A model generated the notes under the pieces. It made no database searches. It was not told the origin of the DNA and saw nothing but the letters and a program-made list of their open reading frames with translations. Both the position numbers and the translations under genes were made by a program. Shown here in pieces: positions 1 to 64,000 of a DNA stretch of 64,000 bases (position 1 is the first letter of the stretch; each line of letters begins with the position of its first letter). Source of the DNA: Candidatus Alcium sp. F082 (lineage in GTDB: Bacteria > Bacteroidota > Bacteroidia > Bacteroidales > F082); assembly GCA_001543395.1 (NCBI GenBank), contig LPNG01000009.1, positions 1 to 64,000 of the forward strand, in the 5' to 3' direction.

Positions 1-109
1 CGTCAAAAGGGACGAAGCTTATCAACGAAACTACATGATATTTACTCCTACACAAAAAAACTTTCAAAAAGCCATTGCCAATTCATAAGAATAGATAGGA
101 ATTTATCTC

Positions 110-340
110 ACGCAGAATTCGTAGAATTATATGAAGCGCAAAGCGGCGTGTAATTTCGCACGCAGAATCCGCTGAACTATATGAAGCGCGAAGCGACGCC
201 AAGTTTGCGTCCAGCAGGTTCTGCGAGTTCTGCGGATTCTGCGTGAAACAATCGCGTCCGGCAGGTTCTGCGAGTTCTGCGGATTCTGCGTGAAACAATC
301 GCGTCCGGCAGGTTCAGCGAATTCAGCGGATTCTGCGTGC
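110..340. repeat. Tandem repeat array, 47-bp unit GCGTCCGGCAGGTTCTGCGAGTTCTGCGGATTCTGCGTGAAACAATC (207-253, 254-300, 301-340 partial), preceded by two diverged copies of CACGCAGAATnCGnnGAAnTATATGAAGCGC (about 110 and 160)
   Basis: Direct reading; copies offset by exactly 47 bp. Confidence 0.9.
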
Positions 341-348
341 AAAAAAAA

Positions 349-1857
349 TCACTTCGCGTGAAGCGCAGCGTATGCCTTTCCCAGATGCTCCGTGATGTCA
401 GAAGCAATCAAAGCCTCCTGCCCTATCTCGTCGGCGGCAAGGTCGCCAGCGAGGCCGTGGAGATAGACGCCCAACACGGCAGCTTCCTCAGGTGAATAGC
501 GTTGTGCCAAGAGCGAGAGGATGATGCCCGTCAGCACGTCGCCGCTACCCGCCGTGGCCATGCCGGGATTGCCCGTGGTGTTGAAGAAGATGGTGCTATT
601 GGGCATCGCGACAGTGGTGTGTGCACCTTTTACGATGACGACGAGGTTATATTTGATAGCCAGCTCGCGCTGTTTTTCAAGGCGCTCGAATGAGGTCGAG
701 GTCTTCCCCATCAAACGTTCAAACTCCTTAGGATGCGGCGTCAGTATCGTTTTGGCAGGCAGGAAGGGCAGCCAAGTCGGGTTGTCGGAGAGGATGTTCA
801 AGGCATCGGCATCCATAACGAGCGGCACTTGCACCTCTTGGATGAGGCGTTTCAAGGCGCGGACGGTGTCATCCGCCTTGCCCAAGCCCGGACCCACGCC
901 CACAGCGGTATAGGCATCCAGATGTCCAAACGATGAGAAGCAGGTTTCGGAATCATCACCATCAATCATCGCCTCGGGGATGGCGGTCTGCAAAGGCAGT
1001 TGCGCCACCTTGGGCAAGTGTACACTCAGCAGGCCTACACCCGTGCGCAGACAGGCTTTCGCGCCCAGCAAAGCCGCGCCCGTCTTACCTTCGGAGCCAG
1101 CAATCAGCAAAGCGTGACCGTATGTGCCTTTATGAGAGTATTTCGTGCGCGTGTGCAAAATCGGCCTCACCATCGCCTTGACGGTCAGCAGGTTGTTGGT
1201 CTCCACCTCTTCCAGATAGCGTGGATGTAGGCCGATGTCCAACACCTCGAAGCGACCCACATACGGGTCGTTTTCGGGCAAGAGGAAGGCCAACTTGGGG
1301 TTTTGGAAAGTCAGTGTGTAGTCGGCCTTGAAGATGAAGCCCAAGGCACTAGGCTCGTCGGCGAAGAGGCCCGAAGGGATGTCGATAGCCACACGGATGG
1401 CCTTGCTCTGGTTGAGGTAAGCAATCAGGTCGGCGGTCATGCCCTGCGGAGGACGGTTGAGGCCCGAGCCGAAGATGGCGTCGACCACCACATCGTTGAC
1501 ATCGACTTTCGGGAAGTCGTCCTCGGTGAGAATGTCGAACATCGGCACCTTGGTCTCATTCACGAGGCGGTAGTAGTTCACCTCGCAGTCGTGGCTCATG
1601 CGGTCGCTGTGACGCACCATAAACACCTGTGGGACAATCTCTTGTTCATTGAGCAGTCGGGCCACCACGAGGCCGTCGCCGCCGTTGTTGCCCATGCCGC
1701 AGAAGATCTTGATGGTCTTGTCGCGCGGCGTGCGGCGATAAAGCCACTCAAAGACTTTCGTGGCCGCCCGTTCCATCAGGTCGACGGACTCGATGGGTTC
1801 GTTTTCTATCGTGTATTTGTCCGCTTCGCGGATTTGTTCGACTGAGAGGATTTTCAT
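349..1857 (-). CDS. nnr: Bifunctional NAD(P)H-hydrate epimerase / ADP-dependent NAD(P)H-hydrate dehydratase
   Basis: YjeF_N start MKILSVEQIREADKYTIENEPI, GNNGGDGLVVAR; C-terminal kinase-like NPGMATAGSGDVLTGII. Confidence 0.93.
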   Translation of the reverse strand: MKILSVEQIREADKYTIENEPIESVDLMERAATKVFEWLYRRTPRDKTIKIFCGMGNNGGDGLVVARLLNEQEIVPQVFMVRHSDRMSHDCEVNYYRLVNETKVPMFDILTEDDFPKVDVNDVVVDAIFGSGLNRPPQGMTADLIAYLNQSKAIRVAIDIPSGLFADEPSALGFIFKADYTLTFQNPKLAFLLPENDPYVGRFEVLDIGLHPRYLEEVETNNLLTVKAMVRPILHTRTKYSHKGTYGHALLIAGSEGKTGAALLGAKACLRTGVGLLSVHLPKVAQLPLQTAIPEAMIDGDDSETCFSSFGHLDAYTAVGVGPGLGKADDTVRALKRLIQEVQVPLVMDADALNILSDNPTWLPFLPAKTILTPHPKEFERLMGKTSTSFERLEKQRELAIKYNLVVIVKGAHTTVAMPNSTIFFNTTGNPGMATAGSGDVLTGIILSLLAQRYSPEEAAVLGVYLHGLAGDLAADEIGQEALIASDITEHLGKAYAALHAK

Positions 1858-1928
1858 GGCGTCTTATTTTGGTATCGGCTTCGCCGAGAAATCGTTCAAA
1901 AATCTTTCAAAAAATTATCGTTTTTGGT

Positions 1929-3254
1929 TTACTCGTAATACTCATAGCGATACACACTGAAATAATACTCATACAAATCTGCCCCTGGCATCCATTGAAT
2001 GTGCGCTATGCAATTGTCATGGTCGTCAAAGAAAAACAGGCTCTCGTGTGAAAAATCATAGTTTTCTCCATTATAAATAGCGTAATAAGAATAATAATCC
2101 GTGTCTTTATGATACTGCCATACTTGCTTATGAAATTCCGAATTACGATAAGCAATTCTTTCTTTTTCCACTTGCCTACCCAATTCATCATACTTGTATT
2201 TTATTACCTCTAATGGAACGGCATCATCGTTTTTGAAATACTCATATTTGGTCACCCGGCCAAAGTCATCATAATTATATAGTGATACCGATTTGCCAAA
2301 ATTGTCTCTTTGAACATATCTTTCTTTTACAGGGAGCCCTTTGTCGTTACGATTAATTACTCTCTCGTACTTTATCTTTTCTTTTTTCCTAACTGGAATC
2401 ACCTTATAATTAACATAATCAACAACTTGCCCCGTTGAATCCGTTTCTTGCCATCTATCTTCATCAGACCTAATATCTGTATGCCACCTTCTTACTTCCC
2501 TGCATATTTCTTTTACAATACTATCATTTCTATCATATCTGTACCTTATTCTTCTTTCAATTACATCTTCCAAGCCTGTGTTCTCCCTCCGCTCAAAAAC
2601 AACATTCCCTTTCGAATCATATTCCCAATAAAACTTAGGATCTCTATTTATAACACAACCATGTCCCTCCGACTTGCGCAAAACACCATTTTTGTCATAC
2701 TTCAGTGTGAAATGCTCGCGTATTTCCTCACCCACAATGACTTTGCGTTCCAACAGCCGACCTTCAGAATCGTAGGTCCAATGTTCTGAACGATTCTGAC
2801 GCCTTTCTTCCACAAGTCTTCCCACTTCATCAAATTTATATGAATAATAAATGGTATCGTTAGGCGCATTGCCATCATCAATTATCATTTTCAACAAATG
2901 TCCGAGATTATCATACTCATTATAATAGAAAACATCACCCAATCTTGTGTAATTTCCCAATGAATCATACTCTCTACAATAATAGTACTTTCTGTCTTTT
3001 ACAGTATTACTATTAATGCTGTCCGCAAATCGAATCAGCCTATCAACATCAAATCCACATTGATAAAAACGATTCATGAAAACATCGTGGTTGACGGAAT
3101 CGCAAACATCAAAATCATAAGAAAACAACTCATATCTCTTGACCTTGCCTTGCAAACCATCCTTTTCCCAATCCGTCTTTTGGCCAAGGGTTTCTCCGAC
3201 AAAAGCAACTAGGAAGAGAGAAAGGATAATGTATTTCACAGCAAGTTCTTTCAT
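1929..3254 (-). CDS. Exported protein with YD/RHS-like repeats, unknown function
   Basis: Signal peptide-like N terminus; repeated YDxxGR / YDELGRQVEKE motifs; AT-rich. Confidence 0.6.
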   Translation of the reverse strand: MKELAVKYIILSLFLVAFVGETLGQKTDWEKDGLQGKVKRYELFSYDFDVCDSVNHDVFMNRFYQCGFDVDRLIRFADSINSNTVKDRKYYYCREYDSLGNYTRLGDVFYYNEYDNLGHLLKMIIDDGNAPNDTIYYSYKFDEVGRLVEERRQNRSEHWTYDSEGRLLERKVIVGEEIREHFTLKYDKNGVLRKSEGHGCVINRDPKFYWEYDSKGNVVFERRENTGLEDVIERRIRYRYDRNDSIVKEICREVRRWHTDIRSDEDRWQETDSTGQVVDYVNYKVIPVRKKEKIKYERVINRNDKGLPVKERYVQRDNFGKSVSLYNYDDFGRVTKYEYFKNDDAVPLEVIKYKYDELGRQVEKERIAYRNSEFHKQVWQYHKDTDYYSYYAIYNGENYDFSHESLFFFDDHDNCIAHIQWMPGADLYEYYFSVYRYEYYE

Positions 3255-3281
3255 TAATACTAAGATTTTGAACGATTTTAA

Positions 3282-3902
3282 TCAGGATTTTTGACAGATT
3301 TCTTGCGAAGCAATCCTATGAATCACATCTTCAAGTTTTTCTTTCCCCTCAAACAATATCCCCGTAATTCCAAAAGCATTCGCCCCGGCTACATTATTCG
3401 GATTATCATCAATAAAAGCCGTCTCCTCGGCCTTGATGCCGAAGCGTTGCAAAGCCAGTTGGAAAATCCTCGGGTCGGGCTTCATCACCTTCTCGATGCC
3501 CGAAATCACCATGTCTTCCATGAGGTTGAGGATGGGATAGACCGGTCTTACCAAGGCGAAGGTCTCTTCCGACCAGTTGGACAGCCCAAACACACGGAAG
3601 CCTTTGGCTTTCAATTCCTTGACATATTCCTCCATGCCAGGAATCTGTCCGCCCATCATCTTCATGAAGTCGCCGTAGTACAGTTCGATTTCCTTCTTCC
3701 ACTCGGGATACTCGGCAATGAGTTCCGCCGTGCCTTCCGCAATGGGACGGCCGTTGTCGTGCTGGGCATTCCATTCGTAGGTGCAGATGTGGGTGAGGAA
3801 CCATTCGGCCTTGTCCACATCGCCGAAATAAGGGTCATAAAGGTAATGCGGGTTCCAGTCGAGGAGCACGCCGCCGTAGTCGAATATCAGGTTTTTGATC
3901 AT
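3282..3902 (-). CDS. HAD family phosphatase
   Basis: IFDYGGVLLDWN, GLSNW, KPDPRIFQ, FIDDNPNNV motifs. Confidence 0.9.
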   Translation of the reverse strand: MIKNLIFDYGGVLLDWNPHYLYDPYFGDVDKAEWFLTHICTYEWNAQHDNGRPIAEGTAELIAEYPEWKKEIELYYGDFMKMMGGQIPGMEEYVKELKAKGFRVFGLSNWSEETFALVRPVYPILNLMEDMVISGIEKVMKPDPRIFQLALQRFGIKAEETAFIDDNPNNVAGANAFGITGILFEGKEKLEDVIHRIASQEICQKS

Positions 3903-3948
3903 TGTCTATATTTTGCCGCAAAGTTAACGAAAAACTCAAAGAAAACCG

Positions 3949-3956
3949 TATTTTTG
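3949..3956 (+). promoter_or_regulatory. Bacteroidetes -7 element TATTTTTG upstream of tex
   Basis: TAnnTTTG consensus 20 bp before ATG. Confidence 0.55.
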
Positions 3957-3975
3957 CATCTTTAAACCTGAAATT

Positions 3976-6111
3976 ATGCCCAACACCATAGACTTCGCTG
4001 CGCAAATCGCACAGGAACGCAATCTAGCCACGCACCATGTGGCCAATGTCATTCGCCTCTTCGACGAAGGCGCCACCATCCCCTTCATCGCCCGCTACCG
4101 CAAGGAAATGACAGGCACGATGAATGAAGAGAATGTGGCCGCTGTACAAAAACGCCTCGAACAACTCATCGAACTCCAAAAACGCAAGGAAAGCGTCATC
4201 GCCTCCATCCGCGAGCAGGAGAAACTCACACCCGAACTGGAACAGAAGATTCTGAACGCCAAGACCTTGCAAGAAGTTGAGGATTTGTATTTGCCGTACA
4301 AGCCCAAGCGCCGCACCCGCGCTGCCATTGCCCGCGAGAAAGGCCTGGAGCCACTTGCCGCACAAATCATGGCGCAGAATGTGGACTTTGTTGACCGCCT
4401 CGCTGCTCGTTATGTCAACGCAGGCAAAGGCGTCAACGACATCGAGGAAGCCCTGCAAGGTGCCAAGGACATTATGGCCGAATGGGTCTCGGAGAACATC
4501 AACGGGCGCAACCGCATCCGCAAGATCTTCCACATGCAGGGCGACATCAGCTCCGCCGTGGTCAAAGGCAAAGAAGAGGAAGGCAAGACCTACCAGCAGT
4601 ATTTCGACTTCCGCGAGCCGATTTCAGAGGCGCCCTCGCATCGCCTTTTGGCCCTGTTCCGCGCAGAGGAAGAAGGCATGGTGAAGCTGAAAATCAAGGT
4701 GGACGACGACTTTGTGCTCAACTCGCTCGAAAGCATCTTCCTGAAGAACGACAACGAATCGTCGGAGCTCGTGCGCGAAGCCATCGCCGACTCGTGGAAA
4801 CGTCTCCTTGAGCCGAGCATCGAGACCGAAATCCGCAATTATTATAAGGAGAAGGCCGACGAGACCGCCATCCGCGTCTTCGCCGAAAACCTGAAACAGC
4901 TGCTTTTGGCCGCCCCGTTGGGCCAGAAGCGCGTCCTTGCCATCGACCCGGGCTTCCGCACAGGCTGCAAAGTGGTAGTCTTGAGCGAGACGGGAGCCTT
5001 GCTCCACAACGAGACCATCTACCCCCACCCGCCCAAGTCGGACACGGTGGGCGCGATGCGTAAAATCAAGAGCCTCGTGGATGCCTACCGCATCAAAGTC
5101 ATCGCCATTGGCAACGGCACGGCGGGACGCGAGACCGAGGACTTCATCCGCAGCATCAAGTTCGACCGCGACCTGATGGCCGTGATGGTGAGCGAGAGCG
5201 GCGCGTCGGTCTACAGCGCCTCGAAAATCGCCCGCGACGAGTTCCCCGACTACGACATCACCGTGCGCGGCGCGGTCAGCATCGGGCGCCGACTGATGGA
5301 CCCGCTGGCTGAGTTGGTTAAGATCGACCCGAAGAGCATCGGCGTGGGACAGTACCAGCACGATGTGGACCAGAAGAAACTCGGCGAGAGCCTCGACCAG
5401 ACCGTTGAGAGTTGCGTTAACGCCGTCGGCGTGGAGCTCAACACCGCCAGCCAGCAGCTGCTGTCGTATGTCAGCGGTGTAGGTCCCACCCTGGCTTACA
5501 ACATCGTCCACTACCGCGACGAAATCGGCGGCTTCAAGACGCGCCAACAGCTCTATGGCGTGCCGCGCCTCGGCGACAAAGCCTTCGAGCAATGTGCAGG
5601 TTTCCTGCGCATCCATAACGGCGACAATCCGCTGGACCAGAGTGCCGTCCACCCCGAGAGCTACCACATCGTGGAGAAAATGGCCAAGAAACTGGGCGTG
5701 AAAGTGAAAGACCTTATTGGCAACAAGGAACTCATCGCCAAAATCAAGCCTGCTGAGTTTGTAGAAGAGCATTTCGGTTTGGAGACCATAAACGACATCC
5801 TCACCGAGTTGGACAAGCCCGGCCGCGACCCACGTAAGACCTTCGAGGCCTTCGAGTTCGACAAGAACATCCGCGAAGTCAAGGATTTGCGCGTTGGCAT
5901 GACACTCAACGGCATCATCACCAACATCACCGCCTTCGGCGCCTTTGTCGACATCGGCGTGCACCAAGACGGCCTTGTCCACATCAGCCAGATGGCCGAC
6001 CACTACATCAAAGACCCGAATGAGGTGGTGCACCTCAACCAAAAGGTAAAGGTCAAGGTTTTGGAGGTGGATGCCAACAGAAACAGGATTAGTTTGACGA
6101 TGAAAATGTAA
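3976..6111 (+). CDS. tex: Tex family RNA-binding transcription accessory protein
   Basis: N-terminal Tex domain, YqgF-like AIDPGFRTGCK, HhH region, C-terminal S1 domain GIITNITAFGAFVDIGVHQDGLVHISQM. Confidence 0.95.
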   Translation: MPNTIDFAAQIAQERNLATHHVANVIRLFDEGATIPFIARYRKEMTGTMNEENVAAVQKRLEQLIELQKRKESVIASIREQEKLTPELEQKILNAKTLQEVEDLYLPYKPKRRTRAAIAREKGLEPLAAQIMAQNVDFVDRLAARYVNAGKGVNDIEEALQGAKDIMAEWVSENINGRNRIRKIFHMQGDISSAVVKGKEEEGKTYQQYFDFREPISEAPSHRLLALFRAEEEGMVKLKIKVDDDFVLNSLESIFLKNDNESSELVREAIADSWKRLLEPSIETEIRNYYKEKADETAIRVFAENLKQLLLAAPLGQKRVLAIDPGFRTGCKVVVLSETGALLHNETIYPHPPKSDTVGAMRKIKSLVDAYRIKVIAIGNGTAGRETEDFIRSIKFDRDLMAVMVSESGASVYSASKIARDEFPDYDITVRGAVSIGRRLMDPLAELVKIDPKSIGVGQYQHDVDQKKLGESLDQTVESCVNAVGVELNTASQQLLSYVSGVGPTLAYNIVHYRDEIGGFKTRQQLYGVPRLGDKAFEQCAGFLRIHNGDNPLDQSAVHPESYHIVEKMAKKLGVKVKDLIGNKELIAKIKPAEFVEEHFGLETINDILTELDKPGRDPRKTFEAFEFDKNIREVKDLRVGMTLNGIITNITAFGAFVDIGVHQDGLVHISQMADHYIKDPNEVVHLNQKVKVKVLEVDANRNRISLTMKM

Positions 6112-6152
6112 TTTTGCACCCGATTCGCAATAAAACCAACACAAATCAGTTA

Positions 6153-7037
6153 ATGAAAACAAATCCAAACGAAATGAAACGACACGGAATAATCACCCTT
6201 CTATTATTGGCCTTCATTGCGGCCTCTCCTGCCTTGCTCCATGCCCAAATCATCAAGGGCGAAGTGTTTTTGGGCGGCAATCTTACCCAAGTCGACGGCG
6301 ACGAATGCTACCGCTACAGAAAACTCGGCGTCCACGCTGGAGCCGGTGCCCTAGTGCCTATCACCAATTACCTCGACGCCGGACTCGAGGTGCTCTTTGG
6401 CCAGAAAGGCGCTTACAAACGCGACTCGCTCAACTACCACCTCGGCTATTTCACTGGACGTTACAACTTGACGCTCAACTATGTGGAAGTCCCCGTCATG
6501 CTATACCTCCACGACAGCAGATTCGCTTTCGGCCTCGGTGTCTCCTACGGCCGACTGGTGGGCCTGACCGAGAAGATCGACGGCGTCAATTCAACCATAG
6601 GCATTGGCGACGGACAACTGCATTGGAAAGAAGGCGTTGAGGGCATGCCCGACATCAGCGAGGTGCAGGACATCAAAGAGCTTTCCAACATCATCTACAA
6701 CGCCGGCTATCCGACCACGATACAAGAGAAAGACCTCATCCCGCAACTCGTCGACAATTCCGTCAACTACCGCCCCCACGACTTCAACATCTGTGTCGAC
6801 GTCAAGGCGCGGGTATGGAATGGCCTCTACGCGGAGCTGCGTTACCAGTATTCTCTCGTCCCCATCCGCACCCGTCTGTTCCACAACAAGCTGAACCCCA
6901 ACGAGCTGATCGACGACATCAGGGTGCCTGCCTTGCAGAGACAATACAACAATTCTTATACCCTCAGGCTGGTTTACCTCTTCAACGAACGTCGTAGCAA
7001 AGCCAACCAAGCGGTGAATAAGATGGGCGGACAATAA
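6153..7037 (+). CDS. Exported outer-membrane beta-barrel protein (PorT-like)
   Basis: Signal peptide, alternating beta-strand pattern; internal ATG at 6153 preferred over the ORF start. Confidence 0.65.
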   Translation: MKTNPNEMKRHGIITLLLLAFIAASPALLHAQIIKGEVFLGGNLTQVDGDECYRYRKLGVHAGAGALVPITNYLDAGLEVLFGQKGAYKRDSLNYHLGYFTGRYNLTLNYVEVPVMLYLHDSRFAFGLGVSYGRLVGLTEKIDGVNSTIGIGDGQLHWKEGVEGMPDISEVQDIKELSNIIYNAGYPTTIQEKDLIPQLVDNSVNYRPHDFNICVDVKARVWNGLYAELRYQYSLVPIRTRLFHNKLNPNELIDDIRVPALQRQYNNSYTLRLVYLFNERRSKANQAVNKMGGQ

Positions 7038-7038
7038 A

Positions 7039-7752
7039 CTAATATCCTAGGTAATAGTCTTTTAAGAATACACTATATTCTTTCGTGAAACCTTTGTCCT
7101 CGTCTCTGATGACAAAGGTTTCCTCTTTTATCTCGGCACTTTTCTCGAGCCCCAACTCCAGATTGACCCGGTTAGGCTCCTTCCCCGCTATCGGAACGAT
7201 GGTCATCCTCTTGTGAAGATAAAGGCCGTAACGCTCCGCAGTATCCAGAAACTCCACTGACACATCGGCGGGCAGCACCAAGGCAAAGCGCCCATCAGGC
7301 TGCATCAAACGGCCGACTTCATGGCATATCGTAGCGTATGACAAGCCTGCGTCGTTGTGCCGTGCCCGGCTCTTGCGCTCCGAGTCGCATTTCGAGAAAC
7401 GGTTGAAGAATGGTGGGTTGGAAACAATGAGGTCGTATCTCTTATCCATTTGGAAATCAACGATATCGACAAAATAGGCCTTCAGATGCTCGCGCCATTG
7501 CGAGGCCTCGAAGTTGACTGTAGCCTCTTCGATAGAGGCCTTGTCGATGTCAACGGCGTCCACGTGCGCCACCCCCTTCTGCGAGAGCATCAGCGGCAGC
7601 AGACCGCAGCCTGTGCCAATATCCAGCACAACATCCGTCGGCTTGACATCGGTCCAGCGCCCCAACAAAATAGCATCGGTGCCCACCTTCATCGTCGAGC
7701 GATGATGGTAGAGGCTGAAATGCTTGAAGTGGAAGGGGCGCGCATCGGTCAT
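7039..7752 (-). CDS. trmN6: tRNA1(Val) (adenine(37)-N6)-methyltransferase
   Basis: MKVGTDAILLGRW, DIGTGCGLL, SNPPFF motifs. Confidence 0.88.
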   Translation of the reverse strand: MTDARPFHFKHFSLYHHRSTMKVGTDAILLGRWTDVKPTDVVLDIGTGCGLLPLMLSQKGVAHVDAVDIDKASIEEATVNFEASQWREHLKAYFVDIVDFQMDKRYDLIVSNPPFFNRFSKCDSERKSRARHNDAGLSYATICHEVGRLMQPDGRFALVLPADVSVEFLDTAERYGLYLHKRMTIVPIAGKEPNRVNLELGLEKSAEIKEETFVIRDEDKGFTKEYSVFLKDYYLGY

Positions 7753-8273
7753 TGCAAGTACATGTCTATCAGCCCTTCAGGAGCCGTTATCGTTAGTATT
7801 TTCTTGTCCCTGTCGACGTTTTGGATCACCTGATCCAAGATCGGGATAAGGATCTCTTTTTTGCCTTTCATCACCTGCAGGATGGCCTGCGTGGGGTATT
7901 CCAGCACCTCGGCGACGGGACCCAGCTCACCTTTCTCAGTGTCGACCACGGTGAAGCCCACGATCTCATGGAAATAGAACTGCTTGCCGCTGAGCTTGGG
8001 CAGCATCTCCAGAGGCAGGTAGGCCTGCTTGCCGACCAGGTGTTGTGCCGCCTCGATGGTCTTCACGTCCTGTATGGCGATAAAGAACTTGTCGCCATTC
8101 ATCTTGATCTTCTCCACGAAGAAAGGCGTCAGCACCTTGTTGATTTCAAGGAAAAAATGCTTCATCTCGAGGTATGCCGAAGGGTCGTCAGCATCCACCT
8201 TGAGGGTCACCTCCCCTTTCAGGCCATGGGTCTTGGCCACCGTGCCCAGGTAAAAACAATCTTCTTTTTTCAT
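7749..8273 (-). CDS. rimM: Ribosome maturation factor RimM
   Basis: YLGTVAKTHGLKGEVTLKV; C-terminal PRC-barrel-like domain. Confidence 0.92.
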   Translation of the reverse strand: MKKEDCFYLGTVAKTHGLKGEVTLKVDADDPSAYLEMKHFFLEINKVLTPFFVEKIKMNGDKFFIAIQDVKTIEAAQHLVGKQAYLPLEMLPKLSGKQFYFHEIVGFTVVDTEKGELGPVAEVLEYPTQAILQVMKGKKEILIPILDQVIQNVDRDKKILTITAPEGLIDMYLQ

Positions 8274-8332
8274 TGTTTTGGATTTTGCTGCAAAGATAAA
8301 ACTTTTTATTTTTGCGGCTCATTTTTCGACCC

Positions 8333-9424
8333 ATGCACGAGTTTTTGCATTTGTTTCTGGATGTGCTGAGAAACAGCGTCTTAATCACTGGCTTGGTGAT
8401 TATCATGATGCTGATGATCGAGTATGTCAACATACATTCGCACGGGAAATGGTTCACGCGGCTGCGTCAAAACCGCTTCGGACAAGTGGTTTTGGGCGCG
8501 GGTTTGGGCATCATCCCTGGCTGTATGGGCGGTTTTGCCGCCGTGTCGATGTATTCGCATAAGCTGTTGAGCTTCGGCGCCTTGATCGCCATGATGATTG
8601 CCTCGTCGGGCGACGAAGCTTTCGTCATGCTCGCCATGATTCCCAAGGAGGCCTTGCTTCTGATGGCGGTCTTGTTTGCCGTCGCCATCCTCGTGGGCTG
8701 GCTGGTGGATAGGTTCTCCAAGTCGAACAACAAAACCCAACACGAAGGCTGCGAGGACGGCTACCAGATCCATGAGGAAGACCACCATGACGAGACACAC
8801 CAACCCGAGAAAGCATCGTTCCGCAACATGCGCCACGCCAGCGCAGAGCGTATCGCCCTGCTGCTTGGCGTCATCCTGTTCATCGCTGCCCTTGCCTTCG
8901 GTATGCTGGAGCACGAACATGAGCACGAGGAAGCCGTCCACACCCAGCTGAACATCTTCGACGAGTATTGGATGAACCTCATCTTTGCCGTCGTGAGCCT
9001 CTTCGTAGTGTGGTTCATCGCCACGGCTCCCGAACATGTCGTCAAGGAACACCTTTGGGAACACATCATCCGCAAGCATTTCCTGAGCATCTTCCTCTGG
9101 ACCTTCGGTGCTTTGTTTGTCATCCAGGTCGGGCTGCATTACTTTGACATTGAAACCCTTATCAGCAACAACATCCCGTGGATGATCCTGTTGGCCGTCT
9201 TGGTGGGCATCATCCCTGAGTCGGGACCGCATTTGCTGTTTGTCACTTTGTTTGCCACGGGCACAGTGCCTTTCTCGGTGCTGCTGGCCAGCAGCATCTC
9301 GCAGGACGGCCATGCCTCGTTGCCTTTGCTTGCCGAGAGCAAAAGGAGTTTCGTCAAGGCAAAGATTGTCAATGCCTTGGTGGCGGCAGTTTGCGGGTAT
9401 TTGTATTATTTTGTTGGGGTTTAA
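8333..9424 (+). CDS. Putative manganese transporter, multi-TM with His-rich loops
   Basis: About 10 hydrophobic segments, His/Glu-rich HEGCEDGYQIHEEDHHDETH and EHEHEHEEAVH loops; starts at internal ATG 8333. Confidence 0.65.
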   Translation: MHEFLHLFLDVLRNSVLITGLVIIMMLMIEYVNIHSHGKWFTRLRQNRFGQVVLGAGLGIIPGCMGGFAAVSMYSHKLLSFGALIAMMIASSGDEAFVMLAMIPKEALLLMAVLFAVAILVGWLVDRFSKSNNKTQHEGCEDGYQIHEEDHHDETHQPEKASFRNMRHASAERIALLLGVILFIAALAFGMLEHEHEHEEAVHTQLNIFDEYWMNLIFAVVSLFVVWFIATAPEHVVKEHLWEHIIRKHFLSIFLWTFGALFVIQVGLHYFDIETLISNNIPWMILLAVLVGIIPESGPHLLFVTLFATGTVPFSVLLASSISQDGHASLPLLAESKRSFVKAKIVNALVAAVCGYLYYFVGV

Positions 9425-9431
9425 CGATATT

Positions 9432-9559
9432 GAGATTCCCCTGCGGGGAATGGAGTATTAGCATTTAATCATGCGGCGGTATAAACGGTTTCCATTAGGA
9501 ACCTGTTTTAACCGCCGCTTTGTAACTATAATAAGAACTCCATTCCCGAAGGGAATCTT
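9432..9559. repeat. REPIN-like structured repeat, copy 1
   Basis: Outer hairpins GATTCCCCTGCGGGGAATGGAGT / ACTCCATTCCCGAAGGGAATC in inverted orientation; inner stem GCGGCGGT/ACCGCCGC; apical hairpin GGTTTCC..GGAACC. Confidence 0.85.
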
Positions 9560-9587
9560 TTTTCGCTTGACATATTGAAATAATTCC

Positions 9588-9595
9588 TATTTTTG
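9588..9595 (+). promoter_or_regulatory. Bacteroidetes -7 element TATTTTTG upstream of TPP riboswitch
   Basis: TAnnTTTG consensus. Confidence 0.5.
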
Positions 9596-9605
9596 CCGCC
9601 GATAC

Positions 9606-9694
9606 CAATAGGGGTGCCTTATCCGCTTGCGGATTGAAAGACAGGCTGAGATCAAACCCTTTGCACCTGATACGGATAATGCCGAGACAGGGAA
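9606..9694 (+). promoter_or_regulatory. TPP (THI-box) riboswitch
   Basis: AGGGGTGCC...GGCTGAGATCAAACCCTTTGCACCTGATACGGATAATGCCGAGACAGGGA. Confidence 0.93.
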
Positions 9695-9755
9695 TCGAGT
9701 TCCTCATCATTCCTCTATTGATTTATTGAATTATTAATCTTTAAATCAACGAGTT

Positions 9756-12173
9756 ATGCTCAAAAAACACATCATTTTTCTTGCTTTCGCCACTTTCGTG
9801 ACGATGAGTCTTCATGCACAAAACCTAGACACCACTAATGTTCAGAACCTGGATGAGGTGATAATCAACGGCGTGCGCCTTCAAAAAAACGCACCCTTCT
9901 CCGTCACCAACATCGAGAAGGTGGAACTCAGCGACTTTTCGAAAACCGGCCAAGAGCTCCCCTTCCTGTTTGCCAAGACGCCCGGCATCATCGCTTGGGG
10001 TGAGAACGGCATAGGCTCCGGCACCTCCTACATGCGCATCCGCGGCGCGGGCGACTCGCGCATCAACGTCACCCTCGACGGCGTGTCGCTCAACTCGCCC
10101 GAAGACCAATGCGTGTTCTGGGCCAACATGAACAGCTACGGCTCACTTCTCAGCTCAGTGCAGATCCAACGCGGCGTGGGTAGCTCCACCAACGGCGACG
10201 GCGCCTTTGGTGGCACGATATCGCTGACATCGGCCAAGCCTTCCTTCGTGCCGAGTGCCGAGATCACGGGCTCCTACGGTTCATTCAACACGCTCAACTT
10301 CGGTGCCAAGGCCTCCACGGGCCTGCTGTGGAACCACCTCATCGTCGACGGAGCCTACCACGAGACCCACACCGACGGCTTCATCCACGGCACCAAGGGC
10401 CGCAGCGGCAGCTACTACGGCGGCCTCACCTGGATGGGCAAGAACTTCATCCTCCGCTACAAGAACATCGGCAACTTCGAGATGACCGGCCAGGCCTGGA
10501 ACGGCGTGACGGCTGGCAACAACGACCTCAGCCTTATGGACGGCACCTATGGTGAGCACACGGGCATCAAGACCTACGCCGATATGTATAAGGTGGGTCT
10601 GGGACAGTTCAACTCGCTCTACGAATACCTCGTCACCGACGAGGACGGCAACTTCGTCAAGGACGAGAACGGCCACTACATGACCCAACGCTACCAGATG
10701 AACGACGGCACCTTCTGGGACCGCACCACCGACAACTTCTGGCAAGACCACAACCTCCTCTCCGCAGCTTGGGAGATCAACGAACATTGGTCGACCACGG
10801 CCACGCTGCACTACACCTACGGCTACGGCTACTACGAGGAGTTCCGTCCTAACAACAAACTCTCGAAGTTCGGCATGACCTATTACGACGCTGAAGGCAA
10901 TCAGGTGAAAAAGACCGACTTCGTCCGCAAGAAAGGACTCCGCCAGGACACCTACGGCCTCGTGTGGTTCACCCGTTACAAGAATGCAAACTGGAACATC
11001 ATCGGCGGCATCTCGGCCCAGAACTTCCAAGGCAACCACTTCGGCTATGTGACCTATATCGCCAACCAAGGCGTCGCTGACAAATACCTCGCTGATGGCG
11101 ACTACAAATACTACGACTCCGACGCACAGAAGCTCGACGGCAACGTCTTCGTCAAGGCGGCCTACACTTTTGCCGACCATTGGACCGTCTTCGGCGACAT
11201 GCAGTTCCGCTATGTGGACTACAAGACCAACGGCATCAACGACAAATTCTACGAAGAAGGAAGCCAATATTACAACCAAGAACTCAACATCCACGAGAAG
11301 TACCCCTTCTTCAACCCCAAGGGCGGCATCTCCTTCGACACGGACAGCCACCACGTCTACGCCTCCGTGGCCATGAGCCACCGCGAGCCCGAGCGTAACA
11401 ACTTCACCGACAACGGCTCCTATCCCTTCCCCAAGCCAGAGCAACTCCTCGACTATGAGTTGGGCTACAACTACAACGGACGCATCTTCCAGGCTGGCGC
11501 CAACCTCTATTATATGGACTACAACAACCAGTTCGTACAGACCGGTGCCGTCAGCGACATCGGCGAGGCCCTGACCACCAATATCAAGGACTCGTACCGC
11601 ATGGGCGTCGAGCTGCAGGCTGGCGTAAGCCCCACCAAATGGTTGACCATCGAGGCCAACGCCGCCTTGAGCCAAAACAAGGTCAAGGACTTCGACGAGG
11701 TCGTGGAGAACTGGGACGACTGGGAAGGCAACACCGATGCCAACGGCCAAGCCTACGATGGTGACGGCTACGATGTTATCCACTACGACAACTCCACCCT
11801 GGCCTTCTCGCCTTCGGCCATCCTGAACGGCTTCGTCACCTTCCACCACAAGGGCTTCGAGGCCACCTGGCACACGAACTACGTCTCACGCATGTATCTC
11901 GACAATACCGAGAACCTCGACCGTTCGTTGCCGGCCTACAGCACCTCCAACGTCAGCCTCGGCTACACGCTGAAGCCCAAGAAAGTCGTCAAGGAAGCCA
12001 TCGTGAAGGTGAACTTCAACAACATCTTCAACGAGCGCTACGCCGCCAGCGGCTGGGTCTACTCGGCCATCTGCGACAGCTACGGTCACCCCAACGACAA
12101 CCGCTACTACCAAATCGGTTTCATCCCGATGGCAGGTTTCCATGTCATGGGTAATCTGACGCTGAGGTTCTAG
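9756..12173 (+). CDS. TonB-dependent outer-membrane receptor, probable thiamine (derivative) uptake
   Basis: Signal peptide, plug RIRGAGDSRINVTLDGVSLN, C-terminal beta-barrel ending in F; preceded by TPP riboswitch. Confidence 0.88.
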   Translation: MLKKHIIFLAFATFVTMSLHAQNLDTTNVQNLDEVIINGVRLQKNAPFSVTNIEKVELSDFSKTGQELPFLFAKTPGIIAWGENGIGSGTSYMRIRGAGDSRINVTLDGVSLNSPEDQCVFWANMNSYGSLLSSVQIQRGVGSSTNGDGAFGGTISLTSAKPSFVPSAEITGSYGSFNTLNFGAKASTGLLWNHLIVDGAYHETHTDGFIHGTKGRSGSYYGGLTWMGKNFILRYKNIGNFEMTGQAWNGVTAGNNDLSLMDGTYGEHTGIKTYADMYKVGLGQFNSLYEYLVTDEDGNFVKDENGHYMTQRYQMNDGTFWDRTTDNFWQDHNLLSAAWEINEHWSTTATLHYTYGYGYYEEFRPNNKLSKFGMTYYDAEGNQVKKTDFVRKKGLRQDTYGLVWFTRYKNANWNIIGGISAQNFQGNHFGYVTYIANQGVADKYLADGDYKYYDSDAQKLDGNVFVKAAYTFADHWTVFGDMQFRYVDYKTNGINDKFYEEGSQYYNQELNIHEKYPFFNPKGGISFDTDSHHVYASVAMSHREPERNNFTDNGSYPFPKPEQLLDYELGYNYNGRIFQAGANLYYMDYNNQFVQTGAVSDIGEALTTNIKDSYRMGVELQAGVSPTKWLTIEANAALSQNKVKDFDEVVENWDDWEGNTDANGQAYDGDGYDVIHYDNSTLAFSPSAILNGFVTFHHKGFEATWHTNYVSRMYLDNTENLDRSLPAYSTSNVSLGYTLKPKKVVKEAIVKVNFNNIFNERYAASGWVYSAICDSYGHPNDNRYYQIGFIPMAGFHVMGNLTLRF

Positions 12174-12182
12174 AGCTGGCAT

Positions 12183-12312
12183 AGATTCCCCTTCGGGGAA
12201 TGGAGAATTCATCCAACTAAAATGCGGCGGCTTGTAGCGTTTACAAAGGGTAAACATTACTTGCCGCCGCTTATTATACGAACACTTTATGCCATTCCCC
12301 GCAGGGGAATCT
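12183..12312. repeat. REPIN-like structured repeat, copy 2
   Basis: AGATTCCCCTTCGGGGAATGGAG ... CCATTCCCCGCAGGGGAATCT; inner GCGGCGG/CCGCCGC; apical GTTTAC-AAAGG-GTAAAC. Confidence 0.85.
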
Positions 12313-12321
12313 CAATTCCGT

Positions 12322-13797
12322 TTATTTCGTTTTTGCGATCCGCTTCGCCACGCCGATGGCGCCTGTGGGACAGACGAGTCGGCAGAGGTGGCAGCCCACG
12401 CACCGCTTTCCATCTAGATGCGGCTGACGCAGGTCGGCATCGAAGGTGATGGCCTGATGGCCGCCGTCTTGGCAGGAGGTGTAGCAACGGCCGCAGCCGA
12501 TGCATTGCTCACGGTCGAAGGTGGGATACACGATGGTGTCGCGGTCGAGGTTTGTGGGGGTGTCGAAATTGGGCAGCTCCTCTCCTACCAGATCCGACAG
12601 GTGCTCGACGCCGCGTTCTGCCATATAGTTTTGCAGCCCAAGCACGAGGTCGTCGATGATGCGGTAGCCGTACTGCATCACGGCGGTGCACACCTGCACG
12701 TTGCTGCAGCCCAGCTGGATGAACTCAAGCGCGTCGCGCCAGGTCTCGATGCCACCGATGCCGCTCAGCTCGAAGCGTTTGCCATTGTTGGTGGCGGTGA
12801 AGATGGGATTTTTCGCCATTTCGAGGATATGGCGCAAGGCGATAGGCTTCACGGCACGGCCCGAGAGTCCGGAGATGGTCTTCTTATCGGCCACGGCACC
12901 GCGAATGTTCATGGTCACGCTCTTGATGGTGTTGATGGCCGACACCGCATCGGCGCTGGCGAAATAGGCGGCCATGGCGGGCTGGTTGATTTGGGTGATG
13001 TTGGGCGTCATCTTGGGGATGACCGGGATCTTGACGTTATGCTTCACGTAGGCCGTGTAGAACAGCACCAGTTCCGAGTTCTGTCCCACGTCGCTGCCCA
13101 TGCCGGCCAACTTCATCTGTGGGCAGGAGAAATTCAGCTCCACGGCGTCGACGCCGGCCTCTTCGGCCATTTTCGCCAGCGTGATCCACTCCGTCTCGGC
13201 GTTGCCCATGATAGAGGCGACGACAATTTTCGAGGGATAGTCTTTTTTCAGTCTGCGCAAGATGTCGAAGTCCACCTCGACGGGATTCTCGCTCAGCTGC
13301 TCCATGTTACGGAAGCCGAAGAAATCGGAGCGGCCCGGCTCGTTGACGGCATCGAAGCGCGGCGACACCTCGCGGATGTCCTCCATGCAGATGGTCTTAT
13401 AGAACACGCCCGCCCATCCAGCATCGAAGGCCCGCGCCACCATCTCGTAGTTGGTGCAGATGGCCGACGAGGCGAGGAAGAAGGGATTCTCGCAAGGGAT
13501 GCCGCAGAAGTCGATGGCAAGGCTAGGGAGATCCTTTTGTGGCTTCGTGCCTTTGGCGGCTTTCGCCAGCTCCCTGATGCGGATCGGCCTGTCGTAGTGG
13601 ATGCAGGCCGTCTCGGCGGCTTGCAGCTCAGCGTCGCTGCATGGGTCGAGCCACTGTGCGGCAACGGCTTCGTTGTCGAATCGTATGGCGCGTATGGCGC
13701 GTGCTGGGTCGCCATTCTTGCAGGCCTTGCTGCACGGCGCATCGGCGCAGAGCAAGCATCTTGCAGCTTCTTCTTGGAGGTGCATAGTTTTGTTCAT
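12322..13797 (-). CDS. preA: NAD-dependent dihydropyrimidine dehydrogenase subunit PreA-like, with N- and C-terminal Fe-S motifs
   Basis: DHOD-like barrel (ELNFSCPQ), C-terminal 2x[4Fe-4S] CIGCGRCYTSC / CVGCHLCRLVCP. Confidence 0.82.
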   Translation of the reverse strand: MNKTMHLQEEAARCLLCADAPCSKACKNGDPARAIRAIRFDNEAVAAQWLDPCSDAELQAAETACIHYDRPIRIRELAKAAKGTKPQKDLPSLAIDFCGIPCENPFFLASSAICTNYEMVARAFDAGWAGVFYKTICMEDIREVSPRFDAVNEPGRSDFFGFRNMEQLSENPVEVDFDILRRLKKDYPSKIVVASIMGNAETEWITLAKMAEEAGVDAVELNFSCPQMKLAGMGSDVGQNSELVLFYTAYVKHNVKIPVIPKMTPNITQINQPAMAAYFASADAVSAINTIKSVTMNIRGAVADKKTISGLSGRAVKPIALRHILEMAKNPIFTATNNGKRFELSGIGGIETWRDALEFIQLGCSNVQVCTAVMQYGYRIIDDLVLGLQNYMAERGVEHLSDLVGEELPNFDTPTNLDRDTIVYPTFDREQCIGCGRCYTSCQDGGHQAITFDADLRQPHLDGKRCVGCHLCRLVCPTGAIGVAKRIAKTK

Positions 13798-13885
13798 AGC
13801 GTCAGTGTTAGGAGGTTTAGTGGGGACAAAAGTAGAAATAATTTGGTTTTACAAATCCTTATTATTGAATTTCGACACTTTTCCT

Positions 13886-13893
13886 TATTTTTG
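13886..13893 (+). promoter_or_regulatory. Bacteroidetes -7 element upstream of hsdM
   Basis: TATTTTTG 23 bp before ATG. Confidence 0.5.
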
Positions 13894-13915
13894 CGCATTA
13901 AAACATTTTTTCAAA

Positions 13916-15358
13916 ATGGCATTTGAACAGACCTTTAAGAACATCGACAACATCCTTCGCACCGACGAGGGATGCGGCTCCGAACTTGACTATATAGAAC
14001 AGAAATCGTGGATTCTGTTCCTCAAATATCTTGACGACCTTGAAAAGACACGGCGGATGGAAGCCGAACTTCAAGACAAGACCTATACCCCCGTGATTGC
14101 AGAGGGCTATCGTTGGAACGATTGGGCAATGCCACGCACGAAGACAGGCGAATATGATGTGCATAACGCCCTCGTTGGCGACGACCTCATTGAGTTTGTC
14201 AACGGCAAGTTGTTCCCCTACCTGAAACGCTTTACGAGTTCAAACAACACGGGCATTGAGGCCAAAATCGGAGTGGTGTTCGGCGAAATCCGAAATCGCA
14301 TTGCATCGGGCTACAACCTTCGTGATGTGTTGGAACAGGTGGACGGCTTGAAATTCCAAACCACCGAACAGAAACACGAACTTACCTACCTGTACGAATC
14401 TTCCCTGAACAAGATGGGCAACGCAGGGCGCAATGGTGGCGAATACTACACGCCTCGACCGCTCATCCGTACCATCGTGAAGATAGTGAACCCTGAGATT
14501 GGCAAGTCGGTGTATGACGGGGCTTGCGGCTCAGCGGGCTTCCTGTGCGAGGCTTACAACTATATGCACGGCAACGTGAAGAAGACCGCCGATGAGCGTA
14601 CCTTGCAGACCTCAACCTTCTACGGAAAAGAGGTGAAGGGCTTGGCCTACATCATCGGAATGATGAATATGATTTTGCACGGCGTTGAGTGTCCGAACAT
14701 AACACGCACCAACACCCTGACCGAGAACCTTGCCGACGTTCAGGAGAAAGACCGCTTCGACTACATCCTTGCCAATCCCCCGTTTGGCGGCAAGGAGCGT
14801 GCCGAGGTGCAACAGAATTTCCCCATCAAGACGAGCGAAACGGCCTACCTGTTCTTGCAGCACTTCATCAAGTACCTGAGGGCGGGCGGCTCAGCGGGCA
14901 TCGTCATCAAGAACACGTTCCTGAGCAACACGGATAATGCCTCTATCGCCTTGCGCAAGAAACTCTTGGAAGACTGCAACCTGCATACCATCCTCGACCT
15001 TCCTTCAGGCGTGTTCCAAGCAGGCGTGAAGACCATCGTGCTGTTCTTCAAGAAGGGTGAGCCGACCAAGAAGGTGTGGTTCTACCAACTCAACCTTGAC
15101 CGCACCTTGGGCAAGACCGACCCGCTCAACGAAAACGACCTCGCCGACTTTGTGGAAAAGCAGAAGACCAAGGCCGACAGCCCAAATTCGTGGAGTATCG
15201 ACGTGGCCGACCTGAACGAGAACTACGACCTGTCGCCCAAGAATCCGAACAAGGTGGAAGCCGTGGATGAGCGCACCCCGCAACAGATAGCGGACGAAAT
15301 CAGGGCATTGGCAAGCCAAAATCAGGAATTGTTGGATGAGATAATCGGGATGCTATGA
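13916..15358 (+). CDS. hsdM: Type I restriction-modification N6-adenine methyltransferase subunit HsdM
   Basis: N-terminal HsdM domain, YDGACGSAGFL, LANPPFGGKE; starts at ATG 13916 rather than upstream ORF start. Confidence 0.95.
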   Translation: MAFEQTFKNIDNILRTDEGCGSELDYIEQKSWILFLKYLDDLEKTRRMEAELQDKTYTPVIAEGYRWNDWAMPRTKTGEYDVHNALVGDDLIEFVNGKLFPYLKRFTSSNNTGIEAKIGVVFGEIRNRIASGYNLRDVLEQVDGLKFQTTEQKHELTYLYESSLNKMGNAGRNGGEYYTPRPLIRTIVKIVNPEIGKSVYDGACGSAGFLCEAYNYMHGNVKKTADERTLQTSTFYGKEVKGLAYIIGMMNMILHGVECPNITRTNTLTENLADVQEKDRFDYILANPPFGGKERAEVQQNFPIKTSETAYLFLQHFIKYLRAGGSAGIVIKNTFLSNTDNASIALRKKLLEDCNLHTILDLPSGVFQAGVKTIVLFFKKGEPTKKVWFYQLNLDRTLGKTDPLNENDLADFVEKQKTKADSPNSWSIDVADLNENYDLSPKNPNKVEAVDERTPQQIADEIRALASQNQELLDEIIGML

Positions 15359-15363
15359 GAGCT

Positions 15364-16485
15364 ATGGAAACCAATAGATTGTTTGAAGATATTTCCGCGC
15401 TGATTGAGCAATCACGGCAACACATCGCCAAATCAGTAAACACAACGATGGTTTACACCTATTTCGGTATTGGCAAATATATTGTGGAATATGAGCAAAA
15501 TGGGGAAAGGAGGGCAGAATATGGTAAAGAAACGCTCAAAAACTTGTCTTTCCGACTTACCGATAAGTATGGAAGAGGATGGAGTGTTGATACATTGGAG
15601 AAATGCAGATGGTTATACAAAGCCTATTCCAACGACCAAATTTCCGCTACAATGCAGCGGAAATCCCTTTCAAAAAAATCCGCTACAGCGCAGCGGAAAT
15701 CTTCCGAAACACCTGACCGACACAACGAAATCGTTCCCGGCACAGATGAAATCCACAGTTTTGTGCTCTCATGGAACCATTATCAGATACTCATGCGCAT
15801 AGACAATCCGTTGGAGCGTAGTTTTTACGAGGTTGAAGCGTACAATGGAAATTGGAGCGTTCGTCAATTGCAACGCCAAGTGGCATCCTCGCTTTTTGAA
15901 CGCTTGGCATTGAGCCGCGACAAGGATGAAGTCATGCGACTGGCTTGCGAAGGACAAATCATGCAAAAGCCCGACGACATCATTAAAAACCCTGTTGTGC
16001 TCGAATTCTGTGGCCTGAAACCCGACGAATCATACACCGAAACAAAACTTGAAACCGCCCTTATCTCCAAAATCCAGCAGTTCTTGATGGAAATGGGTAA
16101 AGGTTTTTTGTTTGAGGCGAGACAAAAACGATTCACTTTCGATGAGGACAATTACTATGTTGATTTGGTGCTCTATAACCGAATATTGCAATGCTATGTG
16201 CTTGTTGACCTCAAAATCGACAAACTTTCCCATCAGGATTTGGGACAAATGCAGATGTATGTGAACTATTTCGACCGATATGTGAAACTTGATTTCGAGA
16301 AGCCGACAATAGGCATTCTGCTCTGTCGCACAAAAAGCAATGCCTTGGTTGAACTGACATTGCCACCCGATGCCAATATTTACGCGCAGCAATACGCTCT
16401 TTGCCTGCCCGACAAACAACTATTGCAAAGCAAACTGCAACAATGGTGCAATGAATTTGAAACAAACAACGTAACTGAAAACTGA
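15364..16485 (+). CDS. YhcG/DUF1016 family PDDEXK nuclease
   Basis: YFGIGKYIVEYEQNG, LSWNHYQILMRIDNPLERSFYE, DLVLYNRILQCYVLVDLKIDKLSHQDLGQMQMYVNYFD. Confidence 0.9.
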   Translation: METNRLFEDISALIEQSRQHIAKSVNTTMVYTYFGIGKYIVEYEQNGERRAEYGKETLKNLSFRLTDKYGRGWSVDTLEKCRWLYKAYSNDQISATMQRKSLSKKSATAQRKSSETPDRHNEIVPGTDEIHSFVLSWNHYQILMRIDNPLERSFYEVEAYNGNWSVRQLQRQVASSLFERLALSRDKDEVMRLACEGQIMQKPDDIIKNPVVLEFCGLKPDESYTETKLETALISKIQQFLMEMGKGFLFEARQKRFTFDEDNYYVDLVLYNRILQCYVLVDLKIDKLSHQDLGQMQMYVNYFDRYVKLDFEKPTIGILLCRTKSNALVELTLPPDANIYAQQYALCLPDKQLLQSKLQQWCNEFETNNVTEN

Positions 16486-16502
16486 AAAATCATTGGGATG
16501 CT

Positions 16503-17636
16503 ATGAAACAAGGTTGGCAGATATATAAATTAGAAGACATTTGTACGATATACGACAAATTGAGAAAGCCGATTTCCAAGAAAGACAGAGTGTCAGGCAT
16601 CTACCCGTATTATGGGGCATCTTGCGTTCAAGATTATGTCAATGACTATCTATTTGATGGTCGTTATGTACTGATTGGAGAAGATGGAGCGAAATGGGGA
16701 AGCGGTGAAGATACTGCATATATCGTGGAAGGAAAGTTTTGGGTGAATAACCACGCACATATTATCCAATGCAATAATGGCATCGTTGATACATTCATTT
16801 ATTATTACTTCAACCATTTAGATTTAACCAAATTGGTGGCAGGTGCTATTATCCCCAAACTCACACAGGAAACGCTTCGCAGTATGGAAATCCCTATCCC
16901 GCCACTTTCCGAGCAGCAGCGCATCGTTTCCCTGTTGGATGCCGAGTTTGCCAAGATTGATGCCCTGAAAGCCAATGCCGAAAAGAACTTGCAGAACGCA
17001 AAGGACTTGTTTCAAGCGGCGTTGAAGAAGGAATTGGAGCCGAAGGAGGGGTGGATTACCAAGCGATTAAATGACATATATGATGTCAGAGACGGCACTC
17101 ACGATAGTCCTAAATACCATTTGGAAGGCTATCCACTTGTGACATCAAAGAATCTCCGCAACGGAATGGTCGAAATGGATAATGTGAAGTACATTTCCAA
17201 AGAAGACTATGACAAAATCAATGAAAGAAGCAAGGTTGATATTGGGGATGTCCTATTTGCTATGATTGGAACTATAGGCAATCCTTCGTTAGTCACGGAA
17301 GAGCCGCATTATGCCATCAAGAATATGGCATTATTCAAAGTCCCCAAAAACCAATCGGGAGCATTGTTAAGATATGTACTTTCTTCCGATGGTGTATTAA
17401 ACGAGATGCACAAAAAGGCAAAAGGTTCTAATCAACCCTTTGTTTCGTTGGGCTATCTTCGTAACTTTGTGATTACCATACCCGAATCTATTGAAGAACA
17501 AAATGAACTTGTTGCCCGTCTCGATGCCCTGAACGAGAAATGCAAGACCCTTCAAGCAAACTATGAAAAGACCCTGAGCCTTTGCGATGACCTGAAACAA
17601 GCCTTGCTGAGAAAGGCGTTTAACGGAGAAATATAA
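16503..17636 (+). CDS. hsdS: Type I restriction specificity subunit HsdS (two TRDs)
   Basis: Two half-repeats each followed by conserved coiled-coil: IPIPPLSEQQRIVSLLDAEFAKIDAL and ITIPESIEEQNELVARLDALNEKCKTL. Confidence 0.94.
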   Translation: MKQGWQIYKLEDICTIYDKLRKPISKKDRVSGIYPYYGASCVQDYVNDYLFDGRYVLIGEDGAKWGSGEDTAYIVEGKFWVNNHAHIIQCNNGIVDTFIYYYFNHLDLTKLVAGAIIPKLTQETLRSMEIPIPPLSEQQRIVSLLDAEFAKIDALKANAEKNLQNAKDLFQAALKKELEPKEGWITKRLNDIYDVRDGTHDSPKYHLEGYPLVTSKNLRNGMVEMDNVKYISKEDYDKINERSKVDIGDVLFAMIGTIGNPSLVTEEPHYAIKNMALFKVPKNQSGALLRYVLSSDGVLNEMHKKAKGSNQPFVSLGYLRNFVITIPESIEEQNELVARLDALNEKCKTLQANYEKTLSLCDDLKQALLRKAFNGEI

Positions 17637-17642
17637 ACGACT

Positions 17643-19988
17643 ATGAACGAAGCCCAAACCCGATTGAACAAGATAGACCCCGCATTGAAGAAGGCAGGGT
17701 GGAATGTGGTTGAGCAGAGCCACATCATCGTGGAATATGCCATCACCAATGGCAGGGTGAGCAAAAGTGTTGCGCCCAAGCCCCTGAAGGCCGACTATAT
17801 CCTGACCTATAAAGGCGTGAAGTTGGCCGTGGTAGAGGCCAAGAGCGATGAAAAGGACGTGAGCGAAGGCGTTGCGCAAGCCAAGCAATACGCCAAGATG
17901 CTCAACATCCGCTTCACCTACGCCACCAACGGCGATAAGATTTACGCTATGGATATGGAAACGGGCGAGGAACAGGAAGTTTCGGCCTATCCAACACCCG
18001 ATGAACTATGGACTTGGACTTTCGGCGATGCTGACGAATGGCGGGACAAATTCAACGAGCAGCCCTTGTTCAACAACGGCACGAAGAATCCACGATACTA
18101 TCAGGAAATCGCCATCAACAAGACCCTTGCGGCCATAGCAGCGGGCAAAGACCGCATCTTGCTGACCCTTGCCACGGGAACGGGAAAGACCTACATAGCC
18201 TTCCAAATCGCTTGGAAACTTTTCCAAACCAAGTGGAACGTGAAGAAGACAGGCAACCGACCCCGCATCCTGTTTTTGGCTGACCGCAACGTTTTGGCCA
18301 ACCAAGCCTTCAACGGATTCTTTGGCTTCGCCCCCGATGCCCTTGTGCGCATCAAGCCCGATAGCATCAGGAAGAACGGCAAAGTGCCTACCAACGGCTC
18401 TGTGTTCTTCACCATCTTCCAAACCTTTATGACAGGTGAGGACGGCAAGTTTGTGTTTGGCGACTACCCTAAGGACTTCTTCGACCTCGTTATCATCGAC
18501 GAATGCCATAGAGGTGGAGCAAAGGACGAAAGCAATTGGCGGGCTATCCTTGAATACTTTAGCCCCGCCGTGCAAATCGGTCTGACCGCAACACCAAGAC
18601 GGGAAATCAACGCCGATACTTATAAATACTTTGGCGAACCCGTTTACCAATACTCATTGAAACAAGGCATTGCCGATGGCTTCCTGACCCCGTTCCGTCA
18701 TTGCAAGATGCAAGGCACGATTGACGAATACATCTACAGCCCCGAAGACGAAATTCTGTCAGGCGAGGTGGACGAAACCAAGGTCTATACCGAGAAGGAT
18801 TTCTACTCAGGCAACATATATATCAAGCAGCGTGATGAAGCCCGTGTGAAAGAGTTTATGCAGCACATCAAGCCCGACGAAAAGACCATAGTGTTTTGTG
18901 CCACGCAGAACCACGCAGCGCAAATCCGTGATATGATAAACCGCTTCCACAAAGGCAATCCCGAATATGCAGTGCGCATCACCGCCAACGACGGGGAAAT
19001 GGGCGAACAATACCTGAAAGAGTTTCAAGACAACGAAAAGACCATACCAACCATCCTGACCACTTCGCAGAAACTATCCACAGGCGTTGATGCCCTGAAC
19101 GTGCGCAACATCGTATTGCTCCGACCCATCAAGAGTATGATTGAGTTCAAGCAAATCATAGGCAGGGGAACAAGACTTTACGAAGGCAAGTATTACTTCA
19201 CCATCTACGACTTTGTGAAGGCATACGAGAACTTCCAAGACCCTACTTGGGACGGCGAACCCGTTTGCCCCGTATGCAGCAACAATCCCTGTACTTGCGA
19301 GGCCGAACCAGTTGAATACGAACAGGAGGAAGGCGGCGAAGATAGTGTGTTCAGAGAAAGACCTGAATACAAGCCAAAATCACCCAAGGAAGAGGAAGAA
19401 CAGGAGAAGCCCGAAAGACTTGAAATCCGCCTATCAGATGGCCGCACACGTAAAATCCGTTTCATCAAGTCGGATATGTTTTGGGGAGCGGATGGGAAGC
19501 CTGTGAGTGCCGAAGATTTCTTGAAGGCGATGTTCGGCCAAATGCCTGAGTTCTACACGTCCATTGAAGACCTCAGGGAAAAGTGGTCATCACCCAAGAC
19601 GAGGGAAGAACTCTTGGATAAGATGAGCGAAGCGGGCTATGACATCGAAACGCTCAACCGCATACGAACCTTGATAGATGCTGACAACTCCGACCTGTTG
19701 GATGTGTTGGAGTACATTTCCTTCAACGTTGAGCCAATCCAAAGGGCTGAGCGGGTGCAACGTACAGACCCGTATGTTGAGACCCTGACCGCTCAGCAAC
19801 AGGATTTCGTCAAGTACGTCATCACCTTATACATCCGTGAAGGCATTGAAGAACTTGGAACAAGCAAGTTGCCTGAGATACTGAAAATGAAGTACGGCTC
19901 CATCGGCGACGGGACAATGGCACTTGGCGGCTTGGATGTGGCCAAGAACACTTTCTATGGATTCCAGAAGAGCTTGTACTTGAATTGA
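17643..19988 (+). CDS. hsdR: Type I restriction endonuclease subunit HsdR
   Basis: Nuclease motif VVEAKSDEKDVSEG, helicase LATGTGKT, IIDECHRGG, GLTATP; C-terminal EcoEI_R_C-like region. Confidence 0.95.
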   Translation: MNEAQTRLNKIDPALKKAGWNVVEQSHIIVEYAITNGRVSKSVAPKPLKADYILTYKGVKLAVVEAKSDEKDVSEGVAQAKQYAKMLNIRFTYATNGDKIYAMDMETGEEQEVSAYPTPDELWTWTFGDADEWRDKFNEQPLFNNGTKNPRYYQEIAINKTLAAIAAGKDRILLTLATGTGKTYIAFQIAWKLFQTKWNVKKTGNRPRILFLADRNVLANQAFNGFFGFAPDALVRIKPDSIRKNGKVPTNGSVFFTIFQTFMTGEDGKFVFGDYPKDFFDLVIIDECHRGGAKDESNWRAILEYFSPAVQIGLTATPRREINADTYKYFGEPVYQYSLKQGIADGFLTPFRHCKMQGTIDEYIYSPEDEILSGEVDETKVYTEKDFYSGNIYIKQRDEARVKEFMQHIKPDEKTIVFCATQNHAAQIRDMINRFHKGNPEYAVRITANDGEMGEQYLKEFQDNEKTIPTILTTSQKLSTGVDALNVRNIVLLRPIKSMIEFKQIIGRGTRLYEGKYYFTIYDFVKAYENFQDPTWDGEPVCPVCSNNPCTCEAEPVEYEQEEGGEDSVFRERPEYKPKSPKEEEEQEKPERLEIRLSDGRTRKIRFIKSDMFWGADGKPVSAEDFLKAMFGQMPEFYTSIEDLREKWSSPKTREELLDKMSEAGYDIETLNRIRTLIDADNSDLLDVLEYISFNVEPIQRAERVQRTDPYVETLTAQQQDFVKYVITLYIREGIEELGTSKLPEILKMKYGSIGDGTMALGGLDVAKNTFYGFQKSLYLN

Positions 19989-20017
19989 GCTATCGTCTTT
20001 TAACTAATAATTTTAAC

Positions 20018-22894
20018 ATGGACAATACACAAATTGCACATTTGATTCATATCCAAGAAGCCAGTCGTCAAAACAAACTTGTAGTATTTGTTGGAGCGGG
20101 AGTTTCTGCCAACTCAGGGATCCCTACCTGGAATGAACTGATAGATTCTTTTAAGAGCGAATTATCTGACAACCAACGAAACGAAAAAGACGATTTAAAA
20201 ATCGCTCAATTGTATAAGGATTCCCGAGGGTTTAAAGAGTATTTTGAAAAAATACGAAAAGTATTGAAAGATGGAAAAGCATCATTTAATCCTATTCACA
20301 CAGCCATATTAGAACTTTCCCCATCACATATCATCACAACCAACTATGACGATTTAATTGAGCAATCAATAAAGTCCAATTTCAAGCAATACGACATAAT
20401 CACAAAAGATTCTGACTTGCCTTATTCTCGATACCCAAACAAAGTCGTTAAAATGCATGGGGATTTTAAAACAGGCAACATCGTTTTGGCAGAAAATGAT
20501 TATTATAACTATGAAACCAGTTTTCCTTTAATTCGCTCATTTGTCACATCTCTTTTCGCCACACATGTCGTGCTGTTCGTCGGTTTCTCATTTGCCGACT
20601 TGAACCTTAAAATAATCCTGAATGAAATAAAAAACATTCTTGATAACAATATGCAACGGGTTTATCTATTAACAGACGAATCAATAGATAAAGATTTAAC
20701 CTGTTATTATGAAAGAAAAGGAATTAATGTAGTAAGCATTAGCAACCCAGACGACTACATCACTAATTATAAAATATGGCTCAACGAGTCAGACTTAAAT
20801 AAACTCAAATCGCAGAAAGGAAAAACTTTATACAAACAACTTAAAACTATTGAATCATTAGACAGAACTAGTTCTGAAGATTTGCTCAAGCTAGTATCAA
20901 GCAAGCTAAAAAAAATTGAGCCCGAACTAAATGTGATAGGAGACGGGCTCCGTTATCTATTTCCTAAGGATTCGTTTACTATATGGAATCGCTATTCTGA
21001 AGGGTTACAATTATTCTCTCCCTATTTTGACAAATTAGAGAAAGACCTAAAAACAAGTTCGGGTAAAAGAAAATTTGTTAAATTATTTCCCAAACAAGAA
21101 AGGGTATTCTTGTTCCAACAAGCCTTTGTCAATCAAATCTATACATTAGAGAACATACCGATTATTACAAGCAATAACTACGATAAAATACTTAAATCTT
21201 TTGATGAAGTGTTTTATGTGGACTATTTTTATTCTTTAGATTTTGGACAACTATTCAATTCAATAAAAACTCTCAGAACAATAGGTTTATCTTACACAAA
21301 AAGAGACCTCTTTTTACCTTACATACTATGCAGATTAGGGAAATACCATGAAGCCTATCAGCAATATGAACTATTGTTACAAAAGTTTTGGGAGCAAGAG
21401 CGATATGTTTTGTATTATATTTGTCTTTATAATTTATATAACATTCGTCACAAAATCACTTCAGAATCTTGGCATAGAGACGACATTGACGCAAATAGAA
21501 TTATTGAAGAAATCGAGCAATATGACCTTGAAGCAATTCTTATAAAGCTCCCCATTGACAAAGAGATCAAGCAAATATTAAAAGATATACTAACATACAG
21601 ATTCTTTAGTCAAAAAGCAATTGATGCAGATGAACTATCACGAAAAATTCACCAGCAACGAAAACATGCAGACAAAGGTGGCGTCTCAATGAATAGCAAT
21701 ATATATGCACTAACAGCAAAATTTTATCAAGTATTCAATTTTTGTGTATCTAACTGTATAGAATTCAATAACTCATATTTCTTTTCACTCGCAAAAGATA
21801 CAGCAATTGGAATATTAAATAGCCATAAAACAATTGAAAACCACTATAATGAAATACTATGTGCTACAAAACTGAACTTGTTGGAATGGCAACATGTTTT
21901 TGTATTGTTATTTTATCTCAAAACAAATGAACTGAAAGAACTATTCAATCAATATGACGTACAGGAAATACAATTGAGCGAAGAAGCAATTCATAAATTC
22001 GAGACCATTATCGATAATTTGCATAGTTATATATTTCCCAACAACAGATTTCAGAATCCATCATTTGACATAGAAGTGTTATCGGACATTATTGGTAACA
22101 TTGTTCTTCTTCTTGGTTGTTCATCAAAGACCATTTCTAACGAAATCGCCGAAAAACTCTATTGTGTTATTCTTGGAATATGGCGGTTCCCACTTTGCAA
22201 TATTGTCCAAGAGTCACTTTATTTATTGATAAAACGGCTTCCACCTTCAAATCAAACAGCCATTAAACTCTTAGAAAACTGCATCTCAACTAACAGAGAT
22301 AAATCAATAAAAATAGCTCAAGTATTAAATGAACAATTCTTACATAATAACATCAAATTTGATTCGATTAGTGATATAAAGATACTATTTGACCAAACCG
22401 ATGGTCGTCTTGGGCTTGCTCTTTATCCTTCTCTACCAACGCAATTACAAAATCAATTTGTGGAGTACAATCAAAAACATAACCGGATACTACTTATGTA
22501 TTTAATAATTGTACACCATACAAAGTCGGCCATCTCTGATATTAAACACTTTGAAGAGCTACTTAAACAGCCAAACTTCACACAAGGTTTGGAAAAAGAA
22601 CAAATTCTCAGAGTTTGCTGGTTTTTATCATTTTTTAGAAAGCAAGAACAATATTCAAATGTTTATAACATAATAGACGGTTATGGAAAATCATTTGCTC
22701 AATATGAGTTTTATTTAAACCCTATAAAATACCAAGATACTGCAAGTATAAAAGCAGAATGGTTATTAAAACTAGAGGATTCCGAAATAAAAAAACTATT
22801 GAAAAACAAGAAAATACAAAGTATCGTAAAAGACCATCTTTTATCAAAGGAAAACGACATGGCCACAATAAAAAGATTTATCACATTACTATAA
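20018..22894 (+). CDS. SIR2-domain protein with long helical C-terminal region, candidate anti-phage defence effector
   Basis: FVGAGVSANSGIPTWNELI, ITTNYDDLIEQ, KMHGDF, LFVGFSFADLNLKIIL; about 700 aa C-terminal alpha-rich region; strongly AT-rich. Confidence 0.88.
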   Translation: MDNTQIAHLIHIQEASRQNKLVVFVGAGVSANSGIPTWNELIDSFKSELSDNQRNEKDDLKIAQLYKDSRGFKEYFEKIRKVLKDGKASFNPIHTAILELSPSHIITTNYDDLIEQSIKSNFKQYDIITKDSDLPYSRYPNKVVKMHGDFKTGNIVLAENDYYNYETSFPLIRSFVTSLFATHVVLFVGFSFADLNLKIILNEIKNILDNNMQRVYLLTDESIDKDLTCYYERKGINVVSISNPDDYITNYKIWLNESDLNKLKSQKGKTLYKQLKTIESLDRTSSEDLLKLVSSKLKKIEPELNVIGDGLRYLFPKDSFTIWNRYSEGLQLFSPYFDKLEKDLKTSSGKRKFVKLFPKQERVFLFQQAFVNQIYTLENIPIITSNNYDKILKSFDEVFYVDYFYSLDFGQLFNSIKTLRTIGLSYTKRDLFLPYILCRLGKYHEAYQQYELLLQKFWEQERYVLYYICLYNLYNIRHKITSESWHRDDIDANRIIEEIEQYDLEAILIKLPIDKEIKQILKDILTYRFFSQKAIDADELSRKIHQQRKHADKGGVSMNSNIYALTAKFYQVFNFCVSNCIEFNNSYFFSLAKDTAIGILNSHKTIENHYNEILCATKLNLLEWQHVFVLLFYLKTNELKELFNQYDVQEIQLSEEAIHKFETIIDNLHSYIFPNNRFQNPSFDIEVLSDIIGNIVLLLGCSSKTISNEIAEKLYCVILGIWRFPLCNIVQESLYLLIKRLPPSNQTAIKLLENCISTNRDKSIKIAQVLNEQFLHNNIKFDSISDIKILFDQTDGRLGLALYPSLPTQLQNQFVEYNQKHNRILLMYLIIVHHTKSAISDIKHFEELLKQPNFTQGLEKEQILRVCWFLSFFRKQEQYSNVYNIIDGYGKSFAQYEFYLNPIKYQDTASIKAEWLLKLEDSEIKKLLKNKKIQSIVKDHLLSKENDMATIKRFITLL

Positions 22895-22915
22895 CAATGT
22901 GAATAAACAATCTCC

Positions 22916-23071
22916 ATGTCTCCCTACGACCCTAACCTCCGCCACCGCCGTACCGTACGCCTACGAGATTATGATTACGTCTCGACGGGATGGTATTATC
23001 CTCTTTTTGCGGCCAATAATCCGCAAAATCTGCGGATAATTAACCGCAAAATTTGCGGATTATTGAAATAA
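22916..23071 (+). pseudogene. Remnant of RAYT/IS200-like (Y1) transposase N terminus
   Basis: Reads MSPYDPNLRHRRTVRLRDYDYVSTGWYYPLF, resembling the YDPxxHHRRSIRLKGYDYSxAGxYF start of REP-associated Y1 transposases; catalytic part absent. Confidence 0.65.
23015..23064. promoter_or_regulatory. Tandem dyad operator candidate upstream of fic
   Basis: ATCCGCAAAATCTGCGGAT and CCGCAAAATTTGCGG; whole 50 bp near-palindromic (22/25 pairs). Confidence 0.7.
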
Positions 23072-23075
23072 TGTG

Positions 23076-23083
23076 TATTTTTG
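23076..23083 (+). promoter_or_regulatory. Bacteroidetes -7 element TATTTTTG for fic; TTTG -33 at 23052-23055
   Basis: TTTG-N20-TATTTTTG. Confidence 0.6.
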
Positions 23084-23105
23084 CAGCCGAAATATTCGAT
23101 TAAAC

Positions 23106-24251
23106 ATGACATCCTACATCCATCAAAGCAAACAATGGCCGCATTTCACCTGGGACAAGGATCTTGTCGCAGACAGATTGGCTTCCGTCAACAAAGCCTC
23201 GGGATTCCTTATGGGCCGACTCGACGCCATAGGGTTCGATGCCCGCCTGTCGGCCAACGCCGAGATGCTCTCCAACGACATCATCAACTCCTCAGAGATT
23301 GAAGGCATTGCATTGAACGCCAAACAAGTGCGTTCTTCCATCGCCAGAAAGTTAGGCATCCCTTCTGATGCCGAAGAACCCGCCAACCACTATGTGGAAG
23401 GCGTCGTGGAGATGATGCTTGATGCCGTGAGCCATTACCGCCAACCCCTCACCCACGACCGGCTTTTCGGGTGGCACAACTGTCTGTTTCCTTCTGGCAG
23501 AAGCGGTTTTTCGAAAATCGACGTAGCACAATACCGCAAAGGCGAGATGAAAGTGGTTTCGGGCAATTACGGTCGCGAAAAAGTGCATTATGAAGCCGTT
23601 TCCGCACAAAATGTGCAGAAGGAAATGGATGTTTTCTTGGACTGGTTCAATACCGACATCGACTCGCCCACTTACCTGAAATCTGCCATCGCCCACTTTT
23701 GGTTTGTCTGCATCCACCCGTTCGACGACGGCAACGGGCGCATCGGTCGTGCCATCGCCGACATGGCACTCTCGCAAGCCGACAACTCTGCCATGCGCTT
23801 CTTCAGCATGTCGCGACAAATCAACAAAGACAAGAGATCGTATTACGATGTGCTGGAGCGCGTCAGCCGACAAACGGGCGCTGACATCACGGAATGGCTC
23901 ATCTGGTATCTCGACTGCATGGCACGCGCCATCAACGCTTCCGACGAAGTGCTTTCACGCATCCTCCAAAAATCTGTTTTTTGGCAAAACCACGCCCACA
24001 TCGCATTCACGGAGCGACAAAACAAAGTGCTGAACATCTATTTGGATGGTTATGTAGGCAAATTGACCGTGAAAAACTGGGCCAAACATTGCAAGGTTTC
24101 GGTCGACACGGCCTCTCGCGACATCAAAGACCTTGTAGAAAAAGGCGTTCTCGAGCCACAGCAAGGACGCGTGAGGGATGTGTATTACGGCATCCGCTGC
24201 GACGACACGACACTGCTTGTTCCCGGTCCGCAAGATGATGACGATGATTGA
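23106..24251 (+). CDS. Fic family protein with DUF4172-type N terminus and C-terminal winged HTH
   Basis: HPFDDGNGRIGR Fic motif; inhibitory-like SSEIEG; C-terminal VDTASRDIKDLVEKGVL. Confidence 0.93.
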   Translation: MTSYIHQSKQWPHFTWDKDLVADRLASVNKASGFLMGRLDAIGFDARLSANAEMLSNDIINSSEIEGIALNAKQVRSSIARKLGIPSDAEEPANHYVEGVVEMMLDAVSHYRQPLTHDRLFGWHNCLFPSGRSGFSKIDVAQYRKGEMKVVSGNYGREKVHYEAVSAQNVQKEMDVFLDWFNTDIDSPTYLKSAIAHFWFVCIHPFDDGNGRIGRAIADMALSQADNSAMRFFSMSRQINKDKRSYYDVLERVSRQTGADITEWLIWYLDCMARAINASDEVLSRILQKSVFWQNHAHIAFTERQNKVLNIYLDGYVGKLTVKNWAKHCKVSVDTASRDIKDLVEKGVLEPQQGRVRDVYYGIRCDDTTLLVPGPQDDDDD

Positions 24252-24304
24252 TAGTCAAACCAATCAAATTAAACCCTATCTTTGCAACGCAAAACAACCC
24301 CATA

Positions 24305-25366
24305 ATGGCATCCGACACCGAAAACACCATCCGCCGCAAAACGCCACCCATCGCACTGGTCTCCATCGCGATCCTGGCCGTCGGCATCGTGCTGTTCGTC
24401 CTGAACCTGCGCTATGGCTCGGTGTCGATCCCGTGGAATGAATTCTGGGATGCGCTGTTCAATGGCGACACTTCGACCTACCGCGCCATCATCCTCGACT
24501 ACCGCTTGCCACAAGCCATCACGGCGCTGCTGGCGGGCATAGGTCTATCGGTATCGGGCCTCCTGATGCAGACCCTCTTCCGTAACCCCCTTGCCGACCC
24601 TTCCCTGTTGGGCATTAGCAGCGGCGCGAGTCTCGGCGTGGCCTTCGTGGTCCTGCTGGGCACCGCCACGGGCCTGTCGGTCAGCACGCTGTCGCTGTGG
24701 TCGACCTTCGGCGTCACCATAGCGGCTTTTCTGGGCGCTTTCGCGGTGCTGCTGCTCATCCTCGCGCTCAGCTCGAGGCTCCGCAGCATGGTCAGCCTGG
24801 TGCTGGTGGGCATCATGATCGCCTACATCGCAGGCTCGGTCACCGACATCCTGAAGTTCTTCAGCCAAAAGGAAGGCTTGCACTCCTTCGTCATCTGGGG
24901 CCTGGGTAGCTTCTCCAATGTGAGCAAGGCCCAGCTGCCCTTCTTCGCCATCGCGGTAGCGGTCGGCACCATAGGCTCGTTTCTGCTTTTCAAGACATTG
25001 AATCTCTTACTGTTGGGCGAGCGTTATGCCGAGAATCTTGGTGTCAACATCCGTCGCAGTAGCATGCTCATCATTTTGGCCTCGGGCTTCCTTACCGCTC
25101 TCATCACGGCGTTTTGCGGTCCCATCGCCTTCTTAGGCTTGGCCGTGCCGCATATCGCACGCTTCCTATTTCGCAGCAGCGACCACAAGTTGCTTATCCC
25201 CGCCACGGCCTTCCTCGGCATGGACCTGGCCCTGTTCTGCAACCTCATCGCACGCCTGCCCTCGTTTGAAGGCAACCTACCCATCAACTCGGTCACGGCA
25301 CTGATTGGTGCGCCTATCGTGCTTTGGGTGATCTTCCACCGTCAAAAAGTCAATCACATACAATGA
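24305..25366 (+). CDS. FecCD/BtuC-type ABC transporter permease
   Basis: Multi-TM; RLPQAITALLAGIGLSVSGLLMQTLFRNPLADPSLLGISSGASLG; GPIAFLGLAVPHIAR. Confidence 0.93.
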   Translation: MASDTENTIRRKTPPIALVSIAILAVGIVLFVLNLRYGSVSIPWNEFWDALFNGDTSTYRAIILDYRLPQAITALLAGIGLSVSGLLMQTLFRNPLADPSLLGISSGASLGVAFVVLLGTATGLSVSTLSLWSTFGVTIAAFLGAFAVLLLILALSSRLRSMVSLVLVGIMIAYIAGSVTDILKFFSQKEGLHSFVIWGLGSFSNVSKAQLPFFAIAVAVGTIGSFLLFKTLNLLLLGERYAENLGVNIRRSSMLIILASGFLTALITAFCGPIAFLGLAVPHIARFLFRSSDHKLLIPATAFLGMDLALFCNLIARLPSFEGNLPINSVTALIGAPIVLWVIFHRQKVNHIQ

Positions 25367-25372
25367 AGATAC

Positions 25373-25543
25373 TTAACTACAGATTATACAGATTGTACAG
25401 AATGTCGCCACATAATTTCAAGGACGCAAGCGTCCAAATGGCACAGATTTCTACCCGCACCAAGCCATCTGTAATAATTGGATGCTTGCATCTCAAAAAT
25501 TATCAGACTAGGAATCGGTTTAATCTGTCAAATCTGTAGTTAA
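25373..25543. repeat. 171-bp TIR/hairpin MITE- or REPIN-like element
   Basis: TIRs TTAACTACAGATTATACAGATT / AATCTGTCAAATCTGTAGTTAA (20/22); internal hairpins GGACGCAAGCGTCC and GATGCTTGCATC in inverted arrangement. Confidence 0.8.
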
Positions 25544-25559
25544 TACACAATCCCTGTCC

Positions 25560-26315
25560 ATGAGCGAAGTCCTTCATACATATCAACTGTCCATAGGCTA
25601 CAAAGGCCAAGCCTTGATGCCCGCCATCGACGTGAGCCTCAACAAAGGCGACATCGTGGCCTTGGCGGGTCCCAACGGCTCGGGCAAGACGACGCTGTTC
25701 AAGACGCTGTCGGCCAGCCTCAAACCCGTCGGTGGCGAGGTCAAGTTGTTTGGCAAGGACTTGCGCGACTACTCACCCACCGAGCGCAGCTCGTTGTTCA
25801 GCCTTGTGCTGACCGAGAAGCCTGACGACCTGTTTTTGAAGGTCTTCGACATCGTGGCAGCAGGACGCTATCCCCATCTCGACCTCCTCGCCAAACTGAA
25901 AACCGAAGACGAGCAAATCATCCACGAAAGCCTTGAAACTGTTGGCATCAGTCATCTCATCGACAGAAATTTCGTCTCGCTCAGCGATGGCGAGCAACAG
26001 AAAGTGATGATTGCCAAGGCATTGGTGCAGGACACGCCTCTCATCTTCATGGACGAACCCGCTGCCTTCCTCGACTATCCGAGCAAAATCGAGTTAGTCA
26101 ACATCATGCACAAACTTTCGCGCGAGAAACGCAAAACCATCCTTTTCAGCAGTCACGACCTCGATTTGTTGCTCCGTCACGCCGATGTTATGTGGGTCGT
26201 TGCGCCGCAACAGCCTTTGCGTCAAGGCACACCGAAAGAATTGGTTGAACAAGGAATTATTGACGCGTATTTCAAGCCGATAGTGGCAAAGGAAGAATTT
26301 TATTGGATGAGATGA
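25560..26315 (+). CDS. ABC transporter ATP-binding protein (FecE/BtuD type)
   Basis: Walker A GPNGSGKTT, signature LSDGEQQKVMIAKAL, Walker B LIFMDEP. Confidence 0.94.
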   Translation: MSEVLHTYQLSIGYKGQALMPAIDVSLNKGDIVALAGPNGSGKTTLFKTLSASLKPVGGEVKLFGKDLRDYSPTERSSLFSLVLTEKPDDLFLKVFDIVAAGRYPHLDLLAKLKTEDEQIIHESLETVGISHLIDRNFVSLSDGEQQKVMIAKALVQDTPLIFMDEPAAFLDYPSKIELVNIMHKLSREKRKTILFSSHDLDLLLRHADVMWVVAPQQPLRQGTPKELVEQGIIDAYFKPIVAKEEFYWMR

Positions 26316-26812
26316 AAGACGACGCAACAAAAATCACTTCACTTTTTCCGATGAGTACGCTGATTATCATCATCACAACGCTCTACAACTTGCTGATTTT
26401 GTCAATGGTTTATAATGCCTTTCGAAGCTCTATTATTGTTTTGGAAATCATCTCATTAGTCTTTCTGATAAGCCCTTCATTCTTCATTCCATTACGTCTG
26501 GTCGTCACCGAAAAAAGCCTAAGAATTTGGCGACCCATCGGCAAAGTGGAAATATCACTTGAGGACATCAAATCGTGCACCATCATTGGGGACAGTCGTA
26601 GTATTTTCGACAAAACCATCCGAACTTTCGGCAGTGGCGGATTGTATGGCTTCATCGGCCATTTCAAACACGACAAATACGGCAAAATGAGGATGTTTGT
26701 CACTCATACCAAACAATGCTTCCTCCTCCGATTGAAAGACGAGCAGCACTTTATCATCAGTTCGCCGAAGCGGGAGGAGATTGTGGAGTTTATTTCCCAA
26801 CACATCAAATAA
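26312..26812 (+). CDS. Membrane protein with PH-like domain, unknown function
   Basis: Two N-terminal hydrophobic helices, beta-rich C terminus; ATGA overlap with preceding gene. Confidence 0.5.
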   Translation: MKDDATKITSLFPMSTLIIIITTLYNLLILSMVYNAFRSSIIVLEIISLVFLISPSFFIPLRLVVTEKSLRIWRPIGKVEISLEDIKSCTIIGDSRSIFDKTIRTFGSGGLYGFIGHFKHDKYGKMRMFVTHTKQCFLLRLKDEQHFIISSPKREEIVEFISQHIK

Positions 26813-26855
26813 GCCAAATTTTTGTTTTCAGCAATAAAAGAATCTTGTTTTTTTG

Positions 26856-26863
26856 TAATTTTG
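26856..26863 (+). promoter_or_regulatory. Bacteroidetes -7 element TAATTTTG upstream of typA
   Basis: TAnnTTTG consensus. Confidence 0.5.
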
Positions 26864-26895
26864 CGGCTTGAATTTTTAGGAAATTTTATACTAAA

Positions 26896-28710
26896 ATGCA
26901 GAATATCAGAAATATAGCAATTATCGCCCACGTTGACCACGGCAAGACCACCCTTGTGGACCGCATCCTTTACCAATCCCAACTCTTCAAGGAATCGGAC
27001 GAAGCCCCTGGCCAACTCATTCTCGACAACAACGACCTCGAACGCGAACGCGGCATCACCATCCTCTCGAAGAATGTGTCCGTTCGCTATAAAGATGTGA
27101 AAATCAATATCATCGACACTCCTGGCCACGCCGACTTTGGCGGCGAGGTGGAGCGCGTACTCAACATGGCCGACGGCGTACTGCTGCTGGTAGACGCCTT
27201 CGAAGGCCCCATGCCGCAGACCCGTTTCGTGCTGCAGAAGGCCATCGAGCTGGGCCTGAAGCCCATCGTGGTCATCAACAAGGTGGACAAACCCAACTGC
27301 CGTCCCGACGAGGTGCAAGAGGCCGTCTTCGACCTGATGTTCAACCTCGGCGCAACCGAAGACCAGCTGGACTTCCCCACCGTCTATGGTTCTTCAAAAC
27401 AAGGCTGGATGTCGGACCACTGGAACAACGTCACCGACAACGTCTCCTACCTTCTGGATGTCATCATCGACACGATACCGCCCGCGAAGTTCGAGGAAGG
27501 CACACCTCAGATGCTGATCACCTCTTTGGATTACAGCTCCTACGTGGGCCGTATCGCCGTAGGTCGTCTGAAGCGTGGTACCCTGCAGGCCGGACAGAAT
27601 GTCTCGTTGGTGAAACGCGATGGTTCCGTGACCAAATCGACCATCAAGGAGCTCTACACCTTTGAAGGCTTAGGCAAGGAACGCACCAAGAAACCTGTCG
27701 AGGCAGGCGACATCATCGCGCTGATGGGTATCGACGACTTTGAGATTGGCGACACCGTGGCCGATTACGAGAACCCCGAGCCGCTGCCGCCCATCCACGT
27801 GGACGAGCCTACAATGAGCATGCTGTTCACCATCAACAACTCGCCGTTCTTCGGCAAGGAAGGCAAATACGTCACCTCGCGTCACCTGCGTGAACGCCTT
27901 TACAAAGAGACCGAGAAGAATCTTGCCTTGAAGGTGGAAGACACCGACTCGCCCGACTCGCTGATGGTCTATGGACGTGGTATCCTGCACCTTAGCATTT
28001 TGGTGGAGACTATGCGTCGCGAGGGTTATGAGTTCCAACTCGGCCAGCCCAAGGTCATCCTGAAATACATCGACGACGTGAAGTGCGAGCCTATCGAATG
28101 CCTTACCGTCCTCGTTCCCGAGGACTTCGCAGGCCGTGTCATTGAGCAGGTCAGCGCCCGCAAGGGTGAGATGACCCAGATGGAGCCTAAGGGCGACCGC
28201 ATGTGCCTCGACTTCGACATCCCGTCGCGCGGTCTCATCGGCTTGAGAAACACCCTGCTGACCGTCACCGAGGGTGAGGCCATCGTGTCGCACCGCTTCA
28301 AGGACTACGAGCCTTGGAAGGGCGAGATGCCCAGCCGCAACACCGGCGCTCTGATCTCGATGGAGACGGGCCAAGCCATTCCCTACGCCATCTGTAAGTT
28401 GCAGGACCGTGGCACCTTCTTCGTCAATCCTAACGAAGATGTTTATGCCGGCGAGGTCATCGGCGAGAACACGCGTTCGAACGACATCGTCATCAACGTG
28501 TGCAAGACCAAGCACCTCACCAACGTGCGTGCTTCGGGTAGCGACGAGGCCATCCGCCTCATTCCGCCCGTGCGTTTCTCGTTGGAGGAATACATGGAGT
28601 ACATCCGCGACGACGAGTACCTCGAGGTGACGCCCAAGAGCCTGCGTCTGCGCAAGATCATCCTTGACGAGCTGGAGCGCAAACGTGCCTCGCGTCGTGG
28701 TGAAGAATAG
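26896..28710 (+). CDS. typA: Translational GTPase TypA/BipA
   Basis: [42 protein letters not shown]. Confidence 0.97.
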
Positions 28711-28812
28711 TTTTGAAGGCATGTCATACCGAGCCTTTCTACCTATGTCATTCCGAGGCTTCAGCCGAGAGAATCTATAGGCAGAAAGGCGAGTGTATCT
28801 ATGCCTTCAAAA
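28711..28812. repeat. 102-bp long-hairpin element directly after the typA stop codon
   Basis: Perfect 12-bp ends TTTTGAAGGCAT/ATGCCTTCAAAA, inner CCTTTCTACCTAT/ATAGGCAGAAAGG, core GTCATTCCGAGGCTTCAGCCGAGAGAATCT. Confidence 0.8.
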
Positions 28813-28823
28813 AAAATCAAATG

Positions 28824-28850
28824 AGTCGGGCATTATGTCCGACTTTTTTT
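28824..28850 (+). terminator. Rho-independent terminator
   Basis: AGTCGGGCATTATGTCCGACTTTTTTT. Confidence 0.85.
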
Positions 28851-28945
28851 GTATTATTGCACCTTTGTAGAGCCTATAACGAGCGGGCTCGGTCAAATCT
28901 CATTTTTCTTTTTTCAAAAGTTTGAAAATCAAAACTATAAGCAAT

Positions 28946-29536
28946 ATGTCAAAACTCAAGAAAACCCTCATTATCCTCTTCGTCGCGGTGGGTCTCACCT
29001 CATGCGATGTGATCAATCAGATAGCACAGATGGCTAACTTCGCAAATTGTTCCTTCAATTTCAATAGTGTGAACCAGATCCAGATGCTTGGCGTCAACCT
29101 GAGCAAGGGCATGACGAAAAGCGACCTCAACGCCGCGCAGCTGCTCACCTTGGCCAACGCCGTCATCAAAAAGGAGCTTCCTGTGACATTCAATGTCAAC
29201 CTCGACGTGAAGAACCCCAATGCCATCGCCGCTGCCATGTCGAAGATGGATTACATATTGACACTCAACGGCAAGCAGGTTGTCAGCACCACGCTGAGCA
29301 AAGCCATTAACGTGCCGGCCAACTCCACCAACACTGTGTCGATCCCCATCACCACCGACCTGTTCCAGCTATTCAGCGGCGAGTCGGCCGATGCCATCAT
29401 CAACTTGGCCTTCAAGTTGGCAGGTGCCAGCAGCGACCCCGTCAATGTGGGGCTTAAGGTGAAACCTTATATCACCATCAATAACCAACAGCTTGCCTAC
29501 CCCGATTTCATTTCGATGAACAAGGTCCTGAATTGA
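28946..29536 (+). CDS. Lipoprotein, LEA type 2-like
   Basis: Lipobox LTSC; NVNLDVKNPNAIAAAMSKMDYILTLNGKQV pattern. Confidence 0.6.
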   Translation: MSKLKKTLIILFVAVGLTSCDVINQIAQMANFANCSFNFNSVNQIQMLGVNLSKGMTKSDLNAAQLLTLANAVIKKELPVTFNVNLDVKNPNAIAAAMSKMDYILTLNGKQVVSTTLSKAINVPANSTNTVSIPITTDLFQLFSGESADAIINLAFKLAGASSDPVNVGLKVKPYITINNQQLAYPDFISMNKVLN

Positions 29537-29558
29537 ACCGATAACCCTTTTATTTTCA

Positions 29559-30320
29559 ATGGAGATTAGAGAACGACACTTCAGCATCGATCCGGGCGAA
29601 GGGAAGAAAATGGACGGATGTCCCTATTCCACCTTCGAAGACGGACGCGATGTGAAGGATTTTATCATACCACCCAAAGGCTACGTCTTTACTGGCTTCC
29701 GTTTCGACCCTAACGCCAGCAACCAAATCTACGACGGCAAACTCATTGCCGAATATACCAAAGAGCCGTTCAACGAGACACTCAGATCCAGCTTGTGGAA
29801 GGCGCTGCTTGCCTTGGCCGTCCTGGCTGTCATCGCAGGCATCGTGCTCCTTGCCGTAGGCGTGTTCAAAGGTCCCAAGACCAACCGTCCGGCCAAGACG
29901 CCTCAGACCGAGGTGATCGCCACCGACACCCTCGCTGAAGAGACACCCGCCGTGGCAAAGGAAGAGCCTCAAAAGGTTGAAGAGCCCGTCGCCCCTGCCG
30001 AAGAGCCCGAAGCAGAGCCCACGCCTGAGGTGAAAGAAGAAGAAAAGCCTGTCGCCGCCACGCCTGCCAGCCCATTCCAAAAGGAATTCTGGGATATGAT
30101 CCACAGACGTGAGGTGCGCATGGACCCGTACGACAGCCTATACAAGGCCAACCGCAACCAGGTGGAAGGCGAAGAATACGACTACCTGCGCTTCATCATC
30201 CTGAAGGACTTCCCCTCCTTCAAAGAATGGAGCGGTAAGCTGCGCAACATCTCCCCGTCGGATGCCGAACAGATTCAAGACATCAGCACGTTGAAGGAGA
30301 AGATCAAAGCAACAGAATAA
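29559..30320 (+). CDS. Single-TM protein with Pro/Glu-rich linker, unknown function
   Basis: TM ALLALAVLAVIAGIVLLAVGVF followed by PE-rich segment. Confidence 0.5.
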   Translation: MEIRERHFSIDPGEGKKMDGCPYSTFEDGRDVKDFIIPPKGYVFTGFRFDPNASNQIYDGKLIAEYTKEPFNETLRSSLWKALLALAVLAVIAGIVLLAVGVFKGPKTNRPAKTPQTEVIATDTLAEETPAVAKEEPQKVEEPVAPAEEPEAEPTPEVKEEEKPVAATPASPFQKEFWDMIHRREVRMDPYDSLYKANRNQVEGEEYDYLRFIILKDFPSFKEWSGKLRNISPSDAEQIQDISTLKEKIKATE

Positions 30321-30353
30321 AATCATCATACAAAAACAAAAACATTTCAAGAA

Positions 30354-33218
30354 ATGATCAGAAACAACTTCATCAAACGCCACAACGGCCCCACCGCATC
30401 GGATGCTGAAAAGATGCTCAAGGTCATCGGCGTGAAATCGCAAGAACAACTTGTCGACGAAATCATCGCTCCCGAGATTCGTCTGCCGAAAGACCTCAAC
30501 ATCGGCGAGGGCATGAGCGAATACGAAGTCATCAGCCACCTCAAGGCTCTGGGTGCCAAGAACAAGCAGTTCCGCAGCTACATCGGCTTGGGCTACTACA
30601 ACACCATCACCCCTGGCGTCATCATGCGCAACATCCTTGAGAACCCGGGCTGGTACACCTCTTATACCCCCTACCAAGCTGAGATCTCTCAAGGCCGTCT
30701 CGAAGCCCTCGTGAACTACCAGACCGTCATCAGCGACCTCACCGCCCTGCCGTTGGCCAACGCCAGCCTGCTCGACGAAGGCACCGCCGCCGCCGAAGCC
30801 ATGCTGATGTTCTGGCACGCCCGCAGCCGCGCCCAGGTGAAAGCAGGCGTGAAGAAGTTCTTCGTCGCCAACGACGTGTTCCCACAGACCATCGAAGTCA
30901 TCAAGACCCGCGCCCACTTCCAAGGCATCGAGGTGGTGATCGACGACATCAACAAGTTCGACTGCAGCGAGGAATACTTCGGCGTGCTGATCCAGTGCCC
31001 CAACCAGTTTGGTGAGATCGTTGATAACCGCGCCAAGGTCGCCGCATGGAAAGAGAAAGGCATGCAAGTGGCCGTCGCCGCCGACCTTTTGAGCCTCACC
31101 CTCATCACGCCTCCCGGCGAATGGGGTGCCGACGTAGTACTCGGTTCCAACCAGCGTTTCGGTTTGCCGATGGGATTCGGCGGTCCTCATGCCGGTTACT
31201 TCGCCACCACTGAGGCCTACAAGCGTGAGATGCCCGGCCGTATCATCGGCATCAGCGTCGACGCCCTGGGCAACCCCGCCTACCGTCTGGCCTTGCAGAC
31301 CCGTGAGCAGCACATCAAGCGCGAGCGCGCCACGTCGAACATCTGTACCGCACAAGCTTTGCTCGCCATCATGTCGGGATTCTACGCCTTGTATCATGGT
31401 CCGGAGGGCTTGATCGAAATCGCTCATCACATCAACTGCCTCGCCGGCAAGCTGACCTCAGAGCTGGCCAAACTCGGCGTGAAGCAGCTCAACAAATACT
31501 TCTTCGACACGCTGTTGTTCGAACTGCCCGAAGGCGCTTGCACCTGCAAGGTGAAGGAAGCCGCCGAGAAACACGGCATGAACTTCCGTATCATCGACAA
31601 GCAACACTTCGGCATCAGCATCGACGAGACCACGGCTCGTGAGGACATCAACGAAATCGGTCAGGTCGTCGCCGAAGCCCTTGGCAAGCAACACGAGGAG
31701 CTCGTCTGCGACCCGAACTGCCAGAAGTTCAGCGGCATCCCTGCCGAGATGCAGCGTACCTCCAAGTTCATGCAGGCCCCGATGTTCTTCAAGTACCGCA
31801 GCGAGACCGACATGATGCGTTACATGAAGAAGCTCGAGAACCGCGACCTCAGCCTCAACCGCTGCATGATCCCGCTGGGCTCCTGCACCATGAAGCTGAA
31901 CCCCGCCACTTCGATGTATGCCCTCAGCTGGCCTGAGTTCGGCAACATCCACCCCTTCGTCCCCGCCGACCAAGCGGAAGGCTACCTCGAACTCATCGCC
32001 GAGATGGAGAAAGACCTCTGCGAAATCACGGGCTTCAAGGGCATGAGCTTCATGCCTAACTCGGGTGCCAGCGGCGAATATGCCGGTCTGCTCACTATCC
32101 GTCGTTACCAAGAGGCCAACGGTCAGGGTCACAGAAATATCTGCTTGATCCCTGCCTCTGCCCACGGCACCAACCCCGCCTCTGCCGCCATGGCTGGCAT
32201 GCAGGTGGTGGTGGTTGCCTGCGACGAACACGGTAACATCAACCTTGAAGACGCCAAGGCCAAGGCCGAGCAATACAAGGACAACCTGGCTGCCTTTATG
32301 GTCACCTATCCCTCGACCCACGGCATCTACGAGGACGGCATCCGCACCCTCGTGAAGATCGTTCACGACAACGGCGGCCAAGTCTACATGGACGGCGCCA
32401 ACATGAACGCCCAAGTCGGTCTGACCAGCCCCGGTTACATCGGTGCCGACGTCTGCCACCTCAACCTGCACAAGACCTTCGCCATCCCGCACGGCGGTGG
32501 CGGTCCTGGCGTAGGCCCCATCGGCGTGGCCGAACACCTGAAGCCCTACCTGCCCTCGCACATCCTGTTCCACTGCGGTGGCGAAAAGCAGGAAGGCGCT
32601 GTTTCAGCCGCTCCGTTCGGTAGCGCTCAGATCCTCACCATCACCTACTGCTACATCAAGATGCTGGGCGGTGAAGGCCTGAAGAAAGCCACCATGGGTG
32701 CCATCATGAATGCCAACTACCTGAAGGAAAGACTGAAGGACTACTACCCGATCCTGTATACCGGCAACCACGGCCATGTGGCTCACGAGATGATCCTCGA
32801 CATCAACGGCATCAATAAGACTGTTGGTGTGGCCGCCATCGACATCGCCAAGCGTTTGATGGACTTCGGCTTCCACGCTCCTACCGTGGCCTTCCCGGTG
32901 CACGAGACCCTGATGGTGGAACCCACTGAGAGCGAGCCTATCGCCGAGCTTGACCGCTTCGTCGAAGCCATGATCCAGATCCGCAAGGAGATCAAGGACA
33001 TCGAGGACGGCAAGGCCGAAAAGGGCAACAACATCATCAGCCACGCTCCTTACACCGCCGAGATGCTGATGGCTGACAAGTGGGAGTTCCCCTTCAGCCG
33101 TCAAGAGGCCGGCTTCCCGATGAAGAGCGACGTTCAGGACAAGTACTTCCCGCACGTCACCCGCGTCGACGATGCCTATGGCGACAGAAATCTGGTTTGC
33201 AAGTTCTCTGCTGAATAA
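30354..33218 (+). CDS. gcvP: Glycine dehydrogenase (aminomethyl-transferring), P protein
   Basis: Full-length 954 aa; FIGxGYYNT-like SYIGLGYYNTITPGVI; PLP-Lys region NLHKTFAIPHGGGGPGVGPIG. Confidence 0.97.
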   Translation: MIRNNFIKRHNGPTASDAEKMLKVIGVKSQEQLVDEIIAPEIRLPKDLNIGEGMSEYEVISHLKALGAKNKQFRSYIGLGYYNTITPGVIMRNILENPGWYTSYTPYQAEISQGRLEALVNYQTVISDLTALPLANASLLDEGTAAAEAMLMFWHARSRAQVKAGVKKFFVANDVFPQTIEVIKTRAHFQGIEVVIDDINKFDCSEEYFGVLIQCPNQFGEIVDNRAKVAAWKEKGMQVAVAADLLSLTLITPPGEWGADVVLGSNQRFGLPMGFGGPHAGYFATTEAYKREMPGRIIGISVDALGNPAYRLALQTREQHIKRERATSNICTAQALLAIMSGFYALYHGPEGLIEIAHHINCLAGKLTSELAKLGVKQLNKYFFDTLLFELPEGACTCKVKEAAEKHGMNFRIIDKQHFGISIDETTAREDINEIGQVVAEALGKQHEELVCDPNCQKFSGIPAEMQRTSKFMQAPMFFKYRSETDMMRYMKKLENRDLSLNRCMIPLGSCTMKLNPATSMYALSWPEFGNIHPFVPADQAEGYLELIAEMEKDLCEITGFKGMSFMPNSGASGEYAGLLTIRRYQEANGQGHRNICLIPASAHGTNPASAAMAGMQVVVVACDEHGNINLEDAKAKAEQYKDNLAAFMVTYPSTHGIYEDGIRTLVKIVHDNGGQVYMDGANMNAQVGLTSPGYIGADVCHLNLHKTFAIPHGGGGPGVGPIGVAEHLKPYLPSHILFHCGGEKQEGAVSAAPFGSAQILTITYCYIKMLGGEGLKKATMGAIMNANYLKERLKDYYPILYTGNHGHVAHEMILDINGINKTVGVAAIDIAKRLMDFGFHAPTVAFPVHETLMVEPTESEPIAELDRFVEAMIQIRKEIKDIEDGKAEKGNNIISHAPYTAEMLMADKWEFPFSRQEAGFPMKSDVQDKYFPHVTRVDDAYGDRNLVCKFSAE

Positions 33219-33224
33219 GGAATT

Positions 33225-33257
33225 GTTTCACGCAGAATACGCAGAATACGCAGAATG
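33225..33257. repeat. GTTTCACGCAGAATACGCAGAATACGCAGAATG repeat, same family as 207-340
   Basis: Shares ATTGTTTCACGCAGAATnCGCAGAA with the reverse complement of the 47-bp repeat. Confidence 0.8.
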
Positions 33258-33292
33258 AAAAAAAATCGCAACCTGAAGGTTGCGATTTTTTT
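33258..33292. terminator. Bidirectional rho-independent terminator
   Basis: AAAAAAATCGCAACC-TGAA-GGTTGCGATTTTTTT. Confidence 0.9.
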
Positions 33293-33299
33293 CATTTTG

Positions 33300-33542
33300 T
33301 CATTCTCCTTGATAATCGACCAAAATCTCGTAATTCTCAAAGACGATCACTTCTCCAGCGGTGATCTTCGCCCGCTTGCGGGTCTCCACCTCGCCGTTGC
33401 GGAGCACCATGCCCGCTGTGACGACCTCTTGGGCCTCAGCGCCCGAATACACCACATCGCAGGCCTTCAGCAACGAAATCAAAGGGATGAAGTCCTCACC
33501 TTCACGAAGCGTGAAAAGGATTCTGTTGAGCTTTTTTGCCAT
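33300..33542 (-). CDS. Small S4 RNA-binding domain protein
   Basis: FIPLISLLKACDVVYSGAEAQEVVTAGMVLRNGEVETRKRAKI. Confidence 0.8.
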   Translation of the reverse strand: MAKKLNRILFTLREGEDFIPLISLLKACDVVYSGAEAQEVVTAGMVLRNGEVETRKRAKITAGEVIVFENYEILVDYQGE

Positions 33543-33543
33543 A

Positions 33544-34494
33544 TCAATTTGATTTAGGGATTTGCAATCGTTCAGCCTGCTTCCTCTCGGTATGCCTTGC
33601 CATCAGTTCCAACAGATACACCGACAGGCCACCCCAAACCGCCATCACAACAGCAATGAGCAACTCAGTGTTCCAATTCGGAAGATGAAACACATAATCC
33701 ATCATGTCGGCAGTGGGTTCCTTCCACGGATAGACCACGGGCAGACTGCCCAGCATGAAACCTGCCAACACCGACAAGGTGGAATCGCGGTAGTCACGCA
33801 TGAGCCACGAAAGCAAGTGCGAGAACGAAATGATACTCACTATCGCGCCCAATACGAACGGGAAAAGAATTCTTGCTCCATGCATAAATGTAGACGCCTT
33901 AGTCAAAGCAGGAATCGCCTCAGTGACAATCAGTTCGTAGTTGCCCATTAACAACATGAGGTGAGAGCCGGATACCCCAGGCACCACCATGCCCGTAGCT
34001 CCGACGATACCACAAAGGAAGAGATAGAGGAAATTATCGTTTGAATACGGGTTCGACTTGATGGACAACAAAAACGAAACCGCCAAGCCCAACAGAAGCA
34101 ACACCACGTTCTTGACATTTACCTTTTCGATGCGCTTCATCACATATATCACCGAAGCAATAATGAGACCGATGAAAAACGACCAAGTGTACACCTCGTA
34201 TGATTTCAGTGTTTGCTTTAGGAAGATGGCCGTCAGCACCATTCCCACCAAAAGCCCCAACACAATGGTTACCAAGAACTTGAAATCAGTACGGCGAGCA
34301 AACTCACCGAATTGCCCTTTGTTTAAAAACTTGAAGTTCTTGTGATTCAACGACTTAATAGCATTGACAAAGCGCTCGAATACGCCAAGAATCAGCGAAG
34401 CCGTACCACTCGATACGGGAAACACATTTACGGCTCCCATGATCATGCCTTTGATGAAATCCTTTATAGAAAGCCACATTTCAAGCATCGCCAA
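33544..34494 (-). CDS. DUF368 membrane protein (PopT-like undecaprenyl-phosphate translocase family)
   Basis: IKGMIMGAVNVFPVSSGTASLILGVFERF; GATGMVVPGVSGSHLMLLMGNY. Confidence 0.88.
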   Translation of the reverse strand: MAMLEMWLSIKDFIKGMIMGAVNVFPVSSGTASLILGVFERFVNAIKSLNHKNFKFLNKGQFGEFARRTDFKFLVTIVLGLLVGMVLTAIFLKQTLKSYEVYTWSFFIGLIIASVIYVMKRIEKVNVKNVVLLLLGLAVSFLLSIKSNPYSNDNFLYLFLCGIVGATGMVVPGVSGSHLMLLMGNYELIVTEAIPALTKASTFMHGARILFPFVLGAIVSIISFSHLLSWLMRDYRDSTLSVLAGFMLGSLPVVYPWKEPTADMMDYVFHLPNWNTELLIAVVMAVWGGLSVYLLELMARHTERKQAERLQIPKSN

Positions 34495-34592
34495 TGCAAT
34501 TTATTTCAAAACACAAAAATACGACAAAAATTGTAACCATAGGAAGATTTCATGATTCTAGTCAAAATGGTGCCATTTCATTGTAAATTTCT

Positions 34593-34600
34593 TATCTTTG
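34593..34600 (+). promoter_or_regulatory. Bacteroidetes -7 element TATCTTTG
   Basis: TAnnTTTG 19 bp before ATG 34619. Confidence 0.5.
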
Positions 34601-34618
34601 CATCCATAAACAAAGATC

Positions 34619-34882
34619 ATGACAGAAGAAAAAGTCGACTATCCACAGAACTTCGACATCAAGCTGATCATCGCCGCTGAGATTGCCATGGAAGAAGCCA
34701 AGCGCAACATCAGCAGGGCACTCAGCGAGAGTCAGACCGTGCACAGCTTCGTCAACGTGAGAAGCAGCGGCAAAGGCAACTACATCAGCTATTGCTACAA
34801 CATCGACATCGAAAGCAAAGAGCACCTCGAGCGCACCTATGCCCTGCTCAGGACCATACCTGGACTCAAATTCGCCCTATGA
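34619..34882 (+). CDS. DUF493 (YbeD-like) family protein
   Basis: 87 aa ACT-like; VRSSGKGNYISYCYNIDIESKEHLERTYALLRTIPGLKFAL. Confidence 0.75.
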   Translation: MTEEKVDYPQNFDIKLIIAAEIAMEEAKRNISRALSESQTVHSFVNVRSSGKGNYISYCYNIDIESKEHLERTYALLRTIPGLKFAL

Positions 34883-35157
34883 CAAAAGCCTATTCCATAA
34901 GAATCTACGGCCGTGTGTTCAACGTTGGGTTTCGGCGCTATGTGCACCGCTACGGGTTGCAATGCAACGTGACGGGCTATGTGGAGAACGACCATACAGA
35001 CGACTGTGTCCACATCGAAGCCGAAGGCGATGAAAAAGACCTCGACCGCTTCACCTTGCTCTGCGGCGAAGGCACACCTTATTCATTTATCACCGACATG
35101 AAGATTGAGGCGGTGGCGCCGACGGGAAAATACGATGATTTTATGGAAATACGATGA
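34879..35157 (+). CDS. Acylphosphatase
   Basis: IYGRVFNVGFRRYVHRYGLQCNVTGYVEN; ATGA overlap with previous gene. Confidence 0.88.
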   Translation: MTKAYSIRIYGRVFNVGFRRYVHRYGLQCNVTGYVENDHTDDCVHIEAEGDEKDLDRFTLLCGEGTPYSFITDMKIEAVAPTGKYDDFMEIR

Positions 35158-35166
35158 TTAAAAACA

Positions 35167-35188
35167 GGGCGAACACACAGGTTCGCCC
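35167..35188. repeat. GGGCGAACACACAGGTTCGCCC hairpin
   Basis: 8-bp perfect inverted repeat, context AGGGCGAACACACAGGTTCGCCCCTACA. Confidence 0.75.
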
Positions 35189-35199
35189 CTACATACCGA

Positions 35200-35226
35200 C
35201 TCTAAACTCTAAACTCTAAACTAAAC
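35200..35226. repeat. Heptanucleotide microsatellite (CTCTAAA)x3 + CTAAAC
   Basis: Direct reading; ends just before ATG 35230. Confidence 0.85.
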
Positions 35227-35229
35227 AAA

Positions 35230-35934
35230 ATGATAGACTTCTCCAAAATCCTCTTCCTCGACATTGAGACAACCTCGCAAGAGAAGGCATACGACCAACT
35301 CAACGAACGGATGCAGAAACTATGGGACAAGAAGGCAGAGCAACTCAACCGCGACAATCCCGAACTCAAGCCTTCCGACATCTATGACCGTGCCGCCATC
35401 TACGCTGAATTCGGCAAGATCGTATGCATCTCGGTGGGATTCTTCAACGGCAACCGTTTCCGTCTGAAGTCGTTTTACGGCCACGACGAGAAAGCCCTGC
35501 TCAACGACTTCGCCTACATGCTGAACCGTTACTACGACTACCCCGATGCCCAGCTCTGCGCCCACAACGGGAAGGAATTCGACTTCCCCTACATCGCCCG
35601 CAGGATGCTCATCAATGGCATACAGATCCCCAAAGTACTGCAAGTGGCAGGCAAGAAACCCTGGGAAACCAACTTCATCGATACCATGGAGCTATGGAAG
35701 TTCGGCGACTTTAAGAGCTACACCTCCTTGGACCTGCTCTGCGCCATCCTTGACATACCCACCCCGAAAGACGACATCAACGGCAGCGAAGTAGGCCGCG
35801 TCTACTGGCAGGATAACGACCTCGAACGCATCAAGACCTACTGCCAGAAGGACGTGCTGGCCATCGCCCAACTCATGCGCCGTTTCAACTACCTGCCCCT
35901 CATCCCTGACGACTGCGTGGACTACACCAACTGA
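35230..35934 (+). CDS. Predicted 3'-5' exonuclease (DnaQ/PolB-exo-like)
   Basis: ILFLDIETTSQ, CAHNGKEFDFPYIARR, YCQKDVLAIAQL. Confidence 0.85.
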   Translation: MIDFSKILFLDIETTSQEKAYDQLNERMQKLWDKKAEQLNRDNPELKPSDIYDRAAIYAEFGKIVCISVGFFNGNRFRLKSFYGHDEKALLNDFAYMLNRYYDYPDAQLCAHNGKEFDFPYIARRMLINGIQIPKVLQVAGKKPWETNFIDTMELWKFGDFKSYTSLDLLCAILDIPTPKDDINGSEVGRVYWQDNDLERIKTYCQKDVLAIAQLMRRFNYLPLIPDDCVDYTN

Positions 35935-35936
35935 GC

Positions 35937-37400
35937 ATGCACATCCTCTCAAAATCGACTTATATCAAGGGCTTACAATGCGAGAAGGCATTGTACATGC
36001 AGAAGAAACACCCTTATCTACGCGACAAACTCAGCATCGAGCAAAGGGCCAGGTTCCAACGCGGCACCGATGTCGGCGTGCTGGCTCATGAGGTCTTCCC
36101 TGGCGGCATCGACATGTCGCCCAACTCACCCTCGCAGTTCCCCAAGAAGGTGCAAGAGACGATGGAGAACCTCAGCAACCCAGAAGTCAATGTGATGTAT
36201 GAGGCTGTGTTTCAGCATAACGACACGCTCATCATGCTCGACATACTGGTCCGCGATGGTGACCGTTGGTTGGCGGTGGAAGTGAAGAGCTCCCTGCGAC
36301 TCAGCGACACCTATTATAATGATGCCGCACTGCAGTATTATGTGTTGCACGGTTGCGGGGTGCCACTCAGCGACTTCCGCCTCATGTACCTCAACGGCGA
36401 CTACGTGAAAGACGGCCCCATCGACGTGAAGCAGCTGTTCAAGATGGAGTCGGCCATGGATTATGTCGTTGAGCGAGAGGACTTTGTGGCGCAAAATGTG
36501 GAACGATTGAAAGCAGTTGTGGCACTGCCCCATTCCCCCGTCGTCAACATCGGGACGCAATGCCACAACCCCTACCCTTGTGACTTTCAGGGACATTGCT
36601 GGAAACTCATCCCGAAAAACAGCTTCCTCTTCACCACCGCGATGGACGACGAAGCCTTGTTCCAAAGCTATTTCAACGGGGTGAACACCAACGCCAAGAT
36701 GCTGCAGGTGCTGGATCCTGATTCCGAGGAAGCCCATCAGATCGAGGCTTTGGAGACCAATTCGTTTTACATTGATTATAAAACACTTTACTCATTAGCG
36801 CCACAACCCAAACCCAAGTCGGTGGCTTTCTTGAACCTGCTGCTCGACCGCCCCGCCGTACCCGAACTCGACGGCACTCGGCCTTACGAGGAGATGATTT
36901 TGGCTTTCGCTTTGCAAGGAGAGCATGAGCAGGACGCAGCCATAGATCCCATGCCGCCCACAGGCCCACGCAGGGATGACATGGCTGCTGAAAACTGTTT
37001 CGTTTGGGACTGCTTCGACGACCACAACCGCTGGAAAGAAGCCATCGGTTTGCTCATCGAGAGACTCTCGCGTTACGAGCTCATCGTCTGCTTCACACCC
37101 CAAAACCTCACCACCACCCTGCTCCGTCACGAGATCATCCAGAACCAAAACGTGGGCTACAAAATCTTCAACCTCTACGAGGTGCTGCAAGAGGCCAATT
37201 TTTACCATCCGGCCATCAAACGGGGGCTCACTTTGCAACGTCTTGAGACAGCCCTTTTTGACGAGGCTAAGCTCTTCGAACACAGCCGAATTCTCCTTGA
37301 AGCCACCAGCAACGACCTCATAGGTTATCAACAGGCACGCGAAGACTTAATCACTGAGAATAAAGTCGTTGCAAATACTTATCAACATCTTTTCAAGTAG
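35937..37400 (+). CDS. DUF2779 protein with Cas4-like PD-(D/E)XK Fe-S nuclease domain
   Basis: GLQCEKALY, LDILVRDGDRWLAVEVKSS, CHNPYPCDFQGHCW cysteine cluster. Confidence 0.82.
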   Translation: MHILSKSTYIKGLQCEKALYMQKKHPYLRDKLSIEQRARFQRGTDVGVLAHEVFPGGIDMSPNSPSQFPKKVQETMENLSNPEVNVMYEAVFQHNDTLIMLDILVRDGDRWLAVEVKSSLRLSDTYYNDAALQYYVLHGCGVPLSDFRLMYLNGDYVKDGPIDVKQLFKMESAMDYVVEREDFVAQNVERLKAVVALPHSPVVNIGTQCHNPYPCDFQGHCWKLIPKNSFLFTTAMDDEALFQSYFNGVNTNAKMLQVLDPDSEEAHQIEALETNSFYIDYKTLYSLAPQPKPKSVAFLNLLLDRPAVPELDGTRPYEEMILAFALQGEHEQDAAIDPMPPTGPRRDDMAAENCFVWDCFDDHNRWKEAIGLLIERLSRYELIVCFTPQNLTTTLLRHEIIQNQNVGYKIFNLYEVLQEANFYHPAIKRGLTLQRLETALFDEAKLFEHSRILLEATSNDLIGYQQAREDLITENKVVANTYQHLFK

Positions 37401-37446
37401 TTGATAACTTCCTTTGCTACTTCAAATGGGGTCGCGGAATAATCCG

Positions 37447-37454
37447 TATTTTTG
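37447..37454 (+). promoter_or_regulatory. Bacteroidetes -7 element TATTTTTG upstream of dnaB
   Basis: TAnnTTTG consensus. Confidence 0.5.
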
Positions 37455-37508
37455 CCCTTTGAAATCGTAGATTAGACGAAGTCAAAACGAACAAAGAAAT
37501 CCTTTTTT

Positions 37509-39065
37509 ATGCCTAACGATATTACTACACGCCGTCCTTTTGGCGACACTGCCAAGCGCAATTTGATGACCGCCGAACAAGTTTTTGCCAACCAAGGCCG
37601 CATCCCTCCACAGGCCACCGACCTCGAAGAAGTCGTGCTCGGTGCCCTCATGCTGGAAAAAGATGCCGTCAATGAAGTGATCGACATATTGACGCCCGAA
37701 GCCTTCTATCTCGACAAGCACCAGAAGATCTTCGCAGCCATCAAAGCCTTATTCGGAAAATCAGAACCCGTCGATATCCTTACCGTCACAAACGAGCTCA
37801 AGCAACGTGGCGAGTTGGAGATGGTGGGGGGAGCCTATTACATCTCGAAGCTCACCAACCGCGTCGTGTCGGCGGCCAACATCGAATACCACGCCCGTAT
37901 CATCATGCAGAAGCACATCCAGCGTCAGCTGATCCTGCTTTCATCCGAGATGATCCACGATGCGTTTGAAGACACCTCCGACGTGTTCGACCTGTTGGAC
38001 AAGGCCGAGAACAACCTCTTCCAGATCAGCGAGAACAACCTGCGCCGCAGCTACGACTCGATGCAGGACTTGGTGAGCAAGGCCATCCAGGAGATACAAA
38101 ACGCCAAGGATGCCGACAACAAGCTGCGCGGCGTGCCTTCGGGCTACACCGCCCTCGACGAGATCACCCAAGGCTGGCAGAAGTCGGACCTCATCATCTT
38201 GGCAGCCCGTCCCAGTATGGGTAAGACCGCCTTCGCCTTGAACCTGGCCCGCAACGCCGCCGTCCAATTCAACAAGCCCATCGCTTTCTTCTCATTGGAG
38301 ATGTCATCAGTGCAGCTGGTCACCCGTCTGATCTCAACCGAGACCTCGATCACCTCCGGAAAGTTGCGTAAAGGCGACCTAGCCGAATACGAGTGGCAAC
38401 AGCTGAACACCAAGGTCACCCCGCTGACCAACGCGCCTATCTACATCGATGACACGCCCCAGCTCTCCGTGTTCGAGTTGCGCGCCAAATGCCGACGCCT
38501 GAAACAACAGCATGACATTCAGATGGTCTTCATCGACTACCTGCAACTCATGACCGCAAAAGGCGACAAGGGCCTCAACCGTGAGCAGGAAATCAGCACC
38601 ATCTCGCGTTCGCTGAAGAGCTTGGCCAAGGAGTTGGAAATCCCCGTGTTGGCACTCTCCCAATTGAGTCGTAGCGTGGAGCAACGTCCCGGCTCCAAGA
38701 AGCCCATCCTCTCCGACTTGCGTGAGTCGGGCGCCATCGAACAGGATGCCGACATGGTAATGTTCATCTATCGTCCCGAATACTACAAAGAGGGAGTGGA
38801 TGAGGAAAACAAGGTCCCAGGTTACACCATCATCGACATTGCCAAGCACCGTAATGGTAAGCTGGGTGAGGTGGAGCTGAGATTCGTCGGCCAATATACC
38901 CGCTTCGAAGAATTGGAACATGGTTCCGAAAGCAACTATTATAGCGGCGTCAGTCCCAACAGCCAGTTCGACCAGCCACAGGTTTACAGCTCCAAGATGA
39001 ACAACGAGAATGGCATGGAGTCCTATACCCCTTCCATCACCACAGATGAGTCCACCCCCTTCTAA
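37509..39065 (+). CDS. dnaB: Replicative DNA helicase
   Basis: PPQATDLEEVVLGALML, AARPSMGKTAFALN, FIDYLQLM, LSQLSRSVEQRPGSKKPILSDLRESG. Confidence 0.97.
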   Translation: MPNDITTRRPFGDTAKRNLMTAEQVFANQGRIPPQATDLEEVVLGALMLEKDAVNEVIDILTPEAFYLDKHQKIFAAIKALFGKSEPVDILTVTNELKQRGELEMVGGAYYISKLTNRVVSAANIEYHARIIMQKHIQRQLILLSSEMIHDAFEDTSDVFDLLDKAENNLFQISENNLRRSYDSMQDLVSKAIQEIQNAKDADNKLRGVPSGYTALDEITQGWQKSDLIILAARPSMGKTAFALNLARNAAVQFNKPIAFFSLEMSSVQLVTRLISTETSITSGKLRKGDLAEYEWQQLNTKVTPLTNAPIYIDDTPQLSVFELRAKCRRLKQQHDIQMVFIDYLQLMTAKGDKGLNREQEISTISRSLKSLAKELEIPVLALSQLSRSVEQRPGSKKPILSDLRESGAIEQDADMVMFIYRPEYYKEGVDEENKVPGYTIIDIAKHRNGKLGEVELRFVGQYTRFEELEHGSESNYYSGVSPNSQFDQPQVYSSKMNNENGMESYTPSITTDESTPF

Positions 39066-39076
39066 ACGATTGAGCC

Positions 39077-40015
39077 ATGAAGAAAGACGAAAAGAAAGTC
39101 CCCCATTCCAAGAGCAACCCACTGAAATTCAACGTCACAGAGCCTATTCAGTTGATGGATTTCCTGATGCGTAAGATGGACGGCATCAGCCGCAACAAAG
39201 TCAAGCGCATGCTGGCCAACAAGGTCGTTTCGGTCGACGGAAAGCGCACCACCCAGTTCGACTTCGCCCTCGAGCCCGGCATGGTCGTCGAAATCGGCAA
39301 GCCCACGGCAAGGGAGCGCTTCCGCAGCCCATGGCTGAGCATCGTATACGAGGACAAATACCTCCTCGTCATCGACAAGAAGGAAGGTCTGCTCACCAAT
39401 AGCCCCACCAAGGAGAAAGACACGGCGCAAGGCATCTTGAACGACTATTTCATCTACACCCAACAACGCTGCCGTGCCCACACCATACACCGCCTCGACC
39501 GCGACACTAGCGGTCTGATGCTCTTCGCCAAGAGCAAGGAGGTGGCATTGATGTTTGAGGAAGACTGGAAAAACACCGTCTACGACCGCCGTTATGTGGC
39601 CGTGGTATGCGGCTGCATGGAAAAGAAGGAAGGCATCGTGAAGTCGTGGCTCAAGGACAACAAGGCTTTCATCACCTACTCAAGCCCCACCGACAACGGG
39701 GGCAAATACGCGGAGACCTACTATGAGACCTTGTATTCCAACTCAAGGTATTCGTTGGTCGAATTGCAGTTGGAGACGGGCCGCAAGAACCAGATCCGCG
39801 TCCATATGGCCGACATCGGGCACCCCGTGGTGGGCGACCCGAAATACGGCCGTTCGCCCGAATCAGATGCCTACGACAACTCATTGGGCCGTTTGTGCCT
39901 TCACGCCTACAAACTCTGCTTCCATCATCCCATCAAAAACGAAGACATGGAGTTTGAGACGCCCTTCCCAAAAGTGTTTGCCAAACCGTTCCCAGGGATG
40001 ATGGACAAGCTGTAA
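39077..40015 (+). CDS. RluA-family pseudouridine synthase with S4 domain
   Basis: HRLDRDTSGLMLFAKSKE, LETGRKNQIRVHMADIGHPVVGD. Confidence 0.94.
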   Translation: MKKDEKKVPHSKSNPLKFNVTEPIQLMDFLMRKMDGISRNKVKRMLANKVVSVDGKRTTQFDFALEPGMVVEIGKPTARERFRSPWLSIVYEDKYLLVIDKKEGLLTNSPTKEKDTAQGILNDYFIYTQQRCRAHTIHRLDRDTSGLMLFAKSKEVALMFEEDWKNTVYDRRYVAVVCGCMEKKEGIVKSWLKDNKAFITYSSPTDNGGKYAETYYETLYSNSRYSLVELQLETGRKNQIRVHMADIGHPVVGDPKYGRSPESDAYDNSLGRLCLHAYKLCFHHPIKNEDMEFETPFPKVFAKPFPGMMDKL

Positions 40016-40020
40016 TTCTT

Positions 40021-41748
40021 TTACCTTAATTGATTGGCAACCACCTCCGCAATATCCTTAACTACGACAGGTGATTTTCTCGCAAAGGTCTTCAGACACA
40101 ACGGACATGCTGTCACAATCTCATCCGGATTGTTGAACATCAAATCGTTGACCGAGTTAGCCGTTATTTCATCACGTTCCTGCTGAGTCAAATAGAAGCT
40201 GCCGAGACTTCCGCCACAGCAGATACTCAACTCCTTCTCTGACTTTGCCTTCCGCAAATGACCGATGCTTTCAATCACCTCACGAGGCTCGTCATACACA
40301 CCGAAGGCCCTTCCAAGCTCGCATGGGTCGTGATAAACGTAATTGATGTCATTCTTGTCGACTTTCAACTTGCCTTGCTTGACAAGTTCGTCAATGTATT
40401 GTGTATGATGCAGAATCTCAATGCCTTCAAGATGATATTCCTCCTTGAAGACCTTGTAACAAATCGGGCAAGAAAGCACCAACCTCTTGACACCTGATTT
40501 CTTGATCAACTCCGTGTTTTTCGCAATCATGGCTTGCGCCTCGGCTTTCTTACCGCTCAACAACATCGGTCGACCGCAGCAGATGCCACCGTCTTTGTCC
40601 ATAAACTCGTACTTCTCCCCTGCCGCCTCCATAATTTGCTTCATGGCGCGCATGATCTTTGGCGTGAGCTGGGTCATGCAGCCAGCGAAATAGAGGATTT
40701 TAGCATTTTCTTTCGTTTCTGCCGCCACATTTTCGAGATACGAATGGTCGCTTTTGATTTGATAAGGCACAGCTTCACGTTGGCTCATCTTGATGTCGCA
40801 CGACTCGATGGTCACCGGGCAAACCGCGACACATTTCCCACACTGCATACAAGTCTCGGCTATGCGTTGCGCTTCTTCCTTGTCTCCATTTCTCAGCCGC
40901 TTCATGAAATAAGCCGATGTGTTGCCGCTGTTTTTGTCGTTGACGCTCATCGGGCAGGCATCAATGCACAAGCCACAACTCGGGCAGGAATAAATTTGCG
41001 CCAAAGCGTAACCCTTACGAGGCTCACGCGGCTTCAGGCCCGCATGACGCAACAGGATAAACAATGCTTCCGTCGGGATGTGCATATAGCGCGTGAACGG
41101 CAGCATAAACATAAACACCATCAAATCAAGTGAATAGAGCCACCAAAAGGCCATAATATTGCTCTTCTCGGCAATGAGACGGAAAGGGAAAATGGTCCAC
41201 AAGGCGAAACGAATCATGTTGTCGGCAAACCCGAAGTGCATGATGCGTTTGACACCGACCATCTTCGAATGGATTTTCTTCACCACGGCTATCAGGATGC
41301 CACTGATGATCATCAGGAGGAAGAAATCCATGAGGAAAGCAAAAACTGGCGTTTCCTCGGCGAAATACTTGAAGAAAATTGGATAATAAGCATTCGAAAA
41401 AATGCGTGCAAACCCTTCAGCATCAACACCTTCAAGTGGCTTCAGCGTAAACAGCATCACATGACCGATGACGATAATCATGAACCAGCCAAAGGCGATG
41501 GCCGTGTGCATGTAACCGAGAATCGGGTTGCGTTTCCATATCTTCACGTGGAAGAGGCAGTCGCCAAACAGGTCGCGGATGTTGGCCCATGCCGTCTTGG
41601 GCGTGACCAACGAACGCCAAAACTTCTTTCGGTCGTCTTTCGGCAACTGGCCGATGACCCTGAAAAGCCCCACAGCGCAATAGGCCAGCACGAAAGCCAT
41701 GCCAAGCACAAAGGGGAGCACAAAAGGATGGAATATCTGTGAATTCAT
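40021..41748 (-). CDS. HdrE/HdrD-like (DsrM/DsrK-like) membrane cytochrome b and Fe-S CCG-domain fusion
   Basis: N-terminal TM NarI-like region; CPSCGLCIDACPM, CMQCGKCVAVCP; two CCG-type segments. Confidence 0.85.
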   Translation of the reverse strand: MNSQIFHPFVLPFVLGMAFVLAYCAVGLFRVIGQLPKDDRKKFWRSLVTPKTAWANIRDLFGDCLFHVKIWKRNPILGYMHTAIAFGWFMIIVIGHVMLFTLKPLEGVDAEGFARIFSNAYYPIFFKYFAEETPVFAFLMDFFLLMIISGILIAVVKKIHSKMVGVKRIMHFGFADNMIRFALWTIFPFRLIAEKSNIMAFWWLYSLDLMVFMFMLPFTRYMHIPTEALFILLRHAGLKPREPRKGYALAQIYSCPSCGLCIDACPMSVNDKNSGNTSAYFMKRLRNGDKEEAQRIAETCMQCGKCVAVCPVTIESCDIKMSQREAVPYQIKSDHSYLENVAAETKENAKILYFAGCMTQLTPKIMRAMKQIMEAAGEKYEFMDKDGGICCGRPMLLSGKKAEAQAMIAKNTELIKKSGVKRLVLSCPICYKVFKEEYHLEGIEILHHTQYIDELVKQGKLKVDKNDINYVYHDPCELGRAFGVYDEPREVIESIGHLRKAKSEKELSICCGGSLGSFYLTQQERDEITANSVNDLMFNNPDEIVTACPLCLKTFARKSPVVVKDIAEVVANQLR

Positions 41749-42056
41749 CGTGTAATGTCTAACAAAAGCCTACGAATATTGATGCCGCGCGGGCACACCA
41801 AGGTGCATTTGCCGCAGAGCATGCAACGTTGAATCATTTTTTTGGCCTCGTCTTCCTTGCCTCGCTGAAGCATCAGAAGAATGCGGCGAAAGCTCATCTC
41901 AGTGAACTGACCCGCAGTGCAAGTCGCATTGCATGAGCCACATGCGATGCAAGTGTTGATGTCAGGATTGGTCTCCTTCAGACGGTTGAAGGTCGAAAGG
42001 TCGACGTCGTCCATCTTGACATGTGAGCTGGGTGACAAACTAAAACCGAAATCCAT
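41745..42056 (-). CDS. HdrC-like small 2x[4Fe-4S] protein
   Basis: CIACGSCNATC, CMLCGKCTLVCPRGINIRRLL. Confidence 0.85.
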   Translation of the reverse strand: MDFGFSLSPSSHVKMDDVDLSTFNRLKETNPDINTCIACGSCNATCTAGQFTEMSFRRILLMLQRGKEDEAKKMIQRCMLCGKCTLVCPRGINIRRLLLDITR

Positions 42057-42059
42057 GGC

Positions 42060-43067
42060 TTACCTGTTGATATAATTGAACACTTCCACAGCTACAGCAC
42101 GTGCCTCGGCAATGGTGTCAGGCAGCGACTTCGGCGCGGTGCAGGCACCAGCCACGAAGACGCCTTCTTGTGCGGTTTCGTTCATGCCCAAATACGTGTC
42201 CTTACTCTGCATGAAGCCATCGCTGTTGTCGGCAACACCGAGCTTCTGCTGGATGGCATTGATGCTCTTGTTTTTCTCCATGCTGCACATCAGCACAAGC
42301 AGGTCGAGCGTCATTTTGAGCGGCTTGCCAAACAAAGTGTCCTCCGCCTTGATGACCAACTTGCCGTCCATGTTCTCCGAGACCTCACAAACGCGACCAC
42401 GCACGCATTTCACGTCGAAATCTTTTTGGGTCTTGAGGTAGAGGTCCTCATAACCCGGCCCGAACATACGCAAATCCATGTAGAACGTATAGACCTCGGC
42501 ATCCGGAAACACCTCCTTGACTTCGCAAGCCTGCTTCAACGCCGTGGCACAGCACACTTTCGAGCAATAGGTGTTGCACACCTTCACGTCGCGGGCACCT
42601 ACGCAATGCACGAAGCCAATCCGTTTCGGATGATTGATGCGTTCGTCCTTGCCCGTTCTGAAGAATTGTTCCAATTCGGCGTTGGTTATCACGTTGTTGT
42701 AGATACCGTAGCCGTATTCTTGCTTCCGCTCAGCTTTGAAAACATCGAAGCCCGTGGCAAGAACGACCGCTTGTACATCCAACTTTTCGTTATTGCTCAA
42801 AACGGCATGAAACCCATTATTATCTCTTTGGATGTCAACGACTTCAGTCTCAAGTCTGACATCAACGCCTTTCACGTCATCGAGCATCTTCTCAACTACG
42901 TCCTTGGCGGGATGAAATGCAGGGAACAGCCTGTCCCACTGCGCGATATGGCCACCAAGGGCCTCGCTTTTCTCGATAATGACAGGATGCAGCCCCATTT
43001 TGTACAACTGCGAGGCGGCTTCCATTCCGGCGGCTCCACCGCCGATGATCAATATTTTTTCTTTCAT
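42060..43067 (-). CDS. HdrA-like FAD/Fe-S oxidoreductase subunit
   Basis: IIGGGAAGMEAASQL, HCVGARD, CNTYCSKVCCATALKQA, VFVAGACTAPKSLPDTIAEA. Confidence 0.88.
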   Translation of the reverse strand: MKEKILIIGGGAAGMEAASQLYKMGLHPVIIEKSEALGGHIAQWDRLFPAFHPAKDVVEKMLDDVKGVDVRLETEVVDIQRDNNGFHAVLSNNEKLDVQAVVLATGFDVFKAERKQEYGYGIYNNVITNAELEQFFRTGKDERINHPKRIGFVHCVGARDVKVCNTYCSKVCCATALKQACEVKEVFPDAEVYTFYMDLRMFGPGYEDLYLKTQKDFDVKCVRGRVCEVSENMDGKLVIKAEDTLFGKPLKMTLDLLVLMCSMEKNKSINAIQQKLGVADNSDGFMQSKDTYLGMNETAQEGVFVAGACTAPKSLPDTIAEARAVAVEVFNYINR

Positions 43068-43080
43068 AACCTTGGTTGAT

Positions 43081-44151
43081 CTAACTCACTTTAATACACG
43101 ACGGGCATTGTGGCCGGCCCAAGTCCTTGCCATTAACACCCTGATATTTCTTTTTCGGGTCGTAGGGAACGCCCATTTTCTCAAGTAGCGGCTCAATAGC
43201 GACCTGGTGCATTTGGAGACCAAGGTCCCAAGGGTCGTAACCCATCACCAAGCCAGCCACTTCCTCGTAGGTCAAGGCGGGGATGCCGTAGCCACTCTTG
43301 CCGTAGGTCTTGCCCGTCTGCTCCGCGATGACATACTGCCAACGGTCGAGGAAATAAGGGCAACCTGGGCAGTTGGTGATGATCAAGTCGGGCTCGTATG
43401 GCTCCATCGACTCGAATTTCTTATAGGTGTTCGACTCCGAATAGCCCCTATTGGCCTGCACGAAATATTGGCGGAAGCCGAAACCGCAGCAATGGCGACG
43501 CTCGGGGTAATCGACGACCTCACCGCCCCATGCCTCAATCATTCCGACCAAAACATGCGGATACTCGGCGCCACCGAAGCCCTTCGAAGGAAACATCTTC
43601 GAATAGTGGCATCCGATATGCTCGACCACCTTCAATGGCTTGCCCGTCTTGGCATTGACCAACGGGAATTTCATCTGTTTCGCAATGTCGAACCTGAACT
43701 TATAGATCAAGTCGCTGGCATGGGCGAGATATTTTGGTTTGGCGAACTCCTTTTTGCACGAATCCCAAAGATATTGGCGAATCTTGGCCTCCAGCTCGGG
43801 ATATTCATGCCAAGTCTCCAGCGTCTCGGTGTAGCACCCGAACGAGGTAATGCAAGAACACACGTAGTTTTCGTAGCCGCTCTCATGCATCAAGGCGAAC
43901 TGGCGCGCAATAATCGTCATCGCCGTCTCCTGCGGGATGGTGTCGCTGTGGTAGGCAATGCCGCCGCAGGTGGTATGATACGGGTTCTCGTACATGTCCT
44001 TCCTCAACTTGTTTCGCGTGATGTCCAAGAAAGTCACCTCCGAGCCTGGCCAAAACGCCTGACGGATGCAACTCCTCACGTAGAAATAATGATCGTCAGG
44101 AATGTCCTTTTGGTAATCCGCCCAAATCTTCTGTTTTCCTTCAATAATCAT
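43081..44151 (-). CDS. HdrB-like CCG-domain protein
   Basis: CSCITSFGCY, VEHIGCHYSK, RRHCCGFGFRQ, NCPGCPYFLDRWQ. Confidence 0.88.
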   Translation of the reverse strand: MIIEGKQKIWADYQKDIPDDHYFYVRSCIRQAFWPGSEVTFLDITRNKLRKDMYENPYHTTCGGIAYHSDTIPQETAMTIIARQFALMHESGYENYVCSCITSFGCYTETLETWHEYPELEAKIRQYLWDSCKKEFAKPKYLAHASDLIYKFRFDIAKQMKFPLVNAKTGKPLKVVEHIGCHYSKMFPSKGFGGAEYPHVLVGMIEAWGGEVVDYPERRHCCGFGFRQYFVQANRGYSESNTYKKFESMEPYEPDLIITNCPGCPYFLDRWQYVIAEQTGKTYGKSGYGIPALTYEEVAGLVMGYDPWDLGLQMHQVAIEPLLEKMGVPYDPKKKYQGVNGKDLGRPQCPSCIKVS

Positions 44152-44180
44152 TTGGTATTCAGAGATTTAAAATTCAATAT

Positions 44181-44894
44181 TTAAAGATTTAAGTGCTTTT
44201 CGGCATCGTTTTGCGTATACACCTTCATGAAATACTCCTCGTCGGTGAGGTGTTCCTTCTCCGCCTCTTGGTGCGCATCATTGAGCACTTGGTTCATCAG
44301 TTCGGTTGCGCCTGTCACGTCGAAAATGTTCTTCAGCTGGTCGAGGCTCTCCTGCGGAATCTTGCGCAATCCGCCTGGGCCATCGCCATCGAGATTGGAA
44401 CCCATACGGGCATGAACGTCGTCCAAATGCTCGTTGACCCATTTTCCGACCGTGCCGTATTCCAAATGCGTTTCGTAGGCAAACGTGCGTGGATAGACGC
44501 AATAGCCATAGTTCAACACATTGGAACACAAATCCTTGACCACAACATACTGTTGTCTCCCCTTCTCCGACTGCATATAAAGACCGCTTCGCATCGAGAG
44601 CTTACGCAACGCCATGATGACCAAGCCAGGCGCGTTGGCACGCGGACAGCGCGTCACACACGACATGCACTCGCCACAATACCAAATCGTGTCGCTTTTC
44701 AGAAGCTCTTCCAAGTCGGCCTCGCTTTTGCGCGCGACGATGTTGACGATGTTCTTCGGGTTATATTTGTAGAACTCCGCAGCCGGACAAACGGCAGTGC
44801 ACACACCGCAGTTCATGCAGGCCTTCAAACCTTCCTTTATCCTATAATCCTTATAAAGTTCCTCAACTAATTGTCCTTTAAACCTATAGTCCAT
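44181..44894 (-). CDS. HdrC-like 4Fe-4S dicluster protein
   Basis: CMNCGVCTAVCPAAEF, CGECMSCVTRCPRANAPGLVIMALR. Confidence 0.85.
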   Translation of the reverse strand: MDYRFKGQLVEELYKDYRIKEGLKACMNCGVCTAVCPAAEFYKYNPKNIVNIVARKSEADLEELLKSDTIWYCGECMSCVTRCPRANAPGLVIMALRKLSMRSGLYMQSEKGRQQYVVVKDLCSNVLNYGYCVYPRTFAYETHLEYGTVGKWVNEHLDDVHARMGSNLDGDGPGGLRKIPQESLDQLKNIFDVTGATELMNQVLNDAHQEAEKEHLTDEEYFMKVYTQNDAEKHLNL

Positions 44895-44914
44895 AAATAG
44901 TTCATTGGTTTACT

Positions 44915-44928
44915 GTAAGTATACTTAC
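44915..44928. promoter_or_regulatory. Perfect palindrome GTAAGTATACTTAC upstream of the hdr-like operon
   Basis: 14-bp perfect dyad 20 bp before the first ATG. Confidence 0.4.
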
Positions 44929-45039
44929 TAATTGGCGGCAAAAATACAATTTTTGGTTTAAACAAGGGCATTTGTGTGATTTTAAACATAAGATTGTGAT
45001 TTGTTTTTCGATTAAAACACTTTGGCGATTGTTTTTTCT

Positions 45040-45047
45040 TAAATTTG
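45040..45047 (+). promoter_or_regulatory. Bacteroidetes -7 element TAAATTTG immediately upstream of R-M gene ATG
   Basis: Ends 5 bp before ATG 45052. Confidence 0.5.
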
Positions 45048-45051
45048 CAGC

Positions 45052-47985
45052 ATGAAAACTGAAAAGCAAATCGCTGCGGCGGCTGCCGCGTTTGCCGGGC
45101 GGTGGAAAGGTCGCGGATATGAGCGCGGCGAGTCACAGCTGTTCTGGGCCGACTTATTAAGCAATGTGTATGGCGTGAAGGATTTGTCCTCCTTCATCCG
45201 CTACGAAGAACAAGTGAGTAGCATGGTGGACTCCACCAACTTCATCGACGGCCACATCCCATCGACGAAGGTGCTGATTGAACAGAAATCCATCAACAAG
45301 GATTTGAGGAAGGGCCTTCCGCAAAGCGATGGTTCTGTGCAGAATCCGTTCCAGCAAGCGAAGCGGTATGTGGCCAACATGCCGCTGAGCGAGCACCCGC
45401 GATGGATTGTGACCTGCAACTTCAAGGAGTTCCTAATCTATGACATGGAACAGCCTAACGGCGAACCCGAGCAGATCCTGCTGGAAAACCTGGACAAGGA
45501 GTATTACCGCCTGCAGTTTCTCGTGGACGCGAAAAGCGAACATATCTCGAAGGAGATGCAAGTCTCGATGAAGGCCGGCGAGATTGTCGGCCGCATCTAT
45601 GATGCACTGCTGAAGCAGTATGACGACAATTCGCCCGTGGCGTTGCGCTGGCTGAATATCCTTTGTGTCCGAATTGTATTCTGTCTCTATGCCGAGGATG
45701 CCGGTGTGTTCAGTCACGACCAGTTCCATGACTTCCTGAATGCATACGACGCCAAGGACATGCGCAGGGCTTTGGCAGATTTATTCATGGTGCTCAACAC
45801 GCCCGTGGAGAAGCGTAGCCGCTATTTGGCCGATGACTTGAAGGCCTTCCCATATACCAATGGCGGTTTGTTTGAAGAGGAAATTGAAATTCCGCAGTTT
45901 ACGGAGAAATTGAAACAGACCTTGCTCCAGAACGCGAGCCTTGATTTTGATTGGAGCGAAATTTCGCCCACCATCTTCGGAGCCGTGTTTGAGAGTACGC
46001 TGAACCCTGAAACAAGGCGTAGCGGTGGGATGCATTACACCTCTATCGAAAACATCCACAAGGTGATTGACCCTCTCTTCCTGAACGACCTTCGCCGCGA
46101 ATTGGACGAGATTTTGGAAGTGAAAGAAGAGAAGAAACGTTTGCGCCGTCTCGATGAGTACCAGGACAAACTGGCCACACTCACCTTTCTCGACCCTGCC
46201 TGTGGCAGCGGCAACTTCCTGACTGAGACTTATTTGAGTTTGCGTCGATTGGAAAACGAAGTCATCCGCGAACGGTACCATGGGCAGTCTTTCCTCGGCT
46301 TGGAAGGTGCCAGCCCCGTTAAGGTGAGCATCCATCAGTTCTACGGCATAGAGATCAACGACTTTGCCGTGACGGTGGCCACCACCGCGCTGTGGATATC
46401 GGAGGCTCAGATGCTGACCAAGACGGAACAGATTGTGCAGCATGACATCGACTTCTTGCCGCTGAAGAGCTACGCCAATATCAAGGAAGGTAATGCGCTT
46501 CGGGTTTCTTGGACCGAATGGGAGATTTCGGAGCAAAATCCTGTAATCATTGCGAACAAAACCAATGTCTATCCTACCAAAACCGCTCCTGTCACCATAG
46601 CAAGCGAAGCCCCTGCACAATACGAATCCATCGATTTGTATAGTGATAATCTAACCATTCACACCTCAGCCCCTGAACCTCCAACCTATCATGTTGATTT
46701 CGATTATATAATGGGCAATCCGCCGTTTGTGGGAGCACAATACATGACAAAAGAACAAAAGACCGATTTGATGAATTTGTTCCCCAAAAACAAACATTCC
46801 GGCGAACTTGATTTTGTAGCAGGTTGGTATAAAAAAGCAGCCAATCTTATGAATGGCAGTGACATCCGATGTGCTTTTGTTTCTACAAATTCAATTACAC
46901 AAGGAGAGCAAGTCGCCGCTTTATGGGAAGAACTATTTGAAAACGGAATTCACTTTGATTTTGCTTACAGAACATTTCGTTGGGACAGTGAGGCAAGCTT
47001 GAAAGCACATGTTCACTGCGTGATTATTGGATTCAGTTGCTGTGCTAATTATCGAAAGAAGATCATCTATTCAAGTGATTCACAATGTTCTGAGGTGAAC
47101 AATATCAATGCTTATTTGTTGGATGCAATCAATGTTTTTATTGGAAGCAGAAGCAAACCTATTTGCGATGTACCGCAAATATCAAAAGGTTGCCAGCCAA
47201 CAGATGGAGGAAACCTTATCATCGAAGAAAAGGATTATGAAGAGTTCGTCAAAAAAGAGCCCGGCGCGTTAAAGTTCATCAAAAAACTAGTTGGTGCACA
47301 GGAGTTCATCAACAATAAAAAACGCTATTGTCTTTGGCTCGTTGATGCAAGTCCAGCAGAGCTTCGCAAGATGCCTTTGGTCATGAAAAGAATTGAAGCT
47401 TGTCGGGAAATGCGATTGAAGAGTACTGATAAGGCGACAAGAAAACTTGCCGAAACGCCAACCGTATTTAGAGAAACATACAATCCAAAGACATTCATCA
47501 TTGTTCCAAGTACAAGCTCTGAACGCAGACGTTATATTCCCATGGGCTTTTTGGATGAGAACACGATTTCAACGAATCTGAATCTCATCATTCCCGAAGC
47601 AACCCTTTATCATTTTGGTGTGCTTACCAGCAATGTTCACATGGCATGGATGCGAGCCGTGGCTGGTCGCTTAAAAAGCGATTATCGATACTCGAAGGAT
47701 ATCGTTTATAATAATTTCCCATGGTGCCAACCAACAGATGAACAAAAAGCGAGAATCGAATCTGCCGCCCAAGGCATCCTTGATGCAAGGTGCAAGTTCC
47801 CTGATTGCTCGCTTGCTGATTTGTACAACGAATCACTTATGCCTCCCGAGCTACGCCGTGCCCATCAGGAGAATGACAAAGCCGTGATGCAGGCGTATGG
47901 TTTTGATCCTAAAATCCTGGTCGACGATAATGAAGCTCCAATTGTTGCCGAACTATTCAAACTATATCAAACACTTACCAAATAA
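45052..47985 (+). CDS. Single-chain R-M enzyme, MmeI-like type IIL/IIG (nuclease + methyltransferase + specificity)
   Basis: N-terminal D...VLIEQKS PD-ExK-like motif, DPACGSGNFLTETY, MGNPPFVGAQYM, C-terminal TRD-like region. Confidence 0.85.
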   Translation: MKTEKQIAAAAAAFAGRWKGRGYERGESQLFWADLLSNVYGVKDLSSFIRYEEQVSSMVDSTNFIDGHIPSTKVLIEQKSINKDLRKGLPQSDGSVQNPFQQAKRYVANMPLSEHPRWIVTCNFKEFLIYDMEQPNGEPEQILLENLDKEYYRLQFLVDAKSEHISKEMQVSMKAGEIVGRIYDALLKQYDDNSPVALRWLNILCVRIVFCLYAEDAGVFSHDQFHDFLNAYDAKDMRRALADLFMVLNTPVEKRSRYLADDLKAFPYTNGGLFEEEIEIPQFTEKLKQTLLQNASLDFDWSEISPTIFGAVFESTLNPETRRSGGMHYTSIENIHKVIDPLFLNDLRRELDEILEVKEEKKRLRRLDEYQDKLATLTFLDPACGSGNFLTETYLSLRRLENEVIRERYHGQSFLGLEGASPVKVSIHQFYGIEINDFAVTVATTALWISEAQMLTKTEQIVQHDIDFLPLKSYANIKEGNALRVSWTEWEISEQNPVIIANKTNVYPTKTAPVTIASEAPAQYESIDLYSDNLTIHTSAPEPPTYHVDFDYIMGNPPFVGAQYMTKEQKTDLMNLFPKNKHSGELDFVAGWYKKAANLMNGSDIRCAFVSTNSITQGEQVAALWEELFENGIHFDFAYRTFRWDSEASLKAHVHCVIIGFSCCANYRKKIIYSSDSQCSEVNNINAYLLDAINVFIGSRSKPICDVPQISKGCQPTDGGNLIIEEKDYEEFVKKEPGALKFIKKLVGAQEFINNKKRYCLWLVDASPAELRKMPLVMKRIEACREMRLKSTDKATRKLAETPTVFRETYNPKTFIIVPSTSSERRRYIPMGFLDENTISTNLNLIIPEATLYHFGVLTSNVHMAWMRAVAGRLKSDYRYSKDIVYNNFPWCQPTDEQKARIESAAQGILDARCKFPDCSLADLYNESLMPPELRRAHQENDKAVMQAYGFDPKILVDDNEAPIVAELFKLYQTLTK

Positions 47986-47998
47986 TGACCAAGAAAAG

Positions 47999-48028
47999 GA
48001 ACTGTTTAAGCTGTATGAACAAATGACA
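47999..48028 (+). repeat. Out-of-frame duplicate of the R-M C-terminal tail (ELFKLYEQMT vs ELFKLYQTLT)
   Basis: Direct comparison with 47950-47979. Confidence 0.5.
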
Positions 48029-48085
48029 AGGGGAAAAACAATAAAAAGCAAAAAGTGGGGCAATAGTTGTGCAAAGCATCAAAAG

Positions 48086-48117
48086 AAAAGCCCTAACTGA
48101 TTGATTATCAATTAGGG
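48086..48117 (-). terminator. Terminator-like hairpin after the tRNA cluster
   Basis: CCCTAATTGATAATCAATCAGTTAGGG then CTTTTCTTTT on the minus strand. Confidence 0.6.
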
Positions 48118-48121
48118 TTTC

Positions 48122-48190
48122 AGTCGAACCTGCACACCTCTCGATATACGCACCTGAAACGTACGCGTCTACCAATTCCGCCATCGGGGC
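48122..48190 (-). pseudogene. 3'-truncated tRNA-Leu(CAG)
   Basis: GCCCCGATGGCGGAATTGGTAGACGCGTACGTTTCAGGTGCGTATATCGAGAGGTGTGCAGGTTCGACT followed by GAAACCCTAATTG instead of the T-stem/acceptor 3' half. Confidence 0.75.
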
Positions 48191-48200
48191 TTGGTGATTG

Positions 48201-48284
48201 TGCCCAGGACAAGAGTCGAACTTGCATGCCGTAATCGGCACCACCCCCTCAAAGTGGCGTGTCTACCAATTTCACCACCTGGGC
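48201..48284 (-). tRNA. tRNA-Leu(GAG)
   Basis: GCCCAGGTGGTGAAATTGGTAGACACGCCACTTTGAGGGGGTGG...GCAAGTTCGACTCTTGTCCTGGGCA; 7-bp acceptor stem intact. Confidence 0.92.
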
Positions 48285-48406
48285 TCGAAATCGGCTGCAA
48301 AGATACAACTTTTTTCAATGCTGTAACCACTTTGAGAACTTTTTTGATATTTTTTTTCTTTGCATTACTTAATTTCTTATTTTTGAAGCGTTTAAAAACC
48401 ACAATT

Positions 48407-49918
48407 ATGCTTACAGAAAAAGACCTTCAACAGCTTTCAGAAAGAAACATCGCTGAAAATCAAATAATAAACCAAGTCGCCCAGCTGAAAAGAGGCACAC
48501 AATATGTCCAACTCATGCGCCCCGCCACCCTCGGCGACGGCATCCTGCGCCTCGACGAGGAACAGGTGAACATGATGACCGCCGTCTTCGACGCCGATAA
48601 GGAGTTCTACCAACTCACGAAGTTCGTCCCCGCCTCAGGCGCCGCCTCACGAATGTTCAAGGACCTCTTCGCCTTCATCGAGACCGGTGAGGACAGCAAA
48701 TTCACGGAGTTCTTCTTCGCCCACATCCATAGCTTCGCCTTCTTCGACGACCTCAACGCCGCCGCGAAACGCCTCTATGGCGCCGACATCGACAGCCTCC
48801 TGAAAGAAGGCCGCAAGGTGGATGTCGTGAAAGCCCTGCTTTTGGACGACGGACTGAACTACGGCAAGCTGCCCAAGGCCCTGCTGAAGTTCCACCACTA
48901 CCCCACCTTCAACCGCCTGGCACTTGAAGAACACCTCGTGGAAGCCGCACACTACGCCACCGACAACGAAGGCGTGGCCAAGCTCCACTTCACCGTCTCG
49001 CCCGAGCACGAGGAGCCTTTCAAGAAGACTGTCAACGCGCTGAAAGCCGACTACGAAAAGAAATACGGCGTGCGCTACGACATCACCTATTCCTGCCAGA
49101 AGCCGTCCACCGACACGGTGGCCATCGACGCCAACGGCGAGCTGTTCCGCGAGGCTAACGGCAAGATCCTGTTCCGCCCCGGCGGCCACGGTGCACTCAT
49201 CGAGAACCTCAACGACCTCGGTGAGGAGATTGTCTTCATCAAGAATATCGACAACATCGTGCCTGAGACCAAGTCACAGACGACCATCACCTATAAAAAG
49301 GTGTTGGCGGGTCTCCTCCTCCACCTGCAGCAGCGCGCCTTCGACTACCTCGATATGCTCGACCAAGGAGCCGTCAGCGCCGAAGAGCTCGAAGAAGCCC
49401 TCAGATTCGCAAAGGACGACCTGATGATGGAAATCCCCGACTTCGTCAACGAATACAACGATATCGAAAAGATCGACTACCTCTACAACAAACTCAACCG
49501 CCCCATGCGCATCTGCGGCATGGTGAAGAACGAAGGCGAACCCGGCGGCGGTCCCTTCTGGGTGAAGAATCTGGATGACGAAATATCGCTGCAGATCATC
49601 GAGTCCTCACAAATCAACCACAAGGACGAGGGCCAAGAGGCCATCTTCCAAGGCTCCACCCACTTCAACCCCGTCGACCTGGTGTGCGGCTGCTGGAACT
49701 ACAAGGGCGAGGCTTTCTGCCTGACCGACTACGTCGACGTCAACACGGGCTTCATCTCCAACAAGTCGAAAGACGGCCGCGAGCTGAAAGCCCTCGAGCT
49801 GCCCGGCCTCTGGAACGGCGCCATGGCCGACTGGATCACCATCTTCGTCGAAGTCCCCATCGAGACCTTCAACCCGGTGAAGACCGTGAACGACCTATTG
49901 AAACCTATGCATAATTGA
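48407..49918 (+). CDS. DUF4301 family protein
   Basis: MLTEKDLQQLSERNIAENQIINQVAQLKRGTQYVQLMRPATLGDGI; start at internal ATG 48407, downstream of tRNAs. Confidence 0.85.
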   Translation: MLTEKDLQQLSERNIAENQIINQVAQLKRGTQYVQLMRPATLGDGILRLDEEQVNMMTAVFDADKEFYQLTKFVPASGAASRMFKDLFAFIETGEDSKFTEFFFAHIHSFAFFDDLNAAAKRLYGADIDSLLKEGRKVDVVKALLLDDGLNYGKLPKALLKFHHYPTFNRLALEEHLVEAAHYATDNEGVAKLHFTVSPEHEEPFKKTVNALKADYEKKYGVRYDITYSCQKPSTDTVAIDANGELFREANGKILFRPGGHGALIENLNDLGEEIVFIKNIDNIVPETKSQTTITYKKVLAGLLLHLQQRAFDYLDMLDQGAVSAEELEEALRFAKDDLMMEIPDFVNEYNDIEKIDYLYNKLNRPMRICGMVKNEGEPGGGPFWVKNLDDEISLQIIESSQINHKDEGQEAIFQGSTHFNPVDLVCGCWNYKGEAFCLTDYVDVNTGFISNKSKDGRELKALELPGLWNGAMADWITIFVEVPIETFNPVKTVNDLLKPMHN

Positions 49919-49957
49919 AAACAACAATAATAGAAAACAATAAAAAACAAGAAAACC

Positions 49958-50278
49958 ATGACACTAAGCAAAGATGAATTTAAGGTAATGGTGATGCTGT
50001 ATGCCGCCAACACCGACGGCAACATCCAGTCGGAAGAAGTGAAAGTGATGCTCGAAAAGACCGGTTTCGAGACGGTGGACAAAATGGAAAGCATGTTTGC
50101 CAAGATGAGCGACGCCGAAGTCATTGAATGCATCCGCGAGAACAAACCCCTTTATGCCGCCACCGAGGGCGACCGCATCGACCTCCTTGCCGACCTCTGT
50201 GCTATCATTGAGGCAGACGAAAAATGCACTGTGATGGAAGAAACGATGGTAAGGAATATACGGCGGTTGCTGGAATAA
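49958..50278 (+). CDS. TerB-like small helical protein
   Basis: LYAANTDGNIQSEEVKVMLEK...ADEKCTVMEETMVRNI acidic metal-binding-like helices. Confidence 0.5.
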   Translation: MTLSKDEFKVMVMLYAANTDGNIQSEEVKVMLEKTGFETVDKMESMFAKMSDAEVIECIRENKPLYAATEGDRIDLLADLCAIIEADEKCTVMEETMVRNIRRLLE

Positions 50279-50287
50279 GACCCCACC

Positions 50288-52450
50288 ATGAATAAGTTCA
50301 TCGAAAGAATCAAAGGGAGCAAGGTCTCAGCCTTCATCCAAGCCTTGATTGTTCTGCTGTTGCTGGCCATCATCGCCATCGCCTTTTTCAGGGTCCGGAT
50401 TCCGCATTATTGGAGGTGGATCCTCTTTGGCGCCACCATGTTGCTTATCATCCTACAATGTTGCAGGCTGAAATACCCACTGCTGCTTCTCGACAGGATC
50501 TTCGCCAACTACGCCGGAAAGCAGATCGCCATGGCACTCCTCATCTTCATCGTCACCTTGGACTTTGGCCTGTGTCTTTTCCCAAACAGCGGGATGCGCA
50601 GTACCTTCAGGGACTTCATCAGCCCCATGATCTTGATAGAGGAAGCCTCGGACGGCTATCGGTATGAGTTCGACACCACGCAATATGCCAGCAACTACGA
50701 CAAAGTGGCCATCGTCAAGGAGCCTGCCCAATACAAGAGCCGGATGGAGTACTTCAAACACGGTTTCATCTATTTCCTGGGCATCTTCATCTTCAACGGC
50801 CTGCTCATCGCCACCATCAACCGCTTCATGGCCACCCGTGCCGACCGTTACAAAAGCGGGGCGAACACCTATAAGAGCATGAGCGGCCATTATGTCGTCA
50901 TCGGTTACGGCCCTTCGTGCGCCTCCATCCTGCGCAACATATACAACCGCGGCAATATGGACTCCACGACACGATTCCTGATGCTCACCCGCCAAGACCC
51001 CGAGATGGTGCGGCGCCAAATCGCCTCACAACTGCAGGACTTGGAGGAAAAGACCGTCATCTACTCCGGTGACATGGACACGGCATCCCACTTGGGCCGG
51101 CTCAACATCGACAAGGCCAAGGAAGTGTTCATCTTGGGCGAAGGCCGTGAGACAGGGCGCGACTCCAAGAACCTGGAATGCGCCAAGTCGGTGAAGGAGA
51201 TGAGAGGCCACCGCTGCCAAGGGAAGCCCATGCACGTCAACGTGCAATTCGACAAGCCCTCCTCCTACTCGACCATCAAACGCATCACCATCCCAAAGAA
51301 CTACTACAAGAACGATCAAGACGACGAGCTGATTTATCTGAGGCCTTTCAATTTCTATGAAAACTGGGCAAGACTGCTGTGGGGCACCTGCCAGATAGAA
51401 GGCTATCGCACCCTCGACCGCGGCATGATGGTGGACAACGACCCCGAAAAGGGCTTGATCCTGGCCGACAAGCATGTCCATCTCTTCATCGCCGGATTCA
51501 ACGAGATGGGCGTCGCCCTACTGCTCGAGGCGTTGCGCGTGTGCCATTATCCCAACTACGACGAGACTACGGGAGCCAACAAGACCCGCATTACCGTCGT
51601 CGACCCAAGGATGGACGACATCCTGCCCCGCTTCAAGTCGGAGTATGCCTATCTGAGCCAGATCACCGACGTCGACATCGAATACAAAGCCTGTCAGATT
51701 GAAGACGACGCCATTCGATGCGAGCTTGACGATTTGGCCAGACGCCAAGACGTTGTGCTGACCGTCGCCCTCTGCTTCGAGGATGCCGACAGCAGCCTCT
51801 CGGCCGCCCTCTCACTGCCCGACGCGCTCTATTACCATATCGTGGACGGACAGATCGTGCACAACACCGACGTGGAGATCCTGGTGCGCCAAGAGATCAA
51901 ATCGGGCCTGGCCGACGCCTTGGACGAGGAGAACGGCAAATACGCCAACGTGAAGATCTTCGGCACCTTGGACAAGGGCGTCGACGACCAGCTGCTTGAC
52001 GACAAGATGGCCATCATCATCAACGCCCACTACCACTTCAAGTATGGCTCAGAGCCGTCAAGAGACTTCTTCGGGCTGGTGGAGGAAGACAAGGACAAGG
52101 CCTTGGCTGAGGCCGCCACGGAGTGGATCGCCTTGAACGAAGACAAGCGCTTCGCCAACCGTTACCAGACAGAGATCTACAAGACCTACCAGACCTACCG
52201 TCCGCTGTTGGAGCAAAAGCCCGAACTGCTCTACCAGACCGAGCATTTGCGTTGGTGCGCAGAGCGGAGCATCACCGGCTACCGCGACCTGCACGACCCC
52301 GACATCAAGAGCGGCACCTACCAGATCCACCACCTCCTCGTGCCCTACCACGACTTGAACGACCATGAAAAAGGCAAGGACAAAGACGTCTTGGAAATCA
52401 TGGACAAGGTGGTGGCACTGGCGGACAGTATCAAAGAAAACATCCTATAG
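50288..52450 (+). CDS. Membrane protein with TrkA_N-like Rossmann domains and C-terminal RyR domain
   Basis: Four or so N-terminal TMs; HYVVIGYGPSCASILRNI and HLFIAGFNEMGVALLLEAL; C-terminal EHLRWCAERSITGYRDLHDPDIKSGTYQIHHLLVPYHDLNDHEKGKDKDVL. Confidence 0.78.
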   Translation: MNKFIERIKGSKVSAFIQALIVLLLLAIIAIAFFRVRIPHYWRWILFGATMLLIILQCCRLKYPLLLLDRIFANYAGKQIAMALLIFIVTLDFGLCLFPNSGMRSTFRDFISPMILIEEASDGYRYEFDTTQYASNYDKVAIVKEPAQYKSRMEYFKHGFIYFLGIFIFNGLLIATINRFMATRADRYKSGANTYKSMSGHYVVIGYGPSCASILRNIYNRGNMDSTTRFLMLTRQDPEMVRRQIASQLQDLEEKTVIYSGDMDTASHLGRLNIDKAKEVFILGEGRETGRDSKNLECAKSVKEMRGHRCQGKPMHVNVQFDKPSSYSTIKRITIPKNYYKNDQDDELIYLRPFNFYENWARLLWGTCQIEGYRTLDRGMMVDNDPEKGLILADKHVHLFIAGFNEMGVALLLEALRVCHYPNYDETTGANKTRITVVDPRMDDILPRFKSEYAYLSQITDVDIEYKACQIEDDAIRCELDDLARRQDVVLTVALCFEDADSSLSAALSLPDALYYHIVDGQIVHNTDVEILVRQEIKSGLADALDEENGKYANVKIFGTLDKGVDDQLLDDKMAIIINAHYHFKYGSEPSRDFFGLVEEDKDKALAEAATEWIALNEDKRFANRYQTEIYKTYQTYRPLLEQKPELLYQTEHLRWCAERSITGYRDLHDPDIKSGTYQIHHLLVPYHDLNDHEKGKDKDVLEIMDKVVALADSIKENIL

Positions 52451-52459
52451 CATAATTCC

Positions 52460-54772
52460 ATGAAAAAGCTGCTTCTACTCACCATTCCCATAGTGATAGG
52501 TCTCACCGCCTCCGCCCAGACCCAACAGGGCTATGTAAAAACCAAAGGCCGCATGGTGAACGGCAAACTGGTGCCTGGACAAGGCTTGAAAGGGGCCACG
52601 GTCTCAGTGAAAGGACGCACTGCTGTGTTGGTGAATGCCAATGATGGTGCCTTCTCCTTCCCTGTTCCCGACAAACAGTTCCGCTTAGACTCGGTGAGGA
52701 AGAAAGGCTACCAACTCGTGGACATGGAGGCTTGCCCTAGAACCTATAACTATTCCGGCAACCCCATTTACATCGTGATGGAAACGCCAGACCAACAGTT
52801 GCAGGACCAGCTTGCCGCCGAGCGGAAGATTAGGCGTAATCTCCAGAAGCAATTGCAGGACAAGGAGGACGAGATAGAAGACCTGAAAGCTCAGCAAAAG
52901 ATCTCGGATGAGGAATACCGCCAAGCTTTGCAGAAGCTCTACCAAGACCAGGAAAACAACGAGCAACTGATCAAGGACATGGCCAAGCGATACTCTGAAC
53001 TGGATTATGACCAGCTGGATGAGTTTTACAGACAGGTATCGTATTGTATTGAAAATGGCGAGCTGGTTAAGGCCGATTCGCTTTTGAGGACTCGAGGAGA
53101 CATTACTGCTCAAGTGGAAAGCATAAAGCAACGCGGACAGGTAATTCAAGAACAAGATGAGCAATTGCAGAAAGCCAAAGATGTCCAGCAAGCCGACATC
53201 GAGGAAGCTGCCCGACGGTGCTACAGCTATTACGAGACTTTCAAAGCGCAGCATCTGAACGATACGGCGGCTTATTACCTGGAGTTGCGGGCGAGTTTAG
53301 ACACTAATAATGTAGATTGGCAGGAAGACATGGGTGATTTCACATGGGAATACATTGCCGATTATGATAAAGCTATAAACTACTATAGTTTGGGATTGCG
53401 CCAATCACGACAGCAATATGGAGAGGAGCACGAGAAAACCGCAATCTTTTATAATGGAATAGGAATTGTTTATTATTATCTTAGTGAATACGAAAAAGCT
53501 TTGGTACAACACAAACAAGCATTAAGGATTCAGAAGTCCATTTTACCCAAGAATCACCCTATTATTGCTTCTAGCTATAACAGTATAGGATTGGTGCTTA
53601 TAGACCAAGCCGACTATGACAATGCTTTGGAATATTTCAATATGTCCTTAATCATTTTTAAATCCGTTTATGGTGAAAACCATCCCGATATAGCTACCTG
53701 CTACAACAACATCGGTGCTGTGTACAGCGAGGAAGGAGACTTTAACAAATCTCTAGAATTCCATAATCAAGCCTTAATTCTTCGGAAAAACATTTTTGGG
53801 GAAATCAACCCTGATGTTGCCCAGAGCTACACAAATATTGGTTCGATATATTTTGAAAAAGGAGAATTCGATAATGCTTTGGAATACCACAACAAGGCCT
53901 TAAATATTTATAAATCCGTTTTTGGGGAAAACCATCCCGCAATAGCTAATTGCTACAACAACATTGGCGCCGTGTACAGCAGACAAAAAAACTATGACAA
54001 GGCTTTGGAATACTATAACAAATCATTGATTATTAATAAATCCGTTTTCGGGGAGAATCATCCTAACTTGTCTATCATCTATTCCAACATCTGTACGGTA
54101 TACTACTTCCAATGTGACTTTACTAAGGCCATAGAATACAACGAAAAAGCTTTGTTATTAACCAAATCTATTTTAGGAGATAATCATCCAGATGTTGCGG
54201 TAGCTTATTTTAACAACGGAAGTATCTCTCGAGAACTAGGCAACTACAATAAAGCTTTGGAAAACTTCAGCACTGCGCTTGATATTTGGAAGACCAATTT
54301 CGGAGAAAACCATCCTAATGTAGCCAGTGTTTACTTCAACATCGGCATTGCATACGACTATCAAGCCGAATTTAACAAAGCACTAGAATACTACTACAAA
54401 GCATTAAATATCCGAAAGGCTGTTTTCGGAGAAAAGCATCCTGAAGTGGCCGCAATCTATTACAAAATTGGAGGTATTTACTATAAACAAAACGACTTTG
54501 TAAAAGCATTAGAGTATTTCAACCAAGCTTTAACTATTCAAAAATCTGTTTTCGGAGAAGACCATCCCGATGTGGCCAAAAGCTACAACACTATTGGTGC
54601 CATATATACAAAAAAAGGTGATTATAGCAAAGCATTGGAATACCGCACCAAAGCATTGGACATTCAAAAAACCCTTTTTGGTCCCGAAGACCAAAGAACC
54701 ATAAAAACCCAACAAAAAATCTCCGAAATCCAGTCCAAACTAAAAGAACAAGAAAGCCAACCAAAAGAATAA
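52460..54772 (+). CDS. Exported TPR protein (paralogue 1) with N-terminal beta-sandwich and coiled-coil
   Basis: Signal peptide, GYVKTKGRMVNGKLVPGQGLKGATVSVKG, about ten 42-aa kinesin-light-chain-type TPRs. Confidence 0.88.
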   Translation: MKKLLLLTIPIVIGLTASAQTQQGYVKTKGRMVNGKLVPGQGLKGATVSVKGRTAVLVNANDGAFSFPVPDKQFRLDSVRKKGYQLVDMEACPRTYNYSGNPIYIVMETPDQQLQDQLAAERKIRRNLQKQLQDKEDEIEDLKAQQKISDEEYRQALQKLYQDQENNEQLIKDMAKRYSELDYDQLDEFYRQVSYCIENGELVKADSLLRTRGDITAQVESIKQRGQVIQEQDEQLQKAKDVQQADIEEAARRCYSYYETFKAQHLNDTAAYYLELRASLDTNNVDWQEDMGDFTWEYIADYDKAINYYSLGLRQSRQQYGEEHEKTAIFYNGIGIVYYYLSEYEKALVQHKQALRIQKSILPKNHPIIASSYNSIGLVLIDQADYDNALEYFNMSLIIFKSVYGENHPDIATCYNNIGAVYSEEGDFNKSLEFHNQALILRKNIFGEINPDVAQSYTNIGSIYFEKGEFDNALEYHNKALNIYKSVFGENHPAIANCYNNIGAVYSRQKNYDKALEYYNKSLIINKSVFGENHPNLSIIYSNICTVYYFQCDFTKAIEYNEKALLLTKSILGDNHPDVAVAYFNNGSISRELGNYNKALENFSTALDIWKTNFGENHPNVASVYFNIGIAYDYQAEFNKALEYYYKALNIRKAVFGEKHPEVAAIYYKIGGIYYKQNDFVKALEYFNQALTIQKSVFGEDHPDVAKSYNTIGAIYTKKGDYSKALEYRTKALDIQKTLFGPEDQRTIKTQQKISEIQSKLKEQESQPKE

Positions 54773-54774
54773 TC

Positions 54775-57087
54775 ATGAAGAAATACTTCATCCTCTCCGG
54801 TATCATGATGTTGGGCGTTATGCTCTCCGCCCAAAACCAGCAAGGCTATGTGAAAACCAAAGGCCGCATGGTGAACGGCAAGCTCGTGCCTGGCCAAGGC
54901 CTGAAAGGCGCCACGGTCTATGTGAAAGGCCGCACTGCCGTGCTGGTGAACGCCAATGACGGCGCTTTCTCCTTCCCTGTTCCCGAGAAACAGTTCCGCC
55001 TGGACTCGGTGAGGAAAAAAGGCTACCAACTCGTGGACATGGAGGCCTGCCCTAGGACCTATAAACGTTCAGGAAACCCGCTGTACATCGTCATGGAGAC
55101 GCCCGAACAACAGCTCCAAGACAAGCTCAACGCAGAGAAGAAGATTCGCCGTAACCTCCAGAAACAGCTGCAAGACAAAGAAGACGAGATAGAAGCCCTC
55201 AAGGAAGAAAACAAAATCACACTGGAGGAATACCAGAAGTCGCTGCAGCAGCTCTATGCCGAGCAGGAGAGCAACGAGCAGCTCATCGCTGATATGGCGA
55301 AACGCTATTCCGAACTGGACTATGACCAGCTGGATGAGTTCTACCGCCAGGTGTCATACTGCATCGAGAACGGCGAGTTGGTGAAGGCCGACTCGCTGCT
55401 GAGGACGAAAGGCGATGTTACCCTTCAGGTGGAGGCACAATTGCGCAAGGGCCAAGCAATCAAAGAACAGGAAGCCCAGCTCAACCAGGCCAAGACCGTT
55501 CATGCTGTCGACCAAGAGGAATTGGCTCGTCGTTGTTACAGTTTCTATGAGACCTTTACAGCGCAACATTTGAATGACACGGCGGCTTATTATTTGGAGC
55601 TGCGGTCAAGTTTGGACACCACGAATGGGGATTGGCTGAGTGAAGCAGGAGATTTTATTCGTGAATATATTGCGGATTATGCCAAGTCGTTGGAGTATCA
55701 CGAAAAAGCCCTGGCCATCAGGAAAAGTGACTTCGGAGAAAGCCATCCCGATGTGGCCGCAAGCTACAACAACATCGGCAGTGTGTACAACAGCCAAGGC
55801 GACCATAACAAAGCATTGGAGTATCATGAAAAAGCTCTGGCTATCAGGAAAGCTGTCTTAGGAGAGAACCATCCCGATGTGGCCACAAGCTACAATAACA
55901 TCGGAGTTGTGTACGACTACCAAGGCAGCTATGACAAAGCAATAGAATTCTACGAAAAATCACTGGATTTAGGGAAGACTATCTTTGGAGAAAGCCATCC
56001 CAATGTGGCTGCAATCTACAACAACATAGGAAGTGTGTACAACAGCCAAGGCGACTATAACAAAGCATTGGAGTATCATGAAAAAGCTCTGGCTATCAGG
56101 AAAGCTGTCTTAGGAGAGAACCATCCCGATGTGGCCCAAAGCTACAACAACATCGGTAATGTGTACAACGACCAAGGTGACTATGGCAAAGCACTGGAGT
56201 ATCTTGAAAAAGCCCTGGCTATCAAGAAAGCCGTCTTCGGAGAAAGCCATCCTCATGTGGCCATAAGCTACAACGACATCGGTTATACCAACCAAAACAA
56301 AGGCGACTATGGCAAAGCGATGGTATATTACGAAAAAGCTCTATCCATCTGGAAAGATGTGTTCGGAGAAAACCATCCCGATGTTGCCATAAGCTACAAC
56401 AACATCGGGTATGTATACAACATGCAAGGCAACTATGGCAAGGCGCTAGAGTATCACGAAAAAGCCCTGGCTATCAGGAAAGATGTCTTCGGAGAAAACC
56501 ACCCTTATGTGGCATCAAGCTACAACAACATCGGAAGTGTGTACAACGACCAAGGCGATGATGACCTGGCAATAGAGTATTACGAAAAGGCCCTGACTAT
56601 CTTGAAAGCAGTCTTCGGAGATAACCATCCCAATGTGGCTACAAGCTACAACAACATCGGTTATGTATACAACAATCAAGGCAACTATGACAAGGCGTTG
56701 GAATATTACGAAAAAGCCCTATCTATCAGAAAAGCCATCCTTGGAGAGAACCATCCTAATGTGGCATCAAGCTACAACAACATCGGTAATGTGTACAACA
56801 AACAAGGCGATTATGACAAGGCATTGGAGTATTACGAAAAAGCCCTATCTATCAGAAAAGCCATCCTTGGAGAGAACCATCCTAATGTGGCCGCAAGCTA
56901 CAACAACATCGGTAATGTGTACAACAAACAAGGCGATTATGACAAGGCATTGGAGTATTACGAAAAAGCCCTGGTCATCAGGAAAAAGGTTCTCGGAGAG
57001 GAGCATCCTAGCACCATCAAATCTCAAGAAAAAATCGCCGAAATCCAAGCAAAAATGAAAGAGAAGGAAAATGAAACAAAAGAATGA
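54775..57087 (+). CDS. Exported TPR protein (paralogue 2)
   Basis: As paralogue 1; TPR units nearly identical at DNA level. Confidence 0.88.
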   Translation: MKKYFILSGIMMLGVMLSAQNQQGYVKTKGRMVNGKLVPGQGLKGATVYVKGRTAVLVNANDGAFSFPVPEKQFRLDSVRKKGYQLVDMEACPRTYKRSGNPLYIVMETPEQQLQDKLNAEKKIRRNLQKQLQDKEDEIEALKEENKITLEEYQKSLQQLYAEQESNEQLIADMAKRYSELDYDQLDEFYRQVSYCIENGELVKADSLLRTKGDVTLQVEAQLRKGQAIKEQEAQLNQAKTVHAVDQEELARRCYSFYETFTAQHLNDTAAYYLELRSSLDTTNGDWLSEAGDFIREYIADYAKSLEYHEKALAIRKSDFGESHPDVAASYNNIGSVYNSQGDHNKALEYHEKALAIRKAVLGENHPDVATSYNNIGVVYDYQGSYDKAIEFYEKSLDLGKTIFGESHPNVAAIYNNIGSVYNSQGDYNKALEYHEKALAIRKAVLGENHPDVAQSYNNIGNVYNDQGDYGKALEYLEKALAIKKAVFGESHPHVAISYNDIGYTNQNKGDYGKAMVYYEKALSIWKDVFGENHPDVAISYNNIGYVYNMQGNYGKALEYHEKALAIRKDVFGENHPYVASSYNNIGSVYNDQGDDDLAIEYYEKALTILKAVFGDNHPNVATSYNNIGYVYNNQGNYDKALEYYEKALSIRKAILGENHPNVASSYNNIGNVYNKQGDYDKALEYYEKALSIRKAILGENHPNVAASYNNIGNVYNKQGDYDKALEYYEKALVIRKKVLGEEHPSTIKSQEKIAEIQAKMKEKENETKE
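56705..56956 (+). repeat. Tandem 126-bp TPR-coding repeat (2 units, 124/126 identical)
   Basis: ATTACGAAAAAGCCCTATCTATCAGAAAAGCC... at 56705 and 56831; further related units upstream. Confidence 0.9.
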
Positions 57088-59011
57088 CATAAAAAAACTG
57101 CTATTGCTTGCAGCAATCATGCTGGTGTGCGTCTGTGCCTCCGCCCAAACCCAACAGGGCTATGTAAAAACCAAAGGCCGCATGGTGAAAGGGAAACTCG
57201 TACCTGGACAAGGGCTGAAAGGCGCCATGGTCTCCGTTCAAGGACGTACCGCCGTGCTGGTCAACAGCGACAACGGAGCCTTCTCCTTCCCTATCTCTGA
57301 GCCTCAGTTCCGCCTTGACTCGGTAAGGAAAAAAGGCTACCAGCTGGTCGACATGGACGCCTGCCCTAAGACCTACAAACGCTCGGGCAACCCGCTCTAC
57401 ATCGTCATGGAGACCCCCGAACAACAACTCCAAGACAAGCTCAACGCAGAGAAGAAGATTCGCCGTAACCTCCAGAAACAGCTGCAAGACAAGGAAGACG
57501 AGATAGAAGCCCTCAAGGAAGAGAACAAGATCACGCTCGAGGAATACCAGAAGTCGCTGCAGCAGCTCTATGCCGAGCAGGAGAGCAACGAGCAGCTCAT
57601 CGCTGATATGGCGAAACGCTATTCCGAACTGGACTACGACCAGCTGGATGAGTTCTACCGCCAGGTGTCATACTGCATCGAGAACGGCGAGTTGGTGAAG
57701 GCCGACTCACTCCTTAACACCCGTGGCGACCTCAGCAAGCAGGTAGAGGAACAGCTGCAGAAAGGACAAGCCATCAAGGCGCAAGAAGAACAACTGGGTA
57801 AAGCCAAGGCCGTTCACGCCGCCGACCAGGAAGAGCTGGCCCGCCGCTGCTATAGCTTCTACGAGACCTTCGCCGCGCAACACATGAACGACACGGCGGC
57901 CTATTATCTGGAGCTCCGCGCCGCTTTGGACACCACGAGGATAGAATGGCAGAACGACGCCGGCACCTTCATCGACGACTACCTCGCCGACTACGACAAA
58001 GCCCTCTCCTATTATACCAGGATCTTGGGCATCTCCATGGCACAGCCCGAAATCAACACCGTGAATCTCATCTCCTCGCTCAACAACATCGGCTACATCC
58101 ACGCCGAGCTGGGCGACTATGCGAACGCCTCACAATATTACCTCCAAGCCAAGGATATGTCAGAAGCCGCCTTGGGACACCTCCACCCCCAAACGGCCAA
58201 CATCTATCTGAACCTGGGCTCCAACTGCTCCGCCATGGGCGATTATGACAAAGCGCTGGACTATACCAACGACGCCATCGAAATCTACGAGAAAACCATG
58301 GACCCCAGCGACCCCATCTTGGCCTCCGCCTACAACAACCTGGGCCACTGCTATTCCGAGAAAGACGAGATAGAGAAGGCATTGGAATACTATTTCAAGT
58401 CCTTGGCCATCCGCGTCAAAGCATACGGGGCAAAGCACCCTGACGTTTCGTTGAGCTACAACAACATAGGCTACTGCTATCTTCAGCTCCTTGATTATCC
58501 CACCGGATTGAGTTACCTTGAAAAGTCATTGGGAATCAGCGAGGAGGTCCTTGGGAGCAGCCATCCTACCACGACCTACATGTACAACAACATAGGTTTT
58601 CTATACACCCGTATCGGCGAAAACGAGAAAGGGCTCGAATACTATGAAAAAGCCTTGGAAGCCAGAAAAAAAGTATTGGGCGAAGACAACGACCATACCG
58701 CCGTTTGCTACGACAACATCGGCAATGTGTACACCAAGATGGGCGAATACGACAAAGCCTTGGAAAACAACAGAAAGGCCCTCGAGATCCGTAAGAAAAC
58801 CCTTGGCGAAGACCATCCTGACCTGGGTTATTCCTATTACAACATCGGCTTCGCCTACGCCAACCAAGGCAAATACATGGAAGCCCTCGAGTATTACAAC
58901 ATGGCGTACGAGTTGTTGAAGAAAGGCCTGGGCGAGGATCACAGCGACACGCAATACGCCAAACAAAGCATTGAGCAAATACAACAGAAGCTAAAAGAAG
59001 AGAAACAATGA
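57071..59011 (+). CDS. Exported TPR protein (paralogue 3)
   Basis: As paralogue 1; overlaps neighbours at both ends. Confidence 0.88.
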   Translation: MKQKNDIKKLLLLAAIMLVCVCASAQTQQGYVKTKGRMVKGKLVPGQGLKGAMVSVQGRTAVLVNSDNGAFSFPISEPQFRLDSVRKKGYQLVDMDACPKTYKRSGNPLYIVMETPEQQLQDKLNAEKKIRRNLQKQLQDKEDEIEALKEENKITLEEYQKSLQQLYAEQESNEQLIADMAKRYSELDYDQLDEFYRQVSYCIENGELVKADSLLNTRGDLSKQVEEQLQKGQAIKAQEEQLGKAKAVHAADQEELARRCYSFYETFAAQHMNDTAAYYLELRAALDTTRIEWQNDAGTFIDDYLADYDKALSYYTRILGISMAQPEINTVNLISSLNNIGYIHAELGDYANASQYYLQAKDMSEAALGHLHPQTANIYLNLGSNCSAMGDYDKALDYTNDAIEIYEKTMDPSDPILASAYNNLGHCYSEKDEIEKALEYYFKSLAIRVKAYGAKHPDVSLSYNNIGYCYLQLLDYPTGLSYLEKSLGISEEVLGSSHPTTTYMYNNIGFLYTRIGENEKGLEYYEKALEARKKVLGEDNDHTAVCYDNIGNVYTKMGEYDKALENNRKALEIRKKTLGEDHPDLGYSYYNIGFAYANQGKYMEALEYYNMAYELLKKGLGEDHSDTQYAKQSIEQIQQKLKEEKQ

Positions 59012-60138
59012 ACCCTCAGTTCAAATACTACGCCTTTATCAGCTACAATGCCAAGGACACGGCATGGGGCAAAACGCTGCAGAAAAAGCTGGAGCACTAC
59101 AAGTTGCCGACCCAACTTTGCAACGAGCACAACTGGCCAAGGAAACCCATCAAGCCCGTGTTCTTCGCCCCTACCGACATTCAGCCAGGAGGCCTCTCCA
59201 ACGAGCTTCAAGAGCGGCTGAAAGCCTCAGAGCATCTCATTGTCATCTGTTCACCCAACTCAGCCAAGTCGGAATGGGTGGGGCGCGAGATAGAGTATTT
59301 CCATAGCCTTGGACGTCCCAACAACATCCACTTCTTTATCGTGGATGGCACGCCCCACAGCGGCGACCCTGAGACGGAATGCTTCAACCCCGTCATCGAC
59401 AAGTTGGGGCTGCCCGAGATCCTCGGCGCCAACGTCAACGAGAAGATCTACCGTTGGCAATGGCTCAACAGGGATCGCGCCTATGCACAACTCGTGTCAA
59501 AGCTCCTCGGCGTGGAGTTCGACGCCATCTGGCAACGACACAAAAGGCAACTCATCCGGAAGACGGTTTTATGGGCCATAGGCATCATCGCCGTCATTGC
59601 CACCCTGCTCGGCGTGCGCAAAGCCAACCAACCCTTCGACGCCGAAATACGCCTGAGCGAAGCCTCCGTCAACAACACTATGCTGCCGCCTATCCAAGAC
59701 GCCATAGTCACGCTGACCCTCGACAATGAGACAAAGAAAGACACCTTGTCCTCACCCGACGCCGGCCTGACCTTCAATAACATCCCCCACCGTTATCTCG
59801 ATCAACCCATCCATATCACCGTGACGTGTAAAGACTTCCTTGACATCGACACCACTGCCACTTTGACGAAGAACACACTGCTGCAGGTCAGACGTGACCC
59901 CTCGGTCTATGGCGACATCCATTTCAAACTCTGGAACATCAACACCGAAGAGAGCGTCGACTCTACCATGGTGTGCATCCAAGGGCAGCAAGCGCTCTCC
60001 GATACCAATGGCATGATCAAGCTGATGATTCCTTTAGAGAAACAACGTAAGGCCTATAAAATCGAAACTGACTTGAACCTGGTCAACGACTCCATCTTCA
60101 TGCCCTGTGGCGAAGATGACGTGATCCTGGTACAATAA
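59008..60138 (+). CDS. TIR domain-TM-periplasmic beta-domain protein
   Basis: YYAFISYNAKDTAWGKTLQKKLEHYKLP, VICSPNSAKSEWVGREIEYF; TM TVLWAIGIIAVIATLLGV; beta-rich C terminus. Confidence 0.87.
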   Translation: MNPQFKYYAFISYNAKDTAWGKTLQKKLEHYKLPTQLCNEHNWPRKPIKPVFFAPTDIQPGGLSNELQERLKASEHLIVICSPNSAKSEWVGREIEYFHSLGRPNNIHFFIVDGTPHSGDPETECFNPVIDKLGLPEILGANVNEKIYRWQWLNRDRAYAQLVSKLLGVEFDAIWQRHKRQLIRKTVLWAIGIIAVIATLLGVRKANQPFDAEIRLSEASVNNTMLPPIQDAIVTLTLDNETKKDTLSSPDAGLTFNNIPHRYLDQPIHITVTCKDFLDIDTTATLTKNTLLQVRRDPSVYGDIHFKLWNINTEESVDSTMVCIQGQQALSDTNGMIKLMIPLEKQRKAYKIETDLNLVNDSIFMPCGEDDVILVQ

Positions 60139-62019
60139 TCACCTTTCTTCCTTGAAACGTACTATGGCATCGATGATCTCATCGTTATCGTCAGATATGG
60201 TGAGAATCATGTTCTTGAAGATGCCGCGGTCACTCAAGTCTTTAAGCAACGTGTAGGCAGGCATATAGTGTGTGTAGTACTCCTTGCCCATGAAAACCAT
60301 AGGGCTGGCATAGCCCACACTCTCATAATGGTTCTGCCCGGCATCTTGGAAGATCTCCTGCATGGTACCCGCGCTTCCTGGCGTATAGATGATGCCGCCC
60401 TTGGCGATGGTGACGATGCCGTCCTCACGCACGCTGTTGTCGAAATACTTGGCGATGTCGGTGGCAAAAGGTGCCGTCGGCTCGTGACCATAATACCATG
60501 TCGGGATGGCCAAGCTTCGGTATTCGGATTGCAATGGGAAGCGCTCCATCACCTCGAAGGAACGACGCAGCCAACCTTCATCTTTGTAGGTAGGCGAAGG
60601 CATGAGCATATCCACAGCCTCGTTCACCTCATCATCGCTCCTACCCGCCATCCAAGCCCCGAGATGCGTGGCTTCCATAGCTCCTGGACCGCCGCCCGTC
60701 ACCATCAGCTTACCCATCTCGGTGAGCTTCTTGCTCAAGAAGACAATCTGCCGATAGCCTGGCTCTTTGCGACTTAAGGCATGGCCACCCATAATGCCGA
60801 TGACATCCTTCTCGTCGTAAAGGCTCAACATATTATACAAGGCATGACTGATGAAATGGTCGTGTAATGAGCGCGCCAAGGTCTCACGGACCGCATGGCC
60901 TTGCTTACCTTGGTTGATGTAATGCTGATACACCTTGGTGTCATAACACGTCTCATAGGTCGACTCATCATGATAGTCATAGCCATTATAGAGGACCTTG
61001 TAAGTATATAAGCCCTTGGGGTAGGTTGAGAAAGGCTTGCCTAGCTTAGGAATGAAAAGGCTAAGATCGTCCTTGCCCACCTCGTTCAAGACGCGATTGA
61101 CAATGCCAGCGGCGTCAAGCCCGAACTTGTGCATCAGCGCCGATGCCTGTCCCGACTCGCCAAAGCAATCGTCCATGCCGATTCGGTACACCCTGATCGG
61201 ATGGTTCTCACAGAAAAACTCGGCCACTGCTCCGCCCAAGCCACCAGCCACCTGATGCTCCTCAACGGTGAAAATCAAACGCGTGTCGTCGGCGGCCTTT
61301 TTCAGTATCTCGCCATCCAACGGCTTAATGGTATGCATATTGATGACTCGTGTCGAAATGCCCAAATGCTCAAGCATGTGAGCGGCTTCGAGCGACTCCC
61401 ACACCTCGTGACCTGTGGCCACCAACGTGATGTCGGTTCCGTCACGCATCAGTTGGGCTTTTCCTATCTCAAAGTCTTGGTTCTCATCCGTGAAGTCAGG
61501 CACCGCCTCACGACCGAAACGGATGTAGACCGGTCCATCGCACTCAAGGATGGCCTTCTCTGTGGCAATTTTGGCCTGCGTGGCGTCACAAGGCGAGATG
61601 ACCGTCATATTGGGCAGCACCCGCATGGTAGTGATGTCCTCCAACGCCTGGTGTGTGGCGCCATCGGGACCCACAGAAACGCCTGCATGGGCACCACCGA
61701 TGACAACGTGGACATTGTTGTAGCATACCGAGATACGAATCTGATCGTTGGCGCGATGCGCAGCAAATACGCCATAGGTACTAAATACGGGAATCTTGCC
61801 ACTCAGGGCCAGTCCCGCAGCCGTAGCCACGGCATCCTGTTCAGCAATGCCCATGGAGAAAAAACGCTCCGGGAAAGCGTCAGCGAAGAGGTTCATCCCC
61901 ACCGAGTTGGTGATGTCGGCCCCCAAGCCAACCACCCTTTTGTCTTTTTGCGCCGCAGCGAGAACGCCCTCGCCGAAGCCTGTCTTTGTGGCCTTGTTGC
62001 CTTTATTCGTATAGTTCAT
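60139..62019 (-). CDS. Transketolase C-terminal subunit fused to LOG/PpnN-like Rossmann domain
   Basis: aa 1-310 Tkt pyrimidine/C domains (MGIAEQDAVATAAGLA); aa about 313-626 IMGGHALSRKEPGYRQIVFLSKKLTEMGKLMVTGGGPGAMEATHLGAWMAG, YTPGSAGTMQEIF. Confidence 0.85.
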   Translation of the reverse strand: MNYTNKGNKATKTGFGEGVLAAAQKDKRVVGLGADITNSVGMNLFADAFPERFFSMGIAEQDAVATAAGLALSGKIPVFSTYGVFAAHRANDQIRISVCYNNVHVVIGGAHAGVSVGPDGATHQALEDITTMRVLPNMTVISPCDATQAKIATEKAILECDGPVYIRFGREAVPDFTDENQDFEIGKAQLMRDGTDITLVATGHEVWESLEAAHMLEHLGISTRVINMHTIKPLDGEILKKAADDTRLIFTVEEHQVAGGLGGAVAEFFCENHPIRVYRIGMDDCFGESGQASALMHKFGLDAAGIVNRVLNEVGKDDLSLFIPKLGKPFSTYPKGLYTYKVLYNGYDYHDESTYETCYDTKVYQHYINQGKQGHAVRETLARSLHDHFISHALYNMLSLYDEKDVIGIMGGHALSRKEPGYRQIVFLSKKLTEMGKLMVTGGGPGAMEATHLGAWMAGRSDDEVNEAVDMLMPSPTYKDEGWLRRSFEVMERFPLQSEYRSLAIPTWYYGHEPTAPFATDIAKYFDNSVREDGIVTIAKGGIIYTPGSAGTMQEIFQDAGQNHYESVGYASPMVFMGKEYYTHYMPAYTLLKDLSDRGIFKNMILTISDDNDEIIDAIVRFKEER

Positions 62020-62845
62020 TCAAAAACTCCTTTACTTGTTCTTTGCTCGGCACCTTGCCATGCCATTGGTTGTTGTCTTCGATGCTCTTCACGCCCTTGC
62101 CCATGATGGTATCAGCGATGATGACGGTAGGCTTGCTTTTCTCTTGGTCGGCCATCTCCAAGGCCATCTTGATCTGTCCCATGTCGTGGCCGTCAATCTC
62201 AATCGTATGCCACCCGAAAGCAGCCCATTTGTCGCGCAAGGGATCGATGACCATCACCTTCTCGGTACCGCCGTCAATCTGCTGACGGTTGCGGTCGATG
62301 ATGACACAGAGATTGTCGACCCGATGGTGAGCCGCCGCCATAGCGGTCTCCCATACACTTCCCTCCTGCTGCTCGCCATCACCCATGATGCAGAACACTC
62401 GGTTCACGGTCCCTGAGCCCTGAGCCTGTCGAAGGGTCGAAGGGCCATCCATCTTGGCCGACAAAGCCATGCCCAATGCCACGCCAATCCCTTGTCCCAG
62501 GCTTCCCGAGCAAGTCTCCAAGCCAGGCAAGCGGAAAGCATAACTCGGATGCCCCTGCAAGCGGCTTCCCAACTTACGCAGCGTCAGCATCTCCTCTTCT
62601 GGGAAATAGCCCGCTGCCGCCAAGGTGGCGTACAAAACGGGGGCCGTATGCCCTATGGAAAGCACCACCTTGTCGCGGCCTTCCCAATCGGGGTGCTTGG
62701 GGTCGTGACGCATATGGTTAAAATACAAAACAGTGAAGATATCCGCTAGATCGAGGGAGCCGCCCGTATGTCCCGAGCCAGCCTCTGCCAAGGCGGTCAA
62801 TATCAATTCGCGGATATGCCGCGCTTTTGCTTCCAAATCTATCAT
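62003..62845 (-). CDS. Transketolase N-terminal (TPP-binding) subunit
   Basis: AGSGHTGGSLDLADIFTVLYF, GSLGQGIGVALGMA, GDGEQQEGSVWE. Confidence 0.93.
   Translation of the reverse strand: MIDLEAKARHIRELILTALAEAGSGHTGGSLDLADIFTVLYFNHMRHDPKHPDWEGRDKVVLSIGHTAPVLYATLAAAGYFPEEEMLTLRKLGSRLQGHPSYAFRLPGLETCSGSLGQGIGVALGMALSAKMDGPSTLRQAQGSGTVNRVFCIMGDGEQQEGSVWETAMAAAHHRVDNLCVIIDRNRQQIDGGTEKVMVIDPLRDKWAAFGWHTIEIDGHDMGQIKMALEMADQEKSKPTVIIADTIMGKGVKSIEDNNQWHGKVPSKEQVKEFLNELYE
62409..62446. repeat. CCCTTCGACAGGCTCAGGG dispersed-repeat element inside transketolase N-subunit CDS
   Basis: GGTCCCTGAGCCCTGAGCCTGTCGAAGGGTCGAAGGGCC, translated as GPSTLRQAQGSGT. Confidence 0.8.
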
Positions 62846-63342
62846 AAAATGGCTATTAACTCTTTAACGATGTAATAAATGCACACACAAGCATAAATCA
62901 CTTTGATGCCCGTGCCGCAAAGGAACCCGATAAACGATCCGATGGCCGAACGCCAAGCCTTATGGTCGTCAGTACCCGCATTTTTCTCGCCGATATAGGC
63001 ACCAATAAAAGGACCTAACAAGATGGCGATAAACCCAATAGGCATGGCTAAGGTAACCAACAAACCCAGAAAGAGGCCTATGGTACTGCCCCGAACGCCT
63101 GCCTTGGTGCCACCGAAATGCTTCGTGCCCCACACGGGGACGACATAATCCACAGTAAAGACGATAGCGCCAATCACACCCATAATGATCAAGAACTTAG
63201 GCGAGAAACTGACGCCTTCGGCAAACGATAAGGCCAACAAGGCAAGAAAACTAAACGGTGTTCCGGCGATACCAGGGACCACCGCGCCAACAATGCCAAT
63301 CAGAGCCAGAATAATGGACAATGCAATGAGAAAATACAGCAT
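62842..63342 (-). CDS. DUF456 family membrane protein
   Basis: GAVVPGIAGTPFSFLALL, WGTKHFGGTKAGVRGSTIGLFLG, GPFIGAYIGE. Confidence 0.88.
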   Translation of the reverse strand: MLYFLIALSIILALIGIVGAVVPGIAGTPFSFLALLALSFAEGVSFSPKFLIIMGVIGAIVFTVDYVVPVWGTKHFGGTKAGVRGSTIGLFLGLLVTLAMPIGFIAILLGPFIGAYIGEKNAGTDDHKAWRSAIGSFIGFLCGTGIKVIYACVCIYYIVKELIAIL

Positions 63343-63450
63343 GACGTCGTTGATGGTTAGTGAGTTTAAAGGTCAATTTGCCTGCGAAGATAGTAAAAAT
63401 TTTGTTTTCTGAAAAATCAGCCTTACATTTGCACCATAAAACACTTAAAC

Positions 63451-64000
63451 ATGAAGAAGACGCTACTCCTCATAGTCATAATCCTTTCAACCTCAACCCT
63501 TTTCGCCTACGACCTCATCCATCCTATCGGAGGTCGCGCCACCGCCATGGGAGGCTCGTCGGTGGCATCACAAGGGCTGTGGGCCATGCAGAACAACCCT
63601 GCCGGCATGGCCAATCTGGAGAAAATCAGCCTCGGCTTGTATTACGAAAACCGCTGGCTGCTCCCCGAGACGGCCTACAAATGCGGCGCCTTCGCCCTCC
63701 CCACCAAGTTCGGCACTTTGGGACTTAGCTTCAACCAGTTCGGCTCCTCAAAATACAACGAGAACAAGCTGGGCCTCGCCTATGCCAAAGACTTCGGGCG
63801 TTACCTTCAAATCGGGCTCCAACTTGACTACCTCATGCTCAAGATTGGCAACGACTATGGCAAATTCAGCGCGCTTACCTTCGAACTGGGCATACAATCG
63901 CATGTCACCGACAAACTGACCCTGGGCACCTATGTTTTCAACCCCGTCAGCTTCAGTTTTGAGCAGACCCTCAACCATGAGAAACTGCCCATCGTGATGC
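63451..64000 (+). CDS. Exported outer-membrane beta-barrel-like protein, truncated by window end
   Basis: Signal peptide, GGRATAMGGSSVASQGLWAMQNNPAGMA; read directly from 63451. Confidence 0.75.
   Translation, partial: MKKTLLLIVIILSTSTLFAYDLIHPIGGRATAMGGSSVASQGLWAMQNNPAGMANLEKISLGLYYENRWLLPETAYKCGAFALPTKFGTLGLSFNQFGSSKYNENKLGLAYAKDFGRYLQIGLQLDYLMLKIGNDYGKFSALTFELGIQSHVTDKLTLGTYVFNPVSFSFEQTLNHEKLPIVM

Follow-up and report, generated by a model that had tools for sequence, protein, structure and literature searches.

LOG and PpnN enzymes set free ribose 5-phosphate, and transketolase consumes it. S7P and E4P rise in E. coli on account of the ribose 5-phosphate that PpnN supplies (PMC10311079). 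Among type-II LOG enzymes, CgLOGII has been dissected by mutation: the enzyme cannot do without Arg155, Lys156, Thr175 or Glu178 and scarcely without Asp177, with K156 and D177 needed for AMP hydrolysis (PMC5379747). On the transketolase side, the split enzyme of Carboxydothermus hydrogenoformans is an active α2β2 tetramer, and split transketolases have been stated to be confined to archaea and some thermophiles (PMC7661550). The locus described here joins these two protein families in one gene. A literature search found no paper on a fusion of the tktC~LOG type, most subscription journals lying outside its scope.

The window, that is the whole 64,000-nucleotide stretch of DNA analysed, comes from a MAG of 2.36 Mb that is 72% complete. 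The minus-strand gene order is DUF456, tktN, tktC~LOG, and the features are as follows.

63451..64000, plus strand: outer-membrane-protein-like gene running past the window edge; conserved, divergent neighbour of the locus
62842..63342, minus strand: DUF456 membrane protein (PF04306), gene 1 of the conserved locus
62003..62845, minus strand: tktN, N (TPP-binding) subunit of a split transketolase, 280 aa; best PDB match 6yak, E 9e-78
60139..62019, minus strand: fusion gene tktC~LOG, 626 aa, a single ORF from ATG to stop
61498..61992, minus strand: transketolase pyrimidine-binding domain (Transket_pyr), residues 10-174; Pfam E 1.3e-41
61102..61464, minus strand: transketolase C-terminal domain (Transketolase_C), residues 186-306; Pfam E 5.3e-31
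61048..61080, minus strand: junction or linker, approximately residues 314-324
60811..61047, minus strand: helical region that opens the LOG half, approximately residues 325-403, with LHDH at 385-388; conserved in the standalone subfamily
60142..60810, minus strand: LOG/PpnN-like Rossmann domain, residues 404-626, supported by Pfam (under the gathering cut-offs), phmmer, AlphaFold2 (AF2) and Foldseek

DUF456 and tktN overlap by 4 bases, tktN and the fusion gene by 17 bp, and AAAGGAG stands a few bases 5' of the fusion gene's ATG. A complete split-transketolase C-subunit spans residues 10-306. Because tktC genes of the genus that are not fused end at about residue 313-315 (fusion numbering), the joint contributes only about 10 residues ahead of the LOG half. 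The AF2 model of the full fusion shows two confident domains (pLDDT 84.6) connected by a linker of low pLDDT at residues 317-321; its pTM is 0.54, and the mutual placement of the two domains is not fixed by the model. The sequence-only reading had proposed a single-ORF fusion of a complete transketolase C-subunit to a LOG/PpnN-type domain, which Pfam, phmmer, Foldseek and a genus survey all bear out.

Several further features of the locus were recorded. The tktN gene carries an in-frame 11-aa insertion around STLRQAQGSGT (62408-62440), which is due to the palindromic repeat CCCTGAGCCTGTCGAAGGG (62418-62436); tktN of the close relative L035 is shorter by 11 codons, 6yak is without the inserted stretch, and the same repeat is also found elsewhere in several related loci. 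As read from the translations, positions 52460-60138 hold three tandem genes (770, 770 and 646 aa) with an N-terminal region in common and tetratricopeptide-like arrays, and after them, at 59008-60138, a TIR-like/carboxypeptidase-regulatory-like protein whose gene is convergent with the fusion gene and ends one base before the fusion stop. Relatives L034 and L035 retain the last two genes of this stretch. A search for a defence-system role gave no PADLOC match.

The transketolase half matches the C-chain of 6yaj with 294 bits, and TktN the N-chain of 6yak with 265 bits. The two proteins have the architecture of a split transketolase, with the pyrimidine-binding and C-terminal domains on one chain and the PP domain on the adjacent gene. 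Motifs shared with 6yaj are GADITNS (33-39), GIAEQD (57-62), PDGATHQ (118-124) and RFGRE (167-171); in the alignments of the fusion and TktN, the TPP-binding and catalytic residues are kept (GDG..N, the Glu of GIAEQ, DGATHQ and RFGR), as are, in TktN, the four N-chain histidines of 6yak (SGH/SIGH/LQGHP/WHG). A separate transketolase, which the sequence-only reading had proposed to look for, is present in the near-identical genome G117 (99% complete, fusion 100% identical) in the form of a second split transketolase. The same was found in the complete genomes examined, while none was seen in G000, an incomplete genome. Judged by its sequence, the split transketolase of the fusion locus, an accessory enzyme, is probably active.

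The LOG half matches PF03641 over residues 508-616 (E 4.9e-4; 20.7 bits against a cut-off of 27) and PF18306 over residues 406-458 (E 1.5e-3, under the gathering cut-off), and scores 15.2 with TIGR00730 against a cut-off of 96, short of formal membership of the LOG family; standalone members of its subfamily also fall under the PF03641 and TIGR00730 cut-offs. The NCBIfam PpnN model (NF038390), whose cut-off is 450, gives it 25 bits, far too few for formal PpnN membership. By phmmer, the C-terminal half aligns with LOG/PpnN chains of known structure, the best being 5zi9 (E 5.5e-8). The AF2 model of the LOG half (pLDDT 87, pTM 0.90) has the LOG/PpnN core fold, and Foldseek matched it to the type-II LOG 5wq3 (E 9.7e-8, TM 0.79 by target) and also to PpnN. 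The active-site elements are the following.

60670..60696, minus strand: GGGPGAMEA nucleotide-binding motif, residues 442-450
60427..60429, minus strand: R531, in the position of the catalytic Arg155 of CgLOGII; the next residue is E532 in place of Lys156
60355..60381, minus strand: PGSAGTMQE, residues 547-555; T552 and E555 correspond to Thr175 and the catalytic Glu178 of CgLOGII, and Q554 replaces Asp177

The catalytic Arg and Glu, whose absence would have spoken against a LOG enzyme, are thus present as R531 and E555. Together with T552 and the PGSAGT..QE motif they are invariant in 17 aligned subfamily members, the three residues being unchanged in fused and standalone members alike; CgLOGII mutants at the equivalent positions lose activity (PMC5379747). 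Further invariant elements of the LOG half are MGGH, HDH, YGHEP and QNHY. The sequence-only reading had noted the departure of PGSAGTMQE from PGGxGTxxE. That departure is real; the idea of a decayed motif was rejected, as PGSAGT is invariant across what is a distinct subfamily. The adenine-contacting Lys and Asp/Glu are missing, E532 and Q554 standing there instead, and this exchange of K156 and D177 makes the substrate, and even activity, of the LOG half uncertain. PpnN is likewise without the Lys of CgLOGII. The subfamily is LOG-like and, from its predicted fold and the residues it keeps, probably works like LOG/PpnN with a different base pocket; the LOG half itself is probably an active nucleotide 5'-monophosphate phosphoribohydrolase.

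The LOG half corresponds to a Bacteroidales-wide standalone protein of about 370 aa less its roughly 65 N-terminal residues. The subfamily was found in 19 of the 393 genomes sampled at order level and in 13 of the 396 sampled at phylum level, two samples that overlap and include a few members of the genus; this is about 3-5% of the sampled Bacteroidales/Bacteroidota genomes, and outside the fusion the protein is standalone. The N-terminus of about 65 aa in the standalone proteins (L102, L074, L084 and others) has the pattern YAFQxIDF..FxDCxFxGC and no Pfam match, and is gone in the fusion. No transketolase neighbour of the standalone gene was found within the flanks examined in other lineages, and neighbourhood clustering in Bacteroidota gave no conserved partner. 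Homologues at 33-39% identity lie on plasmids of Paenibacillus, Arthrobacter, Streptomyces and Bradyrhizobium. Among these plasmid homologues (L160, L161, L162, L164, L165), nuclease genes adjoin in Paenibacillus, Streptomyces and two Bradyrhizobium contexts, and are of the EEP, S1/P1, phospholipase D-like and DNA/RNA non-specific endonuclease kinds, the last fused to a trypsin-like domain. Such neighbours would fit nucleotide catabolism. The partnership stays a hint because a check of 20 Bacteroidota genomes turned up neither EEP nor DNA/RNA endonuclease families next to the LOG gene.

We then have the distribution of the fusion itself, a survey that the sequence-only reading had also called for. 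The fusion is present in 37 of 99 Candidatus Limimorpha genomes, 36 of them beyond the present one, at 79-100% identity (in G110 it starts only at residue 30). The same fusion is also found on independently named GTDB contigs, with samples from rumen, abomasum and hindgut, and together with the 36 other genomes these exclude a chance or merged reading frame. Across carriers the DUF456-tktN-tktC~LOG synteny is conserved, and pairwise dN/dS values are mostly 0.02-0.1 in tktN, tktC and LOG. The LOG half occurs alone, at the same locus, in five of the 99 genomes, and tktC of this type occurs without LOG in 12 (five at 85-88% identity, seven at 71-77%); most remaining genomes have only the paralogous split transketolase, at 45-49% identity. 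Outside the genus, no fusion was seen among the LOG matches in the two genome samples (393 at order level and 396 at phylum level, with some genus members in them) or among the 80 best GTDB contigs, behind which lie 198 weaker GTDB relatives. Since the open frames there measure 290-460 aa, the subfamily is never fused outside the genus among these matches. This is a new domain architecture, made from known fold families and an uncharacterised LOG/PpnN-like subfamily and, as far as seen, restricted to one genus.

The locus also carries traces of its history. In the deepest group of the genus (the genomes at 71-77%) the order of outer-membrane gene and DUF456-tktN-tktC occurs without LOG; the main group has this order with a fused LOG. 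At this locus the five LOG-only genomes have DUF456-LOG, with tktN and nearly all of tktC missing, and an N-terminal stretch of the LOG-only proteins aligns in register with the last 20 or so residues of tktC. For three of the five, none of 500 shuffles aligned as well, and for the other two 17/500 and 26/500 did; among standalone LOG proteins of other lineages almost none beat the shuffles. In AU tests a monophyletic fused group remained acceptable, on the LOG tree (p 0.385; 0.484 with L067 left out) as on the tktC tree (p 0.097). Because these tests leave the matter unsettled, it is synteny and the tktC-tail remnant that point to the fusion as the source of the LOG-only genes, and they favour fusion first and internal deletion afterwards. 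In the five nearer tktC-only genomes, LOG may have been lost or may never have been gained. One fused copy stands apart: in L067 (G065/G110) the N-terminus of tktC is shifted into another frame, tktN and DUF456 are nearly identical to those of L041, and the LOG part is nearest to the LOG-only group. This suggests recombination within the locus; a copy in the course of decay, or an error in the sequence, would be the alternatives.

What the joined protein does can be approached from these observations. In the reading we prefer, to which we would give an even chance, the fusion is a split transketolase and a phosphoribohydrolase held by a loose tether at the ribose 5-phosphate node, as a non-obligatory pair. 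A LOG/PpnN-like gene would have been appended in frame to tktC at its 3' end, with the linker of about 10 residues in between, inside the accessory DUF456-tktN-tktC operon of Ca. Limimorpha. The fusion protein and TktN would assemble into an α2β2 split transketolase (a C-subunit dimer and an N-subunit dimer) bearing two LOG domains on its C-subunits. The LOG half would convert a nucleoside 5'-monophosphate to base and ribose 5-phosphate, the tethered transketolase would pass C2 units to ribose 5-phosphate and other aldoses, and the two catalytic halves would meet at the ribose 5-phosphate pool. We infer these enzyme activities, as well as the base preference, the quaternary structure and any benefit of the tether. 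The pair is described as non-obligatory because the halves persist separately, LOG is constrained when alone and a second transketolase is present; the tether is taken to be loose, with no committed channel, because relatives may lose either half.

The main rival, a real possibility if the lesser one, is that two active but functionally unrelated proteins were fused by chance and are not metabolically coupled. On this account the tktC stop codon was lost beside an incoming LOG gene, tktC took the place of the ancestral N-terminus of about 65 aa, and the product persisted because it was harmless or provided co-expression or scaffolding. The standalone family, lacking a transketolase neighbour or conserved partner across Bacteroidota, is what a chance fusion would lead one to expect, as are the relatives that keep only one half; moreover, LOG stays under strong purifying selection after transketolase loss (dN/dS 0.02-0.04 in the LOG-only genes). 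Against it, 37 species-level genomes retain the fusion, and, provided LOG is active, ribose 5-phosphate is the point at which the two partners meet. A bolder form of the tethered pair, which we consider unlikely, is that in rumen Bacteroidales a member of a new phosphoribohydrolase subfamily (PGSAGTxQE, with E and Q for Lys and Asp), tethered to transketolase, supplies nucleotide-derived ribose 5-phosphate directly to the non-oxidative pentose phosphate pathway.

The sequence-only reading had gone as far as nucleotide turnover channelled into that pathway. Committed channelling, with the LOG site handing ribose 5-phosphate on to the transketolase site, now looks improbable. It draws on the shared metabolite, the short linker and the link from PpnN to S7P in E. 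coli (PMC10311079), and that last result upholds a metabolic connection between the two activities; obligate channelling is not supported, as the halves occur separately in nature (LOG alone in five genomes, tktC alone in 12), the complete genomes examined hold a second split transketolase and the model gives no sign of facing sites.

Some domains of the SLOG superfamily act as nucleotide sensors. A LOG domain that is no enzyme and instead binds nucleotides to regulate transketolase would accord with the loss of the base-contacting Lys and Asp and with the extra invariant elements; we think this very improbable, given that neither the fused nor the standalone proteins vary at the catalytic Arg, Thr and Glu and that most members have no transketolase to regulate. 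Finally, an artefact of sequencing or assembly merging two genes can be dismissed, for although the window derives from an incomplete MAG, nothing was found in its favour and independent assemblies from many hosts show the same ORF.

As proposed, the route from PpnN to the pentose phosphate pathway in E. coli rests on metabolomics. The natural fusion, LOG-only and transketolase-only forms of one locus offer a ready three-state set of constructs for this coupling, addressing both the delivery of nucleotide-derived ribose 5-phosphate to transketolase and the effect of tethering. The locus also points to an uncharacterised LOG/PpnN subfamily that is spread thinly over several phyla and lies under Pfam and NCBIfam cut-offs, and it places split transketolases in gut Bacteroidales.

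Set beside the known systems, the transketolase part has the same two-subunit architecture, adjacent genes and domains as the enzyme of C. hydrogenoformans (6yaj/6yak; PMC7661550), whose C-subunit, unlike the fusion, is without a LOG domain; in contrast to the range given for split transketolases, those seen here are in gut Bacteroidales, often two per genome. With type-II LOG proteins (CgLOGII 5wq3, TT1465 1wek, 5zi9) the LOG half shares the fold, the GGGPG motif, the catalytic Arg and Glu and the phosphate-loop Thr, but differs in PGS for PGG, in a base pocket with E for K and Q for D, in a long insert between the two motifs and in a helical N-terminal part of about 80 aa, the structural matches having 17-21% identity. 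With PpnN (YgdH; 6gfl, 9hs1-3) it has in common the WGGH/MGGH, GPGAMEA and EPPNP/EPATP elements, the position of the catalytic Glu and the core fold, whereas the flanking regulatory domains of PpnN, PAG1 (DUF4478) and PAG2 (DUF3412), have no Pfam match in the LOG half.
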